DNA of 64,000 bases, from assembly GCF_000682735.1 (NCBI RefSeq), contig NZ_AWFD01000012.1, positions 186,001-250,000 on the forward strand, given 5' to 3'. Every line of letters starts with the position of its first letter. The stretch's first letter is position 1. Shown here in pieces: positions 1-64,000 of the stretch. Both the position numbers and the translations under genes were made by a program. This DNA is from Hyphomonas sp. CY54-11-8. Its GTDB lineage: Bacteria > Pseudomonadota > Alphaproteobacteria > Caulobacterales > Hyphomonadaceae. The notes beneath the pieces were generated by a model that saw only the letters and a list, made by a program, of their open reading frames with translations, was not told where the DNA came from and did not search any database.

Positions 1-663
1 GCCGAGGCGCGCCAGAGAGATGCGGAAGCGCTGGTTACCGATCCGGTTGTCATCGGGGTAGACGTTGCGCGTTTCGGGGATGACCAGAGCGTGATTGCGT
101 TGAGACAGGGACGTGATGGCAAGTCAAGACCGTGGAAGCGGTTCCGGGGCATCGACACAATGACGCTCGCTTCGGAGGTGCACGCACAAGCGTGGCAATA
201 CCGTGCTGATGCCATCTTCGTGGATGGCGGCGGCATGGGTGCTGGTGTTGTAGACCGGCTTGAACAGTTGAACCTTCCGCCCGGCTGCCAGCTGTTTGAG
301 GTGAACTTCGGCGGCTCTGCGATGACCAGCGGCAGGATACAGGATGCAGGCGCCAAGTGCGCGAACAAGAGCACGCAGATGTGGTGGGACATGGGCCAGT
401 GGTGCCAACGCGGTGCGCTCCCGGACGAACAGGAAATCGAGGACGACCTTTGCGGGCGTGAATACGGATACAACGCCGCGAACGAGATCCAGGTTGAGAA
501 GAAATCTGACATGAAGAAGCGCGGCCTTGCATCACCAGACAATGGCGATGCCCTCGCGCTGACCTTCGCCCTGCCGGTGGCGCCGAAAGCCATGCAGGCA
601 CAGCAGTATGAAATCAGCAACATGCGCTCGGATGAGAGCCGCAACGAAGCGACGGGGTATTGA
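1..663 (+). CDS. Phage terminase large subunit, C-terminal part (5' truncated by window)
   Basis: The reading frame is open from base 1, so the start and the N-terminal ATPase lie outside. The visible 220 residues match the RNase H-like nuclease domain of large terminases. The strand VVIGVDVARFGDDQSVI carries the first catalytic aspartate, a second acidic strand follows (AIFVDGGGMGAGVVDRL), and a late GDALALTFALP segment supplies the last metal-binding aspartate. The protein translocates DNA into the prohead through the portal and cuts it. Its TGA overlaps the portal ATG, so the two are probably translationally coupled. Confidence 0.9.
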   Translation, partial: AEARQRDAEALVTDPVVIGVDVARFGDDQSVIALRQGRDGKSRPWKRFRGIDTMTLASEVHAQAWQYRADAIFVDGGGMGAGVVDRLEQLNLPPGCQLFEVNFGGSAMTSGRIQDAGAKCANKSTQMWWDMGQWCQRGALPDEQEIEDDLCGREYGYNAANEIQVEKKSDMKKRGLASPDNGDALALTFALPVAPKAMQAQQYEISNMRSDESRNEATGY

Positions 664-2879
664 TGGAAGACGAAGACCTCCTCGACCTTGAGCCGGGCCT
701 GCAGGACTCGCCCGCTGACATGGCAGAAGATGCCATGGAAGGGGAGTATGCGTCTGAAGAGGACGAAGCGCAGGAGCAGAACCTGCTGATCGAGGACGTC
801 GCCGGACAGGGCATGGACCTTGCCTTTGCGCTTGAAGACTCGAAGCTGGACCGTATTGCCCAGCGCTGCCTTGAAGCCTACCGCCGCGACCGTGAGGAGC
901 GTGAGGATTGGGAGCAGGGCTTTGACAAGATCATGGCTCTGGTCAAGGCAAAGCGGACGGCGAAGTCATTCCCATGGCCGGGCGCTGCAAACGTCAAGTA
1001 TCCGCTGATCTCGAAGGCTGCCCTGAAGTTCGGTGCCCGCGCTTATCCGGCCATTGTGAACGGCACAGATGTGGTGAAGCCCGCAACGGTTGGTGAAGAC
1101 CCGGACGGAGAGAAGCGCAAGCGCGGTGACCGTGTGGCAACCCACATGAACTACCAGCTGCTGATCGACATGCCGGAATGGGACATCGACACCGACCGGC
1201 TGTGCCATACGCTGCCATTGCAGGGCACCATGTTCCGGCAGGTCATCTGGGATGCGGAATACACGCGCCCGCTGACCACGCTGATTTCAGGCAAGGACCT
1301 GGTTGTCACGCAGGCCGCAAAAGACCTTGAGACGGTCCCGCACTTCGCCAAGGAATTCCCGCTGTTCGTGCACCAGATTCAGGAGCGCATGAAGTCCGGC
1401 CAGTATCGTCAGGTCGATCTTGGCATGGACGATCCGGAGGACAGTGACGAGGCGGGAAAGCAGGAAATGCTTGAATGCCATTGCCGCTACGATCTTGATG
1501 AAGACGGTTATGCCGAGCCGTGGATTGCGGTCATCCACAAGGAAAGCGAAAAGCTGCTGAGCCTGAAGGCCGGGTTCTGGCCACGAGGTGTTAAGCGCAA
1601 CGAGAAGGGCGAAGTCCAGTCGGTCAAGCGCCATGTGGAGTTCGTGAAATACGGGTTCATTCCGGACCCTGAAGGCCAGTTCTACGATATCGGCTACGGC
1701 CAGCTGCTGCTTGAAGACAGCGAGATCATCAACACGGTCCTGAACCAACTGATGGATGCTGCGACAGACCAGAACCTTGGTGGCGGGTTCATCGGGCAGG
1801 GCGTCTCGCTGAAGGGCGGAAACCTCGAATTCCGGCGCGGCGAGTGGAAGTTTGTCAACGTGGCCGGTGACCAGCTGCGCAACAACATTGTTCCGAGGCC
1901 TACGAGCCAGCCCAGCCCGGTCCTGTTCAATTTGCTGACCATGCTTGTGGAAGCGGCCTCCGACCTCGCCTCCGACAGCGACATCATGAGCGGCAATGTG
2001 CCGGCCAACACGCCTGCCACGACCGTTCTGGCCTCCATTGAAGAAGCGCAGAAGGTCTTCAACTCGATCTACAAGCGGATCTACCGGTCGCTCTCTGAAG
2101 AGTTCTACCTGATCGCCCAGCTGAATGCGGCTTACCTCCCGCCAGAGGAATACCAGAAGGTCCTGGATACACCGGTGGGCCAGCCTGACCAGATGCAGCC
2201 CGGTATGATGCCCGGCCAAATGCCTGGAATGCCGATGCCGCAGATGGGGCCTGACCCGTCCGTGGATTATTCCGAGCAGGACCGTGACATTGTTCCGGTG
2301 GCTGACCCGTCCATGACGACGAGCGCGCAGAAGATGATGCGGGCGCAGTTCCTGCTCCAGATCGGCGGCGGCAACCCGATGTTTGACCAGCGGGAGATCA
2401 TGCGCCGGGCGCTGGTGGCGGCCTCGATTGATGACATTCAGTCGCTAATGCCTGATCCGGGGCCGGAACAAGCGGCCCAGCAACAGCAACAGCAGCAAAT
2501 GGCGCTCCGTGCGGCCATGGCTGAAATCCTCGGCAACGAGGCGAGCGCTACCGACGACATGATGAGCGCCCGCCTGAAATTTATCGAAGGCAATGTGAAG
2601 GCGCAGGAAGCAATTCTTGAGGCAGCCGCCATGCGCATGAGCCTTATGAACATGATGGGAGTCATGAATGGCGCTTACGGACCGGCAATGGGAGGAATGG
2701 GCGGAATGGCTTACCCAGCCCAAAACGGTGGAATTCCTGGACCTGCTCCGGGGCCGGGCTTCGGAAATGGAAGCGGAATGGAAGGAGGCGGTATGGCAGG
2801 GCCTCAAGCCGGATTCGGGCAACCTTCCAACGCTCCGCCCAATGGCGCTGGCCTACCAGCAGATAGCCTCCCTGTCTGA
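663..2879 (+). CDS. Phage portal protein (podovirus type)
   Basis: This 738-residue protein is probably the dodecameric DNA entry channel at the capsid vertex. Its length, its place right after terminase and its internal sequence fit portals of the P22-like group. The N-terminus is very acidic, a central core follows, and the C-terminus is a flexible tail rich in Gln, Met, Gly and Pro, including a run of seven Gln near residues 605 to 611. An upstream in-frame TTG exists at 660, but the ATG at 663, overlapping the terminase stop, is the natural start. The last 211 nt also encode the N-terminal half of the next gene in another frame, which may explain the low-complexity tail. Confidence 0.88.
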   Translation: MEDEDLLDLEPGLQDSPADMAEDAMEGEYASEEDEAQEQNLLIEDVAGQGMDLAFALEDSKLDRIAQRCLEAYRRDREEREDWEQGFDKIMALVKAKRTAKSFPWPGAANVKYPLISKAALKFGARAYPAIVNGTDVVKPATVGEDPDGEKRKRGDRVATHMNYQLLIDMPEWDIDTDRLCHTLPLQGTMFRQVIWDAEYTRPLTTLISGKDLVVTQAAKDLETVPHFAKEFPLFVHQIQERMKSGQYRQVDLGMDDPEDSDEAGKQEMLECHCRYDLDEDGYAEPWIAVIHKESEKLLSLKAGFWPRGVKRNEKGEVQSVKRHVEFVKYGFIPDPEGQFYDIGYGQLLLEDSEIINTVLNQLMDAATDQNLGGGFIGQGVSLKGGNLEFRRGEWKFVNVAGDQLRNNIVPRPTSQPSPVLFNLLTMLVEAASDLASDSDIMSGNVPANTPATTVLASIEEAQKVFNSIYKRIYRSLSEEFYLIAQLNAAYLPPEEYQKVLDTPVGQPDQMQPGMMPGQMPGMPMPQMGPDPSVDYSEQDRDIVPVADPSMTTSAQKMMRAQFLLQIGGGNPMFDQREIMRRALVAASIDDIQSLMPDPGPEQAAQQQQQQQMALRAAMAEILGNEASATDDMMSARLKFIEGNVKAQEAILEAAAMRMSLMNMMGVMNGAYGPAMGGMGGMAYPAQNGGIPGPAPGPGFGNGSGMEGGGMAGPQAGFGQPSNAPPNGAGLPADSLPV

Positions 2880-2967
2880 CACAGACGAGGCGCGCGAAAT
2901 CATCAACGAACTGCAAAAGCAAGAGGAGCTTGAAAATGCAGAACACGAGCGGGATCAGCCCGACTGA
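2668..2967 (+). CDS. Small acidic phage protein overprinted on the portal gene end
   Basis: This 99-residue protein has a balanced, globular-looking composition (many Trp, Glu and Leu). It shares 211 nt with the portal gene in a different frame. A GGGAG ribosome-binding site sits about 6 nt before the ATG, and the protein continues about 88 nt past the portal stop, ending inside the start region of the GroES-like gene. In the overlap this frame reads like a normal folded protein, while the portal frame is low-complexity Gly/Pro/Met, which argues that both are real. The function is not recognised. Its position suggests a virion assembly or head protein. Confidence 0.72.
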   Translation: MALTDRQWEEWAEWLTQPKTVEFLDLLRGRASEMEAEWKEAVWQGLKPDSGNLPTLRPMALAYQQIASLSDTDEAREIINELQKQEELENAEHERDQPD

Positions 2968-3322
2968 GTACAACGTCCTTGTGCATCGTCACGAGGTCGA
3001 GACAACGACGAAGGGCGGGATCGTGCTGGCAGACACGACTCTCGACCGCAAGCAGGCGATGGCGACGAAAGGCACGCTGATTGATGTATCCCCGCTGGCC
3101 TTCACCTACGAACGCTGGCCGGAAGGCACCCGCAAGCCACAGATCGGTGACACGGTAGTCATCACAAAGGCCGCTGGCGTCGATGTGGAAGGCGAAGACG
3201 GCAAGACCTACCGCCTGCTGAAAGACAAGGACATCGCTGCGGTGATCCTACCTGCGCACAACACGATTGCGGGTCTTGAGGCAGACATTGCTGAAGCGAA
3301 TGCGGAGGTGAGCCATGTCTGA
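2936..3322 (+). CDS. GroES-like co-chaperonin (Cpn10 family), phage-encoded
   Basis: This 128-residue protein has the Cpn10 plan. It starts with a strand NVLVHRHEVE followed by a mobile-loop-like TTTKGGIVLAD, then a region around KGTLIDVSP, GDTVVITKAAGVDVEGEDGKTYRLLKDKDIAAVI. By family knowledge it should cap a GroEL-type ring and help coat protein fold, as gp31 does in phage T4. The ATG at 2936 is preceded by GAGGAG at a 7-nt spacing; the in-frame TTG at 2930 is too close to that site. It sits between the portal region and the scaffold gene, consistent with a head assembly role. The last 25 residues are an extension without Cpn10 features. Confidence 0.8.
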   Translation: MQNTSGISPTEYNVLVHRHEVETTTKGGIVLADTTLDRKQAMATKGTLIDVSPLAFTYERWPEGTRKPQIGDTVVITKAAGVDVEGEDGKTYRLLKDKDIAAVILPAHNTIAGLEADIAEANAEVSHV

Positions 3323-4223
3323 TACACTCGCCCCTGACGTTTCCGCTGAAGAACTGGCAGCAATGGCTGAGCTGGACGCCGCAATTGATGGCGGACGGAT
3401 TGAAGAACCTGCAGCCACGCCAAAGCCTGAAGCGAAGGAGCCTGCGCCTGCTGCCGAACCAGAGCCAGAACGCGATTACGAGGCCGAAGCCAAGGCAGAC
3501 GGCTGGACCACGCTGGAAGAATGGGTTGCTGCGGGCAAAGACCCGGAAAAGCACCGTGATGCCAAGACGTTCGTGGAGCTGGCAGACAATGATCCTGCGG
3601 TGTTACGCAAGAAGTACACCGAAGAGGTCAAGAAGAACGAGGAATTCCAGCGCAAAATCTCGGCAGCAACGCAAGCCCAGATCGAACGGGCCAAGCAGGA
3701 AGCCGACGCGCAATACAAGCAGCAGATCAAGGCGCTCGAAAAAGAGCGCGATGAGATGATCGAGCAGTACGCGGGTGATCCGGCCTCAATCCGTCAGATC
3801 AACCAGAATTTCGAGGCCGCCCGCGAGAGCGTCCCACAGCCAACGCCTGAAGAGTCGCTGAACTGGATGGCGCAGCACCCGGAATTCCAGACTGACGCCG
3901 TGTTCAAGGCCGCAGCCGTCCAGATCTGCGAAAAGCACAAGGACAAGCCGTTTGCTGAGCAGCTGGCGGAAGCTGACAAGGAGCTGGCTCGCAGGTTCCC
4001 GGAATATTACGGGACGCCCGAACCGAAATCTGACCCAAAACCCGCAAATGGCGCGCCTCCGGCCAACAGCCGATCAATTGACGGCGCCAGGACTATCCAG
4101 ACCCGCGATGTAAAGAGCTTTGACACGCTGCCAGCCGAGGCGAAGGCAATGTTCAAGACGCTCGAAGCGGATGGGATCAAGATCAAGAAAGAAGACTTCG
4201 CAAAGGATTTCTACAATGGCTGA
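3315..4223 (+). CDS. Putative phage scaffolding protein
   Basis: This is a 302-residue, strongly charged protein. It has an acidic Ala/Pro/Glu-rich N-terminus and a long predicted coiled coil at about residues 95 to 160. The basic C-terminal end is rich in Lys (GIKIKKEDFAKDF), a feature of scaffolds that bind the coat through a basic tail. It lies between portal and coat genes, where P22 has its scaffold. It starts 8 nt inside the GroES-like gene behind GGAGGTG and ends 8 nt inside the next gene. The assignment rests on position and composition, not on a recognised sequence motif. Confidence 0.65.
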   Translation: MSDTLAPDVSAEELAAMAELDAAIDGGRIEEPAATPKPEAKEPAPAAEPEPERDYEAEAKADGWTTLEEWVAAGKDPEKHRDAKTFVELADNDPAVLRKKYTEEVKKNEEFQRKISAATQAQIERAKQEADAQYKQQIKALEKERDEMIEQYAGDPASIRQINQNFEAARESVPQPTPEESLNWMAQHPEFQTDAVFKAAAVQICEKHKDKPFAEQLAEADKELARRFPEYYGTPEPKSDPKPANGAPPANSRSIDGARTIQTRDVKSFDTLPAEAKAMFKTLEADGIKIKKEDFAKDFYNG

Positions 4224-4863
4224 TGACGTGACCGAAGAAGCCGTGAAGCCGCGCAAGGCGCCCGCAACGATCATGAAGGAAAAGATTGAAGCGCTGGAGG
4301 CCGAGAATGCGCGCCTGAAGGCGTTGGCGGAGTCTCCGGTAGTGGAAGCCCCAAAAGCGGCCGAAGCGCCTGCACCGGCCCGCTCACGCGAAAACACGGA
4401 AAAGCGCGCCCGCCGCGCCCGTGGAAAGAACGATCTGTCTCACCAGATGAAACTCGGGGTCTCGTTCGACCTCGACCCGAATTACGAGTACCGCTGGATC
4501 AATGGCGGGCTCGATGACCAGCGGTTCCATGACAAGACGCAGACTGACAAGCAGGGTGCGGACTGGTCACCATTGACGAGCAATGGCGAGGAACCGTCTG
4601 ACTCCACCGGGACCGTGCTGCGCAGAGCAGTCGGAACCAACCAGGCAGGACAGGTTGAATATTCCTATCTGTGCCGCAAGCCGAAGGATCTTTACGAGGA
4701 AGATCACGGCGCAATCCAGGCCCTGAACGACAAGCGTATGCAGGCCATTTTCGAAGGCAGGGGCCAAGCCCTTGGCGAAGCAGCGACCCCGGACGACGAC
4801 AAACTCGGATACGAGCAGCGTACCGAGATGACCGGAGTGGGGCGCAAGGCCATCAAACTCTAA
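4216..4863 (+). CDS. Phage head-region protein of unknown function
   Basis: This 215-residue protein has no recognised family. A short coiled coil (residues 18 to 42) leads into an Ala/Pro/Arg linker and then a basic RRARGKND patch. The C-terminal half is Asp/Tyr/Trp-rich with a distinct segment near SFDLDPNYEYRWINGG. The ATG overlaps the scaffold stop by 8 nt and has AAGGA upstream. A longer in-frame opening from 4120 lies inside the scaffold gene and has no ribosome-binding site. Its place between scaffold and decoration genes suggests a minor head or assembly protein. Confidence 0.7.
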   Translation: MADDVTEEAVKPRKAPATIMKEKIEALEAENARLKALAESPVVEAPKAAEAPAPARSRENTEKRARRARGKNDLSHQMKLGVSFDLDPNYEYRWINGGLDDQRFHDKTQTDKQGADWSPLTSNGEEPSDSTGTVLRRAVGTNQAGQVEYSYLCRKPKDLYEEDHGAIQALNDKRMQAIFEGRGQALGEAATPDDDKLGYEQRTEMTGVGRKAIKL

Positions 4864-4882
4864 CCAATAAAGGTACGCTACT

Positions 4883-5476
4883 ATGGCGAACACAGACGCA
4901 GCGTTTGGGCTCAAGCCCATCCGCTACCGCGACGGTGCGCCCTATAACGGGGCCGTTAAGCGGTACTACATTGGAACGGGCGACTCCAACAACCTCTTCA
5001 TCGGGGATGTTGTGGCTCTGTCCGGTTCCGGAGACAGCGCAACTGGTGTGCCCGGCATTGTCCGGCATACGGCAGGCGCTGGTTCATCGGCAGGCGACGG
5101 TCCTGTAGGTGTTGTCATGGGGTTTGAAAACCTCACATCCGACAACCTCTCCCGCACCTATCGTCCTGCTTCCACAGCCATGTTCGTGTTTGTTGCGGAC
5201 AGCCCGAACCTCGTGTTCATCGCACAGGAAGATTCCGACACCAGCACGCTGGATCAGGATGACATCGGACTGAATGCCAACATCGTTATCGGCACCGGCA
5301 GCACCACAACGGGTGTCTCTGCGGTCGAGATCGACTCGAACACGGCAGCAACCACAGCAACGCTGGACCTTCGCATTCTCGGGCTGCACCGCCGCCCGGA
5401 TAACGAAATCGGCACGAATGCCATCTGGGAGGTGATGTTGAACAACCACCCATGGCTGAGCCTTGAAGGGGAATAA
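4883..5476 (+). CDS. Putative capsid decoration / head structural protein
   Basis: This 197-residue protein opens with MANTDAAFGLKPIRY, a start typical of small structural proteins encoded just before phage coat genes. It is rich in Gly, Thr, Ser and beta-type strands, with few charges and no membrane segment. It lies 3 nt before the major capsid gene, so it is probably made in similar amounts and binds the capsid surface. The role is inferred from location and family resemblance. A minor coat or head-stabilising protein is the main alternative. Confidence 0.7.
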   Translation: MANTDAAFGLKPIRYRDGAPYNGAVKRYYIGTGDSNNLFIGDVVALSGSGDSATGVPGIVRHTAGAGSSAGDGPVGVVMGFENLTSDNLSRTYRPASTAMFVFVADSPNLVFIAQEDSDTSTLDQDDIGLNANIVIGTGSTTTGVSAVEIDSNTAATTATLDLRILGLHRRPDNEIGTNAIWEVMLNNHPWLSLEGE

Positions 5477-5479
5477 CCA

Positions 5480-6391
5480 ATGACTGAGAACAGAGGAACA
5501 CTCCCCAAGAGTCTATGGCCGGGCGTCAAAGCCTGGTGGGGTGCTGACTACAAGCAGTATCCCGAAGTCTGTCGTCAGATCTTCGACGTTCAAAACTCCA
5601 AAATGGCGTTTGAAGAAGACGTGCAGATCACCAGCATGTCGGCAGCCCCGGTGAAGGATGAGGGCGGCTCCCGCACCTACAACAACATCGGTCAGGGCTA
5701 CACCACGCGCTACACGCACATTGCGTATGCGAATGGTTACCAGATCACGCGGGAACAGTTCGCGGACAACCAGTACGTCAAGGTTGCCCGTGCACGTACC
5801 CGCGCGCTCTCGAAAAGCCACCGCGTGACCAAGGAAACGGTTTCGGCAAACGTTCTTAACCGGGCGTTCACGTCCGGCTATGAGGGCGCTGATGGCGTAA
5901 CCTTCCTGTCTACGGCTCACCCGGAAAAGGTCGGCACGTTCTCCAACCGCCTCGCTGTTGCAGCGGACCTGTCGGAGTCCTCGCTGGAAGACCTGATCAT
6001 CCTGATCATGACGGCGACCGACAGCGTAGGCGATCCGGTTCAGCTGGAAGCCAAAAAGCTGATTGTTCCGCCGCAGCTCATTTTCACGGCAACGCGCATC
6101 CTGAAGTCCACGCTGCAAAGCGGCACGGCCAACAATGATGTGAACGCCATGAAAGAGATGGGACTGCTTCAGAATGATCCGGTCAAGTGGAACTACCTGA
6201 CCGATCCGGACGCATGGTTTGTGCAGACGGATGCTCCAGAAGGCATGAAGCTGTACCAGCGTGAAGCCCGCGAGATCAAGAAAGGCCAGACCGATGACGA
6301 CACGGACAACCTCAAGGTCAAGTCCTATGAGCGTTTCTCGGTTGGCTATACCGATCCACGGTCGCTGTACGGGTCTCCCGGAGCAGGCTGA
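5480..6391 (+). CDS. Major capsid protein
   Basis: This is a 303-residue HK97-fold type coat protein resembling the Mu gpT-like and podoviral major head subunit families. Supporting stretches are an extended N-arm, the E-loop-like region around GGSRTYNNIGQGYTTRYTH, and a helical spine segment NQYVKVARARTRAL. There is also a late P-domain-like part with LIVPPQLIFTATRIL, a pattern common in such coats. It follows the decoration gene and precedes the connector genes. No maturation protease is seen in the window, consistent with P22-like capsids, which do not cleave their coat. Confidence 0.85.
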   Translation: MTENRGTLPKSLWPGVKAWWGADYKQYPEVCRQIFDVQNSKMAFEEDVQITSMSAAPVKDEGGSRTYNNIGQGYTTRYTHIAYANGYQITREQFADNQYVKVARARTRALSKSHRVTKETVSANVLNRAFTSGYEGADGVTFLSTAHPEKVGTFSNRLAVAADLSESSLEDLIILIMTATDSVGDPVQLEAKKLIVPPQLIFTATRILKSTLQSGTANNDVNAMKEMGLLQNDPVKWNYLTDPDAWFVQTDAPEGMKLYQREAREIKKGQTDDDTDNLKVKSYERFSVGYTDPRSLYGSPGAG

Positions 6392-6642
6392 TGAGTGACG
6401 AGGCGGACTGGGTATACGGCTACTGCCAGCGCACGGGGTTCAAGGTGAAAGCCTCTGACCTCGTGGAAGAATGGACAGGGCTACTGGTCCGCCCGCAATC
6501 ACTTGATCCAAAGCATCCATTGCTTGATTTTCCGGCCCCGCGTGGTGAGGAGCTGCGCGCCAATCCCACGGGGCCGGAACAATTTACCGATGAAGGGGAT
6601 AGCGACATCCCCACCATCTCCGAATTAGGGGCCAATAACTGA
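6391..6642 (+). CDS. Small conserved phage protein
   Basis: This 83-residue protein has the pattern GFKVKASDLVEEWTGLLV followed by DPKHPLLDFP. The pattern resembles a short phage protein often found after coat genes that describes a KASDL, W-x-GL and HP motif. It has one cysteine only, so no zinc site is apparent. Start and stop overlap the neighbouring genes (TGATG and ATG junctions), placing it in the translationally coupled head-completion set. Function unknown. Confidence 0.68.
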   Translation: MSDEADWVYGYCQRTGFKVKASDLVEEWTGLLVRPQSLDPKHPLLDFPAPRGEELRANPTGPEQFTDEGDSDIPTISELGANN

Positions 6643-7328
6643 TGGCGCTTTCCGGTACACGGGACGATAGCTACACGGTGGCTAACCTGCTTGATGAGGT
6701 GTTCACGCATCTCCAGGTCAAGCGGGGCGGCAATCCCATTTCTTCCGTGCAGGCAGCCAATGGCATTGCGGCGCTGAAGGGGATGCTGCGTACATGGTCC
6801 GTGAAGGGCATCCGGCTGCACCTCTGGCAGGACCAGACGGTGACGCCGGTAAATGGCACATCGAGTTATGCCCTGACGATCCGGGCGCTGGAGGTTGCGC
6901 AAGGTTGGCGCAGGACGGCCGGCAATGACACGCCTCTGCGGATGTATACCCGCGAGGAATATAACCGCCTGCCGAACAAGACGGCGAGCGGAAGCCCGTT
7001 CGTGGCATTCGTGGACATGGACAGGGCGGCGACGAATATTGTCACCTATCCGGTTCCCGACACGACAAGCGCGGCAAACGATGTGCTCTATTTCCCTTGC
7101 AAGGTTGCGCTCCAGGATGCGCTCACCACTGCACAGGACTTTGATTTGCCCCCGGAGTGGTCCGAAACGGTCATGTGGAACCTGACAAAGCGGCTTATCC
7201 CGCAATATCCGGGCCTCGATCCGCAGGCCCTGCAAATCATCTACGAGATGGCCCAGACAACCTATGACGACCTTGCGGGCCATGACCGCGAAGGGTCTGT
7301 CTTCATGCGGCCCGCACGCCACGGCTGA
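6642..7328 (+). CDS. P22 gp4-like head-to-tail adaptor
   Basis: This 228-residue protein begins with a helical segment around VANLLDEVFTHLQV and a Trp-rich turn (LRTWSVKGIRLHLWQDQ). It then shows the beta-region PVNGTSSYALTIRAL and a C-terminal helix starting PPEWSETVMWNLTKRL. This plan fits the gp4-type adaptor that binds below the portal and closes the DNA-filled head. Its position just upstream of a gp10-like gene, as in P22, supports this. Both ends overlap neighbours by one or two bases (TGATG). It does not visibly contain the muramidase activity reported for P22 gp4. Confidence 0.72.
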   Translation: MALSGTRDDSYTVANLLDEVFTHLQVKRGGNPISSVQAANGIAALKGMLRTWSVKGIRLHLWQDQTVTPVNGTSSYALTIRALEVAQGWRRTAGNDTPLRMYTREEYNRLPNKTASGSPFVAFVDMDRAATNIVTYPVPDTTSAANDVLYFPCKVALQDALTTAQDFDLPPEWSETVMWNLTKRLIPQYPGLDPQALQIIYEMAQTTYDDLAGHDREGSVFMRPARHG

Positions 7329-8770
7329 TGTCCGCTGCAGTTATCTCCTCAAGCCATTACGAGGCGGATTCCTACGGGGATGCGCGCAAATGGTGCATCA
7401 ATTATTATGCGGAGAAGAACCCGACCGACCCGCAACGGCCCATGCGTCTTGTGACAACGCCGGGTAGCGTGATTGTGGACAATGGGTCCGTGCTTGGCGG
7501 CATTCCGCGCGGGCTGTTCCAGGCGGACGGCTTTGCCTCGGGCAAGCTGGTGGTCCCGGACGGCACGACAATCCGTCTCTATGACCCGAACGTGGATGCA
7601 TGGACTTCTCTTTCCGGCCCCATAACGGGCTCAGATCGCGTCAAGGCAGCGTTTGGAGAAGTCGAGGCAGCGTTCCTTGCCAATGGCGCGCTGTTCGTCT
7701 CTGACGGCTCCTCCGTGGCGGCTGTGACGGATGCAGACTTCGCAACGCTCCTGTCTGACCATAGCCAGACGGCTTTCTCCAGTGTCGTGACTATCGGCCA
7801 GCGCATGGTGTTCACCTATGGCAGCCGGTTCGGATACTCGGCAGCGCTGGATTTCGACAATACGACGACGCTCAATTACTACACCGCTGAGAATGCGCCG
7901 GATGGCATTGTTGCGGCTGCGGTCCTCGGGGACATGCTCTGGATCTTCGGGACGCAGACGATTGAACCATGGGTGCAGACCGGGGACAATGACGACCCGT
8001 TCCGCCCATTGACGGCTCAAGTTGTGCGCCGGGGCTGCATGGCACGCGATACGATCCGCGTCCTCGACAACAGCCTGTTCTTCATTGCGGATGACCGCAC
8101 GGTAAGACGGCTTGATGGGCTGGTGCCAACGATCCTCAACGCAGACGATGCGTGGGTGACGCGCCATCTTGAAGGCGTGAGTGCGTCGGACGTGATCTGT
8201 TCCACGATGGAAACGGATGCGCACAGCTTTTACATCATCAACACGCCGACCGCCTGCATTGTCTATGACGTGGCAACCGGCCAGTGGCACAAGCGCGAAT
8301 CCTATGACGAAGACACATGGGAGTGGGCCTATATTGTCCGCAAGGATGCGACCTTCTACGCCGGGAGCAGGCTTTACAGCACGCTGGTGACGCTGAGCCG
8401 GTCCTATCGCTCCGACCGCATGGCGGATAGTTCCACGTTCGGGACGGAGATCGTGCGGAAGTTCAGTGCACACCTGCCTGTGATGAAAGGCGTTCCGCCA
8501 ATCCATTGTGTGCGCCTCGACACGCTAAGCGGCGTCGGCCTCAACAGCGGGCAGGGATCAAGCCCGGTCATCTCGCTGGAAGTCAGCGCTGATCGCGGCA
8601 ACACGTTTTATGACATGGGCGATGCAAGCCTTGGTGAGATCGGAGCGTACGACGCGCAGGTCTATTGGGATGGCTGCGGACGGATAGAGCCACAAATGGG
8701 TGTACTCCTGTTTTCCATGTCTGATCCGGTGGCTTCAGCTCCGGCGATGGTAGCGATCAACGAGCGCTGA
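7328..8770 (+). CDS. P22 gp10-like packaged-DNA stabilisation protein (tail hub)
   Basis: This is a 480-residue beta-propeller type protein. The order of motifs follows P22 gp10: an early VPDGTTIRLYD stretch and a middle segment YYTAENAPDGIVAAAVLGDMLWIFG, corresponding to the P22 gp10 'PDGIIGIGTWRDFIVCFGSSTIE' region. TIEPWVQTGD and VVRRGCMARDTI come next, and then IVYDVATGQWHKRES. In P22 this protein forms a hexameric ring below gp4 that seals the packaged DNA. It is the strongest single marker that this prophage uses a P22-type tail machine. Confidence 0.85.
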   Translation: MSAAVISSSHYEADSYGDARKWCINYYAEKNPTDPQRPMRLVTTPGSVIVDNGSVLGGIPRGLFQADGFASGKLVVPDGTTIRLYDPNVDAWTSLSGPITGSDRVKAAFGEVEAAFLANGALFVSDGSSVAAVTDADFATLLSDHSQTAFSSVVTIGQRMVFTYGSRFGYSAALDFDNTTTLNYYTAENAPDGIVAAAVLGDMLWIFGTQTIEPWVQTGDNDDPFRPLTAQVVRRGCMARDTIRVLDNSLFFIADDRTVRRLDGLVPTILNADDAWVTRHLEGVSASDVICSTMETDAHSFYIINTPTACIVYDVATGQWHKRESYDEDTWEWAYIVRKDATFYAGSRLYSTLVTLSRSYRSDRMADSSTFGTEIVRKFSAHLPVMKGVPPIHCVRLDTLSGVGLNSGQGSSPVISLEVSADRGNTFYDMGDASLGEIGAYDAQVYWDGCGRIEPQMGVLLFSMSDPVASAPAMVAINER

Positions 8771-8771
8771 G

Positions 8772-8963
8772 ATGACCAACGGACAGAGAGCAGGCGCCCG
8801 CAGGGGACTGCGTGGGCATGAGGCACGGGCGGTGGAGACCGAAACCGGCCTGCGTATCACGCTCGGCGCCAATTACCGGGATGTCGCCGTGTCCAGGGAG
8901 ATGACGGCGGACGAAATCGAAAAGGCGGTTCGTGTCGCCTGCATCCAGTTGACCAATGGCTGA
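8772..8963 (+). CDS. Small phage protein, tail region, unknown
   Basis: This 63-residue basic N-terminal, acidic C-terminal protein sits between the tail hub gene and the Ig-like gene and overlaps the latter by 8 nt. No family is recognised. The upstream ribosome-binding signal is weak, so translation probably depends on ribosomes finishing the hub gene, whose stop is one base away. The compact spacing and clean boundaries make it a plausible real gene. Confidence 0.6.
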   Translation: MTNGQRAGARRGLRGHEARAVETETGLRITLGANYRDVAVSREMTADEIEKAVRVACIQLTNG

Positions 8964-9546
8964 CAAGAAGCGCCAGCTGCCTGACAAGATCGTGGACGCG
9001 GATGGACGGCCTACGCTGGATTTCCTGACGTTCATGGATGACCTGATCTATGGCACGGCGCCGGACAGTATCGGCACGCTGCTTTCCGGGCGGAACACGG
9101 ACAGCGCTCAGATTACAGGCATCATTGCGGGAACGGTTGCCATTGACCCGCTGATCGATAGCAGGGGCCGTCTTTCAGAGGAACTGGATGCAACCAACGC
9201 AAACATTGCCAGCACCGCGTCATCTGCCTCTGCAGGCGCCCTGACGGCATCAATTTCTCCGGTTTACGCCTACGCATCGACAACCGGCGGCGCCACCGGA
9301 ACAACCAACAGTGTCACCGTTACGGCAGCAGGCGGCACCCCGACATACACTTATGCATGGACCAAGAAGTCCGGCGACACTGTGACGGTGAATAGCCCAA
9401 CAGCTGCAACAACCACGTTTTCAGGAGCGGTGGGCGTCGTCGGCGGGTTCCTTTCCGCTGTCTACACCTGCACGGTTACGGACTCTGCAGGGTCGCCCGC
9501 GACATTCACAGTCGATGTGAACGTCACAATCAACGATTTTACCTAG
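8956..9546 (+). CDS. Ig-like domain virion protein in the tail-needle position
   Basis: This 196-residue protein has two parts. Residues 1 to 90 form a short head-binding type region with a helical Ala/Ser/Asn stretch. Residues about 95 to 196 form a single Ig-like/PKD-like beta sandwich (repeated Thr/Val strands, TYTYAWTKKSGD, AVYTCTVTDSAGSPATFTVDV). In P22 this slot encodes the trimeric tail needle. Here an adhesive Ig fold occupies it, suggesting a needle or plug with a carbohydrate- or surface-binding tip. The assignment to the needle is by position only. Confidence 0.65.
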   Translation: MADKKRQLPDKIVDADGRPTLDFLTFMDDLIYGTAPDSIGTLLSGRNTDSAQITGIIAGTVAIDPLIDSRGRLSEELDATNANIASTASSASAGALTASISPVYAYASTTGGATGTTNSVTVTAAGGTPTYTYAWTKKSGDTVTVNSPTAATTTFSGAVGVVGGFLSAVYTCTVTDSAGSPATFTVDVNVTINDFT

Positions 9547-9556
9547 GAGGCGCCTG

Positions 9557-10459
9557 ATGGGATTCCTGTCTGACATCATTGGCGGCATTTTCGGAAACGA
9601 AACGGCTGACAAGCAGGCTGACAGCATCGTCAATGCTCAGAAGCAGGCGAACCAGACGCAGCTTGACATGTTCAACCGGGCGGTGGCGCTGAATGAGCCA
9701 TACCGTCAGGCGGGCCTCAACGCGCTGTCCGTGCAAGGCGGACTGCTGGGTATGTCGAACCTGGTGCCACAGGATGCCGTCACGGCCAGCATGGCATCAG
9801 ACCCGAACTCGACCGTCTGGTCACAATACCTGCAGAACAACCCGGATGTGGCGCAGTGGGCGAGCACGTCAGCGGGCCAGCCATTCTTCACAAAGGGTGC
9901 GGGCAAGTCAGCGGATTACAATGGGGACGGCACTGTCTCAGCCAATGAGATGGCGCAATACCACTACAACAATTACGGCAAGGGCGAGGGCCGCACGATT
10001 GGGCAGGCGCCGCAGTCCACGGGACAGGTCGGAACAGCCCAGCCGGTCGGGCAGGGTTATACTCCGGACTCTGCCTATGACATGTTCAACAATAGCGGCT
10101 TTGCCAAGTCGATGCTGGAAACGACCAGTGCGGACATGGACCGCATGGTCGGCGCGTTCGGAGCGGGCGGGAATGCACTATCAGGTTCAGCCATCGGTGC
10201 GCTGAATGACCGTAACCGGCGCAATACGTCCGGCGCGTTCAACAACTACTACAACGCGCTCTCCGGCATCTCGAACACGGGTGCGAACATCGGCTCGCAG
10301 CAAGGCCAGCAGGCGATCAGCACAGGTCAGAACATTGCGCAGGGCCAGATCAATAACGGCTACACGCGGGCGTCCAGCTACGGCCAGCAGGGCCAGAACA
10401 ACGCCAATATCCTGAACAGCGGCGCCAATGCGCTCGCCATGTGGTTCGGAGGTCAATGA
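9557..10459 (+). CDS. Putative ejection protein (gp7 position) with EF-hand-like loop
   Basis: This 300-residue protein begins MGFLSDIIGGIFG, a hydrophobic amphipathic start common in phage internal virion proteins. It continues with Gln/Ala/Asn/Gly-rich helices. Residues 95 to 98 (NPDV) and 136 to 146 (HYNNYGKGEGR) form a known NPDV...HY..G..EGR module. A perfect EF-hand loop DYNGDGTVSANE (residues 120 to 131) lies inside it. A strong AGGAGG site precedes the ATG. In P22 the protein from this slot is ejected into the cell envelope during infection. Confidence 0.7.
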   Translation: MGFLSDIIGGIFGNETADKQADSIVNAQKQANQTQLDMFNRAVALNEPYRQAGLNALSVQGGLLGMSNLVPQDAVTASMASDPNSTVWSQYLQNNPDVAQWASTSAGQPFFTKGAGKSADYNGDGTVSANEMAQYHYNNYGKGEGRTIGQAPQSTGQVGTAQPVGQGYTPDSAYDMFNNSGFAKSMLETTSADMDRMVGAFGAGGNALSGSAIGALNDRNRRNTSGAFNNYYNALSGISNTGANIGSQQGQQAISTGQNIAQGQINNGYTRASSYGQQGQNNANILNSGANALAMWFGGQ

Positions 10460-11841
10460 TGCAGAACGCCCTCGGATTCATGCCCGGTGAACACAACTGG
10501 ATGGAAGGCAAGCCCATGCCGGGGCAAACCGCCCCCATGCAGGAGAAAAAGCGCGGCCCCGTGATGGGTGCCCTGAATGCCCTGTTCCAGTACGGCGCCC
10601 CGGAAGCGTATCAGGCTGGCGTCCAGCAGAAGATGAACAAGGGCATTTCCAACGCGCTGGCCGGTGGCGACTATGGCGGGGCCGCACAGGCTGCCTACGG
10701 CGCAAACGACTGGCAGACCGGAATGCAGCTTGGCCAGATGGGCCAGCAAGCACAGGATGCCCAGCGCCAACAGGAAGCACAAGGCGTGCTGAACCTGTTC
10801 TCTGCCGCCCAGCCAGCCCAGATCAGCGAAATGGCCATGACAGATCCTGTCGGATTCGAGCGCATGACCGGCATGACCGCAGACGAGTACATGCAGGCAG
10901 GTCAGCGCATGGCGCAGGCAGGCCTCTCTCCGGAGCAGTTCCATCAGTACGTGATCCAGAAGGCGCAGGCCGAGCTGGGGATGGCGCCTGCCGGACCTGT
11001 CGAGGGCAAGGCGATCAATAACCGCCTCGTGGACCCGTACACCGGCAAGGTGATGGGTGACTACAGCGATCCAGCGGCGCCGGAATACGAACGCGTCACG
11101 ACCGCTGATGGCATTTACGAGTACATTCCCGGCCAGCCTGAGAGCATGCGCAAGATCGGGGAAGCGCCGGTCAAGTCTCCGCTGGTCAATGTGAACACGG
11201 GCGATGTGGGCGCGGGTGACCGCCCTATCGTGGACAAGCCGCCGAAGGGCTACCAGCGCGTGTGGGATCCGGAGTCCCAGACCTACCGCGACATGCCGAT
11301 CCCCGGAAGCGCGGACGAACGCGACGATGCAGCGATGCGCCTGAAAGCCACTCAGAGACTGGCTGCTGAAGGCGAGCAGTTCAGCACCATGGTTAGCAAC
11401 ATTGATGATGCCATCAACATGGTGGACAACACGTCTGCGGGCTTTGGCGCGATGACTGAGGGCATTCCGACAACGCCAGCCCGAAACCTGAAGGCCAAAC
11501 TTGAAACGGTGCAGGCCCTGATCGGCTTCGACAAGCTGAACGAGATGCGCCAGACCAGCCCAACCGGTGGTGCACTTGGCAACGTGACAGAGCGCGAACT
11601 TGCGTTCCTGCAATCAGTTCGCGGCTCGCTTGATACGCGCCAGAGCCCCGAACAGCTGAAGGCTACACTGGCGGACGTAAAGGCGTCCCTGGAGCGCTTG
11701 CAGGAAGTGCGGGAAATCGCATTCCGCATGGAAAACGGATTGCTGGAACCGGGGCAGGAAAAGCCGAAGGTGTCTGTTGCTCCGCCTGATCCGGCTGAGA
11801 TCGACGCATTGGTCAATCAGTACCTGAACGGACCGCAATAA
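10459..11841 (+). CDS. Putative ejection / internal virion protein (gp20 position)
   Basis: This is a roughly 461-residue protein rich in Met, Gln, Ala and Gly in its first 150 residues. A linker follows and then a helical C-terminal half from about residue 285. The start is chosen at the second ATG of ATGATG because CGGAGG lies 6 nt before it; the ATG at 10456 is an alternative, and a GTG at 10441 is too far upstream. It overlaps the previous stop, and its own TAA overlaps the next ATG. The position corresponds to P22 gp20, which is injected with the DNA. No enzymatic motif was seen. Confidence 0.68.
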   Translation: MQNALGFMPGEHNWMEGKPMPGQTAPMQEKKRGPVMGALNALFQYGAPEAYQAGVQQKMNKGISNALAGGDYGGAAQAAYGANDWQTGMQLGQMGQQAQDAQRQQEAQGVLNLFSAAQPAQISEMAMTDPVGFERMTGMTADEYMQAGQRMAQAGLSPEQFHQYVIQKAQAELGMAPAGPVEGKAINNRLVDPYTGKVMGDYSDPAAPEYERVTTADGIYEYIPGQPESMRKIGEAPVKSPLVNVNTGDVGAGDRPIVDKPPKGYQRVWDPESQTYRDMPIPGSADERDDAAMRLKATQRLAAEGEQFSTMVSNIDDAINMVDNTSAGFGAMTEGIPTTPARNLKAKLETVQALIGFDKLNEMRQTSPTGGALGNVTERELAFLQSVRGSLDTRQSPEQLKATLADVKASLERLQEVREIAFRMENGLLEPGQEKPKVSVAPPDPAEIDALVNQYLNGPQ

Positions 11842-14800
11842 TGCCAACCCGCGAAGAACTTGGTATTGCGCTGAAAAATGCGCATACGGCTGGCGATGCC
11901 GAGGCGGCACGCAAGCTGGCAGCGGCTATCCAGCAGATGGATATGCAGCCTTCCATGGCTACCACCACGCCCGACTTCCAGAACGGCGGCATGGACCTTG
12001 TGTCTGAGGGAGGGCCTCAGTCGCAGCCAAAGATGGGGCGCGCTCAAAGCGGCTACACAGGCGCACAGAGCGGCTTTGCATGGGGCACGGCAGATGAGCA
12101 GGCCGGCATCAAGCGCCTGCGTGCGGACAAGCTCGGACGCGTGGGCGAAGGCGTGAACTTTGCCGCTAGATTTATTCCAGGCATGGGCGTGGCTGATGCT
12201 GCGGCGGGCACAATCGCAGATATGCGCGGCATGGGCGGCTCGTTCCGTGAGGGCGTCGAAGACCGCCGTGCGCAGGAAACAAAGGCGCGCACGGATAATC
12301 CGGTCTCGTACATGGCGGGTGAAATTGTCGGCAGCTCTGTCGCGCCTGTCGGTGGATCGGCAAGGGCTGCGACGAAAACGGCACAAATCGGTAAGGGAAT
12401 GGCGACAGGCGCAGGCGCTGGCGGTGTTTACAGCTTCGGCGCTGAAGACGGAACCCTTCTGGACCGTGCAAAAGCTGGGGGAATTGGTGCTGTGGGTGGC
12501 GCTGCCTTCGGTGGTGCGCTCTCAGCCGTCATCCCGCGTAACATTCCGCTTGGCGACGTCCTCAACGCCGAGCTGTTCGGTGCCAAGGTTGAGCGGCCCG
12601 TCCTCAAGACCATCGAGCGTATGCTGATCGACAGTGGTGTCTCCCCGAACGACATAAGTGCGGGGATAGTAAACATCCGCCAGAGACTGCAAAGCGGCGA
12701 TGTTTCGTCTGGACTGCCGACGCGGTTCAAGGATGAGCTGGTCAAAGAGTTTGGCGAGAAAGCGCGCGGGGTAAGTAAGGCGGTCGAAAACCAGATACGC
12801 GGCGGCGCAGCACGCTCTGGCAGCGCGTCGGATGCGGCTGTCGCGGCGGCTGTGAGTGAGGACAACGCGGCTGCTCGTGAGCTGTTTAGTCGTTCGCTGG
12901 ATCAATTTGCTGGCACCGCCTCCCGCCCGGAACTCCGTGGCCAAGCCATCGATCAACTCGGCCAGATTGTCGAAGAACAGTATAAGCCGATTTTGGCGCA
13001 ACCGATAGTCGATCCTGCGAAAAAGCAGGCGCTTGTTGATGTGCTGAACCTGCCGCGTATGCAGAAGCTTACGACAGACCTCGCAGAAGATGCCGAACGC
13101 GAAGGTATCGACCTTGCGCAGATGATCCAGAACAACCCCGCAGAGGCGGCGCACTGGATGCAATCCAAGGCTCGCCAGCTGGCTGATGATCGGGGCCGTG
13201 TCTCGGCTTCGGGGCGTGTCCTGCCAGACCGCACCATGTCAAACCGCCGGCAGGACATCCTGAATGCGCTCGAAGATGCCGTTCCAGGATACCGCGAAGC
13301 CCGCATGGAGTTCGGAGACAAGTACGGCGTCACGCAAGCCGTTAACTTTGCCAAGGGCTTTCTGAGCCGCGCAAAGGACGATGTGGCCGTATCTGACATG
13401 GCGGAAGAGTTCTCAAACATGTCGCAGGCCCAGCAGCAAATGGCCGTAGCGTCCATGCGCAGCATTCTTCAGGGCTCTGCTGAAAACGTCCGCTACGTTG
13501 ATCCGGAAGTTGGCGCTTCAGCGCTCAGGACCGCTGAAATCGGCAAAGAGCCTGTATTGCGCGCTCTCTCGGATGTGTTCGGAGAACAAGGCACAAAGAT
13601 CGCTGACGACATCAAAGCGATTGTGTCGCGCACAGATGCCAATCGTAGGATCAATCCGCAGGCCACCGGTTCGGACACCACCCCGAAAGCCGAGGCAATC
13701 AAGTTCGCTATGCGCAACACACGCGGCCCGCTTCAGCGCGGGATCGGCGCCGTGTTCGGCAGCGTGCCGTCTGACCTGCTTGGCTCGGCCCTTGTTGGCG
13801 CACCCACACCGATCGGTGCAGCCCGTGCGGCATCTCAGGGCGTCGGCAAAATGGCTGACCGCCGCGCCATGTCCACCGTGGACAAGGTGACGGAACTTCT
13901 GCTGGCGCGTCCGCAGAATGCTCTGGCGCCGAACAATGCCCCGCGTGGTGGATCACCACCCGTTAGCGGTGGCAGCATTGTGGACCAGATCGGACAGGAA
14001 GCGCAAACGAAACCAGCCAATGCGCTGGCACCTCAGCAGCCCATGAAGTCATCCGGCACAGCCACTTTCGGAAACGACCTCGCCAATGCAGCAGTCGGCG
14101 GAACAGTCGGTGGCATGGGCGGCAGCTTCTCCGGTGAGTTTATCGACTACAACAAGGACGGCAAGATCGATGAGACCGACAAGCAGATCGGTTTCCTGAT
14201 CGGCACGGGTGTTGGGGCCTTTGGTGCGCCTGCTGGCACGCGGGTTGGGGTCAAGGGTCAGCGGTTCGACATGAAGGGCTCCGGCCCATCCGGCAAGCTC
14301 CCCAAGCTGAAAGGTTCAGCATCCGTAGATGTCTCCAGACAGGGCGATACACTCACCATCAATATGTTGAAGGTTCCAGAAGGCTTGCGTGGAACAGGTG
14401 AAGCATCACGCGCTGTAGATGATATACTAAAACAGGCTGATGCCGAAGGGCTCACGGTTTTCTTGACTGCCGATCCAGTCGGCTCTGGTGGCCTATCAAA
14501 ATCCCAGCTTGAGGCGTTTTATAAGCGCCGCGGATTCGTCTCGAACTCTGGCAGAAATAAGGACTTCCGCGCCCAAGCGGGAATGGTTCGACACCCACAG
14601 ACACCGATGCGTGGAGCCGGAATTTCTGGTCCTCCCAAGCCCCCCAAGCTGATGAAGGATGTCCCCAGAGGAAAGCCCCCCAAAGGCGGCAACCCGAACC
14701 TCGGGCAAGGCAACCTGATCCGCCAGCAGTACGAGGGCAAGAACCCGCCACGTCTTCCGGAGGGGCCTATGACGGATGCGCAGATCAAGGCCCGCAAAGC

Positions 14801-15143
14801 CCGCGAAGCCGCCATGCCGCTGATCGAGCAAGGCCTGTCAGGTGAAGCCATCCGCCAGCAAACCGGCGTCCAGACGCTCACTTACAAAGGCCAGACGGTC
14901 ATCCTCCCGCCATACCTGAACGGCGTGAACAATGAAGCCATCCATCGCTTCTTCTATGACAGCCTGAAGCAGCCTTTCGAGAAGCGCCCGAAATGGGTCC
15001 AGAATGCCTTGCGCCAGATAGCAAGCAGCGAAGATGACGCCCTGCGCCAGCAGTCGCTCTGGGACCAGAAGAACCCCCTGGCTCTCGGCACGGAACGCAC
15101 GCCGATGGTGAAGCCGGGCAAGAATGCCCTCAGCGGCAAGTAG
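11841..15143 (+). CDS. Large internal virion / ejection protein (gp16 position) with EF-hand and GNAT-like segments
   Basis: This 1100-residue protein is long, mostly helical and Ala/Gly-rich. It has hydrophobic glycine-rich patches near residues 175 to 240 and 745 to 800 that could insert into a membrane. Residues 769 to 780 (DYNKDGKIDETD) form an EF-hand-like loop. Residues about 825 to 920 (LKVPEGLRGTGEASRAVDDIL, then LEAFYKRRGFV) look like the core and C-terminal helix-strand of a GNAT-type acetyltransferase fold. A basic Pro/Lys region follows. It lies directly before the tailspike, the P22 gp16 position, and likely forms part of the trans-envelope DNA channel. Confidence 0.72.
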   Translation: MPTREELGIALKNAHTAGDAEAARKLAAAIQQMDMQPSMATTTPDFQNGGMDLVSEGGPQSQPKMGRAQSGYTGAQSGFAWGTADEQAGIKRLRADKLGRVGEGVNFAARFIPGMGVADAAAGTIADMRGMGGSFREGVEDRRAQETKARTDNPVSYMAGEIVGSSVAPVGGSARAATKTAQIGKGMATGAGAGGVYSFGAEDGTLLDRAKAGGIGAVGGAAFGGALSAVIPRNIPLGDVLNAELFGAKVERPVLKTIERMLIDSGVSPNDISAGIVNIRQRLQSGDVSSGLPTRFKDELVKEFGEKARGVSKAVENQIRGGAARSGSASDAAVAAAVSEDNAAARELFSRSLDQFAGTASRPELRGQAIDQLGQIVEEQYKPILAQPIVDPAKKQALVDVLNLPRMQKLTTDLAEDAEREGIDLAQMIQNNPAEAAHWMQSKARQLADDRGRVSASGRVLPDRTMSNRRQDILNALEDAVPGYREARMEFGDKYGVTQAVNFAKGFLSRAKDDVAVSDMAEEFSNMSQAQQQMAVASMRSILQGSAENVRYVDPEVGASALRTAEIGKEPVLRALSDVFGEQGTKIADDIKAIVSRTDANRRINPQATGSDTTPKAEAIKFAMRNTRGPLQRGIGAVFGSVPSDLLGSALVGAPTPIGAARAASQGVGKMADRRAMSTVDKVTELLLARPQNALAPNNAPRGGSPPVSGGSIVDQIGQEAQTKPANALAPQQPMKSSGTATFGNDLANAAVGGTVGGMGGSFSGEFIDYNKDGKIDETDKQIGFLIGTGVGAFGAPAGTRVGVKGQRFDMKGSGPSGKLPKLKGSASVDVSRQGDTLTINMLKVPEGLRGTGEASRAVDDILKQADAEGLTVFLTADPVGSGGLSKSQLEAFYKRRGFVSNSGRNKDFRAQAGMVRHPQTPMRGAGISGPPKPPKLMKDVPRGKPPKGGNPNLGQGNLIRQQYEGKNPPRLPEGPMTDAQIKARKAREAAMPLIEQGLSGEAIRQQTGVQTLTYKGQTVILPPYLNGVNNEAIHRFFYDSLKQPFEKRPKWVQNALRQIASSEDDALRQQSLWDQKNPLALGTERTPMVKPGKNALSGK

Positions 15144-15182
15144 AATTTCCTGAACAATCCAATCAATTAGCGGGGTGACCAA

Positions 15183-17795
15183 ATGGCCACGGCAATTCCT
15201 TTCGGGGACGTCCCACAGGTATACGACAATGGAAGCCCGCTTTCGGGTGGGAAGATCTATTTCTATGCGCCTGGCACCTCGACGCTGCGCACACCGTATT
15301 CCGACACGGCGCTGAGTGTTCCGACGACAAACCCCGTCCTGCTGAACTCTGCGGGCTGGCCAGCCACGAATGTCTACCTCGATAGCTCTCAGGCCTATGA
15401 CTACATCATCAAGTCTGCAGACGATGCCGAGACGCTCTGGCCGCGCACGACAATTCCATCCAATGCGTCTGCTTCCCAGCCGGTGGACGCGACCCTGACG
15501 GGCATTGCCGCGCTTGTTGGCACAGATGGCGACAGTGTTGAATGGACCGGCACGGATACGTTCCGCACTGTCAAGCGTACGGTGGCCACTTATTCCGCAC
15601 TCAAGGCAATCACAGGCCAGCAGTCAGGTGACGAGGTTGCTGTGCTCGGTCGCACTACGGCGGGAGACGGTGGTAATGGGCATTTCCGCTGGGCAACGGG
15701 TGACCAGTCCACCAACGTGACTAATGATGCCTCCAGCGGCATTTATGTACCGCCGGACAGTGACACAGACGGCTCCAGTGGGTGTTGGGTGCGGCAGACG
15801 GATGGATCACGGCGATTCAATGGCCTCTGGTTTGGTGCGGTTGGAGACGGCGCAACAGACAACGCAACTGTCATGAACAACATGGTCGCCTTTATCGATG
15901 CCTTCAGCGTCGATGGCGGGGAGTTGTATTTCCCGGCTGGCACATACCAGATTGCAAGCGAAGTGACGCTGGACGTCATTGGGTTCCGGTTGACAGGGGA
16001 TGGCCTGATTTCCGATGGCGACATAGCCACATCGGCCCTGACGATATTCGAGGGCACAGGCACAACGGCGCCTGTGTTTCGCATCAAAGTGGACAGGTTC
16101 CACCTGAATGGCTTCATGGTGTCGTCTGACGCAACCAGGTACGCGGCGACAAAGGTTACGGCTTCAAATTATTCGGGGCTGTCCCTGACGCGCAACGACC
16201 AGAACTTTGGTATCTGGATTGAGCCTGACGATAGTGCGTCCTCCGATGAGGTGGGCAATTTCCACGTCGAAGATGTCTGGATTGAGAAACAGCCTAATTC
16301 CAACTGGGTCATTTGTGGCAAGACATATGTGTCGGTGATCGAACGGTCTGGTTCCCGGTATTCCGGGGAACATGGCTGGGTTTTTGACAAAGGCACCTAC
16401 ACAGGCCGCACGAATGTTGAAAGCACAGGCATTATCGATGTCTACGGGTGTGAGGCCTATCAAAATGACGGCCACGGCCTGTGTTGCGGGCACCCTGATG
16501 ATGATAGCGGTCCTTCTACGATCCGCATGACAATCATCAATTTTGACTCTTACACCAATGGGCAGGATGCTGCCGTCCTTCACGAAACATATGATACCTA
16601 TTTCATTGCGGATAACAGCCGGATTGAGTACTCGGCATTTAACGGAAACAATACGCGCGGCGGCGTCTACACCGCAGGGTTAGGTATTGAACTCCTGAAC
16701 AACAGATACCTTGATATCTCTTCCTCGCTTGAGCCGGTCATGGTGGACGGCACGCATTGCACGGGTACGCCGCGAACCACTTACGGGGTCAGGGTCTGGG
16801 GCGGATATGTGACCAGCTCCGGCACCTGCACAAATTTTGTCAGCACGCAAAACTCCCCAAACAATGTAGATGTCGAGGTGGACGTCCTGACGGGTGCATT
16901 CACCAATGCAGCTCCTACCTCCGTCATGGTCCGGCGCAAGCAGGGCGCGCTCCTCTGGAACGTGAACCTGACCCAGACCGGAACGCAGACACTGACCGGC
17001 AATACGACCCGTACCGGGACACTGACCCAGACCAGCGACATGACCGTTTCTGGCGGCGTCCTGAATGTTACGCGGGACTCAAATGTTGTTGCTGTCATCA
17101 ACCGGACGACCAATGATGGCGACCTGATTTTCCTCCGACAAGACGGAACGACCGAAGGCACAATCAGTGTTTCAGGAACAACGGTCACCTACGGGTCATT
17201 CAACGGGTCGCACTGGTCGCAGTTTGAGGACCAGTCCTATCCCGATCTCCTGCCAGGCACGATCCTGTCATCTGTTGACGCCCTTTGCTCATGGAAATGG
17301 GACACATGGATGGAATGCGTGGAAGAAGCGGTTGTGAACGTCTTCACGGATGGCACCCAAGAGGAAGCGAGCCCGGCCCGCTATGAAGATCGCAGCGTCT
17401 GGTACACGGGCGACTTGCTGGATGGCGACACCTATACAGATGAACAGGGCAGGGTTCACACGATCGCAGAAGACGGCAATGACCGATTGCCAATGGTGGA
17501 GGTGAGCCAGTCAGCCGGGGATACGGCGGTCTATGGTGTGTTCCAGGGGCTTAGTAATTCAGACGGCGAGCCGGATATGTTTGTCGGAGCGCTTGGCGCC
17601 GGAAACATCAGGATTGCAGCTGGTGAGACCGTCCAGCGCGGCGACCTCATTGAAAGCAATGGAGACGGTTGCGGCAAAGTGCAGGCAGATGACGTCTTCC
17701 GGGCCTCTACCGTGGCAAAAGTCACATCAGCGGAAGTGATCGAGACTTACCCGGATGGGAGTTACCTGGTGCCGTGCACGCTGCACTGTGGCTAG
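15183..17795 (+). CDS. Tailspike with pectate-lyase-like beta-helix and C-terminal peptidase G2-like domain
   Basis: This 870-residue receptor-binding protein has three parts. The N-terminal head-binding region opens with IPFGDVPQVYDNGSPLSGGKIYFYAPGT. A parallel beta-helix starts at the classic FGAVGDGATDN motif near residue 218, which in this family binds or cuts surface polysaccharide. A C-terminal part from about residue 700 resembles the peptidase G2 intramolecular chaperone/autocleavage domain. Between these parts, bases 16968 to 17045 encode short Thr-Gln-Thr-Gly repeats. Specificity cannot be read from sequence. Its TAG shares the CTAG palindrome with the stop of the opposite methyltransferase gene. 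Confidence 0.82.
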   Translation: MATAIPFGDVPQVYDNGSPLSGGKIYFYAPGTSTLRTPYSDTALSVPTTNPVLLNSAGWPATNVYLDSSQAYDYIIKSADDAETLWPRTTIPSNASASQPVDATLTGIAALVGTDGDSVEWTGTDTFRTVKRTVATYSALKAITGQQSGDEVAVLGRTTAGDGGNGHFRWATGDQSTNVTNDASSGIYVPPDSDTDGSSGCWVRQTDGSRRFNGLWFGAVGDGATDNATVMNNMVAFIDAFSVDGGELYFPAGTYQIASEVTLDVIGFRLTGDGLISDGDIATSALTIFEGTGTTAPVFRIKVDRFHLNGFMVSSDATRYAATKVTASNYSGLSLTRNDQNFGIWIEPDDSASSDEVGNFHVEDVWIEKQPNSNWVICGKTYVSVIERSGSRYSGEHGWVFDKGTYTGRTNVESTGIIDVYGCEAYQNDGHGLCCGHPDDDSGPSTIRMTIINFDSYTNGQDAAVLHETYDTYFIADNSRIEYSAFNGNNTRGGVYTAGLGIELLNNRYLDISSSLEPVMVDGTHCTGTPRTTYGVRVWGGYVTSSGTCTNFVSTQNSPNNVDVEVDVLTGAFTNAAPTSVMVRRKQGALLWNVNLTQTGTQTLTGNTTRTGTLTQTSDMTVSGGVLNVTRDSNVVAVINRTTNDGDLIFLRQDGTTEGTISVSGTTVTYGSFNGSHWSQFEDQSYPDLLPGTILSSVDALCSWKWDTWMECVEEAVVNVFTDGTQEEASPARYEDRSVWYTGDLLDGDTYTDEQGRVHTIAEDGNDRLPMVEVSQSAGDTAVYGVFQGLSNSDGEPDMFVGALGAGNIRIAAGETVQRGDLIESNGDGCGKVQADDVFRASTVAKVTSAEVIETYPDGSYLVPCTLHCG

Positions 17796-18565
17796 ATGAA
17801 CCGCGTCATCTCGACAAGATGGTCAACCGGCTTGCCACGATCCGCGATGAAGTAGGCATTGTTTGTGGTTGTCTTCGCTCCGCCACGGTTCACATGGGGA
17901 TGTTCGATCAGGCGGGGGTCAGACATGCCGGCCCATTCCAGCATCTTCAGGAACAGCGGCCGGGTCGCATGCCAGCCAAGCAGGGGCTGGTCACCAAGGT
18001 ATTGAGGGGTGATGTCCGACCGGTTCTGGAGGAAGTCTGACTCGCCTTCGATGCATTGAGTTGAAACGACAAAGTGATCCGCATCGAACTGGCCGACATA
18101 ATCGAGGACGAGTTGCGGGTAACGGAAATGGTAAGCGAGGCCGAGGAAGAGGACGACATCCATATGGCTGGTCTCTTCAGGGCGGATGTCAAAAAGCGCA
18201 TCACCGGAGATGGAAAGCCGTTCTTCGGGAATTCCGAGCGTACCGCGTAGCCATTCGATTTTCTGCCGGTAGGGCTCATAGGGTTCCGCCGCATGGACCG
18301 TTGCCCCGCGCCGGACGAGTTCAACCGAAAGCCCGCCGCAATTGGCACCAATATCAAGGACGCGCTTGCCTTCCCAGAACCCTGCCGGAAAGCCCGCATC
18401 CAGAACCTTTGCAATATCCCAGCTCGCCCAGATGCCAGGAGTGAAAGCCCCTTCGCCAAGCATGCAGCGCTGCTGCCACGGCCCCATGGATTTCGCCTGC
18501 TCAACAGCCCGCAGATCTGAAGTCGAGAACGCAACGTCCGCAATTTTTTCCATGCTGTCAGCCAT
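17792..18565 (-). CDS. SAM-dependent methyltransferase (CmoB/DUF1698-like), prophage moron
   Basis: This is a 257-residue class I methyltransferase. Motif I is VLDIGANCGG (residues 69 to 78), the ribose-binding acid is E94 (HAAEPYEPYR), and the post-motif LFLGLAYHFRYP (139 to 150) is typical of the tRNA mo5U34 methyltransferase-like family. The substrate is unknown; surface glycan, tRNA or a small molecule are all possible. It is the only minus-strand gene in the prophage, sits between spike and lysis-side genes, and has a ribosome-binding site (AAAGGA) and its own candidate promoter inside the divergent gene. This is the layout of a lysogenic conversion gene. Confidence 0.8.
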   Translation of the reverse strand: MADSMEKIADVAFSTSDLRAVEQAKSMGPWQQRCMLGEGAFTPGIWASWDIAKVLDAGFPAGFWEGKRVLDIGANCGGLSVELVRRGATVHAAEPYEPYRQKIEWLRGTLGIPEERLSISGDALFDIRPEETSHMDVVLFLGLAYHFRYPQLVLDYVGQFDADHFVVSTQCIEGESDFLQNRSDITPQYLGDQPLLGWHATRPLFLKMLEWAGMSDPRLIEHPHVNRGGAKTTTNNAYFIADRGKPVDHLVEMTRFI

Positions 18566-18593
18566 GGGTTTTTCCTTTCAGGAGGAGTTTGAA

Positions 18594-19187
18594 ATGCAGC
18601 AGAAGATTGAATCCATCCTAGCTGGAACCGATCATGACGCCAACCCGGTCGGCCACCTTTGGGCGATCCGCGTTGGCAACCATTCCGGAGCACGTTCTGA
18701 CGGTGTTGGGCTCGCCCGTGAATTGCTCTCGAAATACCGCCTTGAGCGCGGTGAACGCATCGCGCACCCGGAGCCGGTAACTGTCAGCGGCGAGGCGAAG
18801 CGCGGGGCGGTGCAGGAAGTAGAGTTACCGCCTGCACCGCCTACACCTGAAGTCGTGGAAAAGGTCATCGAAAACCCAGAGACACAGGAACGTCTCGCAG
18901 AGGCGCTGCGCAAGCTAGATGAAGCGAATGCCAAGCTGGAAGCGAAGAAGGCAGGGACTGACATTCCCCCGCCGGAAATCGCTGACCTGATCCGCCTGAA
19001 CGAGAACTACGAGCGGACCAATGAACGGCTCGTAACCGGCTACCGCGAAGCTATGCAGCGCGCAGAGCTGGCCCGCACCCGTGACGGCATCTTTGAAGGC
19101 AAGTCCACCACGGAATGGCTGCGCAAGGCAGATCGCTATGACAGCGCGATCCGCTGGAACAAGGGCCGGAGTGCCGAGACTATCTAA
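18594..19187 (+). CDS. Phage protein of unknown function, coiled-coil
   Basis: This 197-residue protein is not recognised. It has an N-terminal region of about 60 residues, a Pro/Glu linker around residues 78 to 100, and a charged helical segment (about 105 to 175). It ends with TRDGIFEGKSTTEWLRKADRYD. The start is set by a strong GGAGGAG 6 nt before the ATG at 18594; the frame is open far upstream but only across the antisense methyltransferase gene. Only 28 bp separate its ATG from the methyltransferase ATG. It leads the lysis-side gene set. Confidence 0.72.
   Translation: MQQKIESILAGTDHDANPVGHLWAIRVGNHSGARSDGVGLARELLSKYRLERGERIAHPEPVTVSGEAKRGAVQEVELPPAPPTPEVVEKVIENPETQERLAEALRKLDEANAKLEAKKAGTDIPPPEIADLIRLNENYERTNERLVTGYREAMQRAELARTRDGIFEGKSTTEWLRKADRYDSAIRWNKGRSAETI
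18615..18643 (-). promoter_or_regulatory. Candidate sigma70-type promoter for the prophage methyltransferase
   Basis: On the minus strand a -35 like TTGGCG (18643 to 18638) is followed after exactly 17 bp by a -10 like TAGGAT (18620 to 18615), about 50 bp before the methyltransferase ATG. Each hexamer matches consensus at four of six bases. It lies inside the coding region of the divergent gene because the 28-bp intergenic space is too short for a promoter. It would allow expression independent of late phage transcription. Confidence 0.4.
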
Positions 19188-19207
19188 CTGACAGAAAGGG
19201 CGGGGGC

Positions 19208-19606
19208 ATGGACGACGACCTGCACACGAGGCTTACCCTGTTGGAACGCACGGCAGTATCCAAGGACCAGCTGGTAGAGCGTGAGGACAAGCTGCTTGGC
19301 CGCATGGAAGACATGCTGAAGCGGTATATCTCGCAAGCCTCGGATGACCAGAAACACCAGTTCAAGCTGTTCGGCCATGAAATGGCAGACCAGTTGCGGG
19401 CGTGGGAAAAGAAGATCCACAGCGACCGTGACGAGATCGATGAAAAGCGGGAAGCAGAACGCGCGCCGCCTCCGCCACCACCGCAAGCGCTTTCCCCGAT
19501 CCGCACATGGGTTGTGGCCAATTGGGCATGGGCCATCGGCATTGCACTGCTGATCGTGGCGCTACGTCCTGACCTCGCTGCGGCAGCTTTTCGCGTACTT
19601 ACCTGA
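19208..19606 (+). CDS. Phage membrane protein with C-terminal transmembrane helix (holin or XhlA-like candidate)
   Basis: This 132-residue protein has a charged helical N-terminal region (residues 1 to 80) and a run of six prolines. One C-terminal transmembrane helix (WVVANWAWAIGIALLIVALRP, about 100 to 121) follows. The soluble coiled coil plus C-terminal anchor recalls XhlA-type lysis accessory proteins, but no sequence motif proves it. It lies two genes upstream of the lysozyme, so a lysis role is plausible. Alternatives are an anchoring protein for virion assembly or an exclusion protein. Confidence 0.7.
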   Translation: MDDDLHTRLTLLERTAVSKDQLVEREDKLLGRMEDMLKRYISQASDDQKHQFKLFGHEMADQLRAWEKKIHSDRDEIDEKREAERAPPPPPPQALSPIRTWVVANWAWAIGIALLIVALRPDLAAAAFRVLT

Positions 19607-19619
19607 CAGGGGCTGACAG

Positions 19620-20903
19620 ATGAAAGAGTTCTTCACGTCGCTATGGGGCGGCACGACCGCATGTGCATCATGGATGCGTCACCAGTTCGCGGCGTTCTTT
19701 GCCAGCTTCTGGCTGTACGTCATCCTCTGGACGGTGGTGTTCGGGGCGTTTGTTGTCCTGCTCTACATTGACGGCAAGTTCAGCCGGCACCTTGCAGAAG
19801 GGGCGGCAATTGCGCCGCTCAGCTTCCAGGCAATGGGCTGGATGTACCGCCTGTTCGCTGCATCCTTCCTGATGGCCGCTGCCCGGTGCGCCTACAAGGG
19901 CATCAAGGGTAGGGCGACGTTCTATTTTCTGGGCGTGTTTGCGTCGATCATTGTCTGCATGCACGCCTTTGGGTTTGGCTTCGAGGCCCTGAGCGACAGG
20001 CGTGACCAGGCGATGGCCGCCCGTGAAATCGTGGCCGTCAAATCCGAGTCCAATGACGAAGTGATCAACGCCCTGAAAGAGCGCAAGGTAACCATTGACG
20101 GCGACCTTGAACGCGCGGTGGCCACACTGGATGCCGAAATCACGCAATACATCACGGACGGCAAGAACAACGACTATCTGGCAGACGACGCCCGTGTTCG
20201 CCGCAATGCGCTGCAGGACGAGGCACGGCTGGCCAAGCAGGACATTGACGCCCAGATCATCAACCTGATGACGGCAAGCGTCACGGACCGTCAGGAGGCC
20301 GTGGAAACGGCAGCAACGGCCAAGCCATGGGCGCCCCTGTTCATCGGTATTGCCCAGCTTGTCACATGGTCCAAGGAACCATCGGATTGGGCCATCTACC
20401 TGTGCGCCATCGGGTTCATCATATTCTGGGTGCTGCTCGGGGAAAGCCTCGTTATTTTCCTGCCGGAGCGCATCTATGTGATGCACCTGCATGACCGTCA
20501 GGAGCAAATCGACGCCAAGCGCTCCGAAGCCGCCAAGAAAGGCTGGGAAACCCGCAAGGCGAAGGAAGAGGCCAAACCGGAAGAGAACATCCCCGTCCGT
20601 GACGATGGCTACTGGTCCGAGCGTATCCGCAAGGCCTTGCGTACCAAGATGAAGAACCCGACCGCAGAGGGCATGTGGAACACGTATTTTCCCGGCCTTG
20701 CCTCTGTCCATGAACTGCGCGGCAAGCTGAGCGTTCGCCTGAAGCGCGGGCAAATGAGCCAGGACGAGTTCGACTTCATCATGCGGGAAGGTGAGTACGC
20801 GCCCCCGCCTCCGAAGGAATACCCGGTCGCACGTCAGGATGATCCTGAAATTGAACCGGACAATGAGGACGAAGACGAGGCGCCGCCCGTCGCTGCCGAG
20901 TAG
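19620..20903 (+). CDS. Phage multi-pass membrane protein of unknown function
   Basis: This 427-residue protein is not recognised. Three hydrophobic helices (about residues 28 to 50, 68 to 87 and 94 to 116) are followed by a long charged, probably coiled-coil segment (about 125 to 225). A fourth helix or hairpin lies near residues 258 to 283. The roughly 140-residue tail is basic (RSEAAKKGWETRKAKEEAK) and then acidic and Pro-rich. The upstream signal AGGGGCTGA is repeated before the lysozyme gene. It could be a holin-associated, exclusion or membrane-stress protein; no evidence chooses between these. Confidence 0.7.
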   Translation: MKEFFTSLWGGTTACASWMRHQFAAFFASFWLYVILWTVVFGAFVVLLYIDGKFSRHLAEGAAIAPLSFQAMGWMYRLFAASFLMAAARCAYKGIKGRATFYFLGVFASIIVCMHAFGFGFEALSDRRDQAMAAREIVAVKSESNDEVINALKERKVTIDGDLERAVATLDAEITQYITDGKNNDYLADDARVRRNALQDEARLAKQDIDAQIINLMTASVTDRQEAVETAATAKPWAPLFIGIAQLVTWSKEPSDWAIYLCAIGFIIFWVLLGESLVIFLPERIYVMHLHDRQEQIDAKRSEAAKKGWETRKAKEEAKPEENIPVRDDGYWSERIRKALRTKMKNPTAEGMWNTYFPGLASVHELRGKLSVRLKRGQMSQDEFDFIMREGEYAPPPPKEYPVARQDDPEIEPDNEDEDEAPPVAAE

Positions 20904-20913
20904 GGGCTGAACC

Positions 20914-21975
20914 ATGCTTACAACATCGAACCTTGCGAGTTTCCTGCTAGTCCGTGAAGGCTTCCGGAAGCACGCCTATGACGACGCGCAGCCGAATGTC
21001 ACCCTTACGGAAGACACGGAGATCAAGGGCACGCTGACAATCGGAGTCGGGACGACGCATTACCCCGATGGCCAGCCTGTGCGCTGGAACGATTCTGTTT
21101 CCAAACAGGAAGCCCTCGATTACCTCCAGCACTATATCCAGACGGTCATTGAGCCCGCGCTTGAGAACCTCATTCACGTCCCGCTGGAGCCGCACCAGTA
21201 TGACGCCCTCGGAAGCCTGCTTTACCAGTACGGCGAGCCCGAAGTTTCCGGCTGGCGCCTGATCAACCGCATCAACCGCGGCGACGACTGGCGCAATATC
21301 ATTCTGGAATGGGTGACCGGCACCATCATGTGGATGGGCAAGCCGCTGTTCTGGCCGCGCCGCGTGGCCGAAGTCCTGATGTTCATGGGCCTCGACTGGC
21401 GGGCAGGGGACAATGTGCCGGCCGATTCCAACATCATCGACGTTGTGGAGGCCATGAAGCCGCCAGAGAAGCCGAAAGCCCTGCCAGCCCCTGAACTGCC
21501 AAGCCCCAAGCCGGAGCCCGCCATGAACGAAGCGCAGAAGAAAGCCCGCAGTGTGCAGGTTCCAGACAATTGGGATGACTACACCGACAGCGAGAAAGTG
21601 GCGTGGCTGAACGGTGACCAGAAAGCAAAGCTGCCCAGCAAGGCCGTTCGCGCGAAGGCCGTGATCGACGCGCCGAACGTGAAGGCCGAAGCCCCGCCCA
21701 AGCCCATGGAGGACAGCAAGACCTTCAAGGGCCTCTCCAAGAAGGAAAGCGGGCAAGAGGCCGTCATCATCGGCGGCACGGCAACAGTTGTCACGGGCGC
21801 CATGCCTGTTGCCAAGGAGATGGCCGGGTTCTTCAAGTCCTATGACCTGAAAGTCATCCTGACTGCCGGTCTGGTGTTTGGCGGTATCCTGCTGGCAGTC
21901 GGTGCATGGCGCTGGTGGCGCGGGGCCGTGCTGGCATGGGAAGGCCGTCAGGAAGCCGACGCGCCGAAGATCTGA
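20914..21975 (+). CDS. Phage lysozyme (GH24 endolysin) with C-terminal membrane anchor
   Basis: This is a 353-residue muramidase-type endolysin. The catalytic region holds E15 and D24 at the family spacing (E-x8-D). The substrate-strand motif TIGVGTT starts at T42, about 12 residues later than in T4 lysozyme, so an insertion separates D24 from the usual Thr; T30 also fits the x5 spacing by chance or design. The catalytic domain ends near residue 165. A Pro/Lys/Ala linker of about 130 residues leads to a hydrophobic helix (about 313 to 335), which is unusual for an endolysin. No N-terminal signal is present, so a holin-dependent route is expected. Confidence 0.83.
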   Translation: MLTTSNLASFLLVREGFRKHAYDDAQPNVTLTEDTEIKGTLTIGVGTTHYPDGQPVRWNDSVSKQEALDYLQHYIQTVIEPALENLIHVPLEPHQYDALGSLLYQYGEPEVSGWRLINRINRGDDWRNIILEWVTGTIMWMGKPLFWPRRVAEVLMFMGLDWRAGDNVPADSNIIDVVEAMKPPEKPKALPAPELPSPKPEPAMNEAQKKARSVQVPDNWDDYTDSEKVAWLNGDQKAKLPSKAVRAKAVIDAPNVKAEAPPKPMEDSKTFKGLSKKESGQEAVIIGGTATVVTGAMPVAKEMAGFFKSYDLKVILTAGLVFGGILLAVGAWRWWRGAVLAWEGRQEADAPKI

Positions 21976-22298
21976 TGCCCTTCTACGTCACAGCCTGGAA
22001 CTGGCTGGCCAAGAACCCGGTTGCCCAAGGCATCGCCGCTGCAATCGGCGTGGTGCTGGCATTCATGTTCTGGCTGGCAGCGTTCCACGATCCGCGCATT
22101 CGCAGGGAAGCCCGCGCAAAGGCGGAGAAAGCAGCCCGCAAAGCCCAGACCAAAGCCATCAGGGAAATTGAGGAGGAAGCAGATGAACGCATTGAGAAAG
22201 CTAAGCAGGCCCGCGCTTCTGTGCCTGATACTGACGTTCTCGACAGCATGTCAGACGACGAATACGAGTTCCTCTTCGGTCGTAAGCGAAACGGCTGA
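21975..22298 (+). CDS. Putative i-spanin (Rz-like)
   Basis: This 107-residue protein has one N-terminal transmembrane helix (about residues 16 to 37) and a highly charged Arg/Lys/Ala/Glu helical ectodomain. That is the plan of inner-membrane spanin subunits that fuse inner and outer membranes at lysis. Its ATG overlaps the lysozyme TGA (TGATG), and its last 116 nt also encode the start of the next gene in another frame. This is the classic embedded Rz/Rz1 arrangement. A longer in-frame opening from 21906 lies within the lysozyme gene and lacks a ribosome-binding site. Confidence 0.75.
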   Translation: MPFYVTAWNWLAKNPVAQGIAAAIGVVLAFMFWLAAFHDPRIRREARAKAEKAARKAQTKAIREIEEEADERIEKAKQARASVPDTDVLDSMSDDEYEFLFGRKRNG

Positions 22299-22455
22299 TC
22301 TGGCCTCTGAAAAGACCGCACAGAGCATGTGCGAGGCAACCCGTCCTGACAGCATTGATGACGTGTCTGATGACGAGTTCCGGGGGCTTCCGTTAGACGT
22401 GCAGAAGAAGATTCTGGCGGACTATCGTGCATGGAAAGCTATGGGGTGCGAGTGA
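22183..22455 (+). CDS. Putative o-spanin lipoprotein (Rz1-like), overlapping the i-spanin gene
   Basis: This 90-residue protein begins with a signal peptide (MNALRKLSRPALLCLILTFSTAC). The cysteine is followed by a Thr/Ser/Asn-rich mature start, as in outer-membrane lipoproteins; the -3 residue is Ser rather than the usual Leu, so the lipobox is imperfect. AGGAGGAAG lies just before the ATG, within the i-spanin coding sequence. The start is about two thirds into that gene in a different frame. It likely pairs with the i-spanin to disrupt the outer membrane. The Pro-rich segment seen in many Rz1 proteins is absent. Confidence 0.68.
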   Translation: MNALRKLSRPALLCLILTFSTACQTTNTSSSSVVSETADLASEKTAQSMCEATRPDSIDDVSDDEFRGLPLDVQKKILADYRAWKAMGCE

Positions 22456-22910
22456 TGACCAAGCGCCCATCAGCCCGGTATGCCGGTGATCCGTCAGTAA
22501 AAAGACATCACCACTGGACCGCCAGTGCCGCACACCTTATCATGGTCCTGTTCCCGTGGCTGACGATTGCCCTGCTGGCAGGATACATCACCATCCACAA
22601 GGACCGAAACGAACTGGAAGCCTTCTGCGCTACCGCTGGCATTGTCCCTGATCGCTTTCTCTGCACCGACATTCGCAAGTGCGGGGACGTGCCATACTGG
22701 TCCAGCACCGCGGCCCTATCAATGAATGCACAAGTCAGAGCCCAATGCGGGCCAATCACAAACGAAGTCACCATGACCATTCCTTACGAGACTTACGCGC
22801 CTTCAGAGGAAACCATTGCGCTGATCAAGGCGGAGATTGGGGACATCAAGGCATGGCAGCGGGATAAGGTTATTCAGTCGGCGGTTGCTGAGATGGGTGG
22901 TCCGGATTGA
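22455..22910 (+). CDS. Phage membrane protein of unknown function
   Basis: This 151-residue protein has one hydrophobic helix at about residues 26 to 47 (HLIMVLFPWLTIALLAGYITI) and a basic N-terminus. A C-terminal ectodomain of about 100 residues follows with four cysteines, which could form disulfides if exported. The ATG overlaps the o-spanin TGA (TGATG), making it the last gene of the rightward late operon before the tRNA. No family was recognised. It could be a lysis regulator or an envelope protein. Confidence 0.65.
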   Translation: MTKRPSARYAGDPSVKRHHHWTASAAHLIMVLFPWLTIALLAGYITIHKDRNELEAFCATAGIVPDRFLCTDIRKCGDVPYWSSTAALSMNAQVRAQCGPITNEVTMTIPYETYAPSEETIALIKAEIGDIKAWQRDKVIQSAVAEMGGPD

Positions 22911-23023
22911 GACCAGTATCCGTGAACGCGGGGACCGGTGTGCCGGACCTGTGAAAATCGGCCCGATACGCGCATTATGCGCACCAGCCCCGAATGGCGT
23001 GCTTCAAAAAATGTAATGGAAAC
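22911..23023. other. Prophage/host junction, candidate att region
   Basis: No gene is seen between the last phage stop and the tRNA 3' end. The stretch holds a perfect dyad GCGCA-TTA-TGCGC at 22970 to 22982 and an imperfect hairpin GGaCCGG-TGTG-CCGGaCC at about 22930 to 22950. The tRNA gene immediately right is intact, as expected if integration rebuilt its 3' end. The core repeat cannot be defined because the other end of the prophage is outside the window. Confidence 0.35.
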
Positions 23024-23100
23024 TGGTCGGAGTGAGAGGATTCGAACCTCCGGCCCCTGCCTCCCGAAGACAGTGCTCTACCAGGCTGAGCTACACTCCG
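23024..23100 (-). tRNA. tRNA-Pro(CGG)
   Basis: Read on the minus strand, 77 bases fold into a full cloverleaf with encoded CCA. The acceptor stem is CGGAGTG/CACTCCG with discriminator A, the D-stem is GCTC/GAGC, and the anticodon stem is CTGTC/GGCAG. The anticodon loop is TTCGGGA, giving anticodon CGG with G at position 37. The T-arm carries TTCGAAT. The 3' end points to the prophage and is the likely integration site. Confidence 0.95.
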
Positions 23101-23115
23101 CGCCGAAGAACGGGC

Positions 23116-23143
23116 TGTTTACGCCCCGCGGCGGATTTTGCAA
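23116..23143 (-). promoter_or_regulatory. Candidate promoter of tRNA-Pro
   Basis: On the minus strand TTGCAA (23143 to 23138) and TAAACA (23121 to 23116) are spaced by 16 bp, with the -10 about 15 bp before the tRNA 5' end. Both resemble sigma70 hexamers. The element sits between the end of the GST gene and the tRNA, so the tRNA need not depend on read-through. Confidence 0.45.
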
Positions 23144-23168
23144 GGGGGCAAAAGCGGGCGGGTGCAGC

Positions 23169-23831
23169 TTATCCGGCAACAGGAAGCGCGGGCTCGGCCG
23201 CGCCGGGCGCCCATTGCGGATATTTCGCCATGATGGCGCGGAAGCGGGCACTGTCCTTGTGCCCGGCCAGCCAGGTTTTGACCGGGCCGGGCGCGGCGGT
23301 CTCCCACCAGTCCAGGTCGATGTGGGCGAACTGGCGCACGAAGGGGAAGATGGCCATGTCAGCCAGCGTCGACGCCGGGCCGAAGAGCTGCCCGCCATGG
23401 TCCGCGATCCGCCCCGACAGGCTCTCGAGGATGGCCAGCCCCGCGTCGCGGTTCTCCACCGGGTCTGCGCCCTCATCCTCATACCGGTTCGGGTATTTGT
23501 AACGGTCGAGCGCGCGTTTGAACGGCCCGTCATTCTGGGCGATCAGCGCGTCGGTCTCCGCCGCATCGGCGCTGAGCCAGCCTTTGGGATCCGCCTCAGC
23601 CAGCGCCCAGCGCATCACGTCGAGGCTTTCGTCGACCACCTCGCCGTTTGGCAGCACCAGCACGGGCACAGTGCCTTTGGGGCTCGCCTTCAGCATCGCC
23701 GCCGGCTTGTCGCGCAGCACCACCTCCCGCACGCGAATGTCCAGCTGCGCCACCGACAGGGCTAGCCGCGCGCGCATGGCATAAGGACAGCGGCGGAACG
23801 TGTATAGGATCGGTGCGGCTGGGTCCGGCAT
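23169..23831 (-). CDS. Glutathione S-transferase family protein
   Basis: This 220-residue protein starts with a thioredoxin-fold domain (LYTFRRCPYAMRARLAL, with a CPYA active-site-like motif at the end of the first strand, then KASPKGTVPVLVL and the DESLDVMRWAL glutathione-binding turn). An all-helical C-terminal domain with the conserved TLADMAIFPFVRQF segment follows. It probably conjugates or transfers glutathione in the cytoplasm. Its ATG overlaps the stop of the GFA-family gene (ATGA), so it is the third gene of a trhO-GFA-GST operon. The longer frame upstream lies inside the GFA gene and was not used. Confidence 0.85.
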   Translation of the reverse strand: MPDPAAPILYTFRRCPYAMRARLALSVAQLDIRVREVVLRDKPAAMLKASPKGTVPVLVLPNGEVVDESLDVMRWALAEADPKGWLSADAAETDALIAQNDGPFKRALDRYKYPNRYEDEGADPVENRDAGLAILESLSGRIADHGGQLFGPASTLADMAIFPFVRQFAHIDLDWWETAAPGPVKTWLAGHKDSARFRAIMAKYPQWAPGAAEPALPVAG

Positions 23832-24232
23832 CACTTCGCGGGAAAGCCTTCCGGGTATTCCGGAAGAGCATCTTTCGGGTCGTACCAGCTGGCGCAATCA
23901 GACCGCCAGATATGGCCTAGCGGATTGCCTTCGATCTCTGTGTCGAGGCAGCCGAGCCGCAACAGCACGACAGGCTGGTTCACCCGCTCCGCCATGATCT
24001 GAGATCCGCATTTGGTGCAGAAGTGGCGGAATTTGCCCGTGCTCGATTCAAACCGGTTCAGCGCCTCTTCGCCTGCCGTCCAGCGGAACGCGTCACGCGC
24101 GACCGGCATGACGGAGGAAAACGCCGCGCCGTGCGCCTTGCGGCAGGTGTGGCAATGGCAGTGGATGATCGGGCCAGGATCGGCGATCACTTCGTAGCGC
24201 ACCGCGCCGCAGAGACAGCTGCCCTCAAGCAT
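23831..24232 (-). CDS. GFA / CENP-V family zinc-binding protein
   Basis: This 133-residue protein has the Mss4-like fold signature of glutathione-dependent formaldehyde-activating (GFA) family members. The first pair is [10 protein letters not shown], a second set follows in [15 protein letters not shown], and the last pair is FCTKCGSQI, giving the Cys ligands for two zinc ions. The family name overstates what is known, since many members have no proven formaldehyde role. It overlaps trhO by 8 bp upstream and GST by one base downstream, so all three are co-translated. A thiol- or aldehyde-related role is plausible next to a GST. Confidence 0.88.
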
Positions 24233-25229
24233 CTTCGGTTCCGGCAGCCTCAGCCTCTGCCTCTTTTGCCTCCAGAGCTTCTTCGCGGCGGCGGGCGGCG
24301 ACGGCGGCAGCGTCGGGGCCCATATGCGCCTCGCCGCGTTCGCGCGCGAGGTTGATCTGCTTCTGGCGCTCGGCGAAGCGGCGCTTCTGGTCCAGCGTCA
24401 TTTCGTCGATACAGTGCGGGCAGGACACGCCGGGCACATAGGCATTGCCCTTCTTGTCGTCCTCGGTGATCGGCCGCTTGCAGGCGTGGCACATGTCATA
24501 GTCGCCGGGCGTCAGATCGTGCTTCACCGAGACGCGCTCGTCGAACACGAAACATTCGCCGCGCCACAGGCTTTCTTCTTCAGGAACCTCTTCCAGGTAT
24601 TTCAGGATGCCGCCGTGCAGATGGTAGACGTCGTCGATGCCTTCAGCCTTCACGAAGCTTGTCGCTTTCTCGCAGCGGATGCCGCCGGTGCAGAACATGG
24701 CGATCTTCGGCTTGCGGCCTTCGGCTTCGAGTTTTTCGCGGAAGGCACGGAACCATTCCGGAAATTCACGGAAGGTCTTCGTCTCCGGGTCGATGGCGCC
24801 CTCGAACGTGCCGATGGCGTACTCATAGTCGTTGCGCGTATCGATCAACACCGTCTCCGGGTCACTGATCAGCGCATTCCACGCGTCCGGCGCGACATAG
24901 GTGCCGACGAGGGCATTCGGGTCCGTGCCCGGTACGCCCATTGTGACGATTTCCTGCTTCAGGCGCACTTTCAGGCGCAGGAACGGGTTCTCGTCCGCTT
25001 CGGAGAATTTCGCCTCCAGCGCCTCGGCCCCTGGCAGGGCACGCAGTGCGGCGAGCGCCGTATCGATGCCTTCTGGGCTGGCGGCGATGGTGCCGTTCAC
25101 GCCTTCGGCGGCCAGCAGCACGGTGCCTTTGACACCGGCCGCCTCCAGCGTGGCTCGCAGCGGCTCGCGCGCGGCCTCGAATGTGGGGAACGGGAAGAAC
25201 AGGTAGAAGGCGGCGATACGTGTGGTCAT
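24225..25229 (-). CDS. trhO: tRNA uridine(34) hydroxylase TrhO (YceA-type rhodanese)
   Basis: This 334-residue protein matches the TrhO family. The N-terminal acylphosphatase-like domain runs to about residue 100 ([18 protein letters not shown]). A rhodanese domain (about 113 to 215) follows, with the active-site loop CTGGIRCEK starting at the catalytic C180. The C-terminal domain has Cys pairs CHAC and CPHC. By family knowledge it hydroxylates tRNA U34 using oxygen, the first step to 5-methoxyuridine-type modifications. It is the first gene of the minus-strand operon. The C-terminal 40 residues are an Ala/Glu-rich extension. Confidence 0.92.
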
Positions 25230-25404
25230 GGGCCGAGCTTATGACAGATTGTCCGGCAGATTTGAACATTCGGCTGCACGCGGCAAAAAGCCGGTGCGCC
25301 GTTCATAGGCATCCGGTTCGCTTTGCCGCATGCAGGTCCGGTTTCGATTGCACCGCACCGGGGCTTCGCTTACCGTCCGCTAGGTAAAGCCCATGGAGAC
25401 TTTA

Positions 25405-25935
25405 ATGAAGATTCGTCAAACCACCTTTGCCGTCGCCGCGATTGCCGGCGTTTCCCTGCTCGCCGCTTGCGGCGGCAGCGACAGCAGCGCGCCAGCAGCA
25501 GACACCGCCGCGCCGGCGGCTGAAGAAGTCGTGCTCGACAACGGCATGACGCCGAAGGAGCAGATCGAGCTGCGCCAGGGCCAGCTGAAGAAAATGGGCA
25601 AGGCGTTCAAGACGATCAGCGACGAGCTGAAAGCCAGTGAGCCGGACATGGCCGCCATCCAGGCGGCTGCTGCCAGCGTGCCGGTGGAATCAGAAGGCAT
25701 GGCAGACTGGTTCCCGGCCGGCACCGGTCCGGACTCCGGCGTGAAGACCGATGCGCTGGCGGCCATCTGGGAACAGCCGGACCTCTTCACCGAGAAAGTC
25801 TCCAACTTCCAGATGGCAGCAGGCGCTCTGGCAACGGCCGCGGAGACTGGTGATCTGGCTGTTATCGGCCCTGCCTTCGCCACGACCGGCGGCACCTGCA
25901 AGTCCTGCCACGAAACCTTCCGCGCGGACGATTGA
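25405..25935 (+). CDS. Cytochrome c' (class II c-type), predicted lipoprotein
   Basis: This 176-residue protein has a signal peptide with lipobox SLLAACGG, an Ala/Ser/Pro/Glu linker, and a four-helix region. A C-terminal haem motif CKSCH (residues 165 to 169) is the hallmark of class II cytochromes. The ATG at 25405 has GGAG 6 nt upstream; a second in-frame ATG at 25393 lacks one. It is likely anchored to a membrane in the periplasm. Family members bind NO or carry electrons. It precedes a cytochrome b561 gene by 6 bp, a pairing that suggests electron exchange. Confidence 0.88.
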   Translation: MKIRQTTFAVAAIAGVSLLAACGGSDSSAPAADTAAPAAEEVVLDNGMTPKEQIELRQGQLKKMGKAFKTISDELKASEPDMAAIQAAAASVPVESEGMADWFPAGTGPDSGVKTDALAAIWEQPDLFTEKVSNFQMAAGALATAAETGDLAVIGPAFATTGGTCKSCHETFRADD

Positions 25936-25941
25936 TCCGTC

Positions 25942-26613
25942 ATGGCCGGCAGCACGCGCATCCTCGTCTGGGACGGGGCCCTGCGCCTGTTCCACTGGTC
26001 CGTTGTCCTTCTCGTCGCTGCTATGTGGTGGACGGCGGAGAATGGCGTGATGGACTGGCACAGGCGGATGGGCATGATCCTTGTCGGCCTGCTTGCCTTC
26101 CGGATCGTCTGGGGGCTGATCGGTCCGCAGACGGCCCGGTTCGGCAGCTGGCGCATCGGCCCGGCCGCCATCCTCGGCTACATCCGGAATCTGCGCAGCG
26201 GCGTCCACAAGCCGAGCTTCGGGCACAATCCCATGGGCACGCTCAGCGTCATTGCCATTCTGGCGGCGCTGTTCGTGCAGGTGGGCACGGGCCTCTTCGC
26301 GGTGGATGTGGACGGTCTGGAATCCGGCCCGCTGGCGTCGCTCGTCTCGTTCGAGGCCGGGCGCCAGGCGGCGGAGATTCACGAGATTAGCTTCAACGTC
26401 CTGCTGGCCCTGATCGGACTGCACGTTGCGGCTATTGTCACTTACCTGTTCTTCTTCAAGGACAATCTCGTCCGCCCGATGGTCACCGGCCGCCGGGCCA
26501 GTGAAGACTTTGGCGATGCTTCCTTAAGCGATGCAAGGCTTTCCTGGCTGCGCCTCACCATTGCGGTCGCCGCAGCGTTTGCCGCCATGTGGGGCGTTTC
26601 GAACGCGGGCTGA
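25942..26613 (+). CDS. Cytochrome b561-family membrane protein
   Basis: This 223-residue protein has four main membrane helices with histidines in the expected places: LRLFHWSVVLLV, DWHRRMGMILVGLL, HEISFNVLLALIGLHVAAIV and a middle helix GTLSVIAILAALFVQVGTGLF. It fits the bacterial b561/Ni-hydrogenase cytochrome b fold that binds two haems and passes electrons between quinols and a periplasmic partner. The partner is probably the cytochrome c' encoded 6 bp upstream. A fifth hydrophobic segment lies at the C-terminus. Confidence 0.87.
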   Translation: MAGSTRILVWDGALRLFHWSVVLLVAAMWWTAENGVMDWHRRMGMILVGLLAFRIVWGLIGPQTARFGSWRIGPAAILGYIRNLRSGVHKPSFGHNPMGTLSVIAILAALFVQVGTGLFAVDVDGLESGPLASLVSFEAGRQAAEIHEISFNVLLALIGLHVAAIVTYLFFFKDNLVRPMVTGRRASEDFGDASLSDARLSWLRLTIAVAAAFAAMWGVSNAG

Positions 26614-26626
26614 TCGACCCCCCCCG

Positions 26627-27337
26627 CTAGTTGCCTGCCATTGCCTCGTCAGCTGCATGCTCGATCATCCGGCTGATGTGGGAGTTGCGGTTCCGCAGAA
26701 ACTCCGTCAGCAACTCCGGATAATCCGCACGCACCGCGCCGCGCACCGAAGTGCGGGCAGCAAGGCCTGCGCGCCATTCGGCCAGCGCCGGAAGGCCGTC
26801 CATCAGCGACAGGCCTGCCTGCGCCTCGAATGTGTCGAAGTACCGGAAGACCGGGCCATAGACAGCGTCGACCAGCCCGAACGTCCCGCCGTTGAAATAG
26901 GGTCCATCCGGACGGCTGGCGCGTTCCGCTTCCAGGCGTTCGAGGCTCGTTCTCAGCGCGTGCGCTTCCTTGTCCAGGGCTGCTTCGTCTTCCGCGTTGT
27001 AGAGACGGGATATGCCGGACAGAATGGCAGAGCCGAATTCCATCCAGCCGCGCTGGCGTGCGCGTTCCAGCGGTTCGGAAGGATATAGCGGGTTCGGCTG
27101 GGTCTCTTCGAGATATTCGAGGATCACGGCGGATTCGAAGATCACCGCTTCGTCGTCGCCGGTGCCGACCTTCAGGAGCGGCACCTTGCCCAGCGGCGAC
27201 ATATCCAGAAACCAGTCCGGCTTGTTGGAAAGGTCGATATCGATACGCTCGAACGGGATGCCTTTTTCGGCAAGGGAAATAGCGGCGCGTTGCACATAGG
27301 GGCAAAGCTTGTGGCTGATAAGGGTCAGGGGCGCCAT
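26627..27337 (-). CDS. Glutathione S-transferase family protein
   Basis: This 236-residue cytoplasmic protein has an N-terminal thioredoxin-like domain (LTLISHKLCPYVQRAAISL, SPLGKVPLL, ESAVILEYLEE) typical of omega/SspA-like GSTs with a Cys in the active site. An alpha-helical C-terminal domain follows. The start is the ATG at 27337, with AGGAGG 8 nt upstream. It converges with the cytochrome b561 gene, with 13 bp between stops. The gene stands alone, so its substrate cannot be guessed. Confidence 0.87.
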   Translation of the reverse strand: MAPLTLISHKLCPYVQRAAISLAEKGIPFERIDIDLSNKPDWFLDMSPLGKVPLLKVGTGDDEAVIFESAVILEYLEETQPNPLYPSEPLERARQRGWMEFGSAILSGISRLYNAEDEAALDKEAHALRTSLERLEAERASRPDGPYFNGGTFGLVDAVYGPVFRYFDTFEAQAGLSLMDGLPALAEWRAGLAARTSVRGAVRADYPELLTEFLRNRNSHISRMIEHAADEAMAGN

Positions 27338-27456
27338 ACTCTCATCCTCCTCTTGGAGGGACGACGTGGGAATGGCTCCGGCAGGCACAATACGCGCTAA
27401 CGGGAAGTTGATCAGTACGTCAGCCAGTCCGGCACAGCTTCCAATGCCGGCTGATG

Positions 27457-27492
27457 AAAAAAGCCGGGGACGCGGCAGCGCGCGTCCCCGGC
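27457..27492 (-). terminator. Rho-independent terminator of the ferritin-like gene
   Basis: On the minus strand a perfect 12-bp GC-rich stem (GCCGGGGACGCG and its complement, loop of 6) is followed directly by six T. It lies about 20 bp after the ferritin-like gene stop and before the GST gene that follows on the same strand, separating the two transcripts. Confidence 0.9.
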
Positions 27493-27511
27493 CTTCCGAG
27501 GCAACCCCATC

Positions 27512-28627
27512 CTACTCGGCAGCGACGGGTTGGATCCGACCGGTTTCAAGCGGACGCTCAAGCGCCGCCCAGTCGATCTCCGCATCGGTTGCCGCATTCT
27601 CATACTGCAACACGCCGAGCGCCTCGAACTTTGGCTTCACTTTCTCGGTCAGCAGGCCGACCCGTTTCAAGTTCGGGATCATCCGCTCAAAGAGGAAATT
27701 GCGGAAGGCCTGTCCGCCCGCTGAGTCGATGGCGGCGCGGCGCGCTTCCTCGCGGTCGAAGCCGAACTCTTCCTCCACCACGGTGGAGAACAGCCGTTCG
27801 CGCATGATGGCGCAGGCTTCATAGGCGAACTGGGCGCGTTCCTCGATTTCCTCTTCCGGCAGCGACTTGATCCAGTCTTCCAGATAGTTGACGCCGAAGG
27901 CGACGTGCCGGCCCTCGTCACGCATCACCAATGTCACGATCTGGCGCAGCAGCGGATCGCGCGTCGTCTGCGCCATGGTCTGGAATGCGGCCAGCGCGAG
28001 CCCTTCGACCAGCACCTGCATACCGATGAATTTCAGGTCCCAGCGCGGATCGGTCAGGATCTTGTCGAGCAGCAGCTTGAGGCTCGGATTGATCGGATAT
28101 TCCACCCCGCAGCGCGTGCGCAGGTATTTGTTGAACACTTCCACATGGCGCGCCTCGTCGAACGTCTGCGAGGAGGCATAGAGTTTCGCGTCATAGGTCG
28201 GCGCGCAGGAGACGAGCTGGGAGGCGACCATCATGGCGCCTTGCTCACCGTGCAGGAATTGCGACAGCACCTGTGCCTGCGAGCGCCAGGCATATTCATT
28301 CTTTTCCTTGTCGCTCATGGCGCGATAGATCGGATGATCGTGCAGCGGATTGAGGCCGGCCTGCGAGGGGCCTTCGCTCTTGTCGAAGGGCACGTCCCAG
28401 TCGACATCGAGCTCGGCGTTCCAGTTGAAACGCTTTCCGAGTTCATAAAGGCGGCGGATCTTCGCGTTCGCGCTTTCATAGTCCCAATTGTAGGAGCCGG
28501 TCAGCGGCGTGTTGAAGATTTCGCGGATGATTTCGACGTCTTCGGGCGTCAGCTTGTCTGCCAGTTCACCGGGATCCTCGAAGGTGCGGACATCGGTGGG
28601 CGGGGCGTCGACGAGATGGACTTTCAT
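27512..28627 (-). CDS. Diiron ferritin-like protein (AurF/R2-like fold)
   Basis: This 371-residue helical protein has a complete carboxylate-bridged diiron ligand set: E128, E158-x-x-H161 (DEARH), E209 (VEGLALAAF) and E238-x-x-H241 (DEGRHVAFG). It therefore likely activates oxygen on a two-iron centre. The fold class includes ribonucleotide reductase R2-like oxidases and AurF-type N-oxygenases; the substrate here is unknown. It is a single gene with its own terminator. A perfect palindrome about 100 bp upstream may be its operator. Confidence 0.8.
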   Translation of the reverse strand: MKVHLVDAPPTDVRTFEDPGELADKLTPEDVEIIREIFNTPLTGSYNWDYESANAKIRRLYELGKRFNWNAELDVDWDVPFDKSEGPSQAGLNPLHDHPIYRAMSDKEKNEYAWRSQAQVLSQFLHGEQGAMMVASQLVSCAPTYDAKLYASSQTFDEARHVEVFNKYLRTRCGVEYPINPSLKLLLDKILTDPRWDLKFIGMQVLVEGLALAAFQTMAQTTRDPLLRQIVTLVMRDEGRHVAFGVNYLEDWIKSLPEEEIEERAQFAYEACAIMRERLFSTVVEEEFGFDREEARRAAIDSAGGQAFRNFLFERMIPNLKRVGLLTEKVKPKFEALGVLQYENAATDAEIDWAALERPLETGRIQPVAAE

Positions 28628-28718
28628 GGCATTTCTCCCAGTTTATCGCCGGCCATGAACGGGCGGACTGGCCGGATTGGAGAAACGCTAACTCCTCAAA
28701 AACAGGGGCAAAATACGG

Positions 28719-28740
28719 AAAATGACGTAGGCGTCATTTT
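28719..28740. promoter_or_regulatory. Perfect palindrome AAAATGACG-TAGG-CGTCATTTT
   Basis: A 9-bp perfect inverted repeat with a 4-nt spacer sits 92 bp upstream of the ferritin-like gene start and 38 bp after the hydrolase gene end (both on the minus strand). As DNA its TGACG-N4-CGTCA core looks like an operator for a dimeric regulator. As RNA it could be a weak terminator for the hydrolase gene, since T-rich bases flank it on both strands. Confidence 0.5.
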
Positions 28741-28778
28741 TTTAGGTTAAATTTTGGACAGGTTCGGCGGGGCCGTTT

Positions 28779-29474
28779 CTATGCTTCCAGCCAGTTCCGC
28801 AGGGCCTGCGTCATGGCCTCCGGCTGTTCCAGCGGGGTCATGTGGCCGGCATTCGGGATCATGACGAGATCGGCCCCCGGTGTCAGGGCGGCCATCTCGC
28901 GGTGGCTTTTCGGCGTGGTGAGCATATCCTCTTCTCCGCAGGCGACAAGCACAGGGCAGTCCAGCGCTGCCAGCGCATCCCGGTTGTCGGGGCGCGGCAG
29001 GCGGGTCTGGCGGGCGAAGACATCGGCGCCGAGACGTTCGGTCATCGCACGGATCTCGGCCACCAATGCTGCATTCTCCCGGTTCTGCGGGGAGAGATAG
29101 GCCCCGGCCAACTGGTCGCTGAAGCCATGGAAGCGCGTCGAGCGTTCTGCCATATCGGCCGTCTTGCGCCGTGCGGCGAGCGTCTCCGGCGTGTCGGGCA
29201 TCATGGTCGTATCGAGCAAAGCGAGCCGGCTGATCCGCTCCGGCGCCTGGCGCACCATGTCCATGGCGACGATGCCGCCAAAGGAGAAGCCGGCGAGCGC
29301 GAATGTGTCCTCCGCCATTGACAGCACAGACGCGGCCAGCTCCGCGAAGGAGCGTCCGCGTGTCACATCTGCAACGACCGGGCGGCAGACATCGGCGAGG
29401 GCTGCGACCTGATGGCGCCAGAGGCCGTCATCATTGAGCCGGCCGGGAATGAGGATCAGCTGCGGCAGGGCCAT
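28779..29474 (-). CDS. Alpha/beta hydrolase
   Basis: This 231-residue protein is a compact alpha/beta hydrolase. It has the nucleophile elbow GFSFGG (S64), an acid in the GEEDML turn near residue 183, and the catalytic His in AGHMTPLE near residue 210. The lid region is short. The substrate is not predictable; esterase or a small-molecule hydrolase is likely. It lies 12 bp after the ispH stop on the same strand, so it is probably co-transcribed with ispH. Confidence 0.87.
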   Translation of the reverse strand: MALPQLILIPGRLNDDGLWRHQVAALADVCRPVVADVTRGRSFAELAASVLSMAEDTFALAGFSFGGIVAMDMVRQAPERISRLALLDTTMMPDTPETLAARRKTADMAERSTRFHGFSDQLAGAYLSPQNRENAALVAEIRAMTERLGADVFARQTRLPRPDNRDALAALDCPVLVACGEEDMLTTPKSHREMAALTPGADLVMIPNAGHMTPLEQPEAMTQALRNWLEA

Positions 29475-29486
29475 GCGGGTCGGGTC

Positions 29487-30434
29487 TTATACGGTCAGGA
29501 CGCGCGGCAGCTTGAAGGTCACCGTTTCGCGGGCGGTCTCGATGTTCTGGACGGTTACGTCAAACCGGGACCGGCAGGACGCGATCACGCCCTGCACCAG
29601 GTCTTCCGGCGCGCTCGCTCCGGCGGTGAGGCCGAGGATGGTGACGCCATCGAACCAGTCCCAGTCGATATCGTCGGCGCTGGCGACCAGTTCGGCCCGC
29701 GCGGCGCCTGCGCGCAGGGCGACTTCGACGAGGCGTTTCGAGTTGGAGCTGGTTTCCGCGCCGATGACGAGGACGAGACCCGTGCCTTCGCCGATCACTT
29801 TCACCGCTTCCTGGCGGTTGGTGGTGGCGTAGCAGATGTCTTCCTTGTGCGGGGTCGAGATGCCCGGGAACCGCCTTTGAAGCGTCGCCACGATGTCGGC
29901 TGTGTCGTCCACGCTGAGCGTGGTCTGGGTGACGAAGGCGAGGTTTGCCGGGTCCATCGGCTGGAAGGCCTCGGCATCCTCGACCGTCTCGATCAAATGG
30001 ATGCGGCCGGGCGGCAGCTGGCCCATCGTGCCGATGACTTCCGGGTGTCCGGCATGGCCGATCAGCACGATCTCGCGGCCCTCGCGGTCATGGCGTTCGG
30101 CTTCGACGTGTACCTTGGAGACCAGCGGGCAGGTCGCATCGACATAGATCATGTTGCGGGACTGGGCCTCCGCCGGCACCGATTTCGGCACGCCATGGGC
30201 GGAAAAGATGACCGGGCGGTCTTCCGGGCATTCGTCCAGTTCTTCGACGAAAATGGCGCCCATTTCCTCCAGACGGGAGACGACATGGGCATTGTGGACG
30301 ATCTCGTGGCGCACATAGACCGGGGCGCCCCATTTCCCAAGCGCTTCCTCGACGATCTGGATGGCACGATCCACCCCGGCGCAGAAGCCTCTCGGGGCGG
30401 CGAGGCGGATTGTAAGCGGGCGCCTTTCCGTCAT
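29487..30434 (-). CDS. ispH: 4-hydroxy-3-methylbut-2-enyl diphosphate reductase IspH
   Basis: This 315-residue enzyme makes IPP and DMAPP in the last step of the MEP isoprenoid pathway. The three cysteines that hold its [4Fe-4S] cluster are present: C18 (RGFCAGV), C102 (DATCPLV) and C200 ([10 protein letters not shown]). The active-site motifs GHAGHPEV and the SSNSKRL phosphate-binding stretch are also present. Length is normal. Another MEP gene, ispE, lies at the right edge of the window. Confidence 0.96.
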
Positions 30435-30608
30435 TTCATCTCGTCTCCGGTTGCCTTGGCGACCTACCTGCCTTAGCGGCGTTGCACGGGGGCGCGTAGC
30501 CCTTTAACACAGGCCGGGCAAGTTCAGATGGGGCCGCCGGGCCGCCAAGCCAAGAGATACGCCCAGAGATAAGCCCAGAGTTTCTGGCCAAGAAGGACAG
30601 CGAAACGC

Positions 30609-31175
30609 ATGCGCATCATCCTACCGATCCTCGCCCTGGCACTGGTGGCCGGCTGCTCCAGCACCAAGGACCTGGCCGAGTCGCTCGACACCCGCCAGAA
30701 CGCCGGTGCCTGTCCGCCGGTCGGATCGATCTATGATGCCTCCCGGATTGTGGAATTCCGCGACGGTTCGGACGAGCTCTACACCGATATCCGCTACACC
30801 GGCGAAATCACCGATGTGCGCAGCTTCTGCCGCTATACCGGCGACAATCCGCTGACCGCCGAGCTGGAAGTGGACTTCGCCTTCGGCAAGGGCGCCGCAG
30901 CCGAAGCGAATTCGCACGATTTTGCCTACTGGGTGGCCGTCACGCGCCGCAACGGCAAGGTGCTGGCGAAGGAATACTACACCGTCACCGCCAAGTTCGA
31001 GGGCGGCAGCAAGCTCGACGGCACGTCCGCCAGGATCGACCGGATCACCATTCCCCGCGCCGATGAGACCATCGCCGGCTCCAACTTCGAAATCGTGGTC
31101 GGCTTCGACCTGACCGAGCAGGAGCTGGAGTTCAACCGCGCGGGCAAACGCTTCCGCATGGACGCCGGGTCCTGA
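30609..31175 (+). CDS. Predicted lipoprotein
   Basis: This 188-residue protein has a lipoprotein signal peptide ending LALVAGCSS. The mature part is beta-rich and has two cysteines (near residues 35 and 74) that could form a disulfide, with repeated acidic and aromatic strands. It has no recognised enzyme motif. It starts 174 bp after the divergent ispH gene, so promoters for both lie between. It is 3 bp ahead of argS and probably co-transcribed with it. Confidence 0.8.
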   Translation: MRIILPILALALVAGCSSTKDLAESLDTRQNAGACPPVGSIYDASRIVEFRDGSDELYTDIRYTGEITDVRSFCRYTGDNPLTAELEVDFAFGKGAAAEANSHDFAYWVAVTRRNGKVLAKEYYTVTAKFEGGSKLDGTSARIDRITIPRADETIAGSNFEIVVGFDLTEQELEFNRAGKRFRMDAGS

Positions 31176-31178
31176 TCC

Positions 31179-32951
31179 ATGGCCAGCCTGATGAAAGACC
31201 TGTCGGCGGCCGCCAGCGCCGCCTTTGAGGCCATGGGCCTCGAAGCCCGCTGGGGCGATGTCCGCCGGTCCGACAAGCCAGAACTGGCAGACTTCCAGTG
31301 CAATGGTGCGATGGGCGCGGCCAAGAAGGCCGGCAAGATCCCGCGCGACGTGGCTGCCGAGGTCGCCGCCGCGCTGAAGGAACATGAGATGGTCCTGTCG
31401 GCGGAAGTTGCCGGGCCGGGCTTCATCAACATCCGCGTGTCGGACGAGGCGCTGGCCGCCCGCGCCGAAGCTGTGCGGGGCGAGAAGATGTCTGGCGCCG
31501 AAGGCGCGCCGGACCCGCAGGTCACTGTCATCGACTTCGGCGGCCCGAACGTTGCCAAGCCGATGCATGTCGGCCACCTCCGCTCGGCCGTGATCGGCGA
31601 CACGCTGCGCCGCCTGCTGACCTTCCTCGGCGATGATGTGACGGGCGACGTCCACCTCGGCGACTGGGGCCTGCAGATGGGCCACCTCGTCACCGAGCTT
31701 CAGGACGAGCAGCCGGACCTCATCTATTTCGATGCCTCTTTCGAAGGGCCGTACCCGGAGGATTCGCCGGTCACGATCGACGACCTCGCCCGCATGTATC
31801 CCGCCGCCAGCGCCAAGGCGAAGGACGACCCGGCACGCCTCGAGCGCAGCCAGAAGGCTGTCGCCGAGCTGCAGGCCGGGCGCCCCGGCTACCGCGCGCT
31901 GCTGAAGCATTTCATCGATGTCTCGGTCGCCGCGCTGAAGATCGACTATGAATTCCTGAACGTCCATTTCGACCTCTGGAAGGGAGAAAGCGATGTCGAC
32001 GACCTGATCCCGGAACTGGTCGAGCGGTTCAGAAATGCTGGCATTGCCGAAGAAGACGCCGGCGCCGTGATCGTGCGAATTGCGCGCGACAGCGACAAGA
32101 AAGAAATGCCGCCCGTCATGCTGATCAACAGCCGCGGCGGCACCGGCTATCACACGACCGACCTCGCCACGATCATGGACCGGATGGAGAACCTGAAGCC
32201 GGTGCCCCAGCGCATGCTGTACGTGGTGGACCAGCGTCAGGCGCTGCACTTCGAACAGGTCTTCCGCGCCGCCGAAATGGTCGGCCTGATCGATGAAGGC
32301 CGCCTCGAACATATTGGCTTCGGAACGGTCAACGGTCCGGACGGCAAACCCTTCAAGACCCGCGAAGGCGGCGTCCTGCGCCTGGCTGACCTGAACGCCA
32401 TGGCGCTGGAAGAGGCGCAGAAGAAGATCGTCGAGGCGGGCAAACTGCCGGAAGACATGGGCGCAGAGGAACGCGATCAGGTCGCCGCGAACGTTGCGCT
32501 CGCCGCGCTACGCTTCTCGGACCTGATGAATACGCGGACCACGAACTATGTCTTCGACCTCGACAAGTTCACGAGCTTCGAGGGCAAGACCGGGCCGTAT
32601 CTGCTATACGCCGCCGTGCGCGTGAAATCATTGCTGCGCCGCGCCGAGGCCGACGGCAACAAGGCAGGCGACATTGTTATCGGCCACGATGCCGAACGTG
32701 CGCTGGTCCTGCAGCTCGACCATTTCGCGACCGCCTGCCTTCAGGCGCGCGAAAAGCGCATGCCGCATGTCCTGTGCGAGCATCTCTACAATCTGGCGCA
32801 GGCCTTCAGCAGTTTCTATGCGGCCCTGCCGATTGCGGCGGAGTCGGATGATGCCACGCGCGCCAGCCGTCTCGGTCTTGCCTCTGCGGTGCTGAAACAG
32901 CTGGAGACGGGCCTGGACCTTCTGGGCATTCGCGTGCCGGAACGGATGTAA
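31179..32951 (+). CDS. argS: Arginyl-tRNA synthetase
   Basis: This 590-residue class I synthetase charges tRNA-Arg. Residues 1 to about 90 form the Arg-specific N-terminal domain. The catalytic domain has the HIGH-type motif as FGGPNVAKPMHVGHLRS (H130 to H133), and the KMSKS loop is degenerate (GKPFKTREGG), as usual for ArgRS. The C-terminal DALR anticodon-binding domain ends PERM. The 3' end is overlapped on the other strand by 146 nt of a membrane protein gene. Confidence 0.95.
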   Translation: MASLMKDLSAAASAAFEAMGLEARWGDVRRSDKPELADFQCNGAMGAAKKAGKIPRDVAAEVAAALKEHEMVLSAEVAGPGFINIRVSDEALAARAEAVRGEKMSGAEGAPDPQVTVIDFGGPNVAKPMHVGHLRSAVIGDTLRRLLTFLGDDVTGDVHLGDWGLQMGHLVTELQDEQPDLIYFDASFEGPYPEDSPVTIDDLARMYPAASAKAKDDPARLERSQKAVAELQAGRPGYRALLKHFIDVSVAALKIDYEFLNVHFDLWKGESDVDDLIPELVERFRNAGIAEEDAGAVIVRIARDSDKKEMPPVMLINSRGGTGYHTTDLATIMDRMENLKPVPQRMLYVVDQRQALHFEQVFRAAEMVGLIDEGRLEHIGFGTVNGPDGKPFKTREGGVLRLADLNAMALEEAQKKIVEAGKLPEDMGAEERDQVAANVALAALRFSDLMNTRTTNYVFDLDKFTSFEGKTGPYLLYAAVRVKSLLRRAEADGNKAGDIVIGHDAERALVLQLDHFATACLQAREKRMPHVLCEHLYNLAQAFSSFYAALPIAAESDDATRASRLGLASAVLKQLETGLDLLGIRVPERM

Positions 32952-33402
32952 CGGCGCACGCGCGCTCAAGACAGCAGATCTGAATGAAGGCCACGGCCTG
33001 CAGTGCGGCTAGCATCAGCGCGGGCAGGAACACGGCGTCCGTCGGCATCATGCGGCGGAAGTGGCGCGGGTCCGGGTCTCCGCTGATCCAGTAGAGCGCC
33101 GCCACGGCCGGGATCAGCAGCACGATGACGGCGTCGAATATCCGGTGCAATCTGCGCTGGTGCCTGTGGTCCGCCGCATGCCGGGGCAGCAACAGCGTGC
33201 CGAAAGACCAGGCCGCGTACCAGATCACGCCGCCGGCCAGCAGCCAGAGATTGGCGTGCAGTTTTGCGCGCTCCAACACGAAGGCGAAGCTCTGGTCCGG
33301 CTGCCGCTCCAGCAGGAAACTGCCCAGCCACAACCACGGTCCGCCAGCGAGAAAGGCGGTGGTCCAGCAGGCATGGCGGGCAGGGGCGCGCAGGCGGGTC
33401 AT
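32806..33402 (-). CDS. Small multi-pass membrane protein, convergent overlap with argS
   Basis: This 198-residue protein has four clear membrane helices (near residues 11 to 28, 50 to 72, 89 to 108 and 122 to 146). The charge pattern between them (RHAADHRHQRRLHR) is that expected of an inner-membrane protein. The start ATG at 33402 has CGGAG upstream. The last 49 residues (146 nt) lie antisense to argS and are Pro/Arg/Ser-rich, so the true protein may have gained this tail by losing an earlier stop. Function unknown. Confidence 0.65.
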   Translation of the reverse strand: MTRLRAPARHACWTTAFLAGGPWLWLGSFLLERQPDQSFAFVLERAKLHANLWLLAGGVIWYAAWSFGTLLLPRHAADHRHQRRLHRIFDAVIVLLIPAVAALYWISGDPDPRHFRRMMPTDAVFLPALMLAALQAVAFIQICCLERACAVTSVPARECPEGPGPSPAVSAPQRQDRDGWRAWHHPTPPQSAGPHRNC

Positions 33403-33824
33403 GGGAGGGCTCCGAAGGTCGGCTCCCGATGTGGCATGTCCCGGAAATCCGGAAAAATCACATGGGCTCACACTTGCGTGGCCGGCGGGTGATACGGGTA
33501 AGTCCGGTATAGTCCGTCATGGTCTTGGATGATCATGCCTGGTCATGGCGTAGACGGATTTGGTGCTGGTGTGATCATTCCCCACACGCGTCACGCCCGC
33601 TGGCTAACGGCCATCTGGACGCCCATCTCCGAACGCGCAGGCAAACACGTCAAGTCATGACGTTCCCGAGGTCATGTTCAGAGCTGGATCCCCAGACCGT
33701 TGCGCGGTCGGGGATGACGCAAGTGGGGCGCTATCCACCAGCCCGATGCACTGAACCTGCTGCAATCACTGCCTCAAGAACAAAACTATCCGACACCTCT
33801 GTATCCGGATGTATATTGCCCGGC
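33403..33824. other. Intergenic region without a supported gene
   Basis: Open frames exist on both strands, but their translations are Arg/His/Ser/Pro-rich and have no recognisable domain or credible ribosome-binding site. No convincing terminator, tRNA or repeat was seen. Confidence 0.5.
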
Positions 33825-34011
33825 ATGTCGCTGTTTCGCCTTCCTCCGGGCTGCCCGCCGCAGCTTGCCTTTCTCTGGCCCCTGATCTGGGTCCAGATAC
33901 TGATGCTGCGCGCGCAGATCTGGGCGGCCTATGGTCGGGGTGTGAAGTATCGTTGGAGCGTGACGGACAATCTCCGTCTACCTGGTCAGCATCGACTGGA
34001 TTCCGGGGTAG
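33825..34011 (+). pseudogene. Frameshifted small conserved membrane-associated protein
   Basis: From the ATG at 33825 one frame gives a hydrophobic helix (FLWPLIWVQILMLRAQIWAAYG) and then GVKYRWSVTDN. Right after this a second frame continues with VYLVSIDWIPG and a stop at 34009 to 34011. The two halves join naturally at bases 33972 to 33975 if one base is removed or two are restored, giving a protein of about 61 residues. I associate the joined C-terminus with short proteins of Caulobacterales-type genomes, from memory only. Staying in the first frame gives unrelated Arg-rich sequence. A sequencing error is possible. Confidence 0.5.
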
Positions 34012-34363
34012 AAAAGCGAACGCGGGTGGCTGAAGCCGCGTGCGCATTCCAATGACCGCCTCGCTGCGGCCTGCGACGGCCGGGCGGCGGCGCCAGAATA
34101 TCTCCACCTGCAGCCCCTCATCTCAACACTTGCTCCGGCGGACGACGCGCGTCTGCGTGTCGTCGAAAGCCGAGAGGGAGCGAGGCTTTCTTCTCCCCCT
34201 GCCGGAAATCCGACGCGTTTCTGCCCTCCGAAAATCTGACCTTCCACCAAGCGCCTTCACGGGCGTCGGTCCTGCTTGTGCAAAGGCGGGGGTGTTGCGT
34301 CTGCTCCAAGGCTATCCCACCTATAAGGGGGAGTTCAGCTCAAGAGCAGGGAGGATACGCGAC
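34012..34363. other. Intergenic region with two tandem stem-loops
   Basis: No gene is supported. Two adjacent inverted repeats occur: GACGAC/GTCGTC (34141 to 34146 and 34159 to 34164) and GAAAGCC/GGCTTTC (34165 to 34171 and 34184 to 34190), the second followed by TTCTCCCCCT. They may form a small structured RNA or a 3' end. The frame of the next gene is open across this region, but the translation there is not protein-like. Confidence 0.4.
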
Positions 34364-35518
34364 ATGGCCAAAAAAAAGGCCAAGGCGGTACCGGGCCCGG
34401 ACCAGCCCGCCAAGGACGGCATGGAGTGGGAGCTTGCGTCCCAATGGGCGCAAGGCTGGAAAATCCTCAAATGGTCGGCCACCGCCTTTCTGGTGATCGC
34501 CTTCCTCGTCGTGATCGGGCAGGGCTTCCTGTTCTATCGCATGTTCGACGATGTCCATCCGGTGCTGGGCTATGCCTATATCGTCATCCTGGCGCTGATG
34601 CTGGTGGTGCTGGTCGGCCGGCCCATCATGGGCTTTCTCGCCATGCCGGTCGCCGCGAAGCCGCCTGCCATTGCGATTGACCCGAAAGCGCCCGCCCCGA
34701 AAGCGCTGGCTGCGCGGCTGCGCTATGACCTGAAATACCTGCTGATGCTGTCTGAAAACCCGCTGGTTCAGGAGGAGCGCGGCGAACTGGAAGAAAGCAT
34801 CCTGCGCGGACAGGCCCTGCTGGAGCGCGCGCGCCGCGCCACGCCGGAAGAAGCGCTGATGATCTCCGCCGACCTCGAACACTTCGAGCGCGACCATATC
34901 GAGGCGGTCCTGAAGCCGCTCGACAAGAAAGTCGACCAGCTGATCCATGCCGAAGCGGTTGCTGTCGGCGTCGCCACGGCGGTCTCTATGAATGGCACGG
35001 TGGATGCCTTCATTGTGCTGTGGCGGAACGCGAATCTCGTGGCCAAGGTCGCCCGGACCTATTTCGGCCGCCCGCACCTCTGGGGCAGTCTGCGCATCCT
35101 TCGCGATGTTGCCGCCATCGTCGTCGTCGCCCGCGCGCTGGAGGATGTGACGGATCTCACCGGCGATGTCATCGGCAGCCTGCTCGGCCGGATGGGCGGC
35201 CTCGTCGCCGGGCCGGTCATGGATGGCGGGGTGAACGCGATGATGACGCTGAAGCTCGGCTATCTCGCCAAGCGCCGCTGCCGCAGTTTCAAGGGCTGGT
35301 CGTCCGGGCAGGCAAAAGCGATTTCGGCCGAGGCGCTGAAGGATGTGAAGGAAGAATCGGGCTCGGTCATCGGCGACCTGCTGAAAGGCGTCGGCGGGCT
35401 CACCTCCACCGCGACGCGGGCGACGGAGAAGGCGCTCGCCGGCTCCCGCAGCGCCTGGGGCCTGGTGCAGAGCTGGTTCGGCGGCAACAAGCCCGCCGGA
35501 ACAGGGCCGGGCAGCTGA
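34364..35518 (+). CDS. DUF697 / YcjF-like membrane protein
   Basis: This 384-residue protein has two N-terminal transmembrane helices (about residues 36 to 60 and 68 to 88) and a cytoplasmic helical region. A DUF697-type domain (about 205 to 310) follows, with the conserved run AVSMNGTVDAFIVLWRN then RTYFGRPHLW and GGLVAGPVMDGGVNAMMTLKLG. The family is membrane-linked and of unknown role, sometimes next to GTPase-like YcjX, which is absent here. The start ATG at 34364 has GGGAGG at 8 nt. The C-terminal 70 residues are Ser/Ala/Lys-rich. Confidence 0.8.
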   Translation: MAKKKAKAVPGPDQPAKDGMEWELASQWAQGWKILKWSATAFLVIAFLVVIGQGFLFYRMFDDVHPVLGYAYIVILALMLVVLVGRPIMGFLAMPVAAKPPAIAIDPKAPAPKALAARLRYDLKYLLMLSENPLVQEERGELEESILRGQALLERARRATPEEALMISADLEHFERDHIEAVLKPLDKKVDQLIHAEAVAVGVATAVSMNGTVDAFIVLWRNANLVAKVARTYFGRPHLWGSLRILRDVAAIVVVARALEDVTDLTGDVIGSLLGRMGGLVAGPVMDGGVNAMMTLKLGYLAKRRCRSFKGWSSGQAKAISAEALKDVKEESGSVIGDLLKGVGGLTSTATRATEKALAGSRSAWGLVQSWFGGNKPAGTGPGS

Positions 35519-35616
35519 TTGGGGTGCTGGCAGCCGCCTCATTCTGAGGCAGGCCTGTGGATAGCGCCTCTGGCAAGGCGCTACGCGCTTGCTGGCGCCC
35601 GGAATCCACGCTAGCA

Positions 35617-35842
35617 GGGGGACAGTATAAGTCCCCCCCGGGAGAGAGCGGGTATCAAGCCCCGCCGCCGAAGGCGCAACCGCCCCGGAAACGCTCAGGC
35701 AAAAGGGCCGGGAGAGGACCAACACGCTGGAAAGAGGCGGGCCGTCTGGCGCCACCTCGCCGAAGGAGCAAGCCCGGAGTTCAAGGGCGGAATCTCTCAG
35801 GCGCCGAGACAGCGGGGGCGACGGACATGCGGCCGAGGCCGC
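35617..35842 (+). promoter_or_regulatory. Tandem glycine riboswitch upstream of gcvT
   Basis: Two consecutive glycine aptamers can be aligned. The first (about 35639 to 35704) has GGGAGAGAGC, GCCGAAGGCGCAA and AAACGCTCAGGCA. The second (about 35709 to 35812) has GGGAGAGGAC, GCCGAAGGAGCAA and AATCTCTCAGGCG. Both carry the conserved CCGAAGG-GCAA core and the closing CTCAGGC strand. A 7-bp hairpin GGGGGAC/GTCCCCC (35617 to 35637) directly precedes aptamer 1. A GCGGCC-GA-GGCCGC hairpin (35829 to 35842) lies between aptamer 2 and gcvT and may act in the switch. Family knowledge predicts that glycine turns the gcv operon on. Confidence 0.93.
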
Positions 35843-35868
35843 TGACGTCTCCTGTGATGAGGGCGCCC

Positions 35869-37038
35869 ATGGCCAACACAACGGCGGACACAACGACCGA
35901 AACCCTGAAGCGGACCCCGCTTTATGACCTGCACGCCGAGTGTGGGGCGAAACTGGTGCCGTTTGCCGGGTATGAAATGCCGGTCCAGTTCCCGGCCGGT
36001 GTCATGGAAGAGCACAACTGGACCCGCGCGCATGCCGGCCTGTTCGATGTCTCCCACATGGGGCCATGCTTTCTGACCCTCGAAGACGGGATCGGCGGCG
36101 GCGACGAAGCGCACGCCAAGATCGCGGCCATGATCGAGGAACAGGTGCCGAGCGACATCACCAGCCTGAAGCCCGGCCAGGCACGCCTCACCGTGCTGCT
36201 GAACGAAGACGGCGGCATCCTGGACGACCTGATCATCACCCGTCCCATCGGAGACGACGCGCAGGGCAGCCTTTACATCGTCGTCAACGGCGCCATGAAG
36301 GAGCAGGACTGGGGCATCTTCGAGAAGAAGCTTGCCGGCCGTGCCGTGCTGACCCGCGCCGACGACCGCATCCTGTTCGCCCTTCAAGGCCCGGAAGCGG
36401 CCGACGTGATGAAGGATTTCTTCCCCGGCTGCGAAGCGCTGAGCTTTATGCATCACATGCCCTTCGAACTGAACGGCACGCGCTGTATCGTCTCCCGTTG
36501 CGGCTACACTGGCGAGGATGGGTTCGAAGTCCTCGTGAAGCCGGAAGCCGGTATTCCGCTGGTCAAGGAAATGCTGACCGATGAGCGAGTGAAGCCCATC
36601 GGCCTCGGCGCGCGGGACTCGCTGCGCCTTGAAGCGGGCCTCTGCCTGTATGGGCATGACCTCGATCCCACGACGTCGCCGATCGAAGCCGATCTCGGCT
36701 GGGTCATCCAGAAGCGCCGCCGTGAGGCGGGCGACTTCCCCGGCGCCGAGCGCATTCTCCGGGAACGGAGCGAAGGCCCGGCCCGCAAGCGCGTCGGCAT
36801 CAAGCCGCTGGAGCGCGCCCCGGCCCGCGAAGGCACGGAAATCCATATCGGTGGCGAAAAGGTCGGCGTGGTTACGTCCGGCGGGTTCGGCCCAAGCGTC
36901 GGCCATCCGGTCGCCATGGGCTATATCGCCACGGCGCACGCCGCGCCGGGCACCGAAGTCCAGTTGATGGTGCGCGGCAAGGCGCGCCCGGCGGTTGTCG
37001 CCGACCTTCCCTTTGTTCCGCATAATTATAAGCGATAG
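35869..37038 (+). CDS. gcvT: Glycine cleavage system T protein (aminomethyltransferase)
   Basis: This roughly 389-residue enzyme moves the aminomethyl carbon from GcvH to tetrahydrofolate, releasing ammonia. Recognised parts are the N-terminal folate-binding start TPLYDLHAECGAKLVPFAGYEMPVQF, the conserved SHMG turn, the middle GYTGEDGFEVLV and GARDSLRLEAGLCLYGHDLD stretches, and the C-terminal barrel (RKRVGIKPLERAPAREG). The frame is open upstream through the riboswitch. The ATG at 35869 is chosen because GAGGG precedes it and the protein then starts at the usual family length. It is first in gcvT-gcvH-gcvPA-gcvPB. Confidence 0.95.
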   Translation: MANTTADTTTETLKRTPLYDLHAECGAKLVPFAGYEMPVQFPAGVMEEHNWTRAHAGLFDVSHMGPCFLTLEDGIGGGDEAHAKIAAMIEEQVPSDITSLKPGQARLTVLLNEDGGILDDLIITRPIGDDAQGSLYIVVNGAMKEQDWGIFEKKLAGRAVLTRADDRILFALQGPEAADVMKDFFPGCEALSFMHHMPFELNGTRCIVSRCGYTGEDGFEVLVKPEAGIPLVKEMLTDERVKPIGLGARDSLRLEAGLCLYGHDLDPTTSPIEADLGWVIQKRRREAGDFPGAERILRERSEGPARKRVGIKPLERAPAREGTEIHIGGEKVGVVTSGGFGPSVGHPVAMGYIATAHAAPGTEVQLMVRGKARPAVVADLPFVPHNYKR

Positions 37039-37050
37039 GAGCCAGACCCC

Positions 37051-37440
37051 ATGACCCGCTACACACAGCCGACGACCTTCTACACCGAAGACCATGAATG
37101 GGTGACGGTTCACAACGACCTCGCCACGGTCGGTATCACGCACTATGCCGAGAACGCCCTCGGCGACATCGTTTTCGTTGAACTGCCAGAGGTCGGTGCC
37201 GAGTTCGCGCCGGGCGACGACATGGCCGTCGTCGAAAGCGTGAAGGCCGCGTCCGATGTCTACGCCCCGATCCACGGCAAGGTGGTGGAGGTGAATGGCG
37301 CGCTTTCCGACAAGCCGGAAACCGTCAACGAATCCCCGACGGAAAAAGGCTGGTTCTGCGTCCTCGAAATCAAGGACGGCGCCGAGATTGCCGGCCTGAT
37401 GGATGAGGCCGCTTACAAGGCCTATTGCGAGACCCTTTAG
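37051..37440 (+). CDS. gcvH: Glycine cleavage system H protein (lipoyl carrier)
   Basis: This is a 129-residue lipoyl-domain protein. The lipoylation lysine is K65 in VVESVKAASDVYAPIHG, and the start FYTEDHEWVTV is typical. The lipoyl arm shuttles the aminomethyl group from GcvP to GcvT. It lies 12 bp after gcvT behind AGGAG and is of normal length. Confidence 0.97.
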   Translation: MTRYTQPTTFYTEDHEWVTVHNDLATVGITHYAENALGDIVFVELPEVGAEFAPGDDMAVVESVKAASDVYAPIHGKVVEVNGALSDKPETVNESPTEKGWFCVLEIKDGAEIAGLMDEAAYKAYCETL

Positions 37441-37467
37441 GTTTCACGGACACTTACGGAGTACGGG

Positions 37468-38811
37468 ATGCGATACCTTCCCCTGACAGCGGATGACCGC
37501 GCGGAGATGCTGAACACCATCGGCGCGAAATCGGTCGATGATTTTTACGCAGACGTTCCTGAATCTGCCCGCCTGCATGGCTCGGTGGAGGGCCTGACGG
37601 ACCATCAGGGGGAACTCGCGGTCGAACGGCACATGTCGAAGCTGGCAGCGAAGAACCGCGCGGCTTCGTCTGGCCCGTTCTTTGTCGGTGCCGGTGCCTA
37701 CAAGCACCATGTGCCGGCCACAGTGGACATGATTATCCAGCGCTCCGAATTCCTGACGACCTACACGCCCTATCAGCCGGAAATCGCGCAGGGCACGCTG
37801 CAGACCCTGTTCGAGTTCCAGACGCAAGTTGCGGCGCTCACCGCCATGGATGTGGCCAACGCCTCCATGTATGACGGTTCGACGGCCTGTGCCGAAGCGG
37901 CCGTGATGGCGACCCGGGCAACGCGCCGGAAAAAGGTGATCCTCTCCGGTGGCCTGCACCCGCACTACGCAGCCGCCACAAAACTTCTGTGCGAAGCGCA
38001 AGGCATCGAAGTTGTGCAGCTCGAGCATGCCATCGATGGCGAACTGGCGCTGGCTGATGCCGTGGATGATCAGACGGCCTGCGTGATCGGCCAGTCGCCG
38101 AACACATTCGGCACCGTGTCGGATCTCTCACCGGTGGCCGAAGCCGCGCACGGCAAGGGTGCGCTTCTGGTGTCGGTGTTCACCGAAGCCGTCTCCCTTG
38201 GCCTCGTCACGCCGCCTGGCGAAATGGGCGCGGACATCGCCGTTGGCGAGGGCCAGTCCATCGGAAACGGCCTGAACTTCGGCGGACCCTATGTGGGACT
38301 CTTCGCCTGCACGCAGAAACTGGTCCGCCAGATGCCGGGACGCCTCTGCGGTGAAACGACCGACGCCGAAGGCAAGCGTGGTTTCGTGCTGACGCTTTCA
38401 ACACGCGAGCAGCACATCCGGCGCGATAAGGCGACGTCGAACATCTGTACGAACTCCGGCCTGTGCGCGCTGGCCTTCACGGCGCACATGACGTTGCTTG
38501 GCGGCAAGGGGCTGGAGCAGATGGCCGTGCTGAACCACGAAGCGGCCTGCGACCTTGCTGATGCGCTGGCCGCCGTGCCGGGCGTCGAGATCCTCACGCC
38601 GCGCTTCTTCAACGAGTTCGCCTTCCGTACGCCTATGAATGCCGAAGCCGTGCTCGCCATGCTGGACGAAGCCGGCATTGTTGGCGGTGTTCGCGCCAGC
38701 CGCCTGTTCCCGGGAGACCATATGGGCGACGTGATTCTTTGCGCCGCCACCGAATGTACAACGCCAGAAGACATAGCGGCTTACGCGGCTGCCCTTAAGG
38801 AGATCATCTGA
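37468..38811 (+). CDS. gcvPA: Glycine dehydrogenase (decarboxylating) subunit 1
   Basis: This 447-residue subunit corresponds to the N-terminal half of fused GcvP. The start [19 protein letters not shown], the [21 protein letters not shown] stretch and the C-terminal [14 protein letters not shown] identify it. It is structurally PLP-enzyme-like but lacks the PLP lysine. It forms a heterotetramer with subunit 2. Its TGA overlaps the gcvPB ATG (TGATG), securing equal synthesis. Confidence 0.96.
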
Positions 38812-40385
38812 TGAGCATGAACACTCAGGGCCGCCCTACGTCTCCGGAGTCTGTCTCCATGTCGTCGATTGAAACCGTGTCTGGTTCTCGCGGTCTACTG
38901 CAACACGAAGATCTGCTGTTCGAGATCGGTACGTCGGAAACGACAGGCGTTGATCTGCCGGCGCCGAAAGGCACCAAGAACCGTCTCGGCGGTGTGACGC
39001 GCAAAGTGCCGACCGGATTGCCTGGCCTGTCGGAGCCGCAAGCGGTGCGCCATTACATGCGCCTCAGCCAGAAGAACTATGCCATCGACCTTGGCCTGTT
39101 CCCGCTCGGCAGTTGTACGATGAAACACAATCCGCGCCTCAACGAAAAGATGGCGCGCCTGCCGGGCTTTGGTGACATCCACCCACTGCAGCCACAGGCG
39201 ACCGTGCAGGGCGCGCTGGAGCTGATCGATGAGCTGGCGACCTGGCTGAAGACGCTGACCAACATGCCCGCCGTGGCGATGAGCCCGAAAGCCGGTGCGC
39301 ATGGCGAGTTCTGCGGCATGATGGCCATCCGTCAGGCGCTGATCGCGCGCGGCGAAGTCGAGACCCGCAAGCGCGTTCTGGTGCCGGAGTCTGCCCACGG
39401 AACAAACCCGGCAACGGCGGTCCAGTGCGGTTTCATCGTTGACGAGATCAAGGCCAACAAACGCGGCCGGGTCGACATGGCTGACCTGAAAGCGAAACTG
39501 GAAAAGTCTGACGACATTGCCGGCATCATGCTGACCAACCCGAACACGTGCGGCCTGTTCGAAACAGACATCAAGGAAATCGCTGACCTGATCCACGCGG
39601 CAGGCGGCTATTTCTATTGCGACGGCGCGAACTTCAACGCGATTGTCGGACGGGTGCGCCCGGGTGACCTGGGCGTCGATGCGATGCACATCAACCTGCA
39701 CAAGACCTTCTCCACGCCGCATGGCGGTGGCGGTCCGGGGTCCGGCCCGACCGTTCTGTCTGAAGCGCTCGCGCCCTATGCACCTGTGCCGTTTGTCGTG
39801 AAGGATGCCGACGGCATGTATCGCCTCGTCGAGGACATCGAAGGCGTCGCGTCGGAAAGCTTTGGCCGCATGGTCGCCTTCCATGGCCAGATGGGCATGT
39901 TCGTGCGCGCGCTGACTTACATTCTGAGCCATGGTGCAGACGGGCTGAAGCAGGCCTCGGAAGATGCTGTGCTGAACGCCAACTACATTCAGGCCCGCCT
40001 GAAGAAAGTGATGACGGCGCCGTTCGAAGGCTATTGCATGCACGAGGCGCTGTTCTCGGATGCCTTCACCGCCGAAGGCATCGAGACGATCGACATTGCC
40101 AAGGCGCTGATCGACGAGGGATATCATCCGATGACGATGTATTTCCCGCTGGTCGTGCACGGCGCCATGTTGATCGAGCCGACGGAGTCGGAATCGAAGG
40201 CTGAGCTCGACCGTTTCTGCGACGCGTTGGAATCGATTGCCCGCCGGGCGGCGCAGGGCGACGAAGCGCTGAAAGGCGCGCCGTATCTTGCCCCGATGCG
40301 ACGTCTTGATGAGACGAAAGCTGCGCGCAAGCCGGTCCTGAAATGGGCGGAGCCGGAAGAAGCCCCGCCGGTCGCAGCCGAGTAG
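38811..40385 (+). CDS. gcvPB: Glycine dehydrogenase (decarboxylating) subunit 2
   Basis: This 524-residue subunit corresponds to the C-terminal half of fused GcvP and holds the active site. PLP forms a Schiff base with K298 in the motif NLHKTFSTPHGGGGPGSGP. Upstream are GSCTMKHNP and the PESAHGTNPATA substrate-side motifs. The last 15 residues are an Ala/Pro/Glu-rich extension. It ends the gcv operon, 9 bp from the stop of the convergent acyltransferase gene. No separate lpd for the L protein is in the window. Confidence 0.96.
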   Translation: MSMNTQGRPTSPESVSMSSIETVSGSRGLLQHEDLLFEIGTSETTGVDLPAPKGTKNRLGGVTRKVPTGLPGLSEPQAVRHYMRLSQKNYAIDLGLFPLGSCTMKHNPRLNEKMARLPGFGDIHPLQPQATVQGALELIDELATWLKTLTNMPAVAMSPKAGAHGEFCGMMAIRQALIARGEVETRKRVLVPESAHGTNPATAVQCGFIVDEIKANKRGRVDMADLKAKLEKSDDIAGIMLTNPNTCGLFETDIKEIADLIHAAGGYFYCDGANFNAIVGRVRPGDLGVDAMHINLHKTFSTPHGGGGPGSGPTVLSEALAPYAPVPFVVKDADGMYRLVEDIEGVASESFGRMVAFHGQMGMFVRALTYILSHGADGLKQASEDAVLNANYIQARLKKVMTAPFEGYCMHEALFSDAFTAEGIETIDIAKALIDEGYHPMTMYFPLVVHGAMLIEPTESESKAELDRFCDALESIARRAAQGDEALKGAPYLAPMRRLDETKAARKPVLKWAEPEEAPPVAAE

Positions 40386-40394
40386 AGTGATTGT

Positions 40395-41765
40395 TCAGGC
40401 CGGGGTCGGTTGCGGCTGGACCCGGCGGAACAATGACTTTCTAAGACGTCCGAACTGGACGGTCAGCGGTTGCTCGTACATTCGGTAGCTGAGCCACGAT
40501 ACCAGAAGCGTGCAGACGATGCCGCTCGTGGCAAAGGCGAGATTGTCCAGCACGCCGGGATGACCCAGCCGGAACAGGGGCGCCAGCGCATCTGACCGGC
40601 CGAGCAGGCTGAAGACCACCCGCAGGCCGCTGAGCACAATGAGGTGGCAGAGGTAGAGCGCAAAGGACCAGTCGCCGAGCTTTACCGCCCCGTCGAGCAC
40701 GTGCCGGAAGAAGGCGCGTGTTCGCTGCAACAGTTCGGGTGCACCCTGGCCCAGAAGCCAGCCGAACCAGATAACGATCAGCATGGCGATGCCGCCAACG
40801 GTGACCGTCAGGATTGTGGCGCCGCGCCGGGCTGCATCGGCGCTGTCGCCGTCGAGGCCGGTCAGTTGATAAAGGCCTATCGTCACGAGCCAGCCGAACA
40901 GGGCAGGGATGAGCCAGGTATGGCGAGCCTGAAGGTCCAGCCCGGCCACCGCATAGACGAGCAATGCGGCGGGAACGCCGTACCAGAGCACGCGGGTCCA
41001 CAGAAGCAGGGATTTTGATTCCTGACCCTGATAGCAAAGCCCTGCCATCAGCAGCATGCTGGCAACAAGGGTCAGCACACCGCTGCGCCAGACCAACCCG
41101 TTTGTGATGGCGAGGCCGGCAATGGCGCCAAGAATGAATTCGAGGGTCATGGGATGGACCGCCAGCGAGACCCAGCCCATCGCAACGGGATTCGACAGGC
41201 CCATCATGGCGCCACCCGTCACGAGTGCCGCCCAGACGCCGAGCAGCACGGGCAGCCATTTACGCGGCGCCAGCATGAACAGGGTGAACATGATGTAGAA
41301 ATACACTTCGTGAACCAGCGTCCAGCCAACATTGAGGATCGGGAAGGCGGGCTGTGGGATCAGCAGGAAGGATTTGATCAGAAACGGAACCATGGGCTGG
41401 CCGAAGGATGCCTTCTGCCAGGCGGTATTCTGTCCCGACAGTCCGTGCGCTGCGAACATGTAGATCGTCAAACACCCGGCGAAGGCCCACCAGACCGGAT
41501 AGATCCGGGTCACGCGTCCGAACAGGAAGTCTGCCGCCTGCCTGAGGCCTGACACGCTATTGCGCGTCACATAGACCATAATGAAGCCGGAGATGACGAA
41601 GAACAGATCCACCCCGGCATAGCCATTTGTGAACAGGCCACCGACCCAGGCGCGTTCCGTCAGGTTATTGTCAGCAATGGCCAGCACTTCCAGTTCATGG
41701 ATATGGAAAATCAGAACCAGCATTGCCGCAAGACCCCGAAGCGCCTGGATGGACTGCAATTTCAT
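40395..41765 (-). CDS. Acyltransferase 3 family membrane protein
   Basis: This 456-residue protein has 10 or more membrane helices in the acyltransferase-3 layout. Near the N-terminus are SIQALRGLAAMLVLIFHIHE, with the catalytic-type His and Arg residues, and GYAGVDLFFVISGFIMVYV. Such proteins acetylate or acylate surface polysaccharides or lipids from the membrane. The start at 41765 has GCGAGG upstream; a longer start at 41783 is less likely. It converges with gcvPB and has no obvious glycan partner gene nearby. Confidence 0.88.
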   Translation of the reverse strand: MKLQSIQALRGLAAMLVLIFHIHELEVLAIADNNLTERAWVGGLFTNGYAGVDLFFVISGFIMVYVTRNSVSGLRQAADFLFGRVTRIYPVWWAFAGCLTIYMFAAHGLSGQNTAWQKASFGQPMVPFLIKSFLLIPQPAFPILNVGWTLVHEVYFYIMFTLFMLAPRKWLPVLLGVWAALVTGGAMMGLSNPVAMGWVSLAVHPMTLEFILGAIAGLAITNGLVWRSGVLTLVASMLLMAGLCYQGQESKSLLLWTRVLWYGVPAALLVYAVAGLDLQARHTWLIPALFGWLVTIGLYQLTGLDGDSADAARRGATILTVTVGGIAMLIVIWFGWLLGQGAPELLQRTRAFFRHVLDGAVKLGDWSFALYLCHLIVLSGLRVVFSLLGRSDALAPLFRLGHPGVLDNLAFATSGIVCTLLVSWLSYRMYEQPLTVQFGRLRKSLFRRVQPQPTPA

Positions 41766-41903
41766 ATCGGCCTCGCTGTCCAACGCCCCCGGCGGTCAAT
41801 TTCTATGCAGGGTGTAGCAACCGGGCAACGTGGTTGCCAGACTTTGGACACATGGAAGTGATTTTACTTGGCAATGAAATTGCTCTGAACCCATATCCTT
41901 TCC

Positions 41904-42257
41904 ATGTCCTCAACTGAACCGCCAATGACTGACACACCCGCCGGCTCTTTTCGCAAACCTATCGAGTCGGCCCGTAAACATGTCGGGGTCTTTTTTCGCC
42001 AAATGCTGGCGGTCGTCGGCCTGGTGCACATTGCGGTTGCCATCCCGGTTGGCATGGCAACGCCGTTCCTTCCGATCGGTCTGCCCATCGCGATTATTGG
42101 AGTGATCCTGCTCGGCCGGAACTCTGTCTGGGGACGCCGGTGGATGGAAGGCATAATGACGCGCCATCCACGTGTAGAGCGGTTTGCGCCGAACTGGTTG
42201 ATGCGGCTGGTCTTCGGGCGCGACAAGCGTGAAAACCTGAAGGTCACCCCTGACTGA
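41904..42257 (+). CDS. Small membrane protein
   Basis: This 117-residue protein has a hydrophobic hairpin of two helices (about residues 35 to 70, MLAVVGLVHIAVAIPVG then LPIGLPIAIIGVILLG) and a basic C-terminal tail (RRWMEGIMTRHPRVERF). The compact two-helix form resembles PGPGW-type or other small envelope proteins of Proteobacteria. The ribosome-binding site is weak; an internal ATG at 41925 is an alternative start. It is divergent from the acyltransferase gene. Function unknown. Confidence 0.62.
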   Translation: MSSTEPPMTDTPAGSFRKPIESARKHVGVFFRQMLAVVGLVHIAVAIPVGMATPFLPIGLPIAIIGVILLGRNSVWGRRWMEGIMTRHPRVERFAPNWLMRLVFGRDKRENLKVTPD

Positions 42258-42341
42258 ATTACTGGGTGCATGCCTTGCGGTTCGACCTGATCCGCGCTCT
42301 ATGAGGCTGGCACGAAACGGGAAGAACCGGGGCGAAAGAAT

Positions 42342-43763
42342 ATGACAAGACGGAACTGGGTGGCACTCGCCGCAGGGGCCATTTTTCTTGCCGCTTGTGG
42401 CGGCAGCGGAGACGGCGACGGACCGGCGATCAAGCCGTTCACACCAAATGAACCCTTCGATCCGGACCCCTATCCGTCAACCTATGTTGCGTATCCCAAC
42501 GCCCCAGTCCTGATTACCAATGCGACAATCCTGGATGGAGAAGGCGCGAAGATCGAAGACGGCAGCCTGCTGCTTCAGGACGGCAAGGTCGCGGCCATTG
42601 GCGCTGACCTGGAGACCCCGGAAGGGGCGACCGTGATTGACGCGTCCGGCCGCTGGGTGACGCCGGGTATCATCGATAACCACAGCCACCTCGGGGCCTA
42701 TCCGTCGCCCTCCGTTTCAGCCCATCAGGATGGCAATGAAGTCTCCGGACCGGTGACGGCGGAGGTCTGGGTGGAGCATGGCATCTGGCCGCAGGACCCG
42801 GGATTTGACCGGGCGCTCGCTGGCGGGGTCACCTCGCTGCAAGTCCTTCCGGGCAGTGCAAACCTGTTTGGCGGCCGCGGCATTACGCTGAAGAACGTGC
42901 CGGCACGCACGGTTCAGGGCATGAAATTCCCGAGCGCGCCCTACACGCTGAAAATGGCCTGCGGAGAAAACCCGAAGCGTGTCTATGGCTATGGTAATGG
43001 CAGCTTTCCGGGCGGCGCACCATTCTCCCGCATGGGGAACATGGCTGGCTACCGGGCAGCCTGGATCAAGGCAGCCGAGTACAAGCGCAAATGGGACAAG
43101 TATTCCGCTGAAGGCGGCGAAATGCCTTCGCGCGATCTGGAGCTGGATACCCTTGCCGGCGTTCTGGCGGGCGAGATCCTCGTCCACATGCACTGCTACC
43201 GCGCGGATGAAATGGCGCAGATCATGGATCTGTCGAAGGAGTTTGGATACAAGGTCACCGCATTCCACCATGCTGTGGAAAGCTATAAGATCGCCGACAA
43301 GCTGGCCGATTATGGCGCCTGTTCGTCCATGTGGGCAGACTGGTGGGGCTTCAAGATGGAAGCCTATGACGGCATCCCGGAAAACATCCCGATGGTGCAC
43401 AATGCCGGGGCCTGCGCCATCGTGCATTCCGACAGCGATATCGGCATCCAGCGCCTGAACCAGGAAGCGGCCAAGGCATGGGCCGATGGCAAGCGCGTCG
43501 GCATAGACGTTCCTATTGAAGTTGCCTGGGAATGGTTGTCGCTGAACCCGGCGAAGTCGCTCGGCATTGAAGAGCGTACCGGTTCCCTAAAGCCCGGTAA
43601 AATGGCCGATGTGGTGATCTGGTCCGGCAATCCGTTCAGCGTCTACACCAAGGCCGATCAGGTCTTCATTGATGGGGCGCTCATGTATGATCGCGCCGAC
43701 AATTCAGTTCGTCCTGTACGGGACTTTGAACTCGGCCAGCCTGGCGAAGGAGACATGAAATGA
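42342..43763 (+). CDS. Exported amidohydrolase, predicted lipoprotein
   Basis: This 473-residue protein has a lipoprotein signal (AIFLAACGGS). It belongs to the amidohydrolase superfamily (imidazolonepropionase/dipeptidase-like clade). Metal-site residues are present: H114-S-H116 in DNHSHLG at the end of strand 1, and later HMHCYRADE, FHHAVES and VHSDSD with the catalytic Asp. The C-terminal GSLKPGKMADVVIWSGNP is the typical composite-domain end. The substrate is unknown. The next gene starts inside its stop (ATGA), so the two are co-translated. Confidence 0.88.
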   Translation: MTRRNWVALAAGAIFLAACGGSGDGDGPAIKPFTPNEPFDPDPYPSTYVAYPNAPVLITNATILDGEGAKIEDGSLLLQDGKVAAIGADLETPEGATVIDASGRWVTPGIIDNHSHLGAYPSPSVSAHQDGNEVSGPVTAEVWVEHGIWPQDPGFDRALAGGVTSLQVLPGSANLFGGRGITLKNVPARTVQGMKFPSAPYTLKMACGENPKRVYGYGNGSFPGGAPFSRMGNMAGYRAAWIKAAEYKRKWDKYSAEGGEMPSRDLELDTLAGVLAGEILVHMHCYRADEMAQIMDLSKEFGYKVTAFHHAVESYKIADKLADYGACSSMWADWWGFKMEAYDGIPENIPMVHNAGACAIVHSDSDIGIQRLNQEAAKAWADGKRVGIDVPIEVAWEWLSLNPAKSLGIEERTGSLKPGKMADVVIWSGNPFSVYTKADQVFIDGALMYDRADNSVRPVRDFELGQPGEGDMK

Positions 43764-45031
43764 TCCGCAAGCTGATGGCAAGTGCTGCAATTGTTGCCGT
43801 GGCCGCGCTCGGCGCCTCGGCACAAACCTATGTCGTCGAAGGCAAGAAAGTGTGGACGGGCACGGATGCCGGCACCATCGAGAATGGCGTTGTGGTCATC
43901 CGCAATGGCACGATCATGTCGGTCGGGCCAGCGTCGACGTCTAAGCCGGAAGGGGCTGAAGTGATCAGTGCCGAATGGGTGACCCCGGGTCTCATCTCGG
44001 CATTTTCCCGGACAGGCATCATCGAAGTCGATGCCGAGGACTCGACCAATGATGCCGTTGCGGCCCTGTCGGGTTTTTCAGCTTCGCTGGATGCATCGGA
44101 TGGTTTTAACCCCGATGATACGGCGGTCGACGTCAGCCGGCTCGGCGGCGTGACACGCGTTGCGGTTGCACCGCAGCCTTCAACGAACCTGTTCGCCGGT
44201 CAGGGCTTTATTGCCGACACAAGTGGTGCGCAGGACACAGACCTGACATCAGATGCTTTCACCTTCATCACGCTTGGCGAAGGTGGAGCAGGGCTGGCCG
44301 GTGGGTCGCGTCCTGCAGCGTGGGCCCAGCTTCGCGCCGCCTTTGACGATGCCCGCGCCTATCCTACCCGCTACATTGCGGGCGGTGAAGGAGATGTCCT
44401 GTCCCGCCGGGATGCGGAAGCGCTTGCGCCGGCCGCACGTGGGCGACAGCTGATCGTGATCGATGCCCGCAGTGCGACCGACCTCAACGCTGTGATGGAC
44501 CTCGCCGAGTCGAATCGGAACCTGAAGTTTGCGATCCTCGGCGCGGATGAAGGCTGGCGTGTGGCTGACCGGCTGGCAAAGCTGAAGATTCCGGTGATCG
44601 TGGACGGGTTCGCAAACCTGCCGGCCAGTTTTTCACAGTTGGCCGCGACGCAGGAAAATGCCGCGCGCCTCGATGAGGCCGGGGTCCAGGTGGCGATCGT
44701 GAATCTGGACGACTCTACCCATCTTGCCCGCTTGATGACGCAGATTGCGGGCAATGCCGTGGCCAATGGCATGGACTGGGATGATGCCATGAAGGCGCTG
44801 ACCGTGACGCCTGCGTCCATCTACGGATTGTCTGGCTACGGTATTCTTGCACCGGGTGCGCACGCCGATGTTGTGGCGTGGGATGGAGATCCGCTGGAAG
44901 TGACCACGAATGCCGACGCTGTGTTCATCGACGGCGAACCGCAGGACATGACCTCGCGCCAGACGGAGCTTCGGGACCGCTACCTGTCGCTTGATCAGAC
45001 GGATCGCCCGTACGCCTATGTGAAGCCGTAA
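43760..45031 (+). CDS. Exported amidohydrolase-like protein lacking the metal-binding HxH
   Basis: This 423-residue protein has a signal peptide cleaved near ASA-QTYVV. It shares the family scaffold of its upstream neighbour (strand VISAEWVTPGLISAF, then GLSGYGILAPGAHADVVAWDGDPLEV at the end). However, the active-site position DNHSH of the partner is SAFSR here (residues 80 to 84), so the two first metal ligands are absent. The remaining His ligands are also not seen in usual contexts. It is likely an inactive subunit or binding partner of the first amidohydrolase. Confidence 0.83.
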   Translation: MIRKLMASAAIVAVAALGASAQTYVVEGKKVWTGTDAGTIENGVVVIRNGTIMSVGPASTSKPEGAEVISAEWVTPGLISAFSRTGIIEVDAEDSTNDAVAALSGFSASLDASDGFNPDDTAVDVSRLGGVTRVAVAPQPSTNLFAGQGFIADTSGAQDTDLTSDAFTFITLGEGGAGLAGGSRPAAWAQLRAAFDDARAYPTRYIAGGEGDVLSRRDAEALAPAARGRQLIVIDARSATDLNAVMDLAESNRNLKFAILGADEGWRVADRLAKLKIPVIVDGFANLPASFSQLAATQENAARLDEAGVQVAIVNLDDSTHLARLMTQIAGNAVANGMDWDDAMKALTVTPASIYGLSGYGILAPGAHADVVAWDGDPLEVTTNADAVFIDGEPQDMTSRQTELRDRYLSLDQTDRPYAYVKP

Positions 45032-45043
45032 GCCGCGTGGGTA

Positions 45044-48000
45044 TCAGCCTGCGCTGGCGCCGGCGTTCAGAGCATCGATCAGATCGGACGTCACCGTGCC
45101 TGTCACGGGCAGGTTGTTGGCACGCTGATATTCGCGGATTGCCGTCGCCGTGCCATCGCCCATGATGCCATCCGGCGTGCCAGCTACGTAGCCAAGGCTG
45201 TTCAGGGCTTTTTGAATGGCCTGAACCTGCAGCGGGTTGCCCATGTTCCATGGCTGCGCGCCAAAGCGGCCATTGGCAATGGCGTTGGCCGTCGCAGGCT
45301 GCCAGGTTGCGGCGCGGCTGCGGGCCTGTGCGGCGGCTTCTGGTGAAACACGCTCGATCAGTTCGGAAATCTTTGCCGGTGCGCCGCCATCCCCATTGCG
45401 GTTCGCCACATCGAACCAGAACAGGGATTCGGTGAGGTTTGGGCTGATGCCGAGGCCCTGTTCGTAAAGGACGCCGAGATTGTACTGGCTGTCGACCACG
45501 CCGTACTCAGCGCCTTTGCGGAACCATTCCACGGCGCCGGCATAAGTCTGCTCGCCGCCTTCGCCTTCGGCCATGAAGACGGCAAGGTCGTGCATCGCCT
45601 TCACGTTGCCGCCTGTGGCCGCTTTCTCCGTCCACTCACGGGCGAGGGAGAGGTCTTTCGGCACGCCGGTGCCGCGCTCGTGCAGCTTTGCGAGCGCGTA
45701 TTGCGCAATTGGCAGACCCTTTTGGGCCGACTTGCGCATCAGCGCCGCGCCATCGGCATAATCACCGGAAGTCAGCTTCTCCTGTGCCAGCTGATACTGG
45801 GCGATATAATTGCCCGATGCCGCGGCAGCCTGAACCGTGACGACCGGCGGAACCGGGGCATAATGGGCTGGGGCAGGCGGCGTGGCTGGCTCCCCGAACA
45901 GGTCTTCTTCGATCGCTGCTGCAGCTTGGTCTTCCGTCTCTGCCGTTTCTTCAGTGGCCGTGAGAGAGGCAGCGGTGGCGTCTGATGCACCCGGATCAAC
46001 ATATGTGCTGACCGGCGTGGATTGAACCGGCGCTTCCTGCTTGCCGCGAATGAAGAGATAGCCGCCTGCTGCAACACCGGCGACAGCAACAGCGGAGGCC
46101 GCCGCGATGAGGGGGAGGCGGCTCGCGCCTCCAACGGACGTCATCCGGACGACCGGGCGCCCGGAGGCGCCGACAGTTTGAGTGTTGCTCTTGCCGAAGC
46201 TCGCTGCCATCGCGGCCTTACGAGCGCGTGTCAGATAATCTGCCGTGTCGTCGTCCAGCTGCTTGTCTGCTTCTTCTGAAACTCTCAGCTCAGCCTCTTC
46301 GGGCTTTTTTTCGGCTTCTACGGAGACTTCGTCAGCTACAGGCAGATCGATCTCTTCAAATTCCTCGTCGTCGAAGATGTCGGATTCCCGAGCCTCAGTG
46401 TGCGCCTCATCGAGATCTTCCAGTCCCTCAAGTGCTTCCAGCGGGTCGATGAAGTCATCCTCATCACCCTCAACGAGCAGGTCAGATACGCTACTTTCGT
46501 CTGTAATCGTCTCATCACCTTGTGCTTCCGCTTCCTGCGTAGCGAAGCTCAATCCTTCGACAGCGGCGCGGATGGCATCGAAATCATCCTCGAAGGATTC
46601 GGCCGTCTCTGCCTGGATGTCGTCATCCGGTTCGGATGACCAGGATTCGATACCGGCTTCGAAGACTTCGGTGTCTTCTGCCACATCAGTTTCAACTTCG
46701 GCATCGGCAGTCAGTTCTTGATCATGGTCTTCGTCAGACTCGAACGCGACGCCATTATCGTCTTCGGAGGCGTCGATCTCCGGGGAGGCCTCGTCCAGCT
46801 CCGGTTCGTCAAGGGCTGGTGCCGTATCTTGGGAGTCAGGTAAGGTAACCACCGGCTCAACATCAACGCTGGCTTCATCGGTATCGAGATCAGCAAAGGC
46901 TTCGAATGTACCGAAGTCTTCGAAACTGTCGAAGTCGGATGGGTCGTCGAATGCCTCGAACTGTCTGTCTGACAGCGGATCATCATCGATGTCCATCAGG
47001 CTGGCAGGCACGCTGTCCAGCTCCGCTGGTCCGCCGGGAGGCGGAGTGTTTTCTTCGAGGTTTTCCAGACGCGCGGCCAGCATCGCGATCGCTTTTTGAA
47101 CCGGCGACAGGGATTCGTTGGCCTGCGACTGCAAATGTTCCAGGCGGTCTGTCACGTTGGCGAGGGCATCAGACAAATGGGCATCGGCCTTCCGGCGGTT
47201 CTCGTCGACCTGTTCGGCCAGCGTCTTGATCGCCTCATTCTGGCGCAGCTGCAGCCGGTTGTTCGCTGCGGCGACCTGATCACCAATCTGCTCGATGGCT
47301 TCAGCGCTACGGGCTTCACTGTCATTGACCCGTTTGGTCAGGTCTTCGGCCAACTCATCGATCCGGTCGCTTACCGTTTTGCCAAGGCGCTCGATCTCAT
47401 CGCGCACAGCTTCTCCAGTCGCTGCATCGCTCCGTTCTTCGACTTCACGCAGACGTGTATCGAAGGTCTCGTTCAGCGTGCTGACCTGCTCGGACACTTT
47501 CTCAATGGCGCTGGCTTGGCGCTCTTCGCTGGCATCCAACCGTTCCTGCACGTCGCCGAGCGTTTGTTTCAATTCAGTTATGGCCTCGACGTCGGATTCC
47601 GCTGCCGTACGTGCGATTTCCTCTGCCAGTTCCTGGCGTACTGCATCTACCGTTTCGCGGACAGATGACATCATCTCTTCGAAGCGGGTCTCGAATTCTG
47701 TGCGCAGGCGGCTCGCAAGATCCGGATCCATCTTGCTTGCGACATCGCCAATGCGCGCATCCAGGCTTGAGACGGTCGTTTCAAGATTCTTCAGCGCGGA
47801 ATCCGTGGTGGTTTCCGCGAGCGTCAGCCTGTTCTGGATCTGATCGAAGCGCATATCCAGTGAATCAAGCGCCCCGGAGACATCGGTCTCTATGGCTTCC
47901 ATACGCGTTTCTGTCGCTTCTAGGCGTTCTTCGCGATCGCTCAGCGCGGCGAGGCGTTCATGCACTTCTGTTTCCAGGCCATCCACGCGTTCGGAAACCT

Positions 48001-48679
48001 GACGGGCAACACCTGCTGCGCGCAGGGCGGCCTGTTCCACGCCTTGCTTGATTTGCTCGGCAGTTTCGGCGCGGCTGGTCTCAACCCGCGTCTCCATGGC
48101 CTCGACGCGTTCAATAATATCCATGAAGCCGGACTCGACCCGGCCCTTGATCGCCTGGGTTTCCTGCTCAGCCAGCTCGTTCTCTTCATAGACATGGCTG
48201 GCCAGCTTGCCGAGCGCACTTTCGAGCGCTTTCAGGGCTTCGAGGTTTTCCTGTTGGGAATCATCTTCTTCCAGCCGGCGGACTTTTTGCTTCAGGGCAT
48301 CGTGAGTTTCTCGCAGCTGGTCGATAACGCCTTCAACGTGGCCAGCGATTGCAGCGGTCGTTTGCTGCGTGTCTTCAAGACGGCCAACCAGATCATGGAT
48401 GGTATCGTCCATGCTGGTGATTGCCATGGCCGAGCGGGCCTCGGTGGCTTCGATCCGCCGGGTCAAGCGCTCCAGCGCCTCGTCTGTTGTGCTGGAATGC
48501 GGCCGTCGCATCCCGGCCGGGGCGGCCACTTCATTCGGCTGACGACCCTCGGCGGGAGCTTTCATCAGTCGGTCGAGGTATTCGCCCAGGGTCAGGCCTT
48601 CCGAACGGGCGGCCTCCCTTGCGGCTTCGCGGGCGCGCTGGTCGATTCCCTTCGCGGCCCCTGTGCCTGACTGACTCAT
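45044..48679 (-). CDS. PodJ-like polarity protein: coiled coil, membrane helix, Sel1 repeats, peptidoglycan-binding domain
   Basis: This roughly 1211-residue protein has a cytoplasmic N-terminal two-thirds that is a long coiled coil rich in Glu, Asp, Arg and Ala, with an acidic stretch between about residues 570 and 800. A transmembrane helix (LPLIAAASAVAVAGVAAGGYLF) lies near residue 860. The periplasmic part has Sel1-type repeats (about 940 to 1110) and a C-terminal peptidoglycan-binding domain (ALNSLGYVAGTPDGIMGDGT). This matches the layout of the PodJ polar organiser of Caulobacter. The start at 48679 has AGGAG at 8 nt. A perfect CtrA box lies about 90 bp upstream. Confidence 0.8.
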   Translation of the reverse strand: MSQSGTGAAKGIDQRAREAAREAARSEGLTLGEYLDRLMKAPAEGRQPNEVAAPAGMRRPHSSTTDEALERLTRRIEATEARSAMAITSMDDTIHDLVGRLEDTQQTTAAIAGHVEGVIDQLRETHDALKQKVRRLEEDDSQQENLEALKALESALGKLASHVYEENELAEQETQAIKGRVESGFMDIIERVEAMETRVETSRAETAEQIKQGVEQAALRAAGVARQVSERVDGLETEVHERLAALSDREERLEATETRMEAIETDVSGALDSLDMRFDQIQNRLTLAETTTDSALKNLETTVSSLDARIGDVASKMDPDLASRLRTEFETRFEEMMSSVRETVDAVRQELAEEIARTAAESDVEAITELKQTLGDVQERLDASEERQASAIEKVSEQVSTLNETFDTRLREVEERSDAATGEAVRDEIERLGKTVSDRIDELAEDLTKRVNDSEARSAEAIEQIGDQVAAANNRLQLRQNEAIKTLAEQVDENRRKADAHLSDALANVTDRLEHLQSQANESLSPVQKAIAMLAARLENLEENTPPPGGPAELDSVPASLMDIDDDPLSDRQFEAFDDPSDFDSFEDFGTFEAFADLDTDEASVDVEPVVTLPDSQDTAPALDEPELDEASPEIDASEDDNGVAFESDEDHDQELTADAEVETDVAEDTEVFEAGIESWSSEPDDDIQAETAESFEDDFDAIRAAVEGLSFATQEAEAQGDETITDESSVSDLLVEGDEDDFIDPLEALEGLEDLDEAHTEARESDIFDDEEFEEIDLPVADEVSVEAEKKPEEAELRVSEEADKQLDDDTADYLTRARKAAMAASFGKSNTQTVGASGRPVVRMTSVGGASRLPLIAAASAVAVAGVAAGGYLFIRGKQEAPVQSTPVSTYVDPGASDATAASLTATEETAETEDQAAAAIEEDLFGEPATPPAPAHYAPVPPVVTVQAAAASGNYIAQYQLAQEKLTSGDYADGAALMRKSAQKGLPIAQYALAKLHERGTGVPKDLSLAREWTEKAATGGNVKAMHDLAVFMAEGEGGEQTYAGAVEWFRKGAEYGVVDSQYNLGVLYEQGLGISPNLTESLFWFDVANRNGDGGAPAKISELIERVSPEAAAQARSRAATWQPATANAIANGRFGAQPWNMGNPLQVQAIQKALNSLGYVAGTPDGIMGDGTATAIREYQRANNLPVTGTVTSDLIDALNAGASAG

Positions 48680-48769
48680 CCCCATACTCCTGACAGCCAA
48701 CCGGCCCGTGCCGGTTAACGAAACGGGCAGATTTGTTCATTTTCCCAATGTTTGATGGCAGGAGCCGTC

Positions 48770-48784
48770 TTAAGGGGAGGTTAA
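48770..48784. promoter_or_regulatory. Perfect CtrA box TTAA-N7-TTAA
   Basis: TTAA GGGGAGG TTAA matches the CtrA recognition sequence of Caulobacter-type bacteria exactly. It lies about 90 bp upstream of the PodJ-like gene start. A second, one-mismatch version (GTAA-N7-TTAA) is at 48820 to 48834. The element supports cell-cycle control of the PodJ-like gene; repression or activation cannot be read from the site. Confidence 0.65.
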
Positions 48785-48880
48785 AGGTAAAGATTTCCGC
48801 TTAATCTGATAACAGTGGGGTAATTTCCGGTTAATTGGCTCAGAAGTGCGGAATAGCGCAAAATTTATTCGGAGCTTACG

Positions 48881-48895
48881 TTGACGTTCGCGTAA
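48881..48895. promoter_or_regulatory. Candidate MerR-family operator, upstream of its own regulator gene
   Basis: TTGACGTTCGCGTAA lies 21 bp before the MerR ATG. It shares 11 of 15 bases with TTTACGTGAACGTAA upstream of the second acyl-CoA dehydrogenase gene (51424 to 51438) and has the same half-sites (TT-ACGT and CGTAA). A wider dyad CTTACG...CGTAAG spans 48875 to 48896. This suggests autoregulation by the encoded MerR protein. Confidence 0.6.
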
Positions 48896-48916
48896 GGTTT
48901 GATCTAAGTTGACCTT

Positions 48917-49396
48917 ATGTCACACAAGCACCCCTCGATTTCCGCTGCAGATTCCCGCACCTACACCATCTCTGAACTCGCCCGGGAGTTCGGAGTGACA
49001 CCACGGGCCCTGCGTTTCTATGAAGACAAAGACATGCTGCACCCGGCGCGCGACGGCATGATGCGGGTTTACTCAAACCGCGACCGCGCCCGGCTGACGA
49101 TCATCGTCCGCCTCAAGCGCCTCGGTTTGCCGCTGGCCGACATCCGGGAGATCCTCGATCTCTACGCGTTGAATGACGGCAAGCGGGCGCAGACGCGCAT
49201 GATGCTGGAGAAATTCCGCAAGCAGGTCAAAGAGCTGGAAATCCAGCGTGAAGATATCGACACTGCGCTCGGCGAACTCCGCAAAGGCATCGTCTGGCTG
49301 GAAGGCTTGGTTGACCAGGTTGGCCCGACTGAAGAAGGCAAGCGTCAGGCCGCTGCATATGAAGCCGTGGCGCGTCGTCAGCTTGACGAAGTCTAA
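48917..49396 (+). CDS. MerR-family regulator (LiuR/beta-oxidation type)
   Basis: This is a 159-residue regulator. The winged helix-turn-helix is YTISELAREFGVTPRALRFYEDKDML (residues 16 to 41), followed by the wing MRVYSNRDRARL. A dimerisation coiled coil occupies about residues 95 to 135. The C-terminal end has no cysteine metal-site signature, so it is not a metal sensor. Its place before a fatty-acid degradation cluster with matching operators fits MerR regulators such as LiuR that respond to acyl-CoA metabolism. It may repress both itself and the downstream operon. Confidence 0.88.
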   Translation: MSHKHPSISAADSRTYTISELAREFGVTPRALRFYEDKDMLHPARDGMMRVYSNRDRARLTIIVRLKRLGLPLADIREILDLYALNDGKRAQTRMMLEKFRKQVKELEIQREDIDTALGELRKGIVWLEGLVDQVGPTEEGKRQAAAYEAVARRQLDEV

Positions 49397-49437
49397 TCGG
49401 TAAGGCGGGTTTCCGCCAAATTAGAAAGACCTTTCCA

Positions 49438-49471
49438 GAAGGGCGCGCTACGAAAGTGGTGGTCGCCCTTC
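49438..49471 (+). repeat. Leader hairpin before the first acyl-CoA dehydrogenase gene
   Basis: An 8-bp inverted repeat, GAAGGGCG and CGCCCTTC, separated by 18 nt, sits between the MerR stop and the AAAGGAC ribosome-binding region of the dehydrogenase. It has no T-run and is probably not a full terminator. It could tune read-through or translation. Confidence 0.35.
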
Positions 49472-49493
49472 ACGCATTAAAGGACATGCACAA

Positions 49494-51275
49494 ATGCCTC
49501 GTTACGACGCTCCCATTCGCGATATGCGCTTCATTCTTCAGGAAGTTCTCCAGATTCAGAATTATTCGAACCTGCCGGGTTTCGAGGAGGTGACACCGGA
49601 TCTGGTCAACGCGATTCTCGAGGAAGGCGGCAAGTTTGCGAAGGAAGTGCTGTATCCGCTGAATGCAGTCGGAGACCGCCAGGGCTGCGTCCGCAGCGAT
49701 GACGCGAGCGTCAAGACGCCGGACGGTTTCCCGGAGGCCTACAAGCAACTGGTCGAAGGCGGCTGGCCGCTTCTTTCGGTGGATCCGGAAATGGGCGGGC
49801 AGGGTCTGCCGCATGTCGTGAACATCGCCTGGACCGAAATGGTGTCGTCCTCGAACATGGCGTTCGGCATGTATCCGGGGCTGACCCATGGCGCGTTTCA
49901 GGCGTTGATGGCCGGCGGGTCTGACGAGCTGAAGGCCAAGTACGGTCCGAAAATGGCATCGGCTGAATGGGCTGGCACGATGAACCTGACCGAGCCGCAG
50001 TGCGGCACCGATCTGGGCATGATCAAGACGAAAGCCGTGCCTCAGCCGGACGGCACCTACAAGATTACCGGTCAGAAGATCTGGATTTCTGGCGGCGAGC
50101 AGGATCTGACTGACAACATCATCCACCTGGTTCTGGCCCGCATCGAAGGCGGCCCGGAAGGCATTAAGGGCATCTCGCTGTTCCTCGTGCCGAAATACAT
50201 GGTGGGCGAAGATGGCGCGATCGGTGAGCGCAACGCCTGCTCCTGCGGTGGCCTCGAAGAGAAAATGGGCATTCACGGAAATGCGACCTGCGTTATGAAC
50301 TATGACGGCGCGACCGGTTTCCTCGTGGGTGAGGAGCACAAAGGCATGCGCACCATGTTCGTTATGATGAACGAGGCGCGCCTAGGTGTTGGCCTGCAGG
50401 GGCTGTCTCAGGCCGAACTGGCCTACCAGAACGCCGCTGACTTTGCACGCGACCGCGTCCAGGGCCGTTCGCTGACCGGCGTGAAATCACCTGAGCAACC
50501 GGCAGATCCGATTATTGTGCACCCGGATGTGCGCCGCATGCTGATGGACCAGAAAGCCTTTATCGAGGGTGCGCGCTGCTTCACCTACTGGACGGCTTTC
50601 CAGGCTGATCTCCAGCACAAATCGCCGGATGACAGCGTGCGTGAGAAGTCTTCCGATTATATGGCGCTGCTCACGCCGGTGGTGAAAGCCTATCTGACGC
50701 ACAAGGGCTACGAGTGCGCGAACTGGGCGCTGCAGCTGCATGGCGGTTCGGGCTTTACCCGCGAATGGGGCATGGAACAGATCGTCCGCGATTGCCGGAT
50801 CACCACCATCTACGAGGGCACCAACGGCGTTCAGGCGCTGGACCTCGTCGGCCGCAAGCTGGCCGCCAATGGTGGGCGCGCCGTGTTCTCGTTCTTCTCC
50901 GATATCGACGAGTTCATCGCGGCGAACGAGGGCAATGAAGAAATGGCGCTGTTCGTGGAAGGCCTTCAGAAGATCAAGGCCGAGCTGCAGGAAGGCACGA
51001 TGTGGCTGATGCAGAACGGGATGTCGGACTTCAATAATGCCGGTGCCTCCAGCCACGACTACCTGCACCTGTTTGGTTTGGCCGCTCTTGCTTTCATGTG
51101 GGCCCGGATGGCCAGGGTCGCGCTGGACAGCAAGGACAAGGAGCCTTTCTACGAGCAGAAACTGGCCACCGGACGTTACTTCGTCGAGCGTCTGTTGCCG
51201 GATGGCGCAGCTCATCTCGCAAAAGTGAAGACTGGCGCAGCACCTCTGATGAGCCTTCAGGCTGACGCCTTCTGA
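49494..51275 (+). CDS. Acyl-CoA dehydrogenase with C-terminal extension (DmdC/FadE-like)
   Basis: This 593-residue flavoprotein has the Acyl-CoA dehydrogenase N-terminal, middle (MNLTEPQCGTDLGMIKTKA, then KITGQKIWISGGE) and C-terminal domains. The signature LQLHGGSGFTREWGMEQIVRD and the FAD/catalytic-base region IYEGTNGVQALDLVGRKL are present. A C-terminal extension of about 150 residues is typical of the AidB/DmdC-related clade. It catalyses alpha,beta-dehydrogenation of an acyl-CoA, the first step of beta-oxidation. It follows the regulator by about 100 bp. Confidence 0.92.
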   Translation: MPRYDAPIRDMRFILQEVLQIQNYSNLPGFEEVTPDLVNAILEEGGKFAKEVLYPLNAVGDRQGCVRSDDASVKTPDGFPEAYKQLVEGGWPLLSVDPEMGGQGLPHVVNIAWTEMVSSSNMAFGMYPGLTHGAFQALMAGGSDELKAKYGPKMASAEWAGTMNLTEPQCGTDLGMIKTKAVPQPDGTYKITGQKIWISGGEQDLTDNIIHLVLARIEGGPEGIKGISLFLVPKYMVGEDGAIGERNACSCGGLEEKMGIHGNATCVMNYDGATGFLVGEEHKGMRTMFVMMNEARLGVGLQGLSQAELAYQNAADFARDRVQGRSLTGVKSPEQPADPIIVHPDVRRMLMDQKAFIEGARCFTYWTAFQADLQHKSPDDSVREKSSDYMALLTPVVKAYLTHKGYECANWALQLHGGSGFTREWGMEQIVRDCRITTIYEGTNGVQALDLVGRKLAANGGRAVFSFFSDIDEFIAANEGNEEMALFVEGLQKIKAELQEGTMWLMQNGMSDFNNAGASSHDYLHLFGLAALAFMWARMARVALDSKDKEPFYEQKLATGRYFVERLLPDGAAHLAKVKTGAAPLMSLQADAF

Positions 51276-51314
51276 GGCGAATTTTTCCAGTTTTTGATGG
51301 TCTCGGGCTTCTCA

Positions 51315-51335
51315 CGGGAGTGTGGTACACTCCCG
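51315..51335 (+). terminator. Hairpin after the first acyl-CoA dehydrogenase gene
   Basis: A perfect 9-bp stem (CGGGAGTGT/ACACTCCCG, 3-nt loop) lies 40 bp after the stop. A GC-rich region and then AAAATTTT follow rather than an immediate T-run, so termination is likely but weak. It may separate the two acyl-CoA dehydrogenase transcripts. Confidence 0.4.
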
Positions 51336-51423
51336 GCGGCTGCCTGCGGCAAAATTTTCCCTGAAACAGCGCAGATCTGACGCCGGGGAAGGTCTGGGAA
51401 AAGCAGGATCGGGCGGCTACATG

Positions 51424-51438
51424 TTTACGTGAACGTAA
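51424..51438. promoter_or_regulatory. Candidate MerR operator before the beta-oxidation operon
   Basis: TTTACGTGAACGTAA contains the near-perfect dyad TTACGT-GA-ACGTAA. It lies 52 bp upstream of the second acyl-CoA dehydrogenase ATG, between a hairpin and the ribosome-binding site. The same element stands before the MerR gene, linking the two transcription units to one regulator. Confidence 0.65.
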
Positions 51439-51490
51439 GCGGCAATTGCCCGCTTGCTCACTATATTCAGAGGAAAGCCGGAGACCGATC

Positions 51491-52657
51491 ATGCAACAGA
51501 GCCCGCTCAATGTACCCAAGGCCGCCTGGCGGCAGGATGAGGAGCTCGACATTTTCTCCGATGCGGTTGGCCAATTCTTTGAAAAGGAATGTGCCCCGCA
51601 CGTGCCGGAATGGCGTAAGGCCGGTATCGTGCCGAAGGAGATCTGGAAGAAAGCGGGCGAAATGGGCCTGCTGGGCGCATCGGTTCCGGAAGAATACGGC
51701 GGCGCAGGCGGTGATTTCCGCCATGAGGCGATCATCATCGAACAGCAGCAGTGGAAGGGTGTCGATGGCTTCGGCATCACGCTGCACAACGCCATCATCG
51801 CGCCCTACATCACGGCCTACGGTACAGAAGAACAAAAGCGCCGCTGGCTGCCGGGCATCTGCTCTGGCGACATCGTCACCGCCATCGCGATGACCGAGCC
51901 GGGGGCTGGCTCTGACCTGCAAGGCATGAAGACGACGGCCAAGCGCGACGGCGACGAGTATGTCATCAATGGTTCGAAGACCTTCATTTCCAACGGCCAG
52001 ACCGCCAACCTGATCCTGCTTTGCGTCAAGACCGACCCGAGCCTTGGCGCGAAAGGCATCTCGATCATCGGCGTTGAGACGGACAAGGTGGAAGGCTTCC
52101 GCCGTGGCCGGAACCTCGAAAAAGTCGGCCAGCACGCCGCCGACACGTCCGAGCTGTTCTTTGACGATGTGCGCGTGCCTGCCTCCAACCTGTTGGGGGA
52201 GGTCGAGGGCAAAGGCTTCATCCAGCTGATGCAAAAGCTGCCCCAAGAGCGCCATATCATCGGTCTTCAGGGCATCGGCATGATCGAGCGCGCCATCCAT
52301 GAGACAGTTGAGTATGTGAAGAACCGCAAGGCATTCGGTGGCACGATTTTCGACTTCCAGAACACACAGTTCAAGCTCGCCGAGTGCAAGACCGAAGCGA
52401 CCGTCGCGAAGGTGTTCGCTGATCACTGCACGGAGCTTCTCCTGAAGGAGGAACTCGACGCCGCGACCGCCTCCATGTCGAAGTACTGGATCAGTGATCT
52501 GCAGTGCAAGATCATCGACGAGTGCCTGCAGTTGCACGGAGGCTTCGGTTATATGGATGAGTACCCCATTGCACAGATGTATGCGGACGCCCGTGTCCAG
52601 CGCATCTATGGCGGTGCCAACGAAGTCATGAAAATGCTGATCGCGAGGACACTCTAG
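51491..52657 (+). CDS. Acyl-CoA dehydrogenase
   Basis: This is a 388-residue standard-length acyl-CoA dehydrogenase. It has the signature AIAMTEPGAGSDLQGMKTTA, the FAD-binding middle domain GSKTFISNGQTANL, and the C-terminal LQLHGGFGYMDEYPIAQMYADARVQRIYGGANEVM. The glutamate base is expected in the YGGANE turn. The start at 51491 has GGAG upstream; the frame is open 45 bp further but without a site. It begins an operon of dehydrogenase, thioesterase, PNPOx-family protein, thiolase and hydratase/dehydrogenase. Confidence 0.94.
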   Translation: MQQSPLNVPKAAWRQDEELDIFSDAVGQFFEKECAPHVPEWRKAGIVPKEIWKKAGEMGLLGASVPEEYGGAGGDFRHEAIIIEQQQWKGVDGFGITLHNAIIAPYITAYGTEEQKRRWLPGICSGDIVTAIAMTEPGAGSDLQGMKTTAKRDGDEYVINGSKTFISNGQTANLILLCVKTDPSLGAKGISIIGVETDKVEGFRRGRNLEKVGQHAADTSELFFDDVRVPASNLLGEVEGKGFIQLMQKLPQERHIIGLQGIGMIERAIHETVEYVKNRKAFGGTIFDFQNTQFKLAECKTEATVAKVFADHCTELLLKEELDAATASMSKYWISDLQCKIIDECLQLHGGFGYMDEYPIAQMYADARVQRIYGGANEVMKMLIARTL

Positions 52658-52663
52658 TCTCAC

Positions 52664-53098
52664 ATGCCTGACAGCCACCTCATTCGTGATGTCTTTCCGG
52701 CGCCAAGCCCGAGTTCAACCTCACTTGGCTTCGAGCTTCTTGCGCTCGACATGAAGGAATTGACGACGCGGGTGCGTTTCGAGGGCCGACCGGAATTCTG
52801 TAATCCGGCCGGTGTCATTCAGGGCGGGTATCTTGTCGCCATGATGGATGATACGATTGGCATGCTGGCGGGCATGAAAGCCGGCAAGACGAAATTGCCT
52901 TCGACGGTGGATCTGCATACCCACTTCCTCCGTCCTGTTCGTAAAGGTGCCATCGAAGTAGTGGCCCGCCTGCGCAATGTCGGCCGGGCAATGCTTTTTG
53001 CCGAAGCCGAACTTTACGACTCTCGCGGGAAGGAAGCTGCCCGCTCCGCCGCGAGCCTTACCCTGAACCCGGTTCTGAAGCCGGCCAAGGAGAGGTGA
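52664..53098 (+). CDS. PaaI-family hotdog thioesterase
   Basis: This 144-residue hotdog-fold protein has the family motif FCNPAGVIQGGYLVAMMDDTIGML (the N..G..hGG...A..D pattern with catalytic Asp) and a C-terminal sheet with SAASLTLNP. It likely hydrolyses acyl-CoA to free acid and CoA, recycling CoA or clearing dead-end intermediates. It starts 6 bp after the dehydrogenase stop and is 1 bp from the next gene. Confidence 0.88.
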   Translation: MPDSHLIRDVFPAPSPSSTSLGFELLALDMKELTTRVRFEGRPEFCNPAGVIQGGYLVAMMDDTIGMLAGMKAGKTKLPSTVDLHTHFLRPVRKGAIEVVARLRNVGRAMLFAEAELYDSRGKEAARSAASLTLNPVLKPAKER

Positions 53099-53099
53099 A

Positions 53100-53747
53100 A
53101 TGGCTGTGATGCAGAACTATGCCGAACTCCTGTTTACCGATGCGGTAAAAGCCTATCAGGAGCAGGTTGGTATGCGTGAAAAATACGAAAGTATCTACGC
53201 CAACCGGCATCGAGGTCCGCTGGACGACGATACGATTGCATTCCTCTCGGGTATGACCAGCTTCTACATTGCCACAACCGGCAGCAATGGGTGGCCTTAT
53301 ATCCAGCATCGCGGCGGTCCTGCTGGCTTCGTGAAGATCCTCGGACCGGACACGATCGGTTTTGCGGACTATCTTGGCAACCGGCAGTTCATCACGCGCG
53401 GCAATCTCGATGGATCAGATCGGGTTTCTCTTTTTTTCATGGACTATGCCCGCCGTGCCCGGCTGAAAATGCTCGGAGAAGCCCGCATGATCGATGCCGC
53501 TTCAGACCCGGAATTGCAGGATGTTCTGGCTCAGGATGGGCAAGGGCCGGTGGAACGTCTGATGACGATCAAGATCGTCGCCCGCGATTGGAACTGCCCG
53601 AAATACATCCTGCCGCGGTATACAGAGGAACAAGTCGCTCAGTTGATCGCCCCAAGGCTCAACGAGTTGGTGGAGGAGAACCAGCAACTCAAGGCCCGGG
53701 TCGCGCAGCTGGAAAGCAGGCAATCGCCTGAAACAAAGTCAGAATAA
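53100..53747 (+). CDS. Pyridoxamine 5'-phosphate oxidase-family FMN-binding protein
   Basis: This 215-residue protein has the split-barrel fold. FYIATTGSNGWPYIQHRGGPAGFVKIL and then TIGFADYLGNRQFITRGNL, with DRVSLFFMDYARRARLKMLGEARM near the middle, are typical of PNPOx-like flavoproteins that bind FMN or F420. A C-terminal coiled coil (about residues 185 to 208) is unusual. Its role with beta-oxidation genes is unknown; reduction of a lipid-derived intermediate is one possibility. Confidence 0.82.
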   Translation: MAVMQNYAELLFTDAVKAYQEQVGMREKYESIYANRHRGPLDDDTIAFLSGMTSFYIATTGSNGWPYIQHRGGPAGFVKILGPDTIGFADYLGNRQFITRGNLDGSDRVSLFFMDYARRARLKMLGEARMIDAASDPELQDVLAQDGQGPVERLMTIKIVARDWNCPKYILPRYTEEQVAQLIAPRLNELVEENQQLKARVAQLESRQSPETKSE

Positions 53748-53777
53748 CATCCACTCCAAGGAAAGGAGTCACTTCAA

Positions 53778-54983
53778 ATGACTGAAGCCTATATCTACGA
53801 CGCGGTCCGCACGCCGCGTGGCAAGGGCAAGAAAAGTGGTTCGTTGCACGAAATCACGTCGCTTAGCCTCGCCACGCAGGTGCTGCAGGCCATCCGTGAG
53901 CGGAACGACCTCGACACGTCTAAGGTCGATGACGTTGTCCTCGGCTGCGTTTCGCCGGTGGGCGAGCAAGGCGCAGATATCGCCCGTGTTGCTGTGCTGA
54001 ACGCTGATTACGCGGAAACGACCGCCGGTGTGCAGGTCGACCGCTTCTGCGCTTCCGGTCTCGAAGCCTGCAACATGGCCGCATCCAAGGTCATGACCGG
54101 CGAGGCCGACATGGCTATCGGCGGCGGTGTTGAATCCATGAGCCGCGTGCCGATGGGCGCGTCCGGCGGTGCCTGGTCGACCGATCCGCAGGTCGCCCTG
54201 AAGACCTACTTCACCCCGCAGGGTATCGGCGCCGACACGATCGCAACAAAATACGGCTTCTCGCGAGACGACGTTGACGCCTTCGCAGTCGAGAGCCAGC
54301 GCCGCGCCGCGCAGGCCTGGAAGGAAGGCCGCTTTGCCAAGTCCATCGTGCCTGTAAAGGACCAGATGGGCGGTATCCGCCTCGATCATGATGAGCACAT
54401 GCGTCCTGATGCGGACATGCAGTCTCTGGCTGGCCTTCAGCCGTCCTTTGCCGGCATGGGCGCGATGGGCTTCGATGAAGTCATCAAGCAGCGCTATCCG
54501 GAACTCGAAAAGATCAACCACGTCCACCATGCCGGCAATTCGTCCGGTATCGTCGATGGTGCGTCGGCTGTCCTGTTCGGCTCGAAGGAAATGGGCGAAG
54601 CGCTTGGCCTGAAGCCGCGCGCCCGCGTCAAGGCCATGGCCTCCATTGGCTCCGAGCCTGGCATCATGCTGACCGGTCCGACCTATGTCAGCCAGAAGGT
54701 CCTGAAGAAAGCCGGCATGAACCCGGAAGATATCGATCTTTATGAGCTGAACGAGGCCTTTGCCTCGGTCGTGCTCCTGATGATGCAGAATCTCAATATT
54801 CCGCACGACAAGATGAACGTGAACGGTGGTGCCATTGCGATGGGTCACCCGCTGGGCGCTACCGGCGGCATGATTCTCGGCACGATGCTGGACGAGCTCG
54901 AGCGGGCCGACAAGGAAACGGCCCTGATCACGCTCTGCGTCGGTGCCGGCATGGGCACGGCCACAATCATCGAACGCGTCTAA
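53778..54983 (+). CDS. Acetyl-CoA C-acyltransferase (thiolase)
   Basis: This 401-residue thiolase has the acyl-accepting cysteine C91 in [16 protein letters not shown], the His in the [15 protein letters not shown] motif near residue 357, and the second cysteine in [10 protein letters not shown]. It cleaves 3-ketoacyl-CoA to acetyl-CoA and a shortened acyl-CoA. The gene follows the PNPOx gene by 30 bp and lies 31 bp before the hydratase/dehydrogenase gene, matching a FadA role. Confidence 0.94.
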
Positions 54984-55014
54984 TCCTTACTCAGAATAAT
55001 CGGAACACAGTATC

Positions 55015-57246
55015 ATGAAACTCGAGACATTTGGTTGGGACATCGACGCAGACGGCATTGCGCACGCTGTATTCGACGTGCCGGGCCGCAGCATGAACAC
55101 GCTGACGGGCAAGGCGGTCGCCGACATCATCGCAATCGCTGACGAAGTCGCTTCCAACGATGCCATCAAAGGCCTGGTCATTTCCTCCGGCAAGCCGAGC
55201 GGCTTTTGTGCCGGGGCGGACCTGGGCGAAATGGGCCAACGCGCTGGCGGCGGTGAGAAAAAAGAACTCTCCGAAGCCGAACTGAAGAAACAGCAATTTG
55301 ACCAGGGCTTTGCCCTGAACGGCACGCTGCGCAAATTGGAAACCTGCGGCAAGCCGGTTGCTGTGGCGCTGAACGGGCTTGCTCTTGGTGGCGGCCTCGA
55401 AGTGGCACTCGCCTGCCACTACCGCGTTGCAGCAAATGACAATCCGAAGCTGCAGTTCGGTCTGCCGGAAGCCAAGATCGGCCTTCTGCCGGGCGCTGGT
55501 GGCACGCAGCGTCTGCCGCGCCTCGTCGGCGTTCAGGCCGCTCTGCCGCTGATCCTGCAGGGTGAAAGCTTCAATGCCGAGAAGGCGTACGCCATGGGCG
55601 TTGTTCAGGAGCTCGCACCTTCTTCAGAAACCGTCGAAAAGGCCAGGGCTTGGGTCAAAGCGAACCCGACCGCCAAGGCGCCGTGGGACGAAAAAGGCTA
55701 CAAGGTTCCAGGCGGCGTGCCGCACAAATCACCAGGTGCCGGCCAGGTTGCCACGATGGCGAACATGATGCTGTCGTCGAAAACCTACGGTAACTATCCG
55801 GCCCAGAAGAACATCCTGTCCTGCATCTATGAAGGCATTCAGGTGCCGATCGATGCCGGTCTGCGTATCGAGACGCGTTACTTCATCAACACCCAGCAGC
55901 GCCCGGAAGCCAAGGCGATGATCCGTTCGCTGTTCCTGTCGATGCAGGAGCTGTCGAAAGGCGCGAACCGTCCGGCTGGACATCCGAAGACGGAGTTCAA
56001 AAAGATTGCCGTGATCGGCGCCGGCCTGATGGGCGCGGGTATTGCCTATGTTCAGGCGAAAGCTGGTATCCCTACGGTTCTGGTCGATGTCTCGAAAGAG
56101 AACGCCGAGAAGGGCAAGGATTATTCCCGCCGCCTCGTCGACAAGGATGTTTCGCGCGGCAAGTCCACGAAAGAGAAGGGCGACGCGCTGCTCGACCTGA
56201 TCACCACGACCGACTCTTATGACGATGTCAAAGGGGCTGACCTGGTCATCGAAGCTGTCTTCGAAAATGTCGAACTGAAAGCGAAGATCACCGAGATGGC
56301 TGAAGCCGTTCTGGATGATGACGCAGTCTTCGGATCCAACACGTCGACTTTGCCCATCACGGGCCTCGCCAAGGCGTCCAAACGTCCGGAGAACTTTATC
56401 GGCATTCACTTCTTCTCACCGGTGGAGCGTATGGGACTGGTCGAGATTATCTCCGGCAAGGAAACCAGTGAAGCGACACTCGCCAAGGCGATCGACTATG
56501 TGCTTGCTATCCGCAAGACGCCGATTGCCGTGAACGACAGCCGTGGATTCTACACCTCGCGTTGCTTTGGCACCTATACGCGCGAAGGCATGGAAATGCT
56601 GGCCGAGGGCATCAAGCCGGCGATCATCGAGAATGTTGGCCGTCAATGCGGCATGCCGATGGGCGCGCTTGAAGTGTCCGACTCGGTCGGTCTCGACACG
56701 GCTCTGAAAGTTACACGCGCGACGGCTGAAGCTGCGGGTGTAGACCTGCAGGGCGATGACCGGACCCAGTTCCTTGCCTGGCTGGTCGAAGACCAGGGCC
56801 GTGTCGGCCGAAAGGCCGGCAAGGGCTTCTACGACTACAACGAGAAGGGTAAGCCGGAACGCCTCTGGCCGGACATCAACAAGATGATCGAAGTGAAGGT
56901 GGACGAATGCCCGCCGGACCTGAAGAAGGAGCTGACCAATCGCTTCCTCGTCCGTCAGGCTATCGAAGTGGCCCGCTGCTTCGATGAGGGCGTCATCACC
57001 GATGCGCGCGATGCCGACATCGGCTCGATCCTTGCCTGGGGCTTCGCGCCATTCACCGGCGGTTGCTGTTCTTATGTCGACCTGATCTGGGGCATCAAGG
57101 AGTTCGTCGCCGAGGCTGACCGCCTTGCCGCCAAGTATGGCGAACGCTTCGAGCCGCCAGCTGTTCTGCGCGACATGGCTGCCAAAGGCGAAGGCTTCTA
57201 CGATCGGTTCCCGCCAGCCGGGACGAAGGCGAAAGTTGCCGCATAA
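55015..57246 (+). CDS. Bifunctional enoyl-CoA hydratase / 3-hydroxyacyl-CoA dehydrogenase (FadJ/FadB-like)
   Basis: This 743-residue fusion enzyme has an N-terminal crotonase domain (residues 1 to about 300: [22 protein letters not shown] and [18 protein letters not shown]). An NAD-binding dehydrogenase domain follows, starting near residue 331 ([18 protein letters not shown]). The 3HCDH C-terminal domain contains [21 protein letters not shown]. It carries out hydration and oxidation in beta-oxidation. Strong terminator bases follow the stop. A FadI/FadA-type partner is the thiolase upstream. Confidence 0.94.
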
Positions 57247-57270
57247 GAGCGACATGAACTGAATAGAAAA

Positions 57271-57297
57271 GGCCGGAGCATCGCTCCGGCCTTTTTT
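57271..57297 (+). terminator. Rho-independent terminator after the beta-oxidation operon
   Basis: GGCCGGAGC-ATC-GCTCCGGCC (57271 to 57291) is a perfect 9-bp stem with a 3-nt loop, followed by TTTTTT; on the other strand AAAA precedes it. It sits between convergent fadJ-like and rne ends and can serve both directions. Confidence 0.93.
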
Positions 57298-57322
57298 GTT
57301 TGAGCGCTAATGATTTGAAGCG

Positions 57323-60037
57323 TTACTTGCGGGCGCGAGACCACCAGCCCGTGCGGCGGGGCGCAGACGGCTCAGACTTCTGTTTTGCCTCAGCTTCCAG
57401 TCCTGCCGCACTTTCGTCCATATGCGCGATGACCGCTTCTGCCTCGACTTCCGCTTCGATGGAATCCTGGGCTTCGGCTTCGGCCGACATGACTTCCGCC
57501 TGGGCCAGCTCATCCGGTTTGGATTCCTGCGTCTCTGCAGTCGGTTCGTTTTCGACTTCGGCTGGGCTGGTTTCAGCGACAGCCTCTTCCGCCGGCGCTT
57601 CTTCTTTCGGCTCGGTCTTGCGTGCGCGGGAACGGCGGGTGCGTTTCGGCTTCGGCTTTTCCTCGGTCTCGGTGTTAGCCTCAGCCTCCGCTTTCACTTC
57701 GGCGACAGCCTCCTCAGCGACGGATTCCGGCTCGATTTCCGGTTCAGACGCTTCCGGCTGTGCTGGCGGTTCCTCATCCAGCATGTCTGGTGCACTTGAG
57801 GCCAGGCCATCGAGATATGCGCCACCATCGGCTGGTGCGTTTTCGTTCTCGCCTTCGGTACGGTCTGCGTTGTTCCGGCGACGACGGCGGCCACCCCGGC
57901 GTCCGCGACGGCGGCGCTTGCGCGGGGCGCCATCGCCTTCGTCGCCGGATGCGTCTGCGCCTTCGCTATCGTCTTCATCGGAGTCGTCATCATTGCTGTC
58001 AGAGGTTTCATCCTCCAGCGCGACGATGGGCGCGTCGCCATCGACGACTTCCATGCCGGTTTCGCGGTCACCCTTGTTGCGGCGGCGTCCACCACGGCGG
58101 CGGCGCTTGCGGCGGGACGATTTCTGCTCGTCGTCATCGCCATCGGCTTCGGTTTCGTCGCCAGCATCATCCGAGTCTTCGTCCTCGATGCTTTCATCGT
58201 CCTCATCGGATGGGGCCGGTTTGGATGGCTTCTGCAGGGAGCGCGGCTGTTTGCGCTTCTTCGGCTTGGCGTTCTGGTCGCGCTCGGCATCTATTGTGAA
58301 GTCGCCCGGCAGCATCTCTTCGGAAGAGTGGATGGAAACGGCAAAGCCAGCTATCCGCTCGATTTCGATCAGGGCTTCGCGCTTGTTGTTCAGGATGTAG
58401 AGCGCCACATCCGTCGGTGCTTTCACCGAGATGGATTTCAGACCGCCAGTGGCCGCACGGGCCTCGATTGCCCGGATCAGCTGCAGGGCTGCCGACGAGA
58501 TCGAGCGGCGACGTCCGGTGCCGTTACAGGACGGGCAGGGGTCGGACGTTGCCTGCAGCACACCCTGGCGGCGGCGCTGGCGGGAGATCTCCATCAGGCC
58601 GAATTGCGAGATCCGGCCGTGCTGGACCCTGGCCCGGTCGACCTTGAGGCATTCTTTCAGCTTCTTCTCGACGGCGCGGTTGTTCTTGTTCTCATCCATG
58701 TCGATGAAGTCGATCACGATGAGGCCGGCGAGATCGCGCAGGCGCATCTGGCGGCAGGCTTCCTCGGCGGCTTCAAGATTGGTGCGGGTCGCAGTCTGTT
58801 CGATGTTCCGTTCGCGCGTCGCCTTGCCGGAGTTCACGTCGATCGCGACCAGCGCTTCGGTCTGGTTGATGACGAGATAACCGCCGGATTTCAGCTGAAC
58901 AACCGGGGAGTAGATCGAATCGAGTTGTTCTTCGACTGCTTCGGAAACGAAGAGGGGGTCCTCTTCCTTCCATTGCTGAACCTTCTTCGACTGGCTCGGC
59001 ATGATCAGCTTGGCCAGATCCTTCGCTTCGCGATAGGCATCTTCGCCTTGCACAAGGACTTCTTCGATCTCCTTGTCGAACATGTCCCGCATGGCCCGGT
59101 GGACCAGCCCGCCTTCGGCATTGATCAGCATCGGGGCTTCGGAGGCCAGCGTCTTTTCGACGATCGTCTCCCAAAGCTTGGAAAGATATTCGTAGTCGCG
59201 CCGGATCTCGGCCTTGGTGCGCTTTGCACCAGCCGTGCGCACGATCAGGCCCATGCCGTCCGGCACATCCAGTTCGGACACGATGGACTTCAGGCGCTTG
59301 CGGTCGGAGCTGTTGACGATCTTGCGGGAGATGCCGCCGCCACGAGGCGTGTTCGGCATCAGGACCGAGTAACGGCCGGCGAGCGAGAGATAGGTGGTCA
59401 GCGCAGCGCCCTTGGAGCCGCGTTCTTCCTTGACCACCTGGACCAGCATCACCTGGCGGCGGCGGATGACTTCCTGGATCTTGTAGCGCTTGGAGATCGA
59501 TGTCCGGCTGGATTTTCGCGCCGGGCGGCGGCCAGACGACTTGGCGGATTTGGCTTTCTTGCCACCATTGTCGCCGTTGTCGTCATTTTCATCGTCTTCG
59601 CCGTCAGAGGAAGCTTCGTCGGCCTCATCATCCGCATCCGAGTCGTCGGATGCGCTGGCTTCGTCGTCATCGCCGTTGGAGTCGTCGCCGTTCTCAGCGT
59701 CGGCCGAGGCTTCATCGTCCTCGTCATCGTCTTCGATGGCGGCGGCGGCTTCTTCGGCAGCTTCGCGAAGCAGGGCTTCGCGGTCTTCGGCCGGCAGCTG
59801 GTAATAATCCGGATGGATCTCGCTGAAGGCGAGGAAGCCATGGCGATTGCCGCCATATTCAACGAACGCCGCCTGCAGGGACGGCTCAACCCGCGTTACC
59901 TTTGCGAGGTAGATGTTGCCGCGGAGTTGTTCGTTACCGGTTGTTTCGAAGTCGAAGTCGTCGACCTGCCCGTTGTTGACGATCGCCACACGGGTCTCTT
60001 CCGGGTGGGCGGCGTCGATCAGCATGAGTTTGCTCAT
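57323..60037 (-). CDS. rne: Ribonuclease E/G family endoribonuclease
   Basis: This 904-residue RNase E has its N-terminal S1 domain split by an acidic insert of Asp/Glu/Ser (about residues 98 to 160) and a basic run (160 to 184). The DNase-I-like catalytic domain has the metal-binding regions ALVAIDVNSGKATRERNIEQTATRTN and VIDFIDMDENKNNRAVE. A zinc-link motif CPSCNGTG lies near residue 500. The C-terminal third is an Arg-rich and acidic disordered scaffold, ending with RRTGWWSRARK. It processes rRNA and tRNA and degrades mRNA. Its leader is about 430 nt from the divergent amidase start. Confidence 0.94.
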   Translation of the reverse strand: MSKLMLIDAAHPEETRVAIVNNGQVDDFDFETTGNEQLRGNIYLAKVTRVEPSLQAAFVEYGGNRHGFLAFSEIHPDYYQLPAEDREALLREAAEEAAAAIEDDDEDDEASADAENGDDSNGDDDEASASDDSDADDEADEASSDGEDDENDDNGDNGGKKAKSAKSSGRRPARKSSRTSISKRYKIQEVIRRRQVMLVQVVKEERGSKGAALTTYLSLAGRYSVLMPNTPRGGGISRKIVNSSDRKRLKSIVSELDVPDGMGLIVRTAGAKRTKAEIRRDYEYLSKLWETIVEKTLASEAPMLINAEGGLVHRAMRDMFDKEIEEVLVQGEDAYREAKDLAKLIMPSQSKKVQQWKEEDPLFVSEAVEEQLDSIYSPVVQLKSGGYLVINQTEALVAIDVNSGKATRERNIEQTATRTNLEAAEEACRQMRLRDLAGLIVIDFIDMDENKNNRAVEKKLKECLKVDRARVQHGRISQFGLMEISRQRRRQGVLQATSDPCPSCNGTGRRRSISSAALQLIRAIEARAATGGLKSISVKAPTDVALYILNNKREALIEIERIAGFAVSIHSSEEMLPGDFTIDAERDQNAKPKKRKQPRSLQKPSKPAPSDEDDESIEDEDSDDAGDETEADGDDDEQKSSRRKRRRRGGRRRNKGDRETGMEVVDGDAPIVALEDETSDSNDDDSDEDDSEGADASGDEGDGAPRKRRRRGRRGGRRRRRNNADRTEGENENAPADGGAYLDGLASSAPDMLDEEPPAQPEASEPEIEPESVAEEAVAEVKAEAEANTETEEKPKPKRTRRSRARKTEPKEEAPAEEAVAETSPAEVENEPTAETQESKPDELAQAEVMSAEAEAQDSIEAEVEAEAVIAHMDESAAGLEAEAKQKSEPSAPRRTGWWSRARK

Positions 60038-60468
60038 GTAGAGGAACCTTTTGATCCGGCGCTGCTGTAACGGGCGGTTTTCGCCTCAGGCAGTCTAGCT
60101 GGCCGGTCTGAATATTGAGGGAATGGGTGCAGGCACGACCGCCTTCATGCCGTCTTGGCGGCATCGAAAAAGCGTAATTAAGGGCGGCACCCTGGTACAT
60201 TTGCTCTGCTTTCCGGAGCGCGGCGCCCGCTGACCTGTGTTGGGTGAGCCGGGATCGCTGGCGCGTCATAAGGAAACTTGCGTTGTAGCACGGTAATCCG
60301 GCTACGACCCGGATAGTGCCCAATTTTCCCGGCCAAGAAAAGAGTCAAATGGTGAATTGGCTGCTGTTCCTCGTTAGCTCTGGTCAATCGTGGGTTAATG
60401 TTCGGTTTGTTATGGAGGCAGTTCGATCAGTCATTTCGTTGTCTTCTGGTGGTAAAAGTCTCAACTGA
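60038..60468. other. Divergent intergenic region: rne leader and amidase promoter
   Basis: No gene is seen in 431 bp. The rne side has a long untranslated region; a TTGACT-like -35 on the minus strand at about 60345 lacks a convincing -10. Such leaders act in RNase E autoregulation in other bacteria. On the plus side, TTAATGTTCGGTTTG near 60393 is a partial CtrA-like element. GANTC sites are present, one at 60342 to 60346. Confidence 0.5.
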
Positions 60469-61653
60469 ATGTTGAAATTCCGGGTGATTTTTCTGGCGAT
60501 AGCCGTCTGCTTCGGGGCCCTCCAGGCCTCGGCCGAGGTGCGCGATGTCCGTGTCGTGGGCAACGGGGCGCCAACCCGAATCACAATTTGGACAGACACA
60601 CCCCAGGATCCGAGAGCCTATATGGTCGAAGGCGCCAGCGGGCGTTTCGTCATTCTGCCCCTGCACGGGGCTGCCACAGAGCAGTCCGGCAATGGTATGG
60701 GCGGCGTGCCCGCGTGGACCGTGTCAGGGTCGGAGCTGCGCTTCAGCCTCGATCGGCCGCTGATGGTGACCCGCGTCCTGACCCTGCCGCCCACCGGAAC
60801 GGCGACCAATCACCGGGTGATCATCGATCTCGACACGGTTTCGGAGGCCCGCTTCGCCAGCGTGGCACGGCGCGACATGCGCCAGCTGGCCAAAGCCCTG
60901 ACAGCCCTCAATGAGGCAGGCCAGCGCAGGGAAGTCGCGGCGCTGCGGCCCGGGGTCGGTCAGAAGAAATACGTAATCGTTGTCGACGCCGGACATGGCG
61001 GGAAAGACCCGGGCGCACTGGCTGTGACCGGCAAGAAGGAAAAAGACATTACGCTGGCGGCGGCGCTGCAGCTGAAGGAGCTGCTGGAGGCAGATCCGCG
61101 ATACGAAGTCCGCCTGACACGCGAAACCGATACTTTCATCGAACTGGAAGACCGGGTGACGCTGGCCCGGAACTGGGGTGCGAACCTGTTCATTTCGCTG
61201 CATGCCGATGCGGCGGGCCGGGATAGCGTCTCCGGGGCGTCGGTCTACACGATTTCGGCACGCGGCGAATCCCGGATCGACAAGGAAGCCAGCAAGAACG
61301 ACTGGGAAATCCCGCTTGAGGACGGCACAGCGCAGTCGATTACTGGTATTCTGAAGGACCTGGTGAAGCGCGAGACCAAGACCCATTCCGCCGAATTTGC
61401 CGAACTGCTGCTGCCGGAGCTTCAGCAGGCCGGGCCTGTGCTGCGCGATACCCACAAGAATGCCGGGTTCTACGTGCTGCTGGCGCCGGATGTACCGGCG
61501 GTCCTGCTGGAGCTTGGCTTCCTGACCAACCGGGACGATGCCAACCGGCTGCAGTCCCGTTCCGGACGTCAGAAATCGATGAATGCCGTGAAGCGTGGCA
61601 TCGACCGCTTCTTTATTCAGCAGGAAAAGCTGCTGGCAGACCGTTCCGGCTGA
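60469..61653 (+). CDS. N-acetylmuramoyl-L-alanine amidase (AmiC-like) with AMIN domain
   Basis: This 394-residue periplasmic amidase has a signal peptide cleaved near ASA-EV (residue 22). An AMIN domain (about 25 to 135) recruits such enzymes to the septum. The Amidase_3 catalytic domain starts at VIVVDAGHGGKDPGA, with FISLHADAA and the catalytic Glu in VLLELGFLTN. It cuts the amide bond between MurNAc and stem peptide during cell separation. It is divergent from rne. Confidence 0.92.
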   Translation: MLKFRVIFLAIAVCFGALQASAEVRDVRVVGNGAPTRITIWTDTPQDPRAYMVEGASGRFVILPLHGAATEQSGNGMGGVPAWTVSGSELRFSLDRPLMVTRVLTLPPTGTATNHRVIIDLDTVSEARFASVARRDMRQLAKALTALNEAGQRREVAALRPGVGQKKYVIVVDAGHGGKDPGALAVTGKKEKDITLAAALQLKELLEADPRYEVRLTRETDTFIELEDRVTLARNWGANLFISLHADAAGRDSVSGASVYTISARGESRIDKEASKNDWEIPLEDGTAQSITGILKDLVKRETKTHSAEFAELLLPELQQAGPVLRDTHKNAGFYVLLAPDVPAVLLELGFLTNRDDANRLQSRSGRQKSMNAVKRGIDRFFIQQEKLLADRSG

Positions 61654-61703
61654 TCCTACGGGGAAATTCGCTTGCCGGGCTGGAAACGAACTGAGACACT
61701 TTC

Positions 61704-63458
61704 ATGATGAGACGAACCGGGGCCGTTTCCGCATTTCTGCTGTCGCTGAGCTGCGCGGCGTGCGCCTCCTATCCGGGGTTCGGTCCACACGGTTTTTCCA
61801 TCGACTCCCCTTATGCGCCCCCCGCCGATGCGGCCGCGCTGGGAGACTTTCTGGTCGCACGCTACGCCGCGATGACCAACGATCCGCGGGAAGCGGCCAG
61901 CCGTTATGCCGCGTCCATCGACACGGCGCCGGAATCTACCGGCATCGCCGAGCGCGCCGTATTCTCGGCGCTCCTGTCCGGGGACTACCAGCAGGCCGTA
62001 CGCCTCGCAGAAAAGGCACATGGCGCAGGAAATTTCGGAACGCTGGTGCGCCTGACGCTTGGCATCGAAGCCTTTTCCGAGGGAAAGGATTCCATCTCCG
62101 CCGCTTACCTCGCCGAAGACGGGTTCGGGCCATTCAACCGGACGGTCGCCCGTGGAATCTCGGCATGGCGCATCCTCGGAACGGATGGGGCGGATGCGGC
62201 CGAGGCCTATCTGCAGGAAACCCTGACCGGTGATCCACGCCTCGACAGCGCAACGCTCTACATGATGGGCCTTATTCAGCTGTCGGCGCACAGCGATGCA
62301 GACGCACTGGCAACGTTTGAGACGCTTTGGGAGTCCGGCGCGCGTCTGGCTATCGGCCTCGATGCGCATGCCCGGCTGCTGGCGGCAAAGGGTGACCGGG
62401 CCCGTGCGCAGAGCCTGCTGAACACTTTCCACGATGAGATTGGCGAGAATTCGGCTCTGGAAAGCCTTCGCAAGGATATCCAGGCGGGGCGGGACATACA
62501 CGTCACGCGTCTGACACCCCGGCAAGGCGCGGCGCTGGCCGTCTATGTGCCCGCTGCGGCGCTGATCACGCGGACGGACGACGACGTCGCCTCTGTCTAT
62601 TTCGTGCTGGCCCTGGCGCTCGATCCGGACCTGCATGAGGCGCGGACTCTGTGGGCCCAGTCGCTGGAAAAGGCCGGGCGAGAGCCGGAAGCGATCGGCG
62701 TCCTCGCGGACATTCCCGAAACATCTCCCTACTACTCTCCGGCGCGCGGGCAGATCGCTTGGGCGCTCCTCCGGCTCGGCCGTGAGGACGAGGCCGTGCA
62801 GGTTGCCCGACAGGCGCTGGCGCAGGCGCCGGACCGCGGACTGCAAGTGCAGCTGGCCGAGATCTACCGCGCGCAGACGCGGTATCGGGAGGCAGATCGC
62901 CTGCTGACGCAGATCATTGAGGACGATGCCCTGAACGGGCGCGAGGATTGGCGGCTCCTGTTCTCACGCGGTGCGACCCGTCATGCGCTGGATGACTGGG
63001 AGGGTGCAGAGGCGGATCTGAAGCAGGCACTACAGATTCAGCCGCACAGCCCTCTGGTTTTGAACTATCTCGGTTATGCCTATGTGGATCAGGGAATCCA
63101 TCTGGAGGAGGGGCTGAGCCTGATCCGGACGGCGCTGACCTATGACCCGGATTCCGGCTTCATCACCGACAGCCTCGGCTGGGCCTATTACCGTCTTGGC
63201 CGGTATGAGCTGGCCGTCTACTTCCTTGAAAAAGCAGTGGAATTAGAGCCCGGCGACCCGACCCTGAACGACCATCTGGGCGACGCCTACTGGCGCAGCG
63301 ACCGGAAACTGGAGGCGAAATACCAGTGGGAGCGGTCGCTGAAGCTGGAGCCGGCGGAACAGGTGCGGGCGCGCATCGAGGTGAAGCTGCTGAAGGGGCC
63401 GGACGCGCCTGCCGTCGTGCAAGCCGAGTCCGACGCGCCCCTGCCGCACCGGCCTTAA
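61704..63458 (+). CDS. Tetratricopeptide-repeat lipoprotein
   Basis: This 584-residue protein begins with a lipoprotein-like signal (FLLSLSCAACAS). The remainder is a chain of TPR-like helix pairs, the clearest near the C-terminus (SPLVLNYLGYAYVDQG, GFITDSLGWAYYRLGRYE, PTLNDHLGDAYWRSDRKLEA). An ATG at 61707 is an equally possible start. It is 5 bp from ispE, a pairing I associate with alphaproteobacteria. The repeats suggest scaffolding of envelope complexes; no enzyme motif is seen. Confidence 0.85.
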   Translation: MMRRTGAVSAFLLSLSCAACASYPGFGPHGFSIDSPYAPPADAAALGDFLVARYAAMTNDPREAASRYAASIDTAPESTGIAERAVFSALLSGDYQQAVRLAEKAHGAGNFGTLVRLTLGIEAFSEGKDSISAAYLAEDGFGPFNRTVARGISAWRILGTDGADAAEAYLQETLTGDPRLDSATLYMMGLIQLSAHSDADALATFETLWESGARLAIGLDAHARLLAAKGDRARAQSLLNTFHDEIGENSALESLRKDIQAGRDIHVTRLTPRQGAALAVYVPAAALITRTDDDVASVYFVLALALDPDLHEARTLWAQSLEKAGREPEAIGVLADIPETSPYYSPARGQIAWALLRLGREDEAVQVARQALAQAPDRGLQVQLAEIYRAQTRYREADRLLTQIIEDDALNGREDWRLLFSRGATRHALDDWEGAEADLKQALQIQPHSPLVLNYLGYAYVDQGIHLEEGLSLIRTALTYDPDSGFITDSLGWAYYRLGRYELAVYFLEKAVELEPGDPTLNDHLGDAYWRSDRKLEAKYQWERSLKLEPAEQVRARIEVKLLKGPDAPAVVQAESDAPLPHRP

Positions 63459-63463
63459 GACCA

Positions 63464-64000
63464 ATGAAATCAGGCGATTACAGCGCGCTGGCCCCGGCCA
63501 AGGTGAACCTGTTCCTGCATGTTGGGCCGCTACAGGCGAACGGCCGCCACCCGCTCGACTCGCTCGTCATGTTCGCAGGCGAGGCGGCGGCAGACCGGCT
63601 TTCCGTCATGATCAGCGATGACTTGTCCATGACCATAACCGGACCAGGCATGACCAATCCGGACTATATCGGACCAGTGGACGACAATCTCGTGCTTCGC
63701 GCGGCGCGCGCCCTGAAGGCCGAAACGGGCACCTCCAGGGGCGCCACCTTCACCCTGGAAAAACACCTCCCCATTGCCGCCGGCATCGGGGGCGGCTCTG
63801 CCGACGCCGCCGCCGCGCTGCGCCTGCTCACGGACCTTTGGGGCACAGACCCCGCCGCCGCCCGCAGGATCGCTCCGGCGCTTGGCGGCGACGTCCCGGT
63901 CGCGCTGGAGGGCCATGCGAGCCTGATGCAGGGTGAGGGCGAACGGGTGCGCCGCGCCGCGGGCCTGCCGCGCGTGCCGGCCCTCTTGGTCAATCCAAAC
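63464..64000 (+). CDS. ispE: 4-diphosphocytidyl-2-C-methyl-D-erythritol kinase IspE (3' truncated by window)
   Basis: 179 residues of the N-terminal part are visible. PAKVNLFLHV contains the conserved substrate-binding Lys (K13), the GHMP kinase ATP loop is PIAAGIGGGSADAAAALR (about 103 to 120), and LGGDVPVAL (about 141 to 149) carries the catalytic Asp. The enzyme phosphorylates CDP-ME in the MEP isoprenoid pathway, the pathway that ends with the ispH product in this same window. The frame runs off the right edge. Confidence 0.93.
   Translation, partial: MKSGDYSALAPAKVNLFLHVGPLQANGRHPLDSLVMFAGEAAADRLSVMISDDLSMTITGPGMTNPDYIGPVDDNLVLRAARALKAETGTSRGATFTLEKHLPIAAGIGGGSADAAAALRLLTDLWGTDPAAARRIAPALGGDVPVALEGHASLMQGEGERVRRAAGLPRVPALLVNPN

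What the first reader, a model, noticed from the sequence alone, without database searches (positions are those of the whole stretch)
17792..18643. Opposite-strand methyltransferase moron with a private promoter and abutting stop codons
A SAM methyltransferase of the CmoB/DUF1698 type stands alone on the minus strand between tailspike and lysis-side genes. Its stop shares CTAG with the tailspike stop, and its ATG is 28 bp from the divergent ATG. A TTGGCG-N17-TAGGAT promoter lies within the divergent gene. This is the hallmark layout of a gene expressed in the lysogen; it may modify host surface glycans or tRNA and alter superinfection.
Basis: partly seen in the sequence, partly recalled or inferred. 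Interest (0 to 1): 0.7.

Follow-up and report, generated by a model that had tools for sequence, protein, structure and literature searches.

The report
Prophage tailspike–methyltransferase surface-conversion cassette
A phage living in this bacterium's chromosome carries, tail to tail with the spike that attacks the cell coat, an enzyme that probably adds methyl groups to that same coat, and the two genes travel together between unrelated phages.

Summary
The gene is real: a 257-aa class I SAM-type methyltransferase on the minus strand (17792-18565), its stop overlapping a tailspike's stop in CTAG, 28 bp from a divergent start. It lies in a ~46-47-kb prophage at tRNA-Pro with P22-like head proteins. 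The 'private promoter' is not supported (8/12 match; 174 of 1000 shuffles do as well). The protein has the CmoB fold but fails CmoB tests: far below cut-offs, no N-terminal domain, carboxy-SAM lysine replaced by Gln, no CmoA or CmoB above cut-off in the genome. Cellular relatives (TIGR04290-like) sit among glycosyltransferases and sugar epimerases. Going beyond the finding, three phage backbones carry the same convergent pair, and clear homology between them, in DNA and in six-frame translation, is confined to the tailspike's receptor part, its C-terminus and this gene. P22 (gtrCBA) and Sf6 (oac) hold their O-antigen-converting genes in the same tail-to-tail slot. Best reading: a surface-glycan O-methyltransferase for lysogenic conversion, inherited with the spike whose receptor it masks (0.62). 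New variant of a known kind. Substrate, expression and superinfection effect are untested.

The parts
17792..18565 (-). CmoB-fold class I SAM-type methyltransferase, 257 aa; proposed surface-glycan O-methyltransferase
   Evidence: ORF; TIGR04290 56.2 bits, E 3.2e-15, below its cut-off of 300; model pLDDT 82.9, best PDB matches CmoB, then EvdMO1
15183..17795 (+). Tailspike, 870 aa: head-binding part ~1-200, beta-helix receptor part ~213-600, C-terminus ~601-870 (division mine, from the alignment)
   Evidence: Pect-lyase_RHGA_epim E 4.7e-7, 30.2 bits, cut-off 27; domain identities
17792..17795 (.). CTAG holding both overlapping stop codons; same arrangement in L005 (964-967)
16185..18486 (.). 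Span of the only DNA homology (blastn E 1e-5) to the other three loci: the exchanged cassette
   Evidence: in six-frame translation the strong block is about 15735-18751
18566..18593 (.). 28-bp gap between divergent starts; holds AGGAGGAG for the + gene and AAGGA for the methyltransferase
   Evidence: read by eye
18594..19187 (+). Divergent gene, 197 aa, no family match; not part of the cassette
   Evidence: outside the shared DNA
18615..18643 (-). Claimed promoter TTGGCG-N17-TAGGAT; not distinguishable from chance
23024..23100 (-). tRNA-Pro(cgg), likely attachment site; its 46-bp end (23024-23069) recurs exactly at C12:161842 and C12:162902, so the prophage spans about 46-47 kb

Best explanation
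The gene is a surface-conversion gene in the P22/Sf6 style, with a methyltransferase in place of a glucosyl- or acetyltransferase. Shown: a CmoB-fold enzyme (predicted structure) under purifying selection, encoded tail to tail with a tailspike, and shared together with that spike's receptor-binding part between otherwise different phages. Inferred: it uses SAM to O-methylate a sugar of the host's surface polysaccharide or its precursor, the polysaccharide the spike binds or cleaves. Methylated glycan would no longer suit the spike, so the lysogen would escape re-adsorption by the same phage and by phages with the same spike, and released progeny would not be lost on debris. Expression from the prophage is assumed.
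For: Convergent with a tailspike in 4 of 4 loci that hold the close homologue, on 3 backbones; DNA homology confined to the cassette; in six-frame translation no stretch outside it exceeds 32 bits, against 530-773 inside (of L005 only 10,964 of 43,943 bases were compared). Spike head-binding part 23-33% identical, receptor part 61-65%, methyltransferase 71-74%. P22 gene 9 / gtrC and Sf6 gene 14 / oac have the same geometry. gtrABC moves among P22-, lambda- and P2-like phages (PMC2629481, passages). Neighbours of 9 cellular relatives: of 54 ORFs scanned, 12 match Glyco_trans_1_2 and 8 Epimerase; 2 of 6 plasmid relatives were opened and both stand beside glycosyltransferase runs. EvdMO1, crystallised with SAH and D-fucose, is the next fold match after CmoB. 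In L005 the gene stands at the contig end beside what reads by eye as a tRNA end (ARAGORN calls none there), with a weak, below-cut-off integrase match near the other end of the record. The host has no second copy at E 0.001.
Against: No substrate, transcript or phenotype is known. The promoter is weak and the relatives' upstream regions show none better. CmoB, a tRNA enzyme, is the best structural match, and one of the best viral fold matches is annotated as a tRNA mo5U34 methyltransferase. Only three lineages. In this prophage the gene is 4.5 kb from the attachment core, not beside it. Distant viral relatives lie among head genes as well as sugar genes. The paper searches named gave no methylation-based prophage conversion, so the chemistry has no direct precedent there.
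Confidence: 0.62

Rival explanations
1. A tRNA-modifying enzyme of the CmoB kind that alters the wobble position for phage translation.
For: The top 8 Foldseek PDB hits are CmoB chains (TM by query 0.69-0.73); Tyr200 is conserved as Tyr145; a profile with TIGR04290 relatives finds CmoB first in the PDB (E 6.4e-17).
Against: 20.1 bits against a cut-off of 209 and 15.5 against 275; the ~100-residue N-terminal domain is missing; Lys91 becomes Gln32 in 4 of 4 phage proteins; the genome has no CmoA or CmoB above cut-off, though it has weaker matches (best 21.6 and 30.5 bits). It would not explain pairing with the spike.
Confidence: 0.07
2. It modifies the tailspike or another virion protein, or glycans on the virion, during lytic growth.
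For: Physical pairing with the spike in 4 of 4 loci; distant viral relatives occur among structural genes and other methyltransferases.
Against: It is on the opposite strand to the late genes, so late transcription reads it antisense; the P22 and Sf6 counterparts act on the host surface.
Confidence: 0.13
3. Surface-directed cargo kept for host fitness unrelated to phage adsorption, hitch-hiking beside the spike because that end of the late operon tolerates insertions.
For: The region accepts other DNA: three ORFs in L002 and a 0.9-kb stretch in L004 lie between the two genes.
Against: The same enzyme follows the same receptor part through three backbones; in the collections searched the receptor part was not seen above 50% identity without it.
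Confidence: 0.12
4. DNA methyltransferase for anti-restriction.
For: Phages often carry such enzymes (general knowledge).
Against: No [DNS]PP[YFWH] motif in 4 of 4 proteins; the only defence-library match is a 33-residue stretch at 17.8 bits.
Confidence: 0.02

Closest known systems
Sf6 oac (O-antigen acetylase) beside tailspike gene 14
   Same: Single converting enzyme on the opposite strand, tail to tail with the tailspike of a Lederbergvirus
   Different: Acetyltransferase; 33 bp between the genes instead of overlapping stops; next to int; its serotype effect is established (PMC3851460, passages)
P22 gtrCBA beside tailspike gene 9
   Same: Same convergent slot, 58 bp between the genes; reported to block adsorption by phages using O-antigen (PMC10883804, passages); gtrABC moves between phage types (PMC2629481, passages)
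   Different: Three-gene O-antigen glucosylation system; a different enzyme class
TIGR04290 family methyltransferases
   Same: Nearest named family by sequence (56.2 bits); neighbours are glycan genes
   Different: 24-28% identity in the alignment, shorter C-terminal region, far below the cut-off of 300 bits
EvdMO1 N-terminal domain (everninomicin biosynthesis; 5t38, 5t39)
   Same: CmoB-like fold, SAH and D-fucose in the crystal; best single-sequence PDB match, E 0.0063
   Different: Antibiotic enzyme with fused oxidase (title of reference 15 in PMC10338323); 19-21% identity
CmoB
   Same: Fold and Tyr200 equivalent
   Different: Fails cut-off, N-terminal domain, Lys91 and pathway tests

Membership tests
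CmoB (TIGR00452 / NF011650) | Curated score cut-off | tested here: not met
   15.5 of 275 and 20.1 of 209 bits
CmoB (TIGR00452 / NF011650) | Lys91, Tyr200 and Arg315 that coordinate the carboxymethyl group (PMC10491745, passages) | tested here: not met
   Lys91 aligns with Gln32 in 4 of 4; Tyr200 with Tyr145; Arg315 not reliably aligned
CmoB (TIGR00452 / NF011650) | N-terminal domain of about 100 residues | tested here: not met
   29 residues before the shared Trp30, 88 in CmoB
CmoB (TIGR00452 / NF011650) | CmoA in the same genome to supply carboxy-SAM | tested here: not met
   Best 21.6 bits against 193.3; only 1 of 14 control genomes is over the cut-off, so absence is common
CmoB (TIGR00452 / NF011650) | Fold | tested here: met
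   Top 8 Foldseek PDB hits are CmoB chains
TIGR04290 methyltransferase | Curated cut-off of 300 bits | tested here: not met
   56.2 bits
P22/Sf6-type surface-conversion locus | Converting gene convergent with and directly beside the tailspike gene | tested here: met
   window and L005 share overlapping stops; L002 and L004 have 1.3 and 0.9 kb between; reference layouts
P22/Sf6-type surface-conversion locus | Next to int-attP (PMC3851460, passages) | tested here: inconclusive
   4.5 kb from the attachment core in the window; at the contig end beside a by-eye tRNA end in L005, which ARAGORN does not call
P22/Sf6-type surface-conversion locus | Exchange between phage types | tested here: met
P22/Sf6-type surface-conversion locus | Modifies the tailspike's receptor and blocks adsorption | not testable with these tools
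   needs chemistry and adsorption tests
Moron | Own promoter, expressed from the prophage | tested here: inconclusive
   8/12 promoter no better than chance; no expression data
Moron | Absent from otherwise similar phages | not tested
   no close backbone without it was found; among 50,697 phage records only a 54-bp hit

The most novel reading that the evidence does not exclude
The tailspike and the methyltransferase are a cell-surface counterpart of restriction-modification: the spike cuts or binds only the unmethylated glycan, the enzyme marks the lysogen's glycan as self, and the pair is inherited as one tail-to-tail unit that lets any phage backbone acquire a receptor together with its own immunity to it.
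Probability: 0.35. Interest if true: 0.75.

Novelty: new variant of a known kind. Interest (0 to 1): 0.55.

Why it matters
Prophage conversion of surface polysaccharides is known by glucosylation, acetylation and altered polymerisation. A methylating version, linked to its spike across phage types in Alphaproteobacteria, would add a new chemistry. It would also make testable whether receptor-attacking and receptor-masking genes are selected as one exchangeable unit, and would give a layout rule (enzyme tail to tail with a spike) for finding further conversion enzymes in unannotated prophages.

Tried and rejected
CmoB/tRNA function: disfavoured on score, residue, domain and pathway tests. DNA methyltransferase: no motif. 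Private promoter: not above chance. The first structure model, from 4 sequences, was too poor to use (pLDDT 50); it was replaced by one from 15 viral sequences. Searches that led nowhere: methyltransferase in 50,697 phage records, none at E 1e-5 or at E 1; PHROGs, none at E 0.01; TIGR04290 in the paper library, 0 papers; profile of the 4 phage proteins alone against the PDB, 0 hits at E 0.01. Paper searches for methylation-based conversion: no such case seen in the listings, which show at most 20 papers each (one search counted 1,098, one search counted 131). Of the papers listed I looked at passages of two: 'methyltransferase' there meant the chromosomal WarA (PMC7168646) and a reference title (PMC9658991). 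In the passages of the superinfection review PMC11436027, O-antigen cases are Oac, gtr and oacB; its one 'methyl' hit is a reference title. PMC13123978 (passages) has acetyltransferases and no occurrence of methyltransferase.

Rows dropped before counts: 3 of 12 distant relatives (L007, L018, L020) were left out. In one search, 54 of the 86 ORFs picked were passed on. In one search, 49 of the 87 neighbour ORFs, from 12 of 18 loci (near-duplicates L040, L041, L052, L054 left out; L046 and L055 gave no clear ORF). In one search, 11 of 18 distant viral loci were used (L056 also left out). Pfam tallies show the first 25 of 63 and of 36 families. The ORFs were picked by length and simple composition rules, not by a gene finder.
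Full report
Observation. The 257-aa ORF at 17792-18565 (-) exists. Its TAG and that of the tailspike (15183-17795, +) overlap in CTAG at 17792-17795, and 28 bp separate its ATG from that of the + gene at 18594. Ribosome-binding-like AAGGA and AGGAGGAG precede the two starts (read by eye). The TTGGCG-N17-TAGGAT site is present but is only 4/6 + 4/6. The tool's 9/12 scan found none in 17700-19300, and 174 of 1000 dinucleotide shuffles of the 150 bp upstream hold such a pair. So the layout is right and the promoter claim is unsupported.

Setting. The window is C12:186001-250000 of a 3.9-Mb genome. The 46-bp end of tRNA-Pro(cgg), window 23024-23069, recurs exactly at C12:161842 and C12:162902, so the prophage is about 46-47 kb and ends at window ~23.0 kb. 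Its portal (phrog_1216, E 1.6e-10), head-closure Hc3 protein (phrog_578, E 2.5e-58) and ejection protein (phrog_598, E 1.8e-8) point to a P22-like podovirus (the label P22-like is my inference).

What the protein is. Pfam gives only Methyltransf_23 below its cut-off (20.5 of 27 bits); PHROGs gives nothing. NCBIfam's best is TIGR04290, 56.2 bits, E 3.2e-15, cut-off 300; CmoB models reach 20.1 and 15.5 bits against 209 and 275. Against the PDB the single sequence finds EvdMO1 first (E 0.0063); a profile with nine TIGR04290-like relatives finds CmoB first (E 6.4e-17), then among others EvdMO1 (9.3e-11) and WbdD (8.1e-8). A model from 15 aligned viral proteins has mean pLDDT 82.9 and pTM 0.82. Its eight best PDB matches are CmoB chains (TM by query 0.69-0.73), then EvdMO1 crystallised with SAH and D-fucose. 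Among viral models the best matches are mostly unnamed or general phage methyltransferases; rank 5 is annotated as a tRNA mo5U34 methyltransferase of a giant virus.

It is not CmoB in function, as far as can be tested. The review PMC10491745 (passages) names Lys91, Tyr200 and Arg315 as carboxymethyl contacts, says Lys91 to Ala abolishes the product and raises SAM affinity, and describes an N-terminal domain unique to CmoB. Aligned with E. coli CmoB from NC_000913, Lys91 falls on Gln32 in 4 of 4 phage proteins, Tyr200 on Tyr145, and the N-terminal domain is missing. The host genome has no CmoA or CmoB above cut-off; weaker matches exist (best 21.6 and 30.5 bits). Only 1 of 14 control genomes is above either cut-off, so this absence is common and only modest evidence.

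Where its relatives live. In 105 genomes of the family, 2 have a match at E 1e-10, the host and G016; in 61 relatives at E 1e-3 a third, weak one appears (G011, 28% identity). In 385 genomes of the class, 10 match at E 1e-10: the host and nine at 29-35% identity. Neighbours of these nine: of 54 ORFs scanned, 12 match Glyco_trans_1_2, 8 Epimerase, 5 Glyco_transf_4, 4 myo-inositol-1-phosphate synthase. Of 6 plasmid records with a match, all below 60% identity, I opened two; in Xanthomonas sacchari and Sphingobium yanoikuyae the gene, annotated TIGR04290, stands in or beside a run of glycosyltransferases. Distant viral relatives have a mixed setting: of 49 neighbours, 7 match Methyltransf_24, 5 Phage_capsid, 2 GDP_Man_Dehyd, and single ORFs match glycosyltransferase families 2, 9, 11 and 17. 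A sugar substrate is favoured, not proved.

The cassette. The close homologue (71-74% to the window's) occurs at three other distinct loci: G016, which is the same contig as L002 (matching coordinates and length, 303262); L004; and L005. In 4 of 4 loci it is convergent with a tailspike. Spike identity to the window's is 23-33% in residues 1-200, 61-65% in 213-600 and 53-54% in 601-870. DNA comparison of 100 kb around the window with 60 kb of G016 and with L024 and L025 (the larger cuts of the L004 and L005 contigs) found homology only within window 16185-18486 at E 1e-5; L025 shares with G016 only the same two genes. Six-frame comparison agrees: outside the cassette no stretch exceeds 32 bits, inside it the best are 530-773. 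Of the L005 record only 10,964 of 43,943 bases were compared, and of L004's 20,684 of 44,500. L002 and L004 are nearly the same phage (99.6% over 9 kb) and count once. That leaves three backbones: P22-like (window), lambda-J-like (phrog_31, phrog_469; L004) and a third with phrog_684 (L005); these labels rest on one or two proteins for L004 and L005. In L005 the stops overlap in CTAG just as in the window; in L002 three ORFs, and in L004 a 0.9-kb stretch, lie between.

Negatives for linkage. Two viral contigs (L029, L030) carry a spike 34% identical over residues 213-678 and no methyltransferase in the DNA held (tblastn at E 1). The receptor part at E 1e-12 occurs in 1 of 385 class genomes, the host itself; the spike in 2 of 61 relatives, the same two that hold the enzyme. 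The linkage rests on few cases, without an exception among the close ones.

Selection. dN/dS is 0.11-0.18 in all 6 pairs of the four methyltransferases (ratios); synonymous sites are near saturation for pairs with the window. Against the window the enzyme is the best-conserved part of the cassette; between L002 and L005 it ties with the spike's C-terminus (85%), with the receptor part at 61%.

Known counterpart. In P22 (NC_002371) tailspike gene 9 ends at 18207 (+) and gtrC lies at 18266-19726 (-), followed by gtrB, gtrA, attP and int. In Sf6 (AF547987) tailspike gene 14 ends at 15590 (+) and oac lies at 15624-16625 (-), followed by int. [quoted passage not shown] PMC2629481 (passages) finds gtrABC in P22-, lambda- and P2-like prophages. 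PMC3851460 (passages) places conversion genes beside int-attP. PMC13228068 (abstract) reports prophage polymerase genes that change capsule and seem to move between prophages. The window gene thus matches in orientation, neighbour and mobility; it differs in chemistry and, in this prophage, in lying 4.5 kb from the attachment core.

Position in L005. The gene stands at the contig end; the first ~50 bases read by eye as part of a tRNA-Lys gene, but ARAGORN calls no tRNA in L005, as would be expected of a cut gene. A weak integrase match (19.7 bits, cut-off 27.1) lies near the other end of the record; the L004 record has none.

Mechanism. Shown: predicted fold, pairing, sharing across backbones, selection. 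Inferred: SAM as donor (from Gln at the Lys91 position), a sugar hydroxyl as acceptor (from family context and EvdMO1), the spike's receptor glycan as target (from pairing and the P22/Sf6 analogy), expression in the lysogen (from orientation only). Because the genes converge, the two transcripts would overlap antisense. Terminator-like sites on the tailspike strand lie near the enzyme's start in L002 (9823-9805) and in the window (18549-18568); their numbers are within or little above what shuffles give (2 found against 0.8 and 1.6).

Verdict. Novel in chemistry and in the closeness of the pairing, not in kind.

Noticed in passing
L002 10687-12009: Three small ORFs follow the methyltransferase on its strand; by eye two share a DGVHDDTEALQAF stretch as at the start of beta-helix proteins, and one begins with an RR-type export-like signal. 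None has a PHROGs match; two were also scanned against PADLOC without a match.
   Followed up: partly
C12:161842 and C12:162902 (upstream of the window): Two exact copies of the 46-bp tRNA-Pro end about 1 kb apart, suggesting an older or second integration event beside the prophage.
   Followed up: no
C12:174052 and C12:178678 (prophage, upstream of the window): ORFs that look by eye like a cytosine and an adenine DNA methyltransferase; not scanned.
   Followed up: no
L043, L044, L049: Distant viral relatives of the methyltransferase carry a similar long C-terminal extension of unknown nature.
   Followed up: no
L002 9805-9823; window 18549-18568: Terminator-like hairpins on the tailspike strand near the methyltransferase start, which would end late transcripts after running antisense through it; not clearly above chance.
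   Followed up: partly
11841-15143: 1100-aa virion-region ORF with a weak acetyltransferase-like stretch (Acetyltransf_CG, 18.3 bits, cut-off 30; phrog_10691, E 5.9e-17).
   Followed up: no
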